Assembly: GCA_020832405.1 (NCBI GenBank)
Contig: JAFIET010000041.1
Coordinates: forward strand, 1-33,737
Length of the DNA stretch: 33,737 nucleotides
Origin: Balneolales bacterium
GTDB taxonomy: Bacteria; Bacteroidota; Rhodothermia; Balneolales; Cyclonatronaceae
Reading direction: 5' to 3'
Both the position numbers and the translations under genes were made by a program. How positions within the stretch are numbered: position 1 is the stretch's first letter; each line of letters starts with the position of its first letter. The notes under the pieces were generated by a model that saw only the letters and a list, made by a program, of their open reading frames with translations, was not told the DNA's origin and searched no databases. Below, in pieces: positions 1 through 33,737 of the stretch.

Positions 1-80
1 ACAAGCTAACCCCAAAATACACCACAGGTAAAGATGCGGTTGGTAGGGGGGATACGTCTGTTTTTCCTTATGCTGTTTTA

Positions 81-118
81 AAGCCCCGGTTGCGCAGCCC
101 GCAGCCGGGGCTTTTTTT
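81..118 (+). terminator. Rho-independent terminator
   Basis: A 9-bp perfect stem (81-89 with 105-113, core AGCCCCGG/CCGGGGCT) encloses a 15-nt loop and runs into seven T. The orientation fits the end of a + strand gene lying left of the window. Confidence 0.85.
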
Positions 119-127
119 ATGGTGCAT

Positions 128-202
128 TTAGCTGCATCCTTCGTACCGGTACACCTTCAGCTTGCCGTTTTTCACTTTTGCGGCGTCATTGAACGGAATG
201 AC
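128..202 (-). pseudogene. Possible C-terminal remnant of an unknown gene
   Basis: On the minus strand a 24-codon frame ends in TAA at 128-130 and has a TAG directly upstream at 203-205, with no start codon. Its translation (ending KLKVYRYEGCS) has the mixed charged/aromatic character of a real protein tail. It could be the 3' stump of a deleted gene or chance. No family is recognised. Confidence 0.2.
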
Positions 203-271
203 CTAAGCTGGCACTGGCAGGATTGCGGCCCTGATACTTTTAGGGTCGTTATCTGAAAATTCCCGTACAGT

Positions 272-1618
272 TTATCTGCTTCTGATGGTGCCAAACTGCA
301 ACAGCCGGTCGAACTGTTGCTGCTGATCCCTGAAGTACACCAGCACCTGATACTCCTGGTTTGTTTGAGCAAAGAAGGCCGAAAGCCTGAGGTCGTCGAG
401 GCGGTTGTTGTTCACAACGGCATAGGTGTAGTCGTAGCGCCCTTCTTTCATGAGGATGCGTGCTGAAAAAGCATCCTCATCCGGGCTGTAGATCATGCGC
501 TGTGCAGCGCTGATACTCCAGTTGGTGAATGATCCGGTCACAAAAACGGCCTCATCGGGCTCAATAAATGAAGGGCGTTCGAGATTGAATTCTACTTCGG
601 TATATCGTGCTGACCTGCCGCTTCGGGGTTCACCAAAGCTGTACGAGCGGGAAGGTCTGGGATTTACGTCGAGATCAACCACATCATACTGCAGCCGTAT
701 CAGCGGCGGATTACGCTCCGGGAAAACTTCAAACACATCTCTCGTGATACTGAAAAGGTCGTCGATAAGCAGCGGCCTGAATTCATAGCGCCCCGGAAAG
801 CTGCCTTCGCGGCTAAGGTGAAGCCGGATAAGGCCGGGGCTCGAAATATCGCGTTCGGTGGTGAGCCGGCTGCGCCCCCAAAACTGATTTTGTACCACCC
901 GAACGTCAATATCAACAAGCGGCATACTCACAAAATCAGGAAACTGATACTCCGTAAATATCTGATGGTTGGGGAAGCGGCTGTCAAAAAAGTGGTCGGT
1001 CACTTCGGCCCGGAGGCTGCCACGGTCTTCGGTAACGAAAAAGGGGAGGGAGAACAACAGTTCACGGCTCACATAATCGTACACTTCAACCATAAAATTT
1101 CCGCTTACCTGAATATCGAGGTTTCGGTTTGGGAAGGTGTAGCTGTAGCTGTAGAAGGAGGGAAACTGCCCGGTACCGGGTGTGCCGCCGGTGATGGTGT
1201 CATCACGAAAACCCCGGCTGAGTGCCGCAGGTGGCAGAAAGCTTTCGCTCCAGTCGGAATTGTAGTGCTTCAGCCGGATGAGAAAACTGTTTCCGGCATC
1301 TGCGAGCTCATCGAATCGCAGGGTAAGCCGCTGTGATGAACCCAGCACAATAACCGGCGGGTTACCAGGCCGCTCAAGGAATAATTCTATGCTCCGGATT
1401 TCGGCAGTCGGGGGCTGCTGCGGGGCTACGGCTTTGGTATTGGTAATCCGGTTTTGAAGATTTGAGTGAGCCGGCTCATAGCTTTCGCGCGGCATGCTGC
1501 TGCAGGAAGCGAGCAGGAAAGCGGATGCGAGCACAGCAGCCATCACCCTGCCCCTGATTTTCCTCCCAAAAAGAAATGAGCTTATGCAGATGTGATATGT
1601 GAGGTTGCTTGAGGTCAA
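272..1618 (-). CDS. Type IX secretion system plug-type lipoprotein (DUF5103)
   Basis: The sequence resembles the DUF5103 family, named for a protein that plugs the SprA translocon of the type IX secretion system; the role here is inferred from the family. A hydrophobic stretch ending in the lipobox LLAS-C (Cys at residue 39) marks an outer-membrane lipoprotein. The middle is beta-rich with many F/Y residues. Around residues 350-410 an E-set/CBM48-like segment appears (VFVTGSFTNW, then RYDYTYAV). The start is uncertain: a TTG at 1618 overlaps the dapF stop (TTGA) and supplies a basic n-region (GRKIRGR), while an ATG at 1543 would give a shorter form lacking positive charges. It is the last gene of the ccmB-holB-dapF run and is probably coupled to dapF. 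The sorting-domain protein at 12599-15064 is a likely client of the same secretion system. Confidence 0.8.
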   Translation of the reverse strand: MTSSNLTYHICISSFLFGRKIRGRVMAAVLASAFLLASCSSMPRESYEPAHSNLQNRITNTKAVAPQQPPTAEIRSIELFLERPGNPPVIVLGSSQRLTLRFDELADAGNSFLIRLKHYNSDWSESFLPPAALSRGFRDDTITGGTPGTGQFPSFYSYSYTFPNRNLDIQVSGNFMVEVYDYVSRELLFSLPFFVTEDRGSLRAEVTDHFFDSRFPNHQIFTEYQFPDFVSMPLVDIDVRVVQNQFWGRSRLTTERDISSPGLIRLHLSREGSFPGRYEFRPLLIDDLFSITRDVFEVFPERNPPLIRLQYDVVDLDVNPRPSRSYSFGEPRSGRSARYTEVEFNLERPSFIEPDEAVFVTGSFTNWSISAAQRMIYSPDEDAFSARILMKEGRYDYTYAVVNNNRLDDLRLSAFFAQTNQEYQVLVYFRDQQQQFDRLLQFGTIRSR

Positions 1619-2451
1619 ATATCCAGGAAGTAGGTGCCGTCGAAGGTAAACACTGCAGGACCGCTTAGCCGAAGCCCGGTATAATGCCTGCCTTCGGAGT
1701 TGTACCGGAAGCTGGTTTTAAGTGTGCCGCCGCTGCACAGAATTTCGTAGCTGAAGCTGCCGTCTGCTTCAGGTTTTTTTTTGTGATGATGCGCAACAGC
1801 CGTAGCAAGGGCGCCGGTGCCGCAGGCAAGGGTGAGGTCTTCTACGCCACGCTCGTAGGTTTTCATGTAGATCTGATTCGGGCTTTGCGCTTCGCAGGCG
1901 AAGTTTACATTAGTGCCCTTTGGGAACAGCTCCTGCCGGTTGCGGATGTCCCGGCCCTGACTGCGCAGCAGGGCTTCATCATCGAGGGTACCGGCATCAA
2001 CCCAGGTAACGACATGGTCGGTACCGGAGTAGATTTCGAGCGCATCACGGTCAAACAGGGTGAGGAATTCGCCGGCTTTGGGTTCAACCGGAAAAAAAAC
2101 GCTGACTTCATTTTTGTTTACTTCGGCCTCGTAACGGCTGCCATGTACCATGAAGCTTAGCTTTTCGGGGAAGCCGGAGCGCACGGCAAACCGGGCAAGG
2201 CATCGGGCGCCGTTGCCGCACATACCGGCATCACTGCCGTCGGCATTGCGGTAAATCATGCGGTAGTCGGCGCGTTCGGAAGGTTCGAGCACAAGTACGC
2301 CATCGGCGCCAACCCCGAAACGCCGGTGACAAAGCCGGGGGGTGAGTGCGATGATTTCATCGAGCAGAAAACCGTAGGTGCGGTTGTCGAACACCACAAA
2401 GTCGTTGCCCGCCCCGTGCATTTTTGTGAAAGCGATGGATTTAATATTCAC
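1615..2451 (-). CDS. dapF: Diaminopimelate epimerase
   Basis: Converts LL- to meso-diaminopimelate for lysine and peptidoglycan synthesis in the cytoplasm. All family signatures are present: the N-terminal KMHGAGNDFVVFD, the first catalytic cysteine in MCGNGARC (C78) and the second in ACGTGALA (C210), which together act as the two-base pair. At 278 aa it has normal length. The ATG at 2451 is the only sensible start because the conserved N-terminus begins 9 residues later. Its stop overlaps the TTG of the plug lipoprotein. A weak terminator-like hairpin separates it from holB 90 nt upstream, so it may have its own promoter. No oddities are seen. Confidence 0.97.
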   Translation of the reverse strand: MNIKSIAFTKMHGAGNDFVVFDNRTYGFLLDEIIALTPRLCHRRFGVGADGVLVLEPSERADYRMIYRNADGSDAGMCGNGARCLARFAVRSGFPEKLSFMVHGSRYEAEVNKNEVSVFFPVEPKAGEFLTLFDRDALEIYSGTDHVVTWVDAGTLDDEALLRSQGRDIRNRQELFPKGTNVNFACEAQSPNQIYMKTYERGVEDLTLACGTGALATAVAHHHKKKPEADGSFSYEILCSGGTLKTSFRYNSEGRHYTGLRLSGPAVFTFDGTYFLDI

Positions 2452-2458
2452 GAGTAAT

Positions 2459-2486
2459 TAAAAAAAATTGAAACCGGCTGAGCCGG
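2459..2486 (-). terminator. Candidate terminator after holB
   Basis: On the minus strand CCGGC-TCA-GCCGG is followed by TTTCAA and a run of eight T. The stem is only 5 bp with a 3-nt loop, so termination is likely partial. It lies between holB and dapF. Confidence 0.4.
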
Positions 2487-2541
2487 GGGGAGTGTGTAAA
2501 AGAAAAGCATGGAGTACTAACCCAAAAAAGGCCTGCATCAT

Positions 2542-3771
2542 TTAGGTTGCAAGGTGTTCGTAGGCCGGAATGTGCATCCAGGGCTTGCTGTCGGGTATGG
2601 ACGGGTCAAGACCGCGCATCAGCCGTGAGATCCGGAAGGCCAGTACGGTAAAAATATAGCGGCCGGTAACGTTCACATCCAGCATGGTTCGGAACTCCTC
2701 GAACATCTGATGCATTTCATCGAGGCGCGCATTTTTGAGGGCCTTGCAAAAATTGTGAATCACTTCAACCTGATCGGCATTCACAAGGAAGCGTTCCTCG
2801 CCGGTTGCGCGGTAAATTTCAAGATCGCGCACCAGTACTTCCATCAGATTCAGGATGTTAGCCATGCCTTCGCGGTTATTTTCGGTTTGCCAGCGCTGTG
2901 CAATGCCGGTGATTTCCAGAGGGTCGAGGGAGTAACAGCTGCGCAGATAGCTGATGATGTCGTTTCTCATGCCCCGCAGCTGCTCAACATCGTAAAAGCG
3001 GGCGGCGGAGTAGTTACCGCCGGTGATGCGCGAGAGAAAGCGTGCTTCCGGCTCGTTCAGCTTATCATAGGTCTGAAGCCCTTCAGCAACTTCATCGGGG
3101 CTGAGCGGCGACATACGGATGTGCTGACAGCGCGAGATAATGGTGGGCAGCAGGGCATTTACATTGTTGGTTGTGAGGATAAAAACGACCTCATCAGGCG
3201 GTTCTTCCAGCAGCTTCAGGAAGGTGTTGGACGCCTCTTTCCGCATTTTTTCGACCTCACTGATAATGATGATGTTCCGGTAACCTTCGTTGGGTTTGCG
3301 GTAGGAGCCGCTGAGTACCGTCTCCTTAAAATAGCTGATAGAGTAGAAAGAGTTTTTGTTCGTCTGATCGCTTTCATCTTTGAGGCTCGGCCTCAGGGTG
3401 AAGTCAACCACTTCGTAGGGGTCTTTTGCGAGCAGCTGAATGCGGTCGCGCAGCAACCCTATATCAGGGTCACTTCCGGGAAGCGGGATGAAAATCCGGA
3501 TGTCGGGATGGTTGCTCCACCGGCTTTTTTTTGAAAAGGCCGTGCCTTTGAGGTCGGTGAGGTTATCGATTCCATTAATGAGTTCGGCAAGGGTAAGCGC
3601 CAGCGCTTTTTTTCCAACGCCAGCGGGCCCGCTGATGAGGTAGGCGTGGCTGAGCCGCCCGGAGCTTACAATGCGTTCGAGCTGATCGCGGGCCTGCAGG
3701 TTGCCAACAAGGCGCCGGTTGCCGGGTTTAATGGCGGAGCCGGCATAAGGGAGTTCAGTCGGTCCAGACAT
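2542..3771 (-). CDS. holB: DNA polymerase III delta-prime subunit
   Basis: A clamp-loader AAA+ subunit that helps load the sliding clamp during replication. A P-loop GPAGVGKK is at about residues 48-55, an EKMRKEASNTFLKLLEEPP block corresponds to the family's conserved segment after Walker B, and sensor I/SRC appears as TTNN...ISRCQHIRM. The zinc-module cysteines found in E. coli delta-prime are absent. The C-terminal third (about 250-409) is the poorly conserved collar domain. I start it at the ATG at 3771 rather than the TTG two codons upstream; this overlaps the end of ccmB by 17 nt. At 409 aa it is somewhat longer than the E. coli protein. DnaX cannot be excluded by name alone, but the length and lack of a C-terminal extension favour HolB. 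Confidence 0.88.
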   Translation of the reverse strand: MSGPTELPYAGSAIKPGNRRLVGNLQARDQLERIVSSGRLSHAYLISGPAGVGKKALALTLAELINGIDNLTDLKGTAFSKKSRWSNHPDIRIFIPLPGSDPDIGLLRDRIQLLAKDPYEVVDFTLRPSLKDESDQTNKNSFYSISYFKETVLSGSYRKPNEGYRNIIIISEVEKMRKEASNTFLKLLEEPPDEVVFILTTNNVNALLPTIISRCQHIRMSPLSPDEVAEGLQTYDKLNEPEARFLSRITGGNYSAARFYDVEQLRGMRNDIISYLRSCYSLDPLEITGIAQRWQTENNREGMANILNLMEVLVRDLEIYRATGEERFLVNADQVEVIHNFCKALKNARLDEMHQMFEEFRTMLDVNVTGRYIFTVLAFRISRLMRGLDPSIPDSKPWMHIPAYEHLAT

Positions 3772-4423
3772 AATCAAATAACATGATGGAAAGGGTGATG
3801 GTTACGCCGCAATAGCCGATGAGCGCGGCGAGCTGCTCGGCAATACCGCCAATCGGGCTGCCGCCGAGCAGGGTTCGGGTAGCATCGCTCAGCAGTACGA
3901 TAAGCGGAAGCAGCAGCGGCAGGCAAAGTACCGAAAAAATAGCGCCCTTCTGTACAGATCGCGAAACCAGAGATGCCATAAGAGTTGCTACACTTGAAAA
4001 ACCAAGCGAGCCCAGTAAAAGCAGCAGCAGGAAAGGAAACAGATCGGGGTCGAAACTGCCCGTAAGAATGGCAAAAAGCAGTGCCGTAAGCAGCGAAACC
4101 GCGTAGGTGAAGCTGAAGTTGAAAAGCAGTTTGCCGATGTAAACCGGCAGCCCCGGCGTATTGAGCCGAAGCAGATCAAACGTCTGCTGATCGGTTTCCA
4201 TCACAAAAGAGCGGGCAAGGCTCGAAAGGGCCGCAAACAGGATAATTATCCAAAGCAGCCCGCTGTACAGGTCTGCGGTGAGCAGGCTGGTGTTCAGCGA
4301 GAAAAACATCACCATAGTGGCTGAAGCCACAAAGGTGAGCACGGTATTGATGGCGTACCGGGAGCGGAGTTCAAGCTGAAAATCTTTCCGGAATATGGCG
4401 AGGGCACTTTTAAATAGCTGCAT
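3755..4423 (-). CDS. ccmB: Heme exporter permease CcmB
   Basis: Membrane subunit of the CcmAB ABC transporter of cytochrome c maturation, which drives release of heme-loaded CcmE. The N-terminus (ALAIFRKDFQLELRSRYAIN) matches the family's conserved cytoplasmic start, followed by about six hydrophobic segments and the typical VQKGAIFS / LLLPLIVLL region. I chose the ATG at 4423, which gives 222 aa, the usual length; an upstream ATG at 4507 would add 28 unrelated residues. It overlaps holB by 17 nt. No ccmA, ccmC or other ccm gene is in the window, so its partners must be elsewhere. Confidence 0.88.
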   Translation of the reverse strand: MQLFKSALAIFRKDFQLELRSRYAINTVLTFVASATMVMFFSLNTSLLTADLYSGLLWIIILFAALSSLARSFVMETDQQTFDLLRLNTPGLPVYIGKLLFNFSFTYAVSLLTALLFAILTGSFDPDLFPFLLLLLLGSLGFSSVATLMASLVSRSVQKGAIFSVLCLPLLLPLIVLLSDATRTLLGGSPIGGIAEQLAALIGYCGVTITLSIMLFDYVWTD

Positions 4424-4627
4424 TTTTTCAAAGTACGAAGTTTGCCGGCAATTATCGAAAAAGAGTTGAATCTCCGGCCGCCTTCCGGTAATTTGATGTG
4501 CCGCCATTCGCTGTCAGAACCGGCCGGCCGGCCGAGAGAAACCTCCGTTTGTTTGAAGTGTGTATCCGCTAAAAAAGTCTTAAATTTCACCATCGTTTTT
4601 TTGCAGCCCGCATCTCTTCAAAAATTT

Positions 4628-4639
4628 TGCAGCGCTGCA
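4628..4639. promoter_or_regulatory. 12-bp palindrome upstream of the PTS IIA gene
   Basis: TGCAGCGCTGCA is a perfect palindrome 29 nt before the IIA start codon. A half-site-like TTGCAGC also occurs at about 4601. It could be an operator; no known factor is assigned. The rest of the 245-nt gap between ccmB and the IIA gene holds a CGGC tandem run (about 4521-4534) and nothing else recognisable. Confidence 0.3.
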
Positions 4640-4668
4640 GCATTTAAAAGATTGAACAAGCCTTCATT

Positions 4669-5133
4669 ATGAAAATCTCTGAAATTCTCAGCTCCGGACA
4701 CATCGTACTGGATGTTGAAGCAGGAAACAAGGAAGAATTAATTAAGCGACTGGTAAATGAGTTAAAGAAGGAGGTTGATGAAGAACTGCTTCAGAAAATA
4801 AAACAAGCAGTGCTCGATCGCGAAGAAGTAATGTCAACGGGAGTTGGGAAAGGGGTTGCGATTCCGCACGCCAAGCTTAGGGAAATGGAATCAAACTATG
4901 CGGTATTTGCCCGCCTGAAGCGGCCAATCGATTTCAGTTCGGTAGATGATGCCCCGGTTTCATTGGTCTTTCTGCTGGTAGGCGGATGTGCCAAGAGCAG
5001 CTATCATATAAAGCTGCTCAGCAAAATATCAAGGCTGATGAACCATGATAACTTCCGGCATCAGCTCATGATGGCCGAGTCTGCGGCAGTAGTTGTTGAG
5101 CTTTTCCGTGAGGAAGAAGAGCAACCTGTCTGA
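4669..5133 (+). CDS. PTS EIIA domain protein (PtsN/fructose type)
   Basis: A single-domain EIIA of the fructose/nitrogen type (PF00359). The phosphorylatable histidine is in GVAIPHAK (H67), preceded by the usual EEVMSTGVGKG. No EIIB or EIIC domain is attached and no transporter subunit is nearby, so a regulatory role like PtsN in the nitrogen-PTS is more likely than sugar uptake. At 154 aa it is family-sized. It begins a + strand run with dacB (17-nt gap), a sigma-54 regulator and folD. HPr and enzyme I are not in the window. I do not assign ptsN firmly because Bacteroidota carry several stand-alone EIIA paralogs. Confidence 0.88.
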   Translation: MKISEILSSGHIVLDVEAGNKEELIKRLVNELKKEVDEELLQKIKQAVLDREEVMSTGVGKGVAIPHAKLREMESNYAVFARLKRPIDFSSVDDAPVSLVFLLVGGCAKSSYHIKLLSKISRLMNHDNFRHQLMMAESAAVVVELFREEEEQPV

Positions 5134-5150
5134 TTAAGCAGCCCGAACTG

Positions 5151-6698
5151 ATGACCTCCGAAGCCGCCTCAGCAGGATCAGCCCGAATTTCCGCAAGGAT
5201 GCTTTTTTGGGGGATGATGTGCGTGCTGTTTGTGCCATGGTTGTGGGCTGGCGGAACCGCGAAGGGGTTTGCCGCCGGAGCAGATGGCCGGCAGCCGGCA
5301 CCGGTGCATGCGGCCGCAGCACCAAGCGAAGAGCGCATTCAGGCTCTGATAGCCGCGGGCGTTCCGTCAGACGCTGTATGGGCTGTTTCTGTACGCAACG
5401 AAGCTGGGGAAGAACTCATCAGCATCAACAGCAGCACGCCAATGCGGATGGCCTCAAACAGCAAGTTGTTTGTAACAGCCGGCCTGCTGCACGGCCTCGG
5501 GCCGGATTTCCGCTTCCGTACAACCCTTTACGGCGATGGCCGCCTTGTTGACGGGGTGTGGCTCGGGGATGTGCACCTTGCCGGCTCAGGAGATCCGTCT
5601 ATCGATAAATATCACTATGATAATGACGCGATGTTTGTGTTCAACTCCTTCATCAGGCAGCTGCGCGAGCAGGGTATTAACCGAATTGTAGGGGATGTTT
5701 TTGGCAACGAAAGCCTTTTCGACGATATCCGCTATCCCCGGGGCTGGGAGTGGGACGATCTGTCGTATTATTATGCACCGGAAACCGGCGCGCTTTCCTT
5801 CAACCGAAACTGTATTGATCTTACGGTCAGGGCTGTGGGCACAGTAGGGGATCAGCCGCAGATTACCTGGTTTCCGTTCAATACCGATTATGTGAACCTG
5901 GTGAATGAGCAGCGCATCACCCCGCGAAATGTGCGCTTCAACGAATCTTATGCACGTGTGCTGGGAACCAATACCATCTTGCTGCGCAGTACGCTGCCGC
6001 AGGGCTATCTGGAGAAAGAGTCGCTCACCATCACAGATCCGGCCCTTTTTTTTATTGACAGTTTCGTGAAGCAGGCGAGCTTCAGCGGTATCGACTGGAT
6101 CGGTGAACTGATTGTGGATTCACAGCGCCGCAACTGGCGCGGTTTCCGCAACCTTGCGGAGCATCATTCCGAGCCGCTTGCTGTGCTGCTGAAACGGGTG
6201 AATGCACACAGCGACAACTTCTACACCGAAATGCTCACCAAAGCGCTGGGTGCTTATTCGATGGGCGTGCAGGGCAGCACGGAAGCCGGGCTGACCCTTA
6301 TTCTTGAAGAACTCGAAAAAATCGGCCTCGATACTACAGATCTTCGTTTTCGGGATGCTTCCGGCATGGCAAGCGCCAATCTTGCATCGGCTTCTCAGAT
6401 CACAGCGCTGTTGCGGCTGATGCAGCAATCCCCCTATCGCACCGAGTGGGAACAAACCTTTGCCAAAGCGGGCTTCAGCGGTACGCTCGAAAACCGGTTC
6501 ATAAGCTCGCCCGCGCTCGGAAATCTGTATGCCAAAACCGGCTTCATTACCGGGGTACGCACCCTTAGCGGGTACCTCGATACGCAATCAGGCGCCCGGC
6601 TGAGCTTCTCCATCCTCACCAACAATTTCACAAGCCGTGTTGCCGCAGTAGATCAGGTGCACGAGCGTATCCTCAACCTGCTTTGGCAGGAACTTTAA
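5151..6698 (+). CDS. dacB: D-alanyl-D-alanine carboxypeptidase/endopeptidase (PBP4)
   Basis: Peptidase S13 family: trims D-Ala from, and cleaves cross-links in, peptidoglycan in the periplasm. All three active-site motifs are present: SNSK (S102 nucleophile, K105), SDN (354-356) and KTG (462-464). DASGMASANLAS near residue 402 matches the family's conserved block. Residues 1-45 form a signal peptide with arginines at 12 and 16 and a hydrophobic core from 17. The ATG at 5151 is 17 nt after the IIA stop; an internal ATG at 5199 (residue 17) would remove the basic n-region and is less likely. Its 515-aa length fits PBP4 with its inserted domains (about 120-320). Confidence 0.93.
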   Translation: MTSEAASAGSARISARMLFWGMMCVLFVPWLWAGGTAKGFAAGADGRQPAPVHAAAAPSEERIQALIAAGVPSDAVWAVSVRNEAGEELISINSSTPMRMASNSKLFVTAGLLHGLGPDFRFRTTLYGDGRLVDGVWLGDVHLAGSGDPSIDKYHYDNDAMFVFNSFIRQLREQGINRIVGDVFGNESLFDDIRYPRGWEWDDLSYYYAPETGALSFNRNCIDLTVRAVGTVGDQPQITWFPFNTDYVNLVNEQRITPRNVRFNESYARVLGTNTILLRSTLPQGYLEKESLTITDPALFFIDSFVKQASFSGIDWIGELIVDSQRRNWRGFRNLAEHHSEPLAVLLKRVNAHSDNFYTEMLTKALGAYSMGVQGSTEAGLTLILEELEKIGLDTTDLRFRDASGMASANLASASQITALLRLMQQSPYRTEWEQTFAKAGFSGTLENRFISSPALGNLYAKTGFITGVRTLSGYLDTQSGARLSFSILTNNFTSRVAAVDQVHERILNLLWQEL

Positions 6699-6725
6699 TC
6701 TGAAATCTGATTCGGCACCCTTTTC

Positions 6726-8114
6726 ATGTCCGCAAAAAAAAATCCCCGCATACTTGTAACCGACGATGAAGCAAGCATCCGCAGCGCGTTGCGCGAAATC
6801 CTGGAGTTCGAGCAATATGATGTAAGTGAGGCCGCTTCGGGTACACTGGCGCTGGAGAAACTGCAGGCTGAAGCCTTCGATTTGCTGCTTCTCGATATTA
6901 AAATGAAGGGGATGGATGGCTTCGAGCTGCTCGAAAAACTCAACGAAGCAGGCATTCAGCTGCCCGTAATTATGCTTACCGGTCACGGTACGATTGAAAT
7001 GGCCGTGCAGGCAACCCGGCTCGGTGCTTTTGATTTTCTTCAAAAACCGCCGGACCTTAACCGGCTGCTGATTACGGTGCGCAATGCGCTCGATAAAGGA
7101 ATTCTCGTAAAAGAGAACCGGAAAATGCGCCGGAGTGTACCCCGGCTTTCGGAAATTATCGGGGAGAGTGATGCCATCAGGCACATCAAGGCGACCATCG
7201 CGAAAGTTGCGCCCACAGATGCGCGGGTGCTTATTACCGGCGAAAACGGAACCGGCAAGGAGCTGGTGGCCCGCAGCCTGCACGAGCAGAGCCGCCGCTC
7301 TGATGAGCCTTTTGTGGAAGTGAACTGTGCCGCCATTCCGACGGAGCTGCTTGAAAGCGAGCTTTTTGGCCATGAGGAGGGCGCCTTTACCGGAGCAAGC
7401 AGCCGCAGAATCGGCAAGTTTGAACAGGCACACGGCGGCACGCTTTTCCTCGATGAAATCGGGGATATGAGCCTGACCGCTCAGGCCAAGGTGCTGCGGG
7501 CGCTTCAGGAAAACACCATTGTGAGGGTGGGCGGAACGGAGCTGATTAAGGTGAATGTGCGCATCCTCGCTGCAACGAATAAGGATTTGAGGCTCGAAAT
7601 TCAGGAACAACGCTTCCGCGAAGATTTGTATCACCGGCTGAATGTGATTCCCGTTCATGTGCCGCCGCTCAGCGACCGGCGTGAAGATATTCCTCTGCTC
7701 GCTACTGCTTTTTTACGCGAAATGGCCGATAAGGACATCGTTTTTGAAGGGAAAACTTTTTCGCCCGGGGCTCTTGAAAAACTACAGCGCCATGAGTGGA
7801 CCGGCAATGTGCGGGAGCTGCATAATGTGGTTGAGCGACTCGGTATTCTGAGCAGCGGGCCGGAAATTACGGCGGCTGAGGTAGATCTTCTTGCCGGTGC
7901 GGTACAAAGGTCAGCCACCGACGGCAATCAGGGTATGCGAGATTTGCTGGAAAAATATCCCGATTTTCAGTCTTTTAAAGATGCGACGGAGCTTATTTTT
8001 GTGAAGTATCAGCTTGATAAACATCAGTGGAATATTTCACAAACAGCAGATGCCATCGGCATTCAGCGCAGCCATCTCTATAACAAAATCAAAAAATTTA
8101 ATCTAAAACGATAA
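6726..8114 (+). CDS. Sigma-54-dependent response regulator (NtrC family)
   Basis: Three domains in order. Receiver (1-125): phospho-acceptor D57 in LLLLDIKM, acidic pair D13/D14, and K107. AAA+ activator (about 143-370): Walker A GENGTGK (172-178), the sigma-54-contacting GAFTGA (219-224) and Walker B LFLDEIGD. C-terminal Fis-type helix-turn-helix (about 435-458, ISQTADAIGIQRSHLYNKI). It should activate transcription by RNA polymerase carrying sigma-54, whose gene rpoN is in the same window. No histidine kinase is adjacent, so the input signal is unknown; neighbours are dacB (27-nt gap) and folD (15-nt gap). Confidence 0.95.
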   Translation: MSAKKNPRILVTDDEASIRSALREILEFEQYDVSEAASGTLALEKLQAEAFDLLLLDIKMKGMDGFELLEKLNEAGIQLPVIMLTGHGTIEMAVQATRLGAFDFLQKPPDLNRLLITVRNALDKGILVKENRKMRRSVPRLSEIIGESDAIRHIKATIAKVAPTDARVLITGENGTGKELVARSLHEQSRRSDEPFVEVNCAAIPTELLESELFGHEEGAFTGASSRRIGKFEQAHGGTLFLDEIGDMSLTAQAKVLRALQENTIVRVGGTELIKVNVRILAATNKDLRLEIQEQRFREDLYHRLNVIPVHVPPLSDRREDIPLLATAFLREMADKDIVFEGKTFSPGALEKLQRHEWTGNVRELHNVVERLGILSSGPEITAAEVDLLAGAVQRSATDGNQGMRDLLEKYPDFQSFKDATELIFVKYQLDKHQWNISQTADAIGIQRSHLYNKIKKFNLKR

Positions 8115-8129
8115 AACGGGGGTTACTTC

Positions 8130-9020
8130 ATGAGTGCGAGTATTCTGGACGGGGTGATGCTGGCCGGCAAGGTTCGTGAGTCGGTCGCTGCCGATGTGAA
8201 AAGCTGGGTTGAGCGGGGTTACCGTGCCCCCAAACTGCAGGTGATTCTGGTGGGTGAAAATCCGGCTTCGTCGGCTTATGTGGGCGCTAAAACCCGCGCC
8301 TGTGAGGATGTGGGAATTGAATCTGACACGCTCATCCTCCCCGATACCATTTCGGAGATTGAGCTTACGGAGGTAATCGGGGACTTTAACCGGGATGAGG
8401 CCACCGACGGTATTCTGGTGCAGCTGCCGATCCCGGCGCACATCACCCCGCTTTCCGTGATTGAAGCCATCGACTACCGCAAAGACGTGGACGGCTTCCA
8501 TCCCATGAACGTCGGGCGGATGTCGGTCGGGCAGCCCTGCTTCCGCCCCTGCACCCCGGCGGGCATTATCGAGATGCTGCGGCACTACAGCATCCCGACC
8601 AAGGGCAAACACGCGGTCGTAGTCGGGGCAAGCAATATCGTGGGTTCACCGGCGGCGATTCTGCTCTCCCGGGAGAACACCACCGGCAAGGCCACAACAA
8701 CCATCTGCCACAAATTCACCAAAGACCTCACCAAGCACACCATCAGCGCCGATATTCTGATTGTAGCGGTGGGTCAGCCGGGCCTTGTTACGGGGCAGAT
8801 GGTGAAGGAGGGCGTTGTGGTGATAGATGTGGGCATCACGCGGGTAGCCGACCACACCACAGAGCGGGGCTACCGCCTCACCGGCGACTGCGACTTCGAT
8901 TCGGTATCCGAAAAAGCAAGCTGGATTACGCCTGTGCCCGGCGGCGTCGGCCCGATGACGGTTGCCATGCTCATGAAAAACACCCTGCTCGCAGCCAAGA
9001 AATCTATTTACCCCCGCTAA
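8130..9020 (+). CDS. folD: Methylene-THF dehydrogenase / methenyl-THF cyclohydrolase
   Basis: Bifunctional one-carbon enzyme interconverting 5,10-methylene-THF, methenyl-THF and 10-formyl-THF. Visible signatures: NPASSAYVGAKTRAC with Y50 and catalytic K54, DGILVQLPIP, KDVDGFHPMNVGR, PCTPAGI, the nucleotide-binding VVGASNIVGSP, and the C-terminal PVPGGVGPMTVAML. The GASN form (rather than GRSN) is also found in the E. coli enzyme and is not a defect. The ATG at 8130 is 15 nt after the upstream stop, with a G-rich stretch that may serve as a weak ribosome-binding site. It is the last gene of its run and is followed by a strong terminator. Confidence 0.97.
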   Translation: MSASILDGVMLAGKVRESVAADVKSWVERGYRAPKLQVILVGENPASSAYVGAKTRACEDVGIESDTLILPDTISEIELTEVIGDFNRDEATDGILVQLPIPAHITPLSVIEAIDYRKDVDGFHPMNVGRMSVGQPCFRPCTPAGIIEMLRHYSIPTKGKHAVVVGASNIVGSPAAILLSRENTTGKATTTICHKFTKDLTKHTISADILIVAVGQPGLVTGQMVKEGVVVIDVGITRVADHTTERGYRLTGDCDFDSVSEKASWITPVPGGVGPMTVAMLMKNTLLAAKKSIYPR

Positions 9021-9094
9021 GTTAAACGGAGCTGCGCAAGCCAAAGCCGGAAAGCTGAAACCTGCCTTCAAAGCGGGTTTTCGGGGAAAGCGCC

Positions 9095-9107
9095 CGTCAT
9101 CCTAAAA
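9095..9107 (-). repeat. Recurring motif TTTTAGGATGACG (variant copy)
   Basis: Minus-strand copy of the TTTTAGGRTGAYG family. It directly follows the T-rich side of the terminator at 9111-9150 when read on the minus strand, that is, downstream of the aminotransferase gene. Confidence 0.5.
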
Positions 9108-9157
9108 CAAAACGCCCGTCCCGGTCATCATCAGAGCCGGGACGGGCGTTTTTTGTT
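9108..9157. terminator. Bidirectional terminator between folD and the aminotransferase
   Basis: A perfect 14-bp stem (9111-9124 AACGCCCGTCCCGG with 9137-9150) and a 12-nt loop. On the + strand it runs into TTTTTTGTTT; on the minus strand into TTTTGTTTTAGG. It therefore can stop transcripts of the convergent folD and aminotransferase genes. Confidence 0.93.
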
Positions 9158-9184
9158 TAAAGGGGGATGTGCTACCGGCCTTGA

Positions 9185-10510
9185 TCAGGCTACGACGCTT
9201 TCCTCAAGCTTGCGGTGTTTGCTCCAGAGGCCGAGGCCTTCTTTCATTTCCCGGAGCAGCTCGTCGAAACGGGCTTCATCCTGTTCGAGCAGGGTGAAGC
9301 GGAAACCACAATGCGGGGTCGAAAAGCCGCTGAGGGGTACTACGCAGATGCCGTGCACGGCAAGCAGGAAGTACACGATTTTGTAATCCTGAGCCGAACC
9401 AGGCTGCAGCCACTTGCGAATGAGGTTGAGCTGCGCGTCGTTCATAGCGGTGTAGGGCACACAGCTTCCGGCAAATTCGCAATCGATGTGAACGGTAGCA
9501 TAAAACGCGCCCCCGCCACCGGATACGTGAAAGCCCTCAATTTCATGGAAAGCCGCGCGTACTTTCGACATTTTCCGGCTCAGTTCAGCTTTGATGTCAT
9601 CCTGCCAGATTTTGTACATCGGGTGACTCATAATTGCAGGAATTACGCGCTGCGGCAGGGTGGTGCTGCACACTTCGGTCATTTTTCCGTGATCGATGCG
9701 TCCGCAGAAATCCGCGAAAACGGGGTCTTTGTCGCGGTTGTAGTATTCGAGCCAGCCGCAGCGGCTGCCGGGCCACGGGAATTCTTTGGAGATGCCTTTC
9801 ATCGCAATGGCGGGCACATCCCCGATTACTTCGCACAGACGCACCATTTCGCCTTCGTACACGAGGTTTTCGTAGATCTCATCACAAATGATAAAGAGGT
9901 CGAATTCGCGGGCAATCTGTACCAGCGCCGCAAGCGTGCTGTAGGGGAAAACCTTGCCGGTCGGGTTATCCGGGTTGATGAGCAGGATAGCGCAGACATC
10001 GGGATTGCCGGCCACCAGCTGACGCACCTCGTCGGGGTCGGGCAGCCAGTCGCGTTTGGGGTCGAGGGTGTACTGCAGCGGGGCGCGGCCGATACGGCTC
10101 GATTCGGCACCCGAATGCGCCGGATAGGTAGGGGAGGGCATCAGCACGCGGGCATCGGGGCTCAGCATGCCGTACACACGGGCAATGGCATCGCCAAGAC
10201 CGTTGAAAAAAGTAATGTCGTCGCTCGTGATGCGCACGCCGCCAAAAGCGTTGGTACGCGCCGCCAGGAATTCCCGTGTTTTGGGCACACCTTTGGATTC
10301 GCAGTAGCCATAGCTTGCATCGCTGAGTGCCTCCGCCGCCACAATTTCTTTCATCCACTGCGGGACCTGCATCCCTTTTTGAACCGGGTCGCCTATGTTT
10401 TCCCAGAAGACGTTTTTGCCGCAGGCTTCAAGCTGATAGCCCTTATCAACTATACCGCGAATTTCGTAGCTCGCTTTCTTTTTGCCCGCAGGCACCAGTG
10501 GTAGTCGCAT
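9185..10510 (-). CDS. PLP-dependent aminotransferase, class I/II
   Basis: Fold-type I aminotransferase. PLP-lysine K242 sits in GISKEFPWPGSRCGW, with the substrate-carboxylate arginine R250 close by. The cofactor-binding N182 is in INPDNPTG, and D210 and Y213 are in CDEIYENLVYEG. The N-terminal region (NVFWENIGDP, then YGYCESKGVPKTREFLA) matches aspartate/alanine-type enzymes. The substrate cannot be read from sequence; alanine or aspartate is plausible. At 441 aa it is slightly longer than usual (about 400), with the extra length at the two ends. The ATG at 10510 has a Bacteroidota-type promoter 32 nt upstream. It appears to be transcribed alone and ends at the two-way terminator. Confidence 0.93.
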   Translation of the reverse strand: MRLPLVPAGKKKASYEIRGIVDKGYQLEACGKNVFWENIGDPVQKGMQVPQWMKEIVAAEALSDASYGYCESKGVPKTREFLAARTNAFGGVRITSDDITFFNGLGDAIARVYGMLSPDARVLMPSPTYPAHSGAESSRIGRAPLQYTLDPKRDWLPDPDEVRQLVAGNPDVCAILLINPDNPTGKVFPYSTLAALVQIAREFDLFIICDEIYENLVYEGEMVRLCEVIGDVPAIAMKGISKEFPWPGSRCGWLEYYNRDKDPVFADFCGRIDHGKMTEVCSTTLPQRVIPAIMSHPMYKIWQDDIKAELSRKMSKVRAAFHEIEGFHVSGGGGAFYATVHIDCEFAGSCVPYTAMNDAQLNLIRKWLQPGSAQDYKIVYFLLAVHGICVVPLSGFSTPHCGFRFTLLEQDEARFDELLREMKEGLGLWSKHRKLEESVVA

Positions 10511-10541
10511 GTAAAATTTTTTGAGAATGATTGGGGACGCG

Positions 10542-10573
10542 CAAATATCAGAAGTTTCTGATTGAATCCCAAA
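10542..10573 (-). promoter_or_regulatory. Candidate Bacteroidota-type promoter for the aminotransferase
   Basis: On the minus strand TTTG (10570-10573), a 20-bp spacer, then GATATTTG (10542-10549), which matches the Bacteroidota -7 consensus TAnnTTTG at all but the first base. The start codon at 10510 follows 31 nt later, a normal distance. Confidence 0.55.
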
Positions 10574-10793
10574 AGAAATTCCTGATTAATGTCGATTATC
10601 TTTTAATTTTTGCCTTATTTATTTAGGTTAATTCGGCAAGTAAATTGAAATATAAAGTCGAATTGCTGTTTTTGACTAAAAGGGTGTGTTTGTGCAGCCT
10701 TATTTTTTTAGGGGGCGTATCGGGATTCTTTCTTTTTTTTGCTGCCTGTTGTATACGTACAAAGTTACAAAGGTAAAAGCCTTGCTTCAAGCA

Positions 10794-10827
10794 GAAAAAA
10801 AGCCGCCCGGCAGTAGCCGTGAGCGGC
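10794..10827 (-). terminator. Terminator of the GH13 gene
   Basis: On the minus strand a two-part stem (GCCGC/GCGGC outside, CGGC/GCCG inside, AGTA-type loop) runs into seven T (A7 at 10795-10801). It begins 25 nt after the GH13 stop. Confidence 0.8.
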
Positions 10828-10851
10828 GATTTTTAAAGAAAGCGGGTGGGT

Positions 10852-12462
10852 TTACCGTTTGCGGCGAAGCAGCAGGCCTTCGTTGGGCCTGAGCACGACT
10901 GAGCTGTTGCGCAGGGCGTGAGGCCCGTCCATTTCTGTTGAAAGCAGGATTTCGGCCGATCCCTGAAAATCAGCGGGGAGATCCGCGGACTTTTCTTCCG
11001 GGCTGAAATTTAGCAAAACGAGCATCGTGCTGTCCGAGTCGGGTTCGCCCCTGCGGTACTGCAGCACATCGCCGGTGCTGCTCAGCACCGTGCAGCTGCC
11101 GCTTACGAGCACTTCGTGTGTGCGCCGGAGCCTGATGAGCGTTTTCACCATACTGAGCATGGATGCCGGGTCTTGTTTGGAAATTTCCGCGTTCAGCGCT
11201 ACTGCGTCATCGCCGACCGGAAGCCAGGGTTCGGTGCCGGCCGGGCAGAAGCCGGCGTTGGGGCCTGCATCCCACCGCATGGGCGTGCGGACGGGGTCGC
11301 GCCCCAGGCCGAGGCCGGGTGAGAGCAGCTCCCAGGGGTCCTGCACTTTATCCTGCGGCACGGGCACGCTCTGCATGCCGAGCTCATCGCCGTAGTAGAT
11401 GGTGGGCGTGCCACGCACGGTCAGCAAAAACAGGTAGCCGTTTCGCGCCTGCTCCCTGCCTGCGCGGGTTCCGAAGCGCGGCTGATCGTGATTGCTCAGC
11501 ACCCAGTTGGGCCAGCCGTGCTCCGGAACGGTGGCTTCGAATTCAGTGATCAGCGCGCCCACATTCCGGGCTTCCCAGGCGGAGAAAATCAGCCTGAAAT
11601 TAAACGGCAGATGAAATTCCGGCCAGTTCGGGCTGCCGTAGTGCCGGGCCAGCTGCGGCAGGCTGAGGTTCATCTCGCCGATGGTCACTTTGTCCTCAAA
11701 TTCGTCGGCCGTTTCGCGAATCCATCGGTTGAACAGGTGGATGTCGGCCGTGTTTTTGGTATTCTGCTCGGTAACGCGGAAGGATGGATCCATGCCGGGC
11801 TTCCAGTCCGGATTTATGGGATTGTCTGCAAAACCGGCGTCTTTCATCACCCGGTAGGAGACATCAACCCGGAAGCCGTCAACCCCGCGCCTGAACCAAA
11901 ACCGCAGGATATCGAGCATGGCCTCCTTCACCTCGGGGTTCCGCCAGTTCAGGTCGGGCTGCTCTTCGAGGAAGGTGTGCAGGTAGTACTGCCCGGTGCT
12001 TTCGTCCCACTTCCAGGCCGACTTCCCGTCGAAGCGGCTCAGCCAGTTGTTGGGCGGGCTGCCGTCGGGTTTGGGATCCTTCCAGTAGTACCAGTCGCGC
12101 TTCGGGTTGTCGCGGCTGCTTTTTGATTCCAGAAACCACGGGTGCTCGTTCGAGGTGTGATTGGGCACAAAATCGAGAATCACTTTGATGCTGTGCCGGT
12201 GCGCCTCAGCGATGAGGTCATCCATATCGGCCACGCTGCCGAACATGGGGTCGATATCGCAGTGATCGGTCACATCGTAGCCGAAGTCGGCCATAGGCGA
12301 GGGATACACGGGCGAAATCCAGATGGCATCAATCCCCAGCCATTGCAGGTAATCCAGCCGCTGCCGGATGCCCTGCAGGTCGCCGATGCCGTCGCCGCTC
12401 GCATCCATAAAACTGCGGGGGTAAATGTGGTAAATTATGGCGCGTTTCCACCATTCGGTCAT
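10852..12462 (-). CDS. GH13 alpha-glucosidase / oligo-1,6-glucosidase-like
   Basis: A family 13 glycoside hydrolase with the full (beta/alpha)8 motif set: DFVPNHTS (region I), GFRVDVSY with nucleophile D200 (region II), TIGEMNL with acid/base E263 (region III) and VLSNHDQPR with D326 (region IV). The early QPDLNWRNPEV motif is typical of exo-acting alpha-glucosidases that take maltose, isomaltose or short oligosaccharides. There is no signal peptide, so it should act in the cytoplasm. At 536 aa it has normal length, with the C-terminal beta domain from about 450. No sugar transporter or regulator is adjacent, so the substrate remains open; a trehalose-related enzyme is a less likely alternative. 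Confidence 0.93.
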   Translation of the reverse strand: MTEWWKRAIIYHIYPRSFMDASGDGIGDLQGIRQRLDYLQWLGIDAIWISPVYPSPMADFGYDVTDHCDIDPMFGSVADMDDLIAEAHRHSIKVILDFVPNHTSNEHPWFLESKSSRDNPKRDWYYWKDPKPDGSPPNNWLSRFDGKSAWKWDESTGQYYLHTFLEEQPDLNWRNPEVKEAMLDILRFWFRRGVDGFRVDVSYRVMKDAGFADNPINPDWKPGMDPSFRVTEQNTKNTADIHLFNRWIRETADEFEDKVTIGEMNLSLPQLARHYGSPNWPEFHLPFNFRLIFSAWEARNVGALITEFEATVPEHGWPNWVLSNHDQPRFGTRAGREQARNGYLFLLTVRGTPTIYYGDELGMQSVPVPQDKVQDPWELLSPGLGLGRDPVRTPMRWDAGPNAGFCPAGTEPWLPVGDDAVALNAEISKQDPASMLSMVKTLIRLRRTHEVLVSGSCTVLSSTGDVLQYRRGEPDSDSTMLVLLNFSPEEKSADLPADFQGSAEILLSTEMDGPHALRNSSVVLRPNEGLLLRRKR

Positions 12463-12542
12463 AACAGATTGATTTTACTTGATTTTGGGTTCGCTGAAAT
12501 CAGTTTGCCCTGCTTTACACCAGGGTTTGCAGTTTGTCTTTT

Positions 12543-12555
12543 TTTTAGGGTGATG
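12543..12555 (+). repeat. Recurring motif TTTTAGGGTGATG
   Basis: Exact copy in the gap between the transglutaminase/FG-GAP gene and the GH13 gene, preceded by a T-run and a weak CCCTG/CAGGG hairpin at 12508-12525. Confidence 0.55.
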
Positions 12556-12598
12556 CGTTTCGTGCCCGACTCTAAGTATAGGGGTATGGCCGGGGGGA

Positions 12599-15064
12599 CT
12601 AAATTACTTCTTCGGCTTCTTCCGGATTCAGAATCAGCAGCGGAAGGGTGTGTGTTGTGTTTCCGGAACGCAGGTGAAGCTGCGCCTGCCCCGCCGGAAG
12701 CCCGGAAGCATCGAGCCGGATCTGATAGCGGCCGGCTTCCAGCGCTCCGGAAAACAGGCCGTGGCGTAGGCCGGCATTTTCATCGGGGGTGAGGTAAAGT
12801 TCGATTTCGGACGGATCTGACAAATCGAAGGTGATTTCTGAAGCACTGAAGAGCGGATTCGGGGAGGCCTGAATCAGGGCCGTTTCGGCAGGAAGTGCGG
12901 TGCCTGCGTCGGTTACGAGCCGGGGGGACTCCGGAGCAGGCGGGGCTTCGAAAAAGTAAAAAGTGCCGTAGTTGTTGGTACGGGCATCGGGCCAGCCGGA
13001 ATGGCCCGGGGCGCCGGCTACGAGCTCGTCATCCCAAAGTGCGAGGGTAAAGCCTGCGTTAATGAGGTGCGTGTTCATATTGCTGCCTGAGAAGGTATTG
13101 CGGATGATGGTGCCCGGCGCAAAGAGTTTGTTTTCGGCCCACTGACCGCTTGGCTCCAGCTCGAAATAGAAAATGCCGCCGCCTCTGTTGCCAATGGTAG
13201 TTGCTTTCTGATGGGCTGAAACCCAGGCCTGCATGCCGCGGAGGGCGACCTGAGTACCATGCTGATCATTGGCGATGGCAGATGCCGGGCGCAGCACCGC
13301 GGTTTGCCGGATGCGGTTGGTTGCCCGGTCTTCTTCAAAAATATAGGCGGCGCCGGCTTCCTCTCCGGCAGCGTGATTGAGGGGAGCCCCCACAATAAAC
13401 CGGTCGCCTGAGGCGGCAACGCTGAACCCAAACTGATCCCCGGTATGGCCGTCAGAGGCCTGTACTACTCCTGCTGAAACCCAGCCGCCGGCTCTTCGCC
13501 GGAAAATTTCTGCGTAGCCGCGGTCTGTTGGTCGTTCCATATTGTGCACCATATCGTCGGTGAACCGGCCCGGCGCTCCTACGATCATGCGGTCACCACT
13601 TTCATTAAAAGCGATAGAGCGGCCGTAGGCGAACATGCCGTCTTTGTTTCTTTTTGGGATGTATTCTTTCGGTACCCAGCTGTTATTTTCGAGCGTCATC
13701 CGCACGATGCCGTGAATACCCGCAATGTACAGGTCCCCGTCAGGGTGAAAGGCCGGAAAGTTGTAGCCGGGCCCTTCGTGGAAATCGTTGCCCCATTCAT
13801 CGGGGTAGGCAAAGGTGCTGTGGTACTGCCAGCTGCCGTCAGCTGCCTTCTCCCAAAAAACAAAAGGCTTGAAAATATTATTGATACCGTTAACGCGGTA
13901 CACCAGAAAGCGGTCGCTGATGGCCGGTCTTTCCTCAATCCAGCCCCGACTGCCGTAGCCAAACCCGGTTGAAACACCAGCCTGAAAAATCGGGCTGCGC
14001 TGAATACGCCTGAAGGTCGTGCGCGGGAAGGATTCCGGTACAACAACTTCAGGGTTGATTTCCTGCACGAAGCGAAGGCCGTTTTCGTCCCGTTCCCAAA
14101 TGAAGAGGTGGATGAAGTAGCCCTCTGGTTCCACGAATGACCCTGTCTGATTGCGGTAGGCTGTGGCAACCATGGTATTGCCGGAAACGGCGAACTCCTG
14201 CCCGATAAGGCGGCGGTGCCCTGAAATTTCGGGCTCAGGCCGGTCCATCTGAAGGGTTTCGTGTACTTCCGGAAGCTCGGAGAGCAGCCCGAGGCGGACG
14301 GTCGTTTGCGGGTCGATGCTGAAGGCCCGGCTTACAAGATGTTTCTGCTGATTCCAGTCGGAGTCGTGGTAAAGGAAAACGTTGTAGTTGAAGGGCGCGC
14401 TGATGGTTTGGGGCTCGAGCGTGAGCCATACGTCTTCTTCGGGGTAGTACACCTCAAGTAAATAGTGCCGGGTAAAGCTCGGGTAGCGGTGCACAAACGT
14501 ACGCACCACCCGCGCCGGGATGCCGAGGTTTCGCAGCAGTGCCGCCGGCAGATGCGCGTAGCCGATGCAGTTCACAACCCGGTTTTCGAGCGCATAAATG
14601 GCATCGTGTATGCCGGAGGGATCGCCGTACTGCAAGTGTCGTGCATTCCACAGCATCACCTGATACACGAGGTCGTGCTGGTTTGCATTTGGGTATGCCT
14701 CCCGGATTTCGGCGGCGATCCGGGCGATTCGTGCATCTTCGCTCTGAATCCAGCTTGTCGGGCTTAGGTAGGGTGCGAAGGTATCGGGCAGGGCCTGCAC
14801 AGGGTACGGGCTGCCCATCTGCTGCGGCGCCCGCTTCGCAGTGCGCACGCGAAGTACGATTTCCGTCTCGGTTCGGGAGATGACTTCCTGCCTGAAGGTC
14901 AGGCTTTCGTAAGCCTGAAAGTCATACATACCGCCAGGGTTGCTGATGGTGTAGTACTGATCGTAGTAGCCGGCAGAAAGCTGGGCCTGAGCCGGCTGTG
15001 CAGCTGCTGCCAAAAAAACGAGCAGCAGGATGGTTTTCAAAACGGAGGGGACTGAGTTGTTCAT
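12599..15064 (-). CDS. Secreted transglutaminase-like protein with FG-GAP-type repeats and T9SS sorting domain
   Basis: A signal peptide (1-27, cleavage near AQA/QL) is followed by a transglutaminase/protease-like domain at about 110-225: cysteine in NCIGYAHLPAAL (C166), histidine in TRHYLLEVYYPE (H200), and an acidic residue in LTLEPQ (E217) where family members usually have Asp. Residues about 285-730 contain several beta-propeller/FG-GAP-like units (GDQFGFSVAASGDRFIVGAP is the clearest). The last 80-90 residues (SPNPLFSASEITFDLSD... then ASGLPAGQAQLHLRSG) look like a type A C-terminal sorting domain, so the mature protein should cross the outer membrane by the T9SS. Activity could be proteolytic, cross-linking or lost. 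A short acidic tail after the sorting domain is unusual. No operon partner is apparent. Confidence 0.78.
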   Translation of the reverse strand: MNNSVPSVLKTILLLVFLAAAAQPAQAQLSAGYYDQYYTISNPGGMYDFQAYESLTFRQEVISRTETEIVLRVRTAKRAPQQMGSPYPVQALPDTFAPYLSPTSWIQSEDARIARIAAEIREAYPNANQHDLVYQVMLWNARHLQYGDPSGIHDAIYALENRVVNCIGYAHLPAALLRNLGIPARVVRTFVHRYPSFTRHYLLEVYYPEEDVWLTLEPQTISAPFNYNVFLYHDSDWNQQKHLVSRAFSIDPQTTVRLGLLSELPEVHETLQMDRPEPEISGHRRLIGQEFAVSGNTMVATAYRNQTGSFVEPEGYFIHLFIWERDENGLRFVQEINPEVVVPESFPRTTFRRIQRSPIFQAGVSTGFGYGSRGWIEERPAISDRFLVYRVNGINNIFKPFVFWEKAADGSWQYHSTFAYPDEWGNDFHEGPGYNFPAFHPDGDLYIAGIHGIVRMTLENNSWVPKEYIPKRNKDGMFAYGRSIAFNESGDRMIVGAPGRFTDDMVHNMERPTDRGYAEIFRRRAGGWVSAGVVQASDGHTGDQFGFSVAASGDRFIVGAPLNHAAGEEAGAAYIFEEDRATNRIRQTAVLRPASAIANDQHGTQVALRGMQAWVSAHQKATTIGNRGGGIFYFELEPSGQWAENKLFAPGTIIRNTFSGSNMNTHLINAGFTLALWDDELVAGAPGHSGWPDARTNNYGTFYFFEAPPAPESPRLVTDAGTALPAETALIQASPNPLFSASEITFDLSDPSEIELYLTPDENAGLRHGLFSGALEAGRYQIRLDASGLPAGQAQLHLRSGNTTHTLPLLILNPEEAEEVI

Positions 15065-15231
15065 CGCAGTTGGGTTAAGTTTGGATTATTCTGCGGCAAG
15101 AGGGGTAAAGGCCCTGAAGTTCACTCGCGGGCCTTGCTGAAGCTGTCAATTTAATGATTAAAAACACAAATTTTTCCAAAAACTCCTCCTCTCGTCAGGC
15201 CGCTGCGGTTCAGTTTCGCTGAGCACAGTGC

Positions 15232-15262
15232 AAAAAAAAGCTGCCCTGAAAAAGGCAGCTTT
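15232..15262 (-). terminator. Terminator after lepB
   Basis: On the minus strand a 9-bp stem AAAGCTGCC/GGCAGCTTT (15254-15262 with 15237-15245) and an 8-nt loop run into a T-tract (A8 at 15232-15239). It lies just after the lepB stop. Confidence 0.88.
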
Positions 15263-15282
15263 AAAATAAAAAAAGTGTGAGA

Positions 15283-16374
15283 TCAGTGTATCGACCTCAG
15301 AATGCGGTTAAAGCGCGGGCTTCTTCCGTCAACCGAAAAATAAATGACCCATGCTTTGCCTACAATATGGTCGTCGGGTACAAAGCCCCAGGCGCGGCTG
15401 TCTTCGCTGTTGTCGCGGTTATCGCCCATCATAAAGTAATAATCCCGCTTTATGGTGTAACGGTCGCGTTCGATGCCGTTGATCAGGATGCGTTCACCGC
15501 GTATATCGAGATGGTTGCCTTCATACCTTTCGATGATATCGGCGTAGAGGCCAATATTTGCGGGGGTAAGCTCAACTTCCTGCCCGCTGAAGGGCACCAC
15601 AATTTCCGGCATCTGATCGGTGCTGTTACGCCCGAGGGCCTGGGCAAAACGGAAATTCCCGCTGAAACCGCTGTTTTGATTCAGGAAAAGCTCAACTGAT
15701 TCTACGCTGTTCCAGCTTTCAACTTCGCGGGCAACATCAGGCGACATATGTGCGAAGATGCGGTTGCCCTGAGGTCCGCGTGTACCGATTACGGTCGCAC
15801 CGCTCGTTCTGAGGCGCTCGGTGCTCACTCTGAGGCCGTCAAGCGGCACGATTTCGTGAATAAACTGAAATGTTTCAAACATTTCAGATGGCTCATGATT
15901 CACGAACAGGACCTTGTCGGTGATGGATAGCGTATCGGCGGGCATCCCGACAGCCCGCTTGATGTAGTTTGTTTTTTGTGAGGGGATGCCATCATCTATC
16001 GGATAGTTGAAAACTACAATGTCGTTTCGCTTGATGGAGGAGAAACCCGGCAGGCGGGTTGAAGGCAGCCGAAGGTTGGGCACGTGAATGCCGGTAAACG
16101 GTATGCCGACCGATTGCGGTGTACGTGCCCCGTAGTGCATATTGGAAACAATGAGGAAATCGCCCGTCATCAGCGTGGTTTCCATAGAGGGAGTCGGAAT
16201 GCGGTAGGCGCCGAAGAACAGCGCCCGTATAATTATGGCTGCGGCCAGGGCCCAGAGCAGTGCTTCACCCCATTCGCGTGCCCAGGTTTTGGCCTGAGCT
16301 TGTTGGCTGCTGCTGTCCTGCTGACGTTTTTTGGCACGTTCAGCACGGCCCGAGACTTTCTTTTTATCGGCCAA
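15283..16374 (-). CDS. lepB: Signal peptidase I
   Basis: Inner-membrane serine/lysine-dyad peptidase that removes Sec/Tat signal peptides. S63 in PTPSMETTL is the nucleophile and K139 in NYIKRAVGMPAD the general base. The conserved box GDNRDNSEDSRAWG is at 317-330. A single membrane segment (about 37-54) follows a strongly basic N-terminus. About 170 residues separate the lysine box from the GDNRDN box, clearly more than in E. coli; the insert (about 155-300) carries no motif I recognise. The protein is 363 aa. It is the last gene of the lepA - unknown - lepB set, but a terminator hairpin in the 116-nt gap upstream may reduce read-through. Confidence 0.95.
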   Translation of the reverse strand: MADKKKVSGRAERAKKRQQDSSSQQAQAKTWAREWGEALLWALAAAIIIRALFFGAYRIPTPSMETTLMTGDFLIVSNMHYGARTPQSVGIPFTGIHVPNLRLPSTRLPGFSSIKRNDIVVFNYPIDDGIPSQKTNYIKRAVGMPADTLSITDKVLFVNHEPSEMFETFQFIHEIVPLDGLRVSTERLRTSGATVIGTRGPQGNRIFAHMSPDVAREVESWNSVESVELFLNQNSGFSGNFRFAQALGRNSTDQMPEIVVPFSGQEVELTPANIGLYADIIERYEGNHLDIRGERILINGIERDRYTIKRDYYFMMGDNRDNSEDSRAWGFVPDDHIVGKAWVIYFSVDGRSPRFNRILRSIH

Positions 16375-16430
16375 GTTTAATTCATTTAATCAGTTGCGGT
16401 TGCAGGTTTTCCGGGTACGGCAGTCTAAAA

Positions 16431-16466
16431 TAATAAAACCGGCATTTTGTACCTGCCGGTTTTATT
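16431..16466 (-). terminator. Terminator between the unknown exported protein and lepB
   Basis: A perfect 13-bp stem (16432-16444 AATAAAACCGGCA with 16454-16466), 9-nt loop. Read on the minus strand the descending arm ends TTTTATTATTTT. The tract is interrupted, so partial termination is likely. Confidence 0.7.
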
Positions 16467-16490
16467 TATAATAAACCGACTAAAGCCGGA

Positions 16491-17114
16491 TTAATTGAAG
16501 TTTACGCCGCGGAACCTTGAGGGCCGCGGAATTTCCACATAGTTAAACTCACCGTTGCGGAATGTTATTTCATACCAGTTTCCGCGTTCCGGAGAATAGA
16601 ACACATCTGTGAAGTCTGTGAGTTGCGTTGGCTCCATCAGTTTGCGCGAAAGCGCCCTTTTGATTTGCGGCATCAGATCGATGTAGCTCACCGAAACCGC
16701 ATACACAAGGCCGCGGGCAAAAGGCCCGTCGATATCCAGGATCATCATCGGGTAGGTGTCGTTTACGATGAACCAGTATTCGTACTGTATGGCCTCGGCC
16801 ATGCGGAACCCCTGCCTGAAGGCAAGGTCGTCGAGGGTACGGGTCGGGTCGCCAAATACGGTCTGAAACCTCGCACGCAGCTCCATAGAGGGGATGCGGT
16901 CGATATCTGTGATTCCCTGCATGCCCTGACCGGTCCAGCGGGTGTTGCGGAACCGGCGCTCGAAGGTTGCCGCATCAACGCGCTCAATTTTTACGATTTC
17001 GGCCTCTGTGAAGGCGTCAGCCTGTTGTGCCTGAGCCGAATCCGGCCGGAACAGAAATGTGCCGGCAAGGAGCAGAAAAAGGACAAACCAGCCCGCAGCG
17101 TTTAAAATTGACAT
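16491..17114 (-). CDS. Exported protein of unknown function
   Basis: I do not recognise a family. A clear signal peptide (hydrophobic 8-22, cleavage after AQA about residue 30) precedes a compact 175-residue domain with many aromatic residues (YEYWFIVNDTYPMMILDIDG in the middle) and no cysteines that would suggest a redox role. No lipobox is present, so the product is probably a soluble periplasmic protein. It starts 30 nt after the lepA stop and is likely cotranscribed with lepA. The tail (about 165-207) reads as a small beta domain. The conserved-looking WFIVNDTYP segment would be a good query. Confidence 0.75.
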   Translation of the reverse strand: MSILNAAGWFVLFLLLAGTFLFRPDSAQAQQADAFTEAEIVKIERVDAATFERRFRNTRWTGQGMQGITDIDRIPSMELRARFQTVFGDPTRTLDDLAFRQGFRMAEAIQYEYWFIVNDTYPMMILDIDGPFARGLVYAVSVSYIDLMPQIKRALSRKLMEPTQLTDFTDVFYSPERGNWYEITFRNGEFNYVEIPRPSRFRGVNFN

Positions 17115-17144
17115 AATGAAAAAAGAGTGGGGTTAAGAAAAAGA

Positions 17145-18941
17145 TTAGTTGTCGTTCATTGAGAGAACGGCTAAGAAGGCCTCTTGTGGTATCTCAACCG
17201 AGCCAACTTGCTTCATTCTTTTTTTACCTTCTTTTTGCTTCTCAAGCAGCTTGCGTTTACGGGTAATGTCACCTCCGTAACATTTTGCGATTACATCTTT
17301 ACGCATGGCGCGAATGGTGTCACGCGCGATTACTTTTTTGCCGATGGCGGCCTGAATGGCAACTTCATACATCTGCCGCGGAATCAGCTCTTTGAGTTTT
17401 GCGCAGAGTTTCTTGCCCCATTCGTAGGCTTTGTCGCGGTGTACGATGCTGGAAAGCGCATCAACCGGCTCGCCGTTAAGCAGGATATCGAGCTTCACCA
17501 TGTTGCCGGGCCGCTGACCGATAAACTCGTAGTCGAGCGAAGCATAGCCGCGGGTCGAGCTTTTGAGCTTGTCATAAAAATCGAACACGACCTCTGCCAT
17601 CGGCAGCTCGTAGGTGAGGTCAACGCGGGTGGCGTCGAGGTACATGGTATTGATGTACTGTCCGCGCCGCTCCTGACACAGTTTCATAATGGCGCCGATG
17701 TACTCCGAAGGTGCAATGATCTGCGCTTTGATGTAGGGTTCGTAAATTTTCTCAATCAGGCCGGCTTCGGGCATATCGCTTGGGTTATCTACCATCATCC
17801 GTTTGCCGGCAGTGGTCTCTACCTCGTACTCCACGTTGGGTACGGTAGTGATGATATCCATGTCGAATTCCCGGTCGAGGCGCTCCTGCACGATTTCCAT
17901 GTGGAGCATGCCGAGGAAGCCGGCCCGGAAACCAAACCCAAGGGCAGCAGAGGTTTCCGGCACATAATTGAGGGAGGCATCATTGAGCTTCAGTTTTTCA
18001 AGTGCGGAACGCAGGCTTTCAAAATCTTCGCTGTTGGTCGGGTAGATACCGCTGAAAACCATCGGCTTTACTTCCTTGTAGCCGGGGATAGGTTCGGTAG
18101 CTCCGTTTTTGACCGTGGTGATGGTGTCGCCTACTTTGGTATCGGCCAGGGATTTCACGCTGCCGATAATATACCCGACCTCGCCGGCCCTGAGTTCGTC
18201 GCAGGGCGTCATTTTCATGCGAAGGTAACCGATTTCGTCAGCGTCGTAATCCTGCTCTACAGCCATGAAATTCATACGGTCGCCTTTTCTGAGAACGCCG
18301 TCCATGATTCTGACATATACGATGGAGCCACGGTAGGAATTAAAAACCGAATCGAAAATAAGAGCTTTCAGCGGCTTATCCGGGTCGCCTTTTGGCGGGG
18401 GCACGCGCTTGATGAGATGCTCCAGAAGCTCGGGCACGCCCATGCCGGTTTTACCGGAAACGTGCAAAATGTCTTCGCGCTCACAACCTATCAAATCCAT
18501 CACCTGCTGTGCGGAACCTTCAACATCAGCACCGGGCAGGTCAATTTTGTTGAGCACGGGGATAATCTCAAGATTTTGCTCAATGGCCTGATACAGGTTT
18601 GAAATCGTTTGGGCCTCAACACCCTGCGCTGCGTCAACAACGAGAATGGCGCCTTCACAAGCGGTTAGCGCCCTCGAAACTTCGTATGCAAAGTCAACGT
18701 GGCCGGGGGTATCTATCAGGTTGAAGATGTACTTTTGCCCGTCGAGGGCCGTGTAGTCCATTTTGATAGCGTGGCTCTTGATGGTGATGCCCCGTTCGCG
18801 TTCAAGATCCATATCGTCGAGAACCTGATTCTGCATCTCACGTTCGGTGATGGTGCCGGTTTTTTCGAGTAACCGGTCTGCGAGGGTGCTCTTACCGTGG
18901 TCGATATGAGCAATAATACAAAAGTTGCGAATGTGCTTCAT
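17145..18941 (-). CDS. lepA: Elongation factor 4 (ribosomal back-translocase)
   Basis: Translational GTPase that acts on stalled or mis-translocated ribosomes. G1 AHIDHGKS (11-18), switch II/G3 DTPGHVDF (77-84) and G4 NKID (131-134) are intact, as are the EF-Tu-like domain II and the LepA-specific C-terminal domain (lysine-rich ALMRKDV-type segment and [19 protein letters not shown]-like region, seen here as [17 protein letters not shown]). At 598 aa it matches the family. The ATG at 18941 directly precedes the conserved [13 protein letters not shown]. It heads a run with the unknown exported protein and lepB, repeating the lepA-lepB neighbourhood seen in many bacteria. Confidence 0.97.
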
Positions 18942-19042
18942 GTAGGAGATTAGGTCGTTTTTTCCAAAGTTTGGTAAAATAGCAAATTAAAGCCTCATAT
19001 TGAAGCCGCCACAGCCCGGCATACTTAAATATAGGCCTGTTG

Positions 19043-19055
19043 TTTTAGGGTGATG
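19043..19055 (+). repeat. Recurring motif TTTTAGGGTGATG
   Basis: Exact copy in the non-coding gap between the divergent lepA and his transcripts. The surrounding stretch 18942-19190 shows no gene. Confidence 0.55.
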
Positions 19056-19179
19056 CGGGCTTCGGCAGCATTTTGAGCTTTATCACCATTTTTCCGGTAA
19101 AAGAGCTGTGGCTTTGGCAGCATTTGTAAAGAGATGTTTTGATGGTTCGTGGCCGGTGCCATAAAGAGCACGGTTTGGC

Positions 19180-19187
19180 TATATTTG
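19180..19187 (+). promoter_or_regulatory. Candidate -7 element of the his leader promoter
   Basis: TATATTTG fits the Bacteroidota -7 consensus TAnnTTTG perfectly. No TTTG sits at the usual 19-20 bp upstream, so the promoter would be weak or regulated. Transcription would start near 19193 and give a leader of about 300 nt before hisG. Confidence 0.3.
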
Positions 19188-19217
19188 CGGTAATGAAAAA
19201 AATAAATTCAATACCTA

Positions 19218-19412
19218 ATGATGCAGCAGTTTCTGCGGAAGTATCACAAAAGCGTGTTTCGGGATTTCCCGCAGGTTTGGTATGGCAGCATTACACTGAT
19301 CTACTGATGCTCACGGAGTTTTCACCAAAAAAACATGATTGGTATCATCACGGTCATGGTATTCGGGCTGCACACACCGGCTGCAAAACTTTGCATGATT
19401 GAACGTATTTGA
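19218..19412 (+). pseudogene. Possible small membrane-protein gene broken by two single-base indels
   Basis: From ATG 19218 a frame reads as plausible protein (starting MMQQFLRKYHKSVFRDF) with G/C-rich third positions like the neighbouring genes, then meets TGA at 19305. Adding one base there (TAC CTG ATG for TAC TGATG) continues into LMLTEFSPK; removing one A from the A7 run at 19327-19333 returns to the first frame, which goes on as a hydrophobic segment (MIGIITVMVFGLHTP) to TGA at 19410-19412. The repaired product would be about 64 aa with one or two membrane segments. Both changes are at short homopolymers, so decay or sequence error are possible. The same bases also encode the His-rich frame of the proposed leader, and the two readings compete. 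Confidence 0.35.
19307..19402 (+). promoter_or_regulatory. Candidate His-rich leader peptide frame of the his operon
   Basis: A 31-codon frame from ATG 19307 (or 69 codons from ATG 19193) with six His codons, four of them within eight codons (H-D-W-Y-H-H-G-H at 19334-19357), ending 38 nt before the terminator stem upstream of hisG. Such a frame is what a translation-coupled attenuator would use to sense charged tRNA-His. Third positions upstream of 19300 in this frame are AT-rich, so only the short version looks reasonable. It could also be the shifted shadow of the broken small gene. Confidence 0.35.
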
Positions 19413-19485
19413 TACCCGCTTCGTTTAAAAACCGCCACTCAGCCGGCTGAATACACAAAACAGTATCAGACCGGCTTTTTTGTTT
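19376..19485 (+). terminator. Terminator / candidate attenuator upstream of hisG
   Basis: Stem AGCCGGCTGA (19441-19450) pairs with TCAG-A-CCGGCT (19466-19476, one bulged A) and is followed by TTTTTTGTTT. It ends only 10-35 nt before the possible hisG start codons, which leaves no room for a promoter after it, so hisG transcripts must read through it. An upstream copy of ACCGGCT (19376-19382) can pair with the same arm (CCGGCTG 19377-19383 with CAGCCGG 19440-19446), forming a competing antiterminator. The stem and T-tract are seen; attenuation is inferred. Confidence 0.65.
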
Positions 19486-19518
19486 CGGTACCCCTTGAAT
19501 TCAAAACAGTTAGATTTT

Positions 19519-20388
19519 TTGGAACCTGTACAAACCCTTCGGATTGCCATCCAGAAAAGCGGACGGCTCACAGAAAAAACCATTACCCTGCTCGAAAACA
19601 TCGGCATTAAGTTTGACGGCTACAAAAACCGCCTGCTTGTTAAAGCTCTGAATTTTGATGTTGAACTGCTGCTCATACGCGATGACGACATCCCTGAGTA
19701 TGTGCAGGACGGCATCTGCGATCTTGGCGTTGTAGGCGCGAATGTGACGCTCGAAACACAGGCCGACGTTACCGTGCTCAAAGACCTCGATTTCGGCCAT
19801 TGCCGGCTTTCGATTGCCAGCCCGGTAAGCCGCAGCATTGGCTCGGCTAAGGAGCTGGGCGGCAAACGTATTGCTACGAGCTACCCGGTGCTCACCAAAA
19901 AGTATTTTGAGAAACTTGGCCTTGATGTAAAGACCATCAAGATTTCCGGCGCGGTGGAAATTACGCCCCGTCTCGATGTGGCCGATGCCATCTGCGACCT
20001 TGTTTCGACCGGCAGCACGCTCAAGACCAACGGCTTGCGCGAGCTGGAGACGATTCTGCACTCGCAATCGCAGCTGATCCGCACCAACAAAGAGCTGCCG
20101 GAGCATAAAACGGAGCTCATTAATAAATTTTTGGTCCGTATTGAGGGGCAGCTGCTGGCGGAGAACAGCCGCTACATTATGATGAACGCCCCGAAGGAAT
20201 CGCTGGCGCGCATCACGGAAATCATCCCGGCGCTGAACAGTCCGACGGTGCTGCCGCTGGCCGACCCGAGCATGATTGCCATCCACACAGTGATTCCCAT
20301 TACCAAGTTCTGGGAAGTGATGGAAGAGCTCAAAGCCGCAGGCGCCACCGGCATCGTGATGCTGCCGATTCAGAATATGATTAACTAA
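19519..20388 (+). CDS. hisG: ATP phosphoribosyltransferase, long form
   Basis: First enzyme of histidine synthesis: joins ATP and PRPP. The N-terminal LRIAIQKSGRL, the DLGVVGANV segment and the PRPP-binding region ending in DLVSTGSTLKTNGL are present. The extension from about residue 205 is the ACT-like regulatory domain, so this is the long, HisZ-independent form that is normally feedback-inhibited by histidine. No ATG is available: I chose TTG 19519 because the family starts just before TLRIAIQ; TTG 19495 adds 8 residues and TTG 19480 lies in the terminator's T-tract. The next gene, hisD, begins 17 nt after the stop. Confidence 0.93.
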   Translation: MEPVQTLRIAIQKSGRLTEKTITLLENIGIKFDGYKNRLLVKALNFDVELLLIRDDDIPEYVQDGICDLGVVGANVTLETQADVTVLKDLDFGHCRLSIASPVSRSIGSAKELGGKRIATSYPVLTKKYFEKLGLDVKTIKISGAVEITPRLDVADAICDLVSTGSTLKTNGLRELETILHSQSQLIRTNKELPEHKTELINKFLVRIEGQLLAENSRYIMMNAPKESLARITEIIPALNSPTVLPLADPSMIAIHTVIPITKFWEVMEELKAAGATGIVMLPIQNMIN

Positions 20389-20405
20389 CCCCGCGTATTT
20401 CCGGC

Positions 20406-21716
20406 ATGAAAACCTACCACTATTCATCTTTGTCTGCTTCGGAAATCGCGGCCCTGTGCAAGCGCACCGCTGTTAATTTCGACCGGATTGAGCCGGTTGT
20501 GCGTGAAATTCTGCAGCAGGTGAAAACGCAGGGTGATGTTGCCGTGCAGGCCCTTACTCAAAAATTTGACGGCTTCTCGCCCGATCCGCTGGTAATTTCG
20601 GTACCGGATTTGGGTGATATCGAACTTTCTGCGGAAAAGAAAGCGGCCTTCGACCGCGCTTTTTCCAATATTCACGCATTTCACCTTGCACAGCGCCCCT
20701 CGCTGCTTTCCGTCGAAACCATGACCGGCGTTGTGTGCCGGCGTGAGGCCCGCCCGATTGAAGCTGTGGGACTCTACGTGCCCGGCGGCACAGCGGTGCT
20801 GCCTTCGACCGTGCTGATGCTCGGCGTACCGGCCATGATTGCGGAGTGCCCGGTGCGTGTGATGGCAACGCCGCCGCGCAAAGACGGCAGTATTGCACCT
20901 GAAATTCTGTACTGTGCCGCGCTCACGGGCATCACACATATTGTGAAAGCCGGCGGGGCACAGGCTGTTGCGGCCATGGCCTACGGCACCGAAACCGTGC
21001 CCAAAGTGAACAAGATTTTTGGTCCCGGTAATCAGTACGTTACCTGCGCCAAAATGCTGGTTTCGCAGTCAGATGCCATTGTGGGCATCGATATGCCGGC
21101 GGGACCTTCGGAGGTGCTTGTAATTGCCGACGAAACCGCGGACCCTGAATTCGTGGCCGCTGACCTGCTCTCACAAGCCGAGCACGGGGCCGACTCGCAG
21201 GTTGTGCTGGTTACCACAAGCGAAGCCTTACTGGCAGAAACGCTGGCCGAAGTTGCGCGTCAGCTCGAAACCCTGCCCCGCATGGAAGCCGCCCGACTGG
21301 CCCTGGCCAACAGCAGCGCCGTGCTGGTCGAAAGCCGGGAGCAGGCACTCGCCTTTTCCAACCTTTGGGCGCCCGAGCACCTGATCATCGCATCTCATAT
21401 GGCAGCGGAGTATGTCCCCGGTATTACAAGTGCGGGCTCGGTTTTCCTCGGAAACTGGACTCCCGAAAGTGCCGGCGACTATGCCTCAGGCACCAATCAC
21501 ACCTTGCCCACAAGCGGCTACGCGGCCATGTACAGCGGCGTGTCGCTGGATTCTTTCTATAAAATGATCACCTTTCAGGAACTCAGCCCCGAGGGGCTGC
21601 GCGATCTGGGTCCAACTGTTGAGGTGATGGCACAGGCCGAGGGCCTCGAAGCCCACAAGCAGGCCGTTACCCGCCGCCTGAACCGCTTCGCACAAATCAA
21701 GACTGATTTACCCTGA
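20406..21716 (+). CDS. hisD: Histidinol dehydrogenase
   Basis: Zinc- and NAD-dependent enzyme oxidising histidinol to histidine in two steps, the end of the pathway. Zinc ligands are Q257 and H260 in LLSQAEHGADSQ, D358 in SAGDYASGTNH and H417 near the C-terminus (EGLEAHKQ). The catalytic pair E324-H325 is in NLWAPEHLII. The glycine-rich VGLYVPGGTAVLPSTVLM and IFGPGNQYVT segments match the family. At 436 aa it has normal length. The spacing to hisG (17 nt) and hisC (16 nt) indicates one operon. Confidence 0.97.
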   Translation: MKTYHYSSLSASEIAALCKRTAVNFDRIEPVVREILQQVKTQGDVAVQALTQKFDGFSPDPLVISVPDLGDIELSAEKKAAFDRAFSNIHAFHLAQRPSLLSVETMTGVVCRREARPIEAVGLYVPGGTAVLPSTVLMLGVPAMIAECPVRVMATPPRKDGSIAPEILYCAALTGITHIVKAGGAQAVAAMAYGTETVPKVNKIFGPGNQYVTCAKMLVSQSDAIVGIDMPAGPSEVLVIADETADPEFVAADLLSQAEHGADSQVVLVTTSEALLAETLAEVARQLETLPRMEAARLALANSSAVLVESREQALAFSNLWAPEHLIIASHMAAEYVPGITSAGSVFLGNWTPESAGDYASGTNHTLPTSGYAAMYSGVSLDSFYKMITFQELSPEGLRDLGPTVEVMAQAEGLEAHKQAVTRRLNRFAQIKTDLP

Positions 21717-21732
21717 CTTTCAACCCCGATCC

Positions 21733-22806
21733 ATGCCTGCATTTGATCCGCTGCCGCTGCTGCGCCCCAATATCCGCTCGCTGAAGCCCTACCGCTCTGC
21801 CCGCGATGATTTCAAGACCGGCATCCTGCTCGATGCCAACGAAAATCCTTTTCCGGCGGAGCTTCACCCTGAAGCGCAGCTCAACCGCTACCCCGACCCG
21901 CATTATGATGCCCTCCGTGACCGGCTGAGCACGCTCAAAGGCGTGCAGCCCTCACAGATTTTTCTCGGCAACGGCAGCGATGAAGCCATCGACATCCTCA
22001 TCCGCATGTTTTGCGAGCCGGGTAAAGACGCAATCGTAATCACCCCGCCCACCTACGGTATGTACCGGGTTAGCGCTGATATTCAGGATGTTAGGGTGAA
22101 GGAAGCTCCCCTTAATCCTGATTTCTCGCTTGATGCGGCATCCGTAATTGAAGCGGCCGCCTGCGCCAAGCTCGTTTTCCTGTGCTCGCCCAACAACCCG
22201 ACCGCAAACCGCCTCGACAGCGGGCAGCTTCGCGAGGTGCTGTCCGCGGCACAGTGCGTAGTGGTTGTGGATGAAGCCTACATCGATTTCAGTGCCGGTG
22301 AAAGCGCCCTGCGCTGGCTCGGGGAATTCCCGAACCTGGTAGTGATGCAGACCCTCTCGAAAGCCTGGGGACTTGCCGGCATCCGCCTCGGGATGGCCTT
22401 CGCCTCCGAAACCATCATCAGCTACATGATGCGGGTGAAGCCGCCCTACAACGTGAACACGCTCACGCAGCAGGCCGCGCTTCGGGTCCTGGCCGAGCCG
22501 GAACGAATATCCGCGTTGGTGAAGCAGCTGCTGCAGGAACGTGCCCGGCTTGCGGTGGCCCTGGCTAAATTCCCCGCCGTGTACAAAGTGGAGCCCAGCG
22601 ACGCCAATTTTCTGCTGGTAAGGGTGAAGGATGCCCTAAGCTGGTATAAAACCCTCGCCGCTGAAAATGTGATCGTGCGCTACCGCGGCGATCAGCTGCA
22701 CTGCGCGGACGGGCTCCGCATCACGGTCGGCAGCCCCGAAGAAAACGAAGCCCTGCTGAAGGCCTTCCAAAAACTGAGTGCTGAAATTCAACAACCATCA
22801 TCCTAA
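21733..22806 (+). CDS. hisC: Histidinol-phosphate aminotransferase
   Basis: PLP enzyme that transaminates imidazole acetol-phosphate to histidinol-phosphate. The N-terminal LDANENPF is the HisC hallmark; PLP contacts include N155 in SPNNPTANR, D180 and Y183 in VVDEAYIDF, and the Schiff-base lysine K210 in MQTLSKAWGLAGIRLG. The C-terminal LRITVGSPEEN completes the set. It is 357 aa, as expected. The ATG at 21733 is 16 nt after hisD, and the stop is 4 nt before the hisB start. Its place in the cluster makes this the histidine paralog rather than another aminotransferase. Confidence 0.96.
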   Translation: MPAFDPLPLLRPNIRSLKPYRSARDDFKTGILLDANENPFPAELHPEAQLNRYPDPHYDALRDRLSTLKGVQPSQIFLGNGSDEAIDILIRMFCEPGKDAIVITPPTYGMYRVSADIQDVRVKEAPLNPDFSLDAASVIEAAACAKLVFLCSPNNPTANRLDSGQLREVLSAAQCVVVVDEAYIDFSAGESALRWLGEFPNLVVMQTLSKAWGLAGIRLGMAFASETIISYMMRVKPPYNVNTLTQQAALRVLAEPERISALVKQLLQERARLAVALAKFPAVYKVEPSDANFLLVRVKDALSWYKTLAAENVIVRYRGDQLHCADGLRITVGSPEENEALLKAFQKLSAEIQQPSS

Positions 22807-22810
22807 AAAT

Positions 22811-23713
22811 ATGTCCCGTTTTTTTATTGCCGCTGAGGCTTTGTGTGAAGGAGAAGAGCTGCGGCCGTTCGCATTCCGTGCCCTCATACGCCTGCAGGAG
22901 GCCGGTGCAGCCCTGCTGCTTGATGCCGGGTTGCCGGCCGTCATCACCGAACGTCTGCGCCGCGAAGCGCTGCAATTTGAGTTGAAACCAGCTGAAGCAG
23001 TGGCGCAGGAAAAGGCGGGGGATGTCCGCCGTATCGGTGCCTCAGGCGATGGCCTCGTCATCACCACTGCCGGAATTGGGGCTGAGCCGCAAACCGCCGC
23101 CGACTGGCAGGCGCTGCTCGAACAGCTGCTGTTCCCGCCCCGTATCGGGCGCATCCGTCGCACCACCCGCGAAACCGACATCGAAGTCGAAATCAGGCTC
23201 GACGGCAGCGGGAAGCACGAAATCAGCACGGGTCTCGGCTTTTTCGATCACATGCTGGAGCAGATCGCGCGGCACGGGGGCGTAGATCTGAAGGTGAGGT
23301 GTAAAGGCGACCTGCACATCGACGAGCACCACACCATCGAAGACACTGCGCTTGCCCTGGGCGATGCCATCTCCGCGGCCCTGGGCGATAAGCGGGGCAT
23401 CACCCGCTACGCCTCCGTACTGCCGATGGACGAAACCCGCGCCATGACCGCGCTCGACCTTTCCGGCCGGCCGTATCTTGTGTTTGACGTAAGCTTCACC
23501 CGCGACAAAGTGGGCGATTTCCCCACCGAAATGGTGAAACATTTTTTTTACTCCCTTGCCATGAACACCAAGAGCACCCTGCATTTTGAAGTGAGCGGCG
23601 AGAACGATCATCACAAAATAGAGGCCATGTTTAAGGGCTTTGCAATCGTGCTGAAGCAGTCGGTGAAACGTACCGGCAGCCTCGAAATACCAAGCAGCAA
23701 AGGAGTTCTGTAA
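22811..23713 (+). CDS. hisB: Imidazoleglycerol-phosphate dehydratase with a vestigial N-terminal HAD domain
   Basis: Residues about 112-300 are a complete IGPD domain: FFDHMLEQIARHGG, HIDEHHTIEDTALALG, DETRAMTALDLSGRP, NDHHKIEAMFKGFA and the C-terminal PSSKGVL, with all metal-binding histidines. Residues 1-110 align by position with the histidinol-phosphatase half of bifunctional HisB, but are about 50 aa shorter and altered: the motif I DRDGT region reads IAAEA (both Asp lost), the metal-binding GD of motif III reads IGASG, and the Cys/His zinc loop is missing. The phosphatase is therefore almost certainly inactive and histidinol-phosphate must be hydrolysed by another enzyme. I use ATG 22811; an upstream ATG at 22778 would overlap hisC by 29 nt. 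Its stop overlaps the hisH start by one base. Confidence 0.93.
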   Translation: MSRFFIAAEALCEGEELRPFAFRALIRLQEAGAALLLDAGLPAVITERLRREALQFELKPAEAVAQEKAGDVRRIGASGDGLVITTAGIGAEPQTAADWQALLEQLLFPPRIGRIRRTTRETDIEVEIRLDGSGKHEISTGLGFFDHMLEQIARHGGVDLKVRCKGDLHIDEHHTIEDTALALGDAISAALGDKRGITRYASVLPMDETRAMTALDLSGRPYLVFDVSFTRDKVGDFPTEMVKHFFYSLAMNTKSTLHFEVSGENDHHKIEAMFKGFAIVLKQSVKRTGSLEIPSSKGVL

Positions 23714-24309
23714 TGATCAGCATCGTCGATTACCGGGCCGGCAACACAGCTTCGGTCTCCAATGCGCTGAAAAGGCTGGGGGCTGACTTCCGGATTACCA
23801 ACAGCATTGAGGAGCTCGAAGCTTCATCGGGCATCATTTTCCCCGGCGTCGGTCATGCTCAGGCAGCGATGAAGGCGCTGAAAGAGAATGGACTTGACGA
23901 CTGGCTTCGCGAAACGCCGCTGCCCGTGCTGGGTATCTGCCTCGGTATGCAGCTGCTTTTCGAGCACAGCGTTGAAGGTGATACCGACTGCCTCGGTCTG
24001 TTTCCGGGCAAACTGCTGCGCTTCAACGACCAAAGCGCCAAGGTGCCGCACATGGGCTGGAATACTTTCGATGAAATCGAAGAGGGGCATCCACTGATGC
24101 AGGGCATCACCCGCGACGATTACTTTTATTATGTGCACAGTTTTTATGCCCCCCCGGCTGCCCAAACCATAGGCAGCTGCAGCTATGCCGGGGTTACCTT
24201 CACCTCAGTAGCCGCTGAAGGCAACAAAATGGGGGTACAGTTTCACCCGGAAAAATCGGGTGATGCCGGCGCCCGGCTATTGGCAAACTTCATCAACCTC
24301 ACCCGCTGA
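23713..24309 (+). CDS. hisH: Imidazole glycerol phosphate synthase, glutaminase subunit
   Basis: Class I glutamine amidotransferase that feeds ammonia to HisF. The catalytic triad is visible: C76 in LGICLGMQLLF, H178 and E180 in GVQFHPEKSG. The oxyanion strand PGVGHAQAAM and the interdomain VPHMGWN are family-typical. It is 198 aa, normal. The ATG shares one base with the hisB stop (TAATG), which suggests translational coupling. Its obligate partner HisF is not encoded in the window, so hisF must lie elsewhere. Confidence 0.97.
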   Translation: MISIVDYRAGNTASVSNALKRLGADFRITNSIEELEASSGIIFPGVGHAQAAMKALKENGLDDWLRETPLPVLGICLGMQLLFEHSVEGDTDCLGLFPGKLLRFNDQSAKVPHMGWNTFDEIEEGHPLMQGITRDDYFYYVHSFYAPPAAQTIGSCSYAGVTFTSVAAEGNKMGVQFHPEKSGDAGARLLANFINLTR

Positions 24310-24336
24310 CCGCGGTTACAAATCACAAACAAGTCT

Positions 24337-25035
24337 ATGATCCGTATCCCCGCCATTGACCTCTACGACGGAAAAATTGTGCGCCTCAGGCAGGGCAGCT
24401 ACGACGAGGTAACCGTTTATGCCGACGACCCGGTCTCTTTTGCGGAGCGGCTGAGTGAGCGCGAAGATTTGCCGCGCCTGCACATTGTGGACCTCAACGG
24501 TGCCCGCGACGGCCGTTTTGAGAACCTCAGCCTTGTTGAAGCCATCGTGAAGCAAACCCCGCTGCAGGTGCAGATGGGCGGCGGCATCCGGCGCTTTGAG
24601 GATGTTGAACGCCTGCTTCTGGCGGGCGTGCATCGTGTGGTGTCGAGCTCTATGGCCGTGAACCGGCCGGAAGAGTGGCTAAGCGCACTCGAGGAGTTCG
24701 GGCCCGGCCGCTGTATTTTCGGCATGGACCTCAAAGACGGCAAGGTCGCTGTTGGCGGCTGGCTCGAAACCGACAACCGCACCCTCGAAGAGCTGCTCGG
24801 CCCCATGCTCAGCTACGGACTCACCGAAGTGCTTTGCACCGATATCGCCCGTGACGGCATGATGACCGGCCCGAACCTGCCCATGTATGCCGGTCTCCAA
24901 AAACGCTTTCCCGATCTCAATTTCATCGCGAGCGGAGGCGTTTCTTCCAACGAAGACCTCGCGCAGCTCGATACTGCGGGGCTTTTTGCCTGCGTAATCG
25001 GCAAGGCCTGGCTCGAAGGCATCGTGCAGATCTGA
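24337..25035 (+). CDS. hisA: ProFAR isomerase (HisA)
   Basis: Amadori isomerisation of ProFAR to PRFAR on a (beta/alpha)8 barrel. Catalytic D8 is in PAIDLYDGKIVRL and D169 in CTDIARDGMMTGPN; the phosphate-binding loops QMGGGIR and ASGGVSSNEDL are present. At 232 aa it is slightly short of the usual 240-245 but complete at both ends. It differs from HisF in having HisA's DLYDGK and CTDIARDG signatures. It is the last his gene here; hisF and hisI/hisE do not follow and a weak terminator overlaps its stop. Confidence 0.96.
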   Translation: MIRIPAIDLYDGKIVRLRQGSYDEVTVYADDPVSFAERLSEREDLPRLHIVDLNGARDGRFENLSLVEAIVKQTPLQVQMGGGIRRFEDVERLLLAGVHRVVSSSMAVNRPEEWLSALEEFGPGRCIFGMDLKDGKVAVGGWLETDNRTLEELLGPMLSYGLTEVLCTDIARDGMMTGPNLPMYAGLQKRFPDLNFIASGGVSSNEDLAQLDTAGLFACVIGKAWLEGIVQI

Positions 25036-25050
25036 TGCGTTTGGTTTTTT
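25019..25050 (+). terminator. Weak terminator-like hairpin at the end of hisA
   Basis: GCATC (25019-25023) pairs with GATGC (25034-25038) across the hisA stop codon and is followed by GTTTGGTTTTTT. The 5-bp stem is weak, so this is tentative. Confidence 0.35.
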
Positions 25051-25059
25051 AGGGTGATG
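25047..25059 (+). repeat. Recurring motif TTTTAGGGTGATG
   Basis: Exact copy directly after the T-tract downstream of hisA. Confidence 0.55.
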
Positions 25060-25121
25060 GGTCCCTGCCCTCAATCAGGTTTTGCTTTAGGCTTCCTCTT
25101 CACCCTTTCAGCTGCGCCGGC

Positions 25122-25466
25122 CTACCCGAAAATTTCCAGTACCTCTGGCGGCATTCCGCTCTCACCGGAAAGAAATCCCCTGATGACATCCTGTTTTTGC
25201 AGGAGCAGCGCCGCAAGGTTTCTGGTGCTGATACCGGCACTCCGGATTCGGATTACCGGCGGCGGAGGCCCGTGCAGGTTCAGCAGGTCTATGAAATCAG
25301 CATCAAAAGTGACGACGCAGTAGCCGTTATCCCTGCAATGGTGCCATAGCCGGTGATCGGTGGCATCAATGAGGTTATCGGTCTTCACATGCCGTGAATC
25401 GGGGAAGGCTTCCTCAATTTTGGACAGAATCCGGAAAGAAATATTCTGGTCGAAAAACAGCTGCAT
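25122..25466 (-). CDS. DUF5615 PIN-like protein, probable toxin
   Basis: Resembles the DUF5615/Mut7-C-type PIN-like family, usually paired with a DUF433 antitoxin and presumed to be an RNase. Acidic residues typical of the fold are visible: D6 in FFDQNIS and the cluster in VVTFDADFIDLL, together with ATDHRLWHHCRDNGY in the place of the conserved A-x-D-x-x-I/L region. The 114-aa length is normal. The ATG at 25466 is 11 nt after the stop of the antitoxin-like gene, so the two are likely cotranscribed with the antitoxin first, the usual order. Toxicity is inferred from the family, not shown by sequence. Confidence 0.8.
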   Translation of the reverse strand: MQLFFDQNISFRILSKIEEAFPDSRHVKTDNLIDATDHRLWHHCRDNGYCVVTFDADFIDLLNLHGPPPPVIRIRSAGISTRNLAALLLQKQDVIRGFLSGESGMPPEVLEIFG

Positions 25467-25477
25467 CGGGCGGGCCT

Positions 25478-25933
25478 TTATACCATAGAAATGCGGCGCT
25501 CGCGGGAGGCGGCAAAATGCAGGCAGGCATGTATGGCGGCGGGGCTGAGCTCGGGGAAATCTTCGGTGATTTCGGTGATGCTCATGCCGGCGGCGAGGTA
25601 CCCAAGCACATCATAGACGGAGATGCGCGTACCTTTTATGCAGGGGCGCCCGAAGCGCACAGCGGGGTCTATTTTTATGAATTCGGTGAACATGATTTCT
25701 TTGTTTGGGATGTAGGGGAAATCGTTTGTGCTCAGATCGTCGTTAACGGCGAAAAACGGTACATCCTCGCCTGCAACGTTTTCGGTTTCAGGCGACAGCA
25801 GCGTTTCGTCTTCGGCAATCATGCGCAGGCTTATGCGCAGTTCTTCTTCAAGAGAGCGGTTATTTTGTGCGGCTCTCACTTTGAGCCTGAGCTTGGTTTC
25901 TTCGTCGAGGTTTCGGATGGTTACGCTGGCCAT
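25478..25933 (-). CDS. Fused antitoxin: FitA-type ribbon-helix-helix plus DUF433
   Basis: Residues 1-38 (MASVTIRNLDEETKLRLKVR, then NNRSLEEELRISL) match the ribbon-helix-helix DNA-binding domain of FitA-type antitoxins, which normally pair with VapC-like PIN toxins. Residues about 84-146 match DUF433 (DPAVRFGRPCIKGTRISVYDV, AAGMSITEITEDFPEL), the usual partner of DUF5615. A 45-residue acidic linker joins them. The frame is continuous and shows no sign of a frameshift. M81 (ATG at 25693) begins a stand-alone DUF433 of normal size (71 aa), so an internal start could give a second product. An inverted repeat TGATT-N7-AATCA at 25965-25981 upstream may be its operator. Confidence 0.82.
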   Translation of the reverse strand: MASVTIRNLDEETKLRLKVRAAQNNRSLEEELRISLRMIAEDETLLSPETENVAGEDVPFFAVNDDLSTNDFPYIPNKEIMFTEFIKIDPAVRFGRPCIKGTRISVYDVLGYLAAGMSITEITEDFPELSPAAIHACLHFAASRERRISMV

Positions 25934-26057
25934 AGTTCTGCCGGTTTGATTCTATTGGTTTCGTTGATTTCAATGTAATCATTTGTTCGAGGTATTTCAA
26001 GGCCCTCCAATATTTTTTTTACATTCCTGAAACTATGGTATTGTTACTACTCCGGTT

Positions 26058-26687
26058 TTATGCTTTCCCCATTTGTTCCAAAAACTGCATGAATTTTTGG
26101 ACGGCTCTTCCGCGGTGGCTGATGTTGTTCTTTACTTCAGCCATAAGTTCGGCGAAGGTGAGCTGGTAGCCGTCAGGCATGAAAACCGGGTCGTAGCCAA
26201 AGCCGTTATCCCCGATTGGCGTTTTTGTGATTACCCCATCACAAAGCCCGTTAAAGAAAAAAGTGCCTGATTCCGACTTGTAAGCTATAACGGTACGGAA
26301 CCTTGCCGAGCGTTTATCTGTGCTGCCCAGTTCACGAAGGAGCTTGTTTACATTGTCTTCGTAGCTTGCCTGCTCGCCGGCGTACCGGGCCGAATACACG
26401 CCCGGTGCTCCGTTGAGGAAATCAACTTCGAGGCCGGTATCATCAGCGAGGGCAGGCAGGCCCGTAGTTTGGTAAAGGTAGTCGGCCTTTTTCCAGGCGT
26501 TGCCCTGCAGGGTATCGGCATCTTCAATTACCTCCCGTAAGCCCGGAAAATCTTCTGTTGAAAGAAGCCTGATACCAATTCCGGCGAGGATTTCACGAAG
26601 TTCCTTAACTTTATGCTTGTTGGCAGAAGCCAGCACAATGGTATCGGGTTTTGCGAAATCCGGCTTTAGTTCGGGGTCTTTAGTCAT
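26058..26687 (-). CDS. rdgB: dITP/XTP pyrophosphatase (HAM1/RdgB family)
   Basis: House-cleaning enzyme that hydrolyses non-canonical purine NTPs (XTP, ITP, dITP) to monophosphates. Family motifs are in order: LASANKHKVKELREIL (the nucleotide-binding strand, with HK in place of the commoner GK), ALADDTGLEVD with the catalytic Asp, GAPGVYSARYAG, GFGYDPVF and the C-terminal ISHRGRA. At 209 aa it is slightly longer than usual because of an N-terminal extension of about 15 residues; no better internal start exists. It follows the PfkB-family gene by 17 nt and is probably cotranscribed with it. Confidence 0.95.
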   Translation of the reverse strand: MTKDPELKPDFAKPDTIVLASANKHKVKELREILAGIGIRLLSTEDFPGLREVIEDADTLQGNAWKKADYLYQTTGLPALADDTGLEVDFLNGAPGVYSARYAGEQASYEDNVNKLLRELGSTDKRSARFRTVIAYKSESGTFFFNGLCDGVITKTPIGDNGFGYDPVFMPDGYQLTFAELMAEVKNNISHRGRAVQKFMQFLEQMGKA

Positions 26688-26704
26688 TTTATTTTGGCTG
26701 GTTA

Positions 26705-27634
26705 TCAGAAAGTATCTTCCCGCTGTACGGGAATTTCCGAAAGGGTGCGGAACTCGGTGTAGCGTTCATTGATTTCAGCAGCCGTTAGGCTTAGCAGACG
26801 CTCTGGACCAAATTTCTCTACGCAGAAGCTTGCCATGGCAGAGCCGTAGATAACCGCACGGCGGAAGTTTTCATCAGAGAAGTCGCCTGAGCGGGCAAGC
26901 CAGCCGGCAAAGCCGCCAAGAAATGTATCGCCGGCACCGGTTGGGTCGAAAATGTCAACAATAGGGTAGGCGGGTGCAGAAAAGATACTGCCGTTGGTGA
27001 ACAACAGTGCACCGTGTTCCCCTTTTTTTATGATAAGGGTATCTGGCCCCATACTCCGGATTTTATCAGCGGCTTTCACTAGGTTGGGTTCACCGGATAG
27101 TTCACGCGCTTCGGAATCATTAATGATTAGTACATCAACGCGGTTCAGGGTTACTTCGAGGTCTTTGCGGGCACCTTCAATCCAGAAATTCATCGTATCC
27201 AGAATTACGAGGTCGGGCGTTTCAATCTGATCAAGAACCTTGTTCTGAAGAGCCGGTGCGATGTTGCCCAGACAAACGACTTTTGCATTCTGGTAGGAAG
27301 CCGGAATAACCGGATCGAATTTTTCAAACACATTGAGCTGCGTATCGAGGGTGTCGCGGTTGTTAAGGTCAAAGTGATAGCGACCGCTCCAGAAAAATGT
27401 TCTGCCACTGTTGTCGATTTGAAGACCTTCCAGATCGATATCACGGGCTTTTAGCTTGTTGAGGTCTTCTTCGGCGAAATCGTGCCCGACTACGCCCACA
27501 AGCTGAAGCGGGCTGTGAAAATAACTGGCGGTGATGGAAATAAAAGTGGCCGATCCGCCGAGAATACGGTCAACTTTTCCGAACGGTGTTTCTATGCCGT
27601 CATAGGCAACAGAACCAACAACAAGAATGCTCAT
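26705..27634 (-). CDS. PfkB-family sugar or nucleoside kinase
   Basis: Ribokinase-fold kinase. The N-terminal glycine pair (RILGGSATF) and the C-terminal PfkB signature DPTGAGDTFLGGF (230-242; D236 is the catalytic base) are intact. ATP-site residues IINDSEARELS and IIKKGEHGALLF are also seen. The phosphate acceptor is not predictable: an adenosine/ribokinase-like or other sugar role fits. I start at the ATG at 27634 (MSILVVGSVAYDG), giving 309 aa; the frame stays open for 67 more codons upstream but those residues lack family character. It lies 17 nt upstream of rdgB on the same strand, consistent with a nucleotide-linked function, but that is inference. Confidence 0.9.
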   Translation of the reverse strand: MSILVVGSVAYDGIETPFGKVDRILGGSATFISITASYFHSPLQLVGVVGHDFAEEDLNKLKARDIDLEGLQIDNSGRTFFWSGRYHFDLNNRDTLDTQLNVFEKFDPVIPASYQNAKVVCLGNIAPALQNKVLDQIETPDLVILDTMNFWIEGARKDLEVTLNRVDVLIINDSEARELSGEPNLVKAADKIRSMGPDTLIIKKGEHGALLFTNGSIFSAPAYPIVDIFDPTGAGDTFLGGFAGWLARSGDFSDENFRRAVIYGSAMASFCVEKFGPERLLSLTAAEINERYTEFRTLSEIPVQREDTF

Positions 27635-27900
27635 AATGATTTTGAATGGTTGAAATGGAAAAACCGGGTAACACAAACCGGCCGGATTTAAGTCCGAATA
27701 ATAATAAATTAAGCCCATTTTAGAGCCGCCGTAAGGTACGCATGAAATACTGCGGTTAAAAGCTAAAAGGAAAGCATCAGGCCGGTTATAAAACCTCTGC
27801 GTACAGCTAAAAAAAGAAAATTGAAATAAAGCCATTAAACTATGCCTTACTCACGCCCCTAATCCTTCCTATATTAGTAGTTAAACAAAAAAATATCGAT

Positions 27901-28209
27901 TTGAAGACGTACTACAAAAATTTTACCCACCGTCAGCTTGACTCGCTGATACACAACCGCCTCAGGCTTGCCATTCTTTCTGCAGTGGCTCATTCCGAAG
28001 AAGTCGATTTTATGAGCCTTAAAAATGCCGTAAAAACAACCGACGGAAACCTGAGTATTCAGCTGAAGAAGCTGGAAGAGGCAGGTTATATCGCTATCAA
28101 CAGAAGTGTGCAGATCAGCCGCAAACAGACCAATGTGGCCCTCACTAACAAAGGCTTTAATGCGCTGCAAGAGTACAAGGCGCTTATTCTTGACTGGCTG
28201 AATTTATGA
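27901..28209 (+). CDS. Winged-helix transcriptional regulator (HTH_34/MarR-like)
   Basis: A one-domain winged-helix protein (about 10-90): HNRLRLAILSAV, then VDFMSLKNAVKTTDGNLSIQLKKLEEAGYI, which is the recognition-helix region of the HTH_34 group. No ligand or metal motif is present (no ArsR-type CxC). There is no ATG in front of the conserved part; TTG at 27901 is the most likely start. It overlaps the next gene by 4 nt (ATGA), so it probably regulates or is coregulated with the ICMT-like membrane protein. The 266-nt region upstream (27635-27900) is divergent from the PfkB kinase and must hold both promoters; no clear consensus is visible there. Confidence 0.8.
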   Translation: MKTYYKNFTHRQLDSLIHNRLRLAILSAVAHSEEVDFMSLKNAVKTTDGNLSIQLKKLEEAGYIAINRSVQISRKQTNVALTNKGFNALQEYKALILDWLNL

Positions 28210-28826
28210 TCTTTGCTGTGGCATTTCTGGGTTTTGCGGTGCTGCACAGTTTACTTGCAAGCCGCGCGGTAAAATCGAGGGTAATAAAAGCCATACCTGT
28301 TTTGCGTTGGTATTACCGCCTGCTTTACAATATGCTTGCTTTGGTTACGCTCGGGCTGGTCTGGTTTTTGGCACCGGTTGAGCATCAGCTTTTGTACCGT
28401 GCTGAGCCGCCTGTGCAATGGCTGTTGCACCTCATTCAGCTGGGAGCACTGGCCGGCCTTTGGCTAAGCCTTCGCCATGCCGGCAGTTCTGCTTTTCTGG
28501 GCCTTGTGCAGCTCCGTGACGCCCGACGCTCAGAAACAAACTACGACCTCGATGAGCCTGCATCCGCTCAAATCGCCATTTCAGGACCGTTTCGCTATAT
28601 GCGGCACCCGTTGTATGTATTCAGTATCATTCTGCTGATAGCCCACCCTATAATGACACTCAAATGGGCGCTGTTTACGCTCTGCTGTATTCTTTACTTT
28701 GTGATCGGATCCCGTTTTGAGGAGCGCCGGCTTCTTGCCCGCTTTGGAGATAGTTATGCCGAATACCGGAAACAGGTACCTGCGTTCATTCCGATCATAT
28801 TGCATAAACTATATTCAAATGAATGA
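28206..28826 (+). CDS. Membrane protein of the ICMT/NnrU/phospholipid methyltransferase type
   Basis: Hydrophobic protein with about five membrane segments. The C-terminal block GPFRYMRHPLYVFSIILLI ... FEERRLLARFGDSYAEYRKQVPAFIP is the S-adenosylmethionine-binding signature shared by isoprenylcysteine carboxyl methyltransferases, PEMT-type enzymes and NnrU relatives. The substrate is unknown; bacterial members often modify lipids or remain uncharacterised. The start ATG overlaps the stop of the winged-helix gene (ATGA), and the stop overlaps the Nudix gene by 8 nt. The 206-aa length is normal. Confidence 0.82.
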   Translation: MIFAVAFLGFAVLHSLLASRAVKSRVIKAIPVLRWYYRLLYNMLALVTLGLVWFLAPVEHQLLYRAEPPVQWLLHLIQLGALAGLWLSLRHAGSSAFLGLVQLRDARRSETNYDLDEPASAQIAISGPFRYMRHPLYVFSIILLIAHPIMTLKWALFTLCCILYFVIGSRFEERRLLARFGDSYAEYRKQVPAFIPIILHKLYSNE

Positions 28827-29460
28827 GTTAGCGGATTATCTCAAACACCGGCTACAGCAGCCGCTGCCGGGTTTCACAGCACAGCGAAGGATGGGTCCTG
28901 TGCGCCACGACGGCAGCTTCATGCACGACATAACCCCCCCGCATGACTGTAAGCGCAATGCTGTGATGGTTCTTCTGTACAGAGATGAGCAAACCGGAGC
29001 CTACCGGCTTATCCTTACTGAGCGCTCTTCTAAAATGCCGAGCCATGCGGGTGAAGTAAGTTGTCCTGGCGGCCGAATGCAGCCCGGCGAGACTACCTTC
29101 GAAGCCGCACTTCGTGAGACCGAAGAAGAGGTCGGCCTCAGGCCTTCACGGCTCCATTGGCTCGGAGAGCTGAGTAGTCTGTACATACCGGTTACAAACA
29201 ATCTCATCTATCCGCATATCAGTTTTGTTGAACAGCCGGGTAAACTCATACCCGACCCGAGGGAGGTGAGCCGTATCTTCACACCAGAGCTTATTTCTCT
29301 TACAAAGCCCGAAAACCTTGTACACGAAATCTGGACTTTCGGCGATATCCCAATGACGGTGCCATACTGGACCGTGACCCCTACACCTCTGTGGGGGGCT
29401 ACAGCTATGATTTTAAGTGAACTGTTAGATATAGTGGCTGGCAAAATAAAATTAGGCTAA
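28819..29460 (+). CDS. Nudix hydrolase, CoA pyrophosphatase type
   Basis: The Nudix box is complete: G85-x5-E91-x7-R99-E100 through EEVGL (107). Directly before it, LILTERSSKMPSHAGEVSCPGG matches the NuCoA pattern of coenzyme A diphosphatases (NudL-like), so hydrolysis of CoA or acyl-CoA to phosphopantetheine plus 3',5'-ADP is the best guess. I start at ATG 28819, which gives 213 aa and overlaps the upstream gene by 8 nt; an earlier ATG would read through the membrane protein's coding end. It is the third gene of a tightly overlapped + strand trio. Confidence 0.9.
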   Translation: MNELADYLKHRLQQPLPGFTAQRRMGPVRHDGSFMHDITPPHDCKRNAVMVLLYRDEQTGAYRLILTERSSKMPSHAGEVSCPGGRMQPGETTFEAALRETEEEVGLRPSRLHWLGELSSLYIPVTNNLIYPHISFVEQPGKLIPDPREVSRIFTPELISLTKPENLVHEIWTFGDIPMTVPYWTVTPTPLWGATAMILSELLDIVAGKIKLG

Positions 29461-29537
29461 ATGCTTGTATGCCTTAATTTATTAGTCTATATTCCCAGCT
29501 TAATTCAAAGTGAGTAAATCAACCAAAAATGTAACTT

Positions 29538-30008
29538 ATGTCGCATCAACTCGACCTTACGGATATCAAAATTCTGAGGGAGCTTCAAAAGAATGGTCGT
29601 GCCCGACGCAATAAACTGGCTGAAATCGTAGGGCTGTCTGTGCCGTCGGTTTCTGAGCGAATGAAAAAACTGGAAGAAAAAAAACTCATAGACGGGTATT
29701 TTGCTGTGCTGAACCCGCGGCTATTTGATTACGACATTACGGCCTTTATTTTTGTTCAGGTCGATAATTCATCTTTTTATCCTGCTTTTGTGGAAGCGGC
29801 ACAGGATGAAGCCGAAGTTCTTGAGTGCCACTCCATAACCGGTGACGGGTCACACTTTCTGAAAATTCGTACCCGGAATACGGAATCTCTGGAGAAGCTT
29901 CTTTCCAAAATTCAGACTATGCCGGGTGTTAAAAAAACACGTTCCAATATTGTTCTCTCTACATTCAAAGAAACCCGCGAAATTCCCCTCAGGGAAGAAA
30001 ACACCTAA
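29538..30008 (+). CDS. Lrp/AsnC-family transcriptional regulator
   Basis: N-terminal helix-turn-helix (about 6-60): LDLTDIKILRELQKNGRARRNKLAEIVGLSVPSVSERMKKLE is cut here to its key parts LTDIKILRELQKNGRA and GLSVPSVSERMKKLE. The C-terminal RAM domain (about 65-145) contains ECHSITGDGSHFLKI, the family's effector-site strand and loop. Members sense amino acids and bind DNA as multimers. The target is unknown. It starts 77 nt after the Nudix gene. Its final 83 nt lie inside the N-terminal frame of the following membrane protein, if that gene starts at its first ATG. Confidence 0.92.
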   Translation: MSHQLDLTDIKILRELQKNGRARRNKLAEIVGLSVPSVSERMKKLEEKKLIDGYFAVLNPRLFDYDITAFIFVQVDNSSFYPAFVEAAQDEAEVLECHSITGDGSHFLKIRTRNTESLEKLLSKIQTMPGVKKTRSNIVLSTFKETREIPLREENT

Positions 30009-31464
30009 GCTAAATTCCGGCTTTTTTTGTCGTTTTCTGTTTCTGTTTTTTTTGTTTTTTGGGGATGTGTCCCTTGCCCAGGTACGCTTTGGGCTTATCC
30101 TGAGTCAGGAGCAAAGCCAAACCCTAACACAGCAGGAAATTGAAACTTATCAGAGGCTTGGTTTTACTATTCTGGCGCCTGAGGGGCATTTCGCGCCTGA
30201 AATATTTGATTTCTTAAACGGGCAAAACTTTGAGATCTGGCCGGTCTTGCCCCAAAGGTTTCTCATTCGTACAGCACAGGCCACTGATGCAGCCCAACAG
30301 ATCAGGTGGCTCCGCAGGTTTGAAGCAGTTCCCGGTTTTAACAGCATTATTGCTGGCTGGCATGCTGATCTGAACTCTGCGCGTACGTCCAGACATCTCG
30401 CAGGTTTAAGTGAACAGCTAAGAGAGGCGTTCCCTGCTCAGCCACTCTACTTAATCACTAAGGGGGATGATGTGCCGTCCCCAATGCTGCGGCCTGTACC
30501 CGATGCAGGCCTTTCTTTACCGACCGCTCCGTTTAAAGGCGCCCCTTTACTGCTTCCGCCCGGGCCTGCTGCCGACGAACATCACTTTTTTGTACAAACT
30601 TTACGTGAAGGTATCAGGCTTGGGTACCAGGTTTTTCTCACAGATTATGATAACCTTCAGATTTACCTTGACGACGATTTCAGTGGTCTGGCTCAGATAA
30701 TAAGCGGATTTCAGAGGAGTCCTAATCCTGCCATTCCGCTGCCTGCTGCCGAACAATACCCCGGTTCAGTTAATTACGGGGTGCTCATTTTGATAGGGTT
30801 ATGGTTGTCTTTTGCCATACATATGCGGTTTAACCCCAACTACAGCAGAACGGTTGGCCGCTACTTTTTTAACCATTCTTTTTTGGTTGAGGACATCCTC
30901 AGGCGGCATATCCTGCTTTCGGGAAGTGTGCTTGTCGTTTTTCTGCAGGCAGCCGTAATGTGGGGTTTGTTCTCCCTCACTTTTATTACTTCGTTTTTGG
31001 GAGAGGCCGGAATGCAGGCACTCAGCTGGTACTTCCCGGTAGCAGCAAATGATTGGTTTCTCTTTACTATAGGTTTGGTTTTTGGGGCCTTGTTTAACGG
31101 TCTGCTATGGGCATGGCTTATTATAAGCTGTTTCCGACGTGATGTGGTAAGCATGTCGGCTACCCTGTTGTTCTGGCCTATGCATCTCGGGTTATTTCTG
31201 CTGCTGGTTCTGCTAACCCTTTCCGGCTCATCTGCCGGATCTGTGGCTGTGCTTGCTGCCGGTGGGGTATTTGTCTTGGTTCAGCTGGGTAGTTTTCTGG
31301 TAGCTGCTGCAGCTTTTGGCAGGCAGCCAACCCTACGGCCTGCAGCGCATCTTGGAGTAACTTTTTTGTTGTACCTTAGTCTTTTGAGTCTGCTTGCTAT
31401 GCTGTTTGTGCGAAACAGTACCGTTTATGGTATTATGCAGCTGGCTTTTTGGTTAAATAATTGA
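29926..31464 (+). CDS. Exported/multi-pass membrane protein of unknown function (DUF4271-like C-terminus)
   Basis: A signal-like hydrophobic segment (about 33-51, ending SLAQ) is followed by a soluble domain (about 53-265) in which I recognise no family; it has a mixed alpha/beta character (WLRRFEAVPGFNSIIAGWHAD, GIRLGYQVFLTDYD). The C-terminal half has six membrane segments (about 284-300, 329-352, 377-403, 411-433, 438-464, 475-495) and resembles the Bacteroidota DUF4271 group, tentatively. The start is unclear: the only ATG (29926) lies inside the lrp-type gene and gives a 32-residue basic lead; TTG 29950 is an alternative. Its stop overlaps the rpoN stop by 12 nt on the opposite strand. 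Confidence 0.7.
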   Translation: MLKKHVPILFSLHSKKPAKFPSGKKTPKLNSGFFCRFLFLFFLFFGDVSLAQVRFGLILSQEQSQTLTQQEIETYQRLGFTILAPEGHFAPEIFDFLNGQNFEIWPVLPQRFLIRTAQATDAAQQIRWLRRFEAVPGFNSIIAGWHADLNSARTSRHLAGLSEQLREAFPAQPLYLITKGDDVPSPMLRPVPDAGLSLPTAPFKGAPLLLPPGPAADEHHFFVQTLREGIRLGYQVFLTDYDNLQIYLDDDFSGLAQIISGFQRSPNPAIPLPAAEQYPGSVNYGVLILIGLWLSFAIHMRFNPNYSRTVGRYFFNHSFLVEDILRRHILLSGSVLVVFLQAAVMWGLFSLTFITSFLGEAGMQALSWYFPVAANDWFLFTIGLVFGALFNGLLWAWLIISCFRRDVVSMSATLLFWPMHLGLFLLLVLLTLSGSSAGSVAVLAAGGVFVLVQLGSFLVAAAAFGRQPTLRPAAHLGVTFLLYLSLLSLLAMLFVRNSTVYGIMQLAFWLNN

Positions 31465-32982
31465 TTTTCTAAGTCTTGCTGTAGGGATTCGCAATTGTTC
31501 GCGGTACTTGGTAACCGTTCGCCGGGCTACACGGAAGCCTTTTTCTTTGAGTATGTCTGTCAGCTTCTGATCGCTGAAGGGCTGATCTTTCGGCTCCAGC
31601 TCAATCATTTCAGCGAGAATATTCTTTACTTCAAGATTCGAAACTTCTTCACCTGATTCAGTTGTGATCCCTTCATTGAAAAAATAACGCAGTTCGTAAA
31701 CCCCGAATGCGGTCTGTACATATTTCCCGTTCACCACGCGGGAAATGGTTGAAACATCAAGGCTTACGATATCAGCAACATCTTTGAGAATCATCGGTTT
31801 CACGTTTTTGCCGCTTTTGAAGAAGCTCTCCTGTATGTTCACAATCGTCTGCATTACGGCAAGCAGGGTCTGCTGCCGCTGATAGAGCATCTCAATAAAC
31901 CACTTTGCTGATTCAATCTTGCTTTTTAAAAACAGCTGTGCCTCTTTCTGCTCTTTATTTTTTTCCTTCCGGCGGGCCATGTCTGCAATCATCTGCTCGT
32001 AGCTTTTGGAAACAATCAGATCGGGCATATTCCGGCGGTTCAGGGTAATCACAAACTCGCCCTGCTGCTCATCATCGGCTGAAGGTTCGTAGTACACCTC
32101 AAAGTCAGGTGTGATGAAGTTTCCTGCATCAGCAGCCGCAGTTTCGAAGGAGCCGGGTTTGGGATCGAGCATGCGCAGGCAGTCATACGCTTCGCGGAAA
32201 GCATCTTCCGTGATGCCCATTCTGCGAATGATTTTTTCAAAGTGCTTTTTCTCGAATTCCTCCCAGTGATCAGTGATGATTTTTTTTGCTTCATGAAGTC
32301 CGGGTGTGTCACTCCGGAGCATACTAAGCTGAATGTCAAGACATTCCTGAAGATTTCGTGCGGCAATTCCCGGCGGATCAAGCCGCTGAATGAGCTGCAA
32401 TACGTGAAGCACCTCATCCGTCGAAACGGGCATCCCATGCTGAAAAGCAATGCCGTCTGCCACGGACGAAATCTCCCGCCGGAAATAGCCGTCATCATCA
32501 ATAGAGCCCAAAATCTGATCGGCAATCAGCATTTCCTTTTCTGTGAGGTCGAGCATGAGTACCTGCTGTTCCAGTTTTTCCAGTTGTGTTTCCCGGTAGG
32601 GCGCGGGGATATCCATCCAGTCGGGTGCATCCGGGTTCCAGGTCGTTGAGGAACTGTAGCCTTCAGAGTTATCGGAATGAAAGGCATCCCAGTCCACATC
32701 AAGATCATCATCAACAGCCGGACTGTCGCTTTCGGGTATATCCGGGTCAGCGGCATCTATCTTTTCGTACTCTGAGCCGCCCTCGGTATCATAAACATCC
32801 GTGCCGGAGTCGATATCCTCAATCGCCGGATTGGTCTCCATTTCTTCCTTGATACGCTGCTCGATATGCTGCGTTGACATTTGCAGCATTTTGATGTACT
32901 GAATCTGCTGGGGCGAAAGCTTTTGCTGCTGTGTCTGTACCTGTTTCTGAAACTGCCCCTGCCGCTGTTTTTGTGAAATCAT
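31453..32982 (-). CDS. rpoN: RNA polymerase sigma-54 factor
   Basis: Directs RNA polymerase to -24/-12 promoters and needs an AAA+ activator such as the one at 6726-8114. Region I is glutamine-rich (QFQKQVQTQQQKLSPQQIQY) and leads to the conserved LSPQQIQYIKMLQMS. Region II is a long acidic stretch (about 54-106). Region III contains the core-binding part and a helix-turn-helix (DVADIVSLDVSTISRVVNGKY). The RpoN box ARRTVTKYREQL (486-497) is complete. At 509 aa it has normal length. It overlaps the DUF3109 gene by 4 nt (ATGA) at its start and the membrane-protein gene tail-to-tail at its end, so there is no terminator space. Confidence 0.97.
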   Translation of the reverse strand: MISQKQRQGQFQKQVQTQQQKLSPQQIQYIKMLQMSTQHIEQRIKEEMETNPAIEDIDSGTDVYDTEGGSEYEKIDAADPDIPESDSPAVDDDLDVDWDAFHSDNSEGYSSSTTWNPDAPDWMDIPAPYRETQLEKLEQQVLMLDLTEKEMLIADQILGSIDDDGYFRREISSVADGIAFQHGMPVSTDEVLHVLQLIQRLDPPGIAARNLQECLDIQLSMLRSDTPGLHEAKKIITDHWEEFEKKHFEKIIRRMGITEDAFREAYDCLRMLDPKPGSFETAAADAGNFITPDFEVYYEPSADDEQQGEFVITLNRRNMPDLIVSKSYEQMIADMARRKEKNKEQKEAQLFLKSKIESAKWFIEMLYQRQQTLLAVMQTIVNIQESFFKSGKNVKPMILKDVADIVSLDVSTISRVVNGKYVQTAFGVYELRYFFNEGITTESGEEVSNLEVKNILAEMIELEPKDQPFSDQKLTDILKEKGFRVARRTVTKYREQLRIPTARLRKSII

Positions 32983-33566
32983 ACGGGTATCCCTTTCTCT
33001 TGCCGGATGGTGTGGCAGGTTTCGAGAAATGTATCGTACCAGATTTCCCCGTACCGCCGTACCAGCGCGTCTTTCAGGTACTCAGCCAGAAAAATACCGT
33101 TGGCTTTTGCATGGTCGCAGGCCGGTGAACACATCTCGGGGATGTACTCGAAATTGACATAATCGATGGCGCCGCTTTCAATAATGCGCAGCGGGAACAA
33201 GTGGCAGCTTACGGGTTTGGGCCAGCCGATGCGGCCTTCCATCGCTGCTTTGTGAATGCCGCAGAGGGCGATCCCGGCATCGTCGTATTGTACGAAAACG
33301 CACTCTGCGCCGTCTGTGCAGGCAAGCTCCATATCGCTGCCTTCTCCCCAAATGAGGCCATTCTCTGCCACAACTTCGCGCGCCCGTGGCCGGAGCTCAT
33401 CTTTCAGCAGCTCCCATGCTTTCCGGAGTACAGCCGTTTCCTGCCTGCGTACCGGCGCTCCTGCATCACCCCGCACACAGCAGGTGCCTTTGCAGGCCGT
33501 AAGGTTACAGGCAAATTGAGCCGTTGCAATATCATCAGACAGATAAACGTGATCGACGCGAAACAT
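32979..33566 (-). CDS. DUF3109 cysteine-rich protein
   Basis: Matches the DUF3109 family of Bacteroidota. Ten cysteines are seen, grouped as C20/C25/C29/C30 (FACNLTACKGTCCVRGDAGAPV), C83/C89, C102, C121 (KPVSCHLFPLRI), C146 and C150, a pattern like that of YkgJ-type Fe-S or zinc-binding proteins. Function is unknown. No signal peptide. The ATG at 33566 is the first start before the conserved VDHVYLSDD. It overlaps rpoN by 4 nt, so the two genes are probably one transcript with the upstream DNA at 33567-33737 (no gene seen) supplying the promoter. Confidence 0.87.
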   Translation of the reverse strand: MFRVDHVYLSDDIATAQFACNLTACKGTCCVRGDAGAPVRRQETAVLRKAWELLKDELRPRAREVVAENGLIWGEGSDMELACTDGAECVFVQYDDAGIALCGIHKAAMEGRIGWPKPVSCHLFPLRIIESGAIDYVNFEYIPEMCSPACDHAKANGIFLAEYLKDALVRRYGEIWYDTFLETCHTIRQEKGIPV

Positions 33567-33737
33567 AAGCTTTGGTTAATTTTAATTTCCGCCAAGGTAC
33601 GAAAATTGCAGCTCAGCCGCGGACACATGCCGCGTTAAAAATCCCAAAATAATCTGTGAAACAGCAGCGAAAGGCGCTCATTTGCCGAACAGCTTTGGGT
33701 GCAATTCCTTTAAAAACAAAAGGCAGAGTTGTCAGAC

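Follow-up and report, generated by a model that had tools for sequence, protein, structure and literature searches.

A probable leader-peptide attenuator in front of the histidine operon of a Balneolales bacterium

The stretch of DNA analyzed here, 33,737 nt from a Balneolales bacterium (hereafter the window), carries a hisGDCBHA cluster, and the segment 19180-19482 ahead of hisG is very probably a ribosome-mediated (leader-peptide) transcription attenuator of that operon, judging from sequence comparison and predicted RNA folds. Leader-peptide attenuation is a classical mechanism, and the elements of which it would be composed in the window are collected in Table 1. We infer that the stalling, the kinetic choice between folds and the response to histidine would run as follows. 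Transcription would begin near 19190, and the leader ORF would be translated from 19193 close behind the RNA polymerase. With ample His-tRNA, the ribosome would reach the stop at 19400, masking 19359-19383 in passing; 19441-19450 would then pair with 19467-19476, and the polymerase would halt at the T-tract 19477-19482, before hisG. With scarce His-tRNA, the ribosome would stall at 19334-19357, and 19359-19383 would stay free and capture 19440-19454 first. Once this antiterminator had formed, the terminator would come too late and hisGDCBHA would be transcribed.

Table 1. Features of the lepA-hisG gap and of the his cluster in the window
Feature	Position	Strand	Basis or remark
lepA	17145-18941	minus	flanks the gap upstream of hisG
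Candidate -7 promoter element, Bacteroidota type (TAnnTTTG), TATATTTG	19180-19187	+	consensus fit; relatives
Putative His leader ORF, 69 codons, MKKINSIPNDAAVSAEVSQKRVSGFPAGLVWQHYTDLLMLTEFSPKKHDWYHHGHGIRAAHTGCKTLHD, then stop	19193-19402	+	ORF list; His-rich ORF in the same place in genus members
Candidate control codons HDWYHHGH, four His in eight codons	19334-19357	+	sequence and shuffle test
Predicted antiterminator, outer 5' strand GTATTCGG	19359-19366	+	pairs with 19447-19454 (CTGAATAC); folding without the terminator 3' arm
Predicted antiterminator, inner 5' strand CCGGCTG	19377-19383	+	pairs with 19440-19446 (CAGCCGG); nested in the outer helix
Short conserved element TGAACGTATTTGATACCCGCTTCGTTT, AACG/CGTT hairpin	19400-19426	+	starts at the leader stop; genus comparison
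Shared segment: terminator 5' arm (19441-19450) and antiterminator 3' strand	19440-19454	+	folding
Predicted intrinsic terminator	19441-19482	+	stem 19441-19476, about -17 kcal/mol, then TTTTTT 19477-19482
hisG (long form)	19519-20388	+	TIGR00070, TIGR03455; likely start TTG 19519
hisD	20406-21716	+	in the hisGDCBHA cluster
hisC	21733-22806	+	in the hisGDCBHA cluster
hisB	up to 23713 (ORF 22778-23713)	+	in the hisGDCBHA cluster
hisH	23713-24309	+	in the hisGDCBHA cluster
hisA	24337-25035	+	end of the cluster 20406-25035 behind hisG

The closest named relatives of the window's HisG are found in Balneolales/Balneolia MAGs, followed by Balneolaceae, and in relatives such as L008 a GTG stands where the window has its likely hisG start. 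Within the cluster, the hisB ORF encodes about 105 additional N-terminal residues without similarity to HisB models; a short N-terminal domain, its role unclear, has been mentioned for the HisB of Balneolota (PMC8305728). Directly behind hisA, on the minus strand (25122-25933), a DUF5615 protein is encoded beside a FitA-like ribbon-helix-helix/DUF433 protein, an arrangement that looks like a toxin-antitoxin pair.

The putative leader has His codons at 19334, 19346, 19349, 19355, 19373 and 19394 and ends with TGA at 19400-19402. The original prediction had listed ATG 19307, these six codons, the stop, CCGGCTG at 19377-19383, CAGCCGG at 19440-19446 and both copies of ACCGGCT, and all of these coordinates were confirmed. 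It had also let the short frame begin at 19307; however, the frame with the His codons stays open upstream of that ATG, back to ATG 19193, which is most likely the true start of the leader. We took 19193 as the start because the TATATTTG box fits the -7 element of Bacteroidota (consensus TAnnTTTG, as given in PMC9723704) and because the relatives inspected (L002-L009) have a TATATT(C/T) box in a similar place, a short distance upstream of the leader start codon. Within the same genome, the trp leader described below has TAACTTCG at the equivalent position. No clear -33 element was detected ahead of the TATATTTG box, and a scan with the sigma-70 consensus, which is not expected to fit Bacteroidota, gave no convincing site. 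From the position of the box, we infer a transcription start near 19190.

The segment 19193-19402 is thus a short ORF with codons for the amino acid made by the operon, and its translation is predicted. When the gap was dinucleotide-shuffled 4000 times, an ORF that begins with ATG and packs four or more His into eight codons arose in 12 cases (p ~0.003). Clusters of this density turn up at several other sites when all six frames of the window are read, so the cluster ahead of hisG, taken alone, is moderate evidence. It is also weaker than the clusters of the relatives, with four His codons in eight and no run longer than two. The codons at 19373 and 19394 come late in the leader, and a stall there would favor termination. 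A hydrophobic ORF at 19335-19412 was set aside, since it reads the His codons in another frame, and a genome-wide search for the His-codon pattern was too unspecific for use.

The comparison with relatives is the deciding evidence. In 6/6 genomes of the genus, hisG has a short, His-rich ORF ahead of it. For example, the His clusters read HHRIRHHHLHH in L002, HLHHWHHHAHH in L004 and IHHLHHHAHPHH in L005; in fuller context, the leaders include ...STHHRIRHHHLHHAWC... (L002), ...KLHLHHWHHHALH... (L003), ...KLHLHHWHHHAHH... (L004), ...SIHHLHHHAHPHH... (L005) and ...AHYHRVSHNHQHRHQSHYHP... (L006). Among the other family members fetched, 3/5 (L007, L008, L009) have a dense His ORF before hisG, and a His leader ORF is found there also in most Balneolaceae and in Ignavibacteria. 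Most Balneolales have a His-rich ORF before hisG. In one group of Balneolales (e.g. L013, L015-L017, L019, L020, L022 and L025) no His ORF was found before hisG, so the leader would there have been lost, moved or replaced. Across the Balneolales leaders, the His cluster is kept and the N-terminal parts have no evident common sequence. This is the opposite of what the original prediction had regarded as adverse to it, a hydrophobic frame kept intact without its His codons.

These comparisons also bear on the possibility that a small gene has left the His-rich frame behind as its remnant or shadow, with the hairpin serving as a constitutive or weak terminator before hisG. The modest cluster in the window and the similar clusters found by chance in other frames would fit such a history, and a hairpin with a T-tract could, by itself, be a plain terminator. 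Nevertheless, we consider this very improbable, since His codons are densely clustered at this position in the relatives, in peptides that otherwise share no sequence, and since a constitutive terminator with no other promoter before hisG would silence the operon. The leader peptide has no Pfam match and belongs to no Pfam family; with neither such a match nor a conserved N-terminus, the broken small gene that had been named as the main rival is disfavored.

Beyond the order, we chose 40 hisG upstream regions across Bacteroidota as a phylum sample. A His leader was present in most of the regions with a long-form HisG, for example MTFIQLHHHHHHICTQAN in L147 and MNGYKQHHLSLHHHHHVVIR in L140. The original prediction had supposed an independent or divergent version in this lineage. 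Such a version is not peculiar to the lineage, given comparable His leaders across Bacteroidota and the report on Flavobacterium psychrophilum (PMC9723704) discussed below.

Leader-peptide control of the operon also calls on the sequence between the leader ORF and the first structural gene, where the predicted intrinsic terminator is located (19441-19482). The stem and the T-tract are as they had been described, but not "just before hisG": some 37 nt separate the end of the T-tract from TTG 19519. The sequence ACCGGCT occurs twice, at 19376 and, within the stem, at 19470. In the closest relative, L002, the terminator arms and the T-tract are kept and the loop between the arms has diverged, which is the pattern left by selection on a terminator. 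The arms are identical in L002, the sole alignable relative. Within the genus, L005 has a different terminator-like hairpin before hisG, and no clear terminator was found before hisG in L003, L004 or L006; the window, L002 and L005 thus have one. In L012, a member of another family, a very strong terminator (GAACCCGACGTGG...CCACGTCGGGTTT with a T-tract, -22.5 kcal/mol) lies at -83 to -41 of hisG, and no His leader ORF was found before that hisG despite it.

Competition with the terminator was modeled by placing a ribosome at chosen codons and folding the transcript beyond it as it stands prior to synthesis of the terminator 3' arm. For a ribosome at 19346 or 19349, all or most of 19359-19366 (GUAUUCGG) pairs with 19447-19454 (CUGAAUAC); for one at 19355, the helix 19377-19383/19440-19446 is dominant (P 0.83), and at 19373 neither antiterminator helix forms. 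The two helices combine into a 15-pair antiterminator over the whole terminator 5' arm, at -21.7 kcal/mol against an unconstrained minimum of -22.9 kcal/mol, both without the terminator 3' arm. The CCGGCTG/CAGCCGG pairing of the original prediction was therefore recovered but turned out to be longer than had been described, with 19359-19366 and 19377-19383 both engaging 19440-19454. The predicted antiterminator uses one arm of the terminator and would be available only on a stall at the control codons; in the window alone it is borderline against shuffles (5% and 11% in two tests). With the His cluster kept among relatives, the terminator kept in L002 and the pairings mutually exclusive, the proposed geometry of classical attenuation is supported.

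In full-length RNA at equilibrium, the terminator is always preferred (P 0.96-0.98); its energy is -30.5 kcal/mol, and enforcing the antiterminator gives -25.4 kcal/mol, a difference of about 5 kcal/mol in favor of the terminator. When the E. coli his leader was treated by the same method as a control, it likewise showed the terminator in every state. Equilibrium folding was thus uninformative as a test for a switch, and the choice must be kinetic, set by the order of synthesis. Compared with shuffled tails, the interaction of leader tail and spacer has a z of -1.7 in the window (5%) and -1.95 in E. coli his (4%); averaged over the window's family z is -1.5, and over Ignavibacteria -2.2. Because RNAduplex of the leader tail against the spacer over-extends through large loops, fold-difference and contiguous-helix tests were used instead. 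The fold of the whole leader RNA is not unusually stable (z -0.98). In two members of the genus, leader tail and spacer form a long helix with no T-tract terminator behind it, UUGCGCGCGAAA/UUUCGCGCGCGG in L003 and AUAGCGCG/CGCGCUGU in L004; the sequences of these antiterminators differ, and both pair.

A further short element is conserved at the end of the leader. Genus-wide, GAACGYA...GCTTCGTTT lies behind or overlaps the leader stop and could form a small AACG/CGTT hairpin. The motif GAACGYA-N(8-16)-CTTCGTTT (19401-19426 in the window) has a single copy in the window's genome; in the genus it is found at hisG only, save for one exception in G002. Because the element sits at the leader stop, this hairpin would be opened by a ribosome arriving there.

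The arrangement resembles hisL of E. coli and Salmonella in having an ORF with His codons before hisG, an intrinsic terminator and a competing helix that would be freed by a stalled ribosome, and the E. coli his leader behaved in the same way in the folding control. However, E. coli hisL is 16 codons long and includes seven consecutive His codons, whereas the window's leader has 69 codons with dispersed His codons, and the candidate promoter box in the window is of the Bacteroidota type and lies directly at the ATG. The Rfam model of such leaders, RF00514 (His_leader, gathering score 49 bits), had no match in the window at the gathering threshold, and a search of the whole genome down to E 10 returned only sub-threshold noise, with nothing at the leader; in the control for this model, 1/14 genomes was above the cut-off.

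A non-peptide RNA sensor before hisG, such as a T-box or a riboswitch, would make the His codons incidental, and in Firmicutes and Actinobacteria his genes are indeed under T-box control (PMC9413887). An Rfam scan, however, gave no family at threshold anywhere in the window, T-boxes and riboswitches included, and the conserved feature is the His codons. Such a sensor is accordingly the most improbable of the alternatives considered here, and a leader peptide remains the preferred reading.

Within the phylum, leader-peptide attenuation has been proposed for amino-acid operons of F. psychrophilum from transcriptome data, and a structured 5' element of hisG that is conserved among Flavobacteriaceae and has no Rfam entry was reported there (PMC9723704). 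The likeness to the window extends to the phylum, the proposed mechanism and a hisG 5' element without an Rfam family. The leader, terminator and antiterminator sequences, in contrast, are unlike those of the window, and Balneolales are not covered in that report. Leader-like sORFs have also been noted in 5' UTRs of B. thetaiotaomicron (PMC7366714). On his attenuators of Bacteroidetes, the direct report in the literature accessible to our search is PMC9723704; a 2010 comparative survey, cited in PMC4833913, lay outside that search, and a prior prediction for the group at hand may exist.

The same geometry recurs with other sequences. In Ignavibacteria/Melioribacteraceae (L100-L109), a CCCCGGC...GCCGGGG-T6 terminator is present whose 5' arm pairs with GCCGG at the leader end, as CAGCCGG pairs with CCGGCTG in the window. 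These leaders differ from that of the window in being compact (about 20-25 codons), in having a single antiterminator helix and in being much clearer. In L147, the leader tail CTCAGGCG pairs with the terminator CGTTTGAG, and in several Bacteroidota CTCAAGCG-type leader tails pair with CGTTTGAG arms. By their predicted pairings, the cases from Ignavibacteria and Bacteroidota are the logic of the window in unrelated letters.

The window's genome seems to hold further leaders of this kind. Before trpE (G000:C8:78679) there is a Trp-Trp-Trp leader, MNFKSTANSWWWLFAVAD (L167 positions 1276-1332), and behind it a GCCCGC...GCGGG-T6 terminator (-15.8 kcal/mol); by the same signs, the two would make up a second amino-acid attenuator. 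Upstream of ilvB (L171; G000:C178, minus strand), Ile/Leu-rich short frames (ICIIAAISSIIIISGLIILL...) are followed by a CCAGAGG...CCTCTGG inverted repeat, a probable branched-chain leader.

In most Balneolaceae (the L021 and L041-L091 regions) the His leader is kept and an intrinsic terminator was not found before hisG. A TTGG...TA-nTTT promoter-like block is present in most of them, with the start codon right behind it and then the His leader. Their leader-hisG spacers are C-rich and G-poor, with (C-G)/(C+G) of 0.49 +/- 0.10 (n=30), compared with 0.04 +/- 0.21 (n=74) and -0.03 +/- 0.17 (n=52) in two Balneolaceae genomes when the sequence ahead of other genes is taken as the control. Pairing of leader tail and spacer is weak in these bacteria (mean z about -0.9 to -1.1, from sequences that are non-independent). 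Rho binds weakly folded RNA with an excess of C over G. This preference and the composition of the spacers together led us to propose that the output has changed from an intrinsic to a Rho-dependent terminator. Tentatively, the His sensor would be kept throughout Balneolales while its output changes, with an intrinsic terminator in the window's genus and a Rho-dependent one in most Balneolaceae, where the position of the ribosome would gate exposure of the spacer; the genus would represent the terminator-based state and L003 and L004 an intermediate.

It is rather unlikely, though less so than the two alternatives above, that Rho-dependent termination (or translation) also controls the operon in the window, with the intrinsic terminator being only a part of the control in this genus; in sister families that have no intrinsic terminator, such control seems likely. 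The strong excess of C over G behind His leaders that have no intrinsic terminator in most Balneolaceae points in that direction, as do L003 and L004, which have no T-tract and yet keep the long pairing of leader tail with spacer. On the other hand, the window has a good intrinsic terminator, which is kept in L002, and the bias of its own spacer is merely 0.23.

The mechanism is already known, and the Balneolales attenuator is an added case of it outside Rfam RF00514. With it, Balneolales would be counted among the groups that control histidine synthesis by a leader peptide. Since the Rfam his-leader model misses the leader of the window, annotation overlooks such leaders, though they are spread through Bacteroidota. 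Shine-Dalgarno signals are generally absent in these bacteria. Together with a leader that apparently starts near the 5' end of the transcript, this would make the operon a test case for the coupling of ribosome and polymerase outside Proteobacteria. The sister lineages that have the His leader without the intrinsic terminator may offer a natural series on how one sensor is rewired to another type of terminator.
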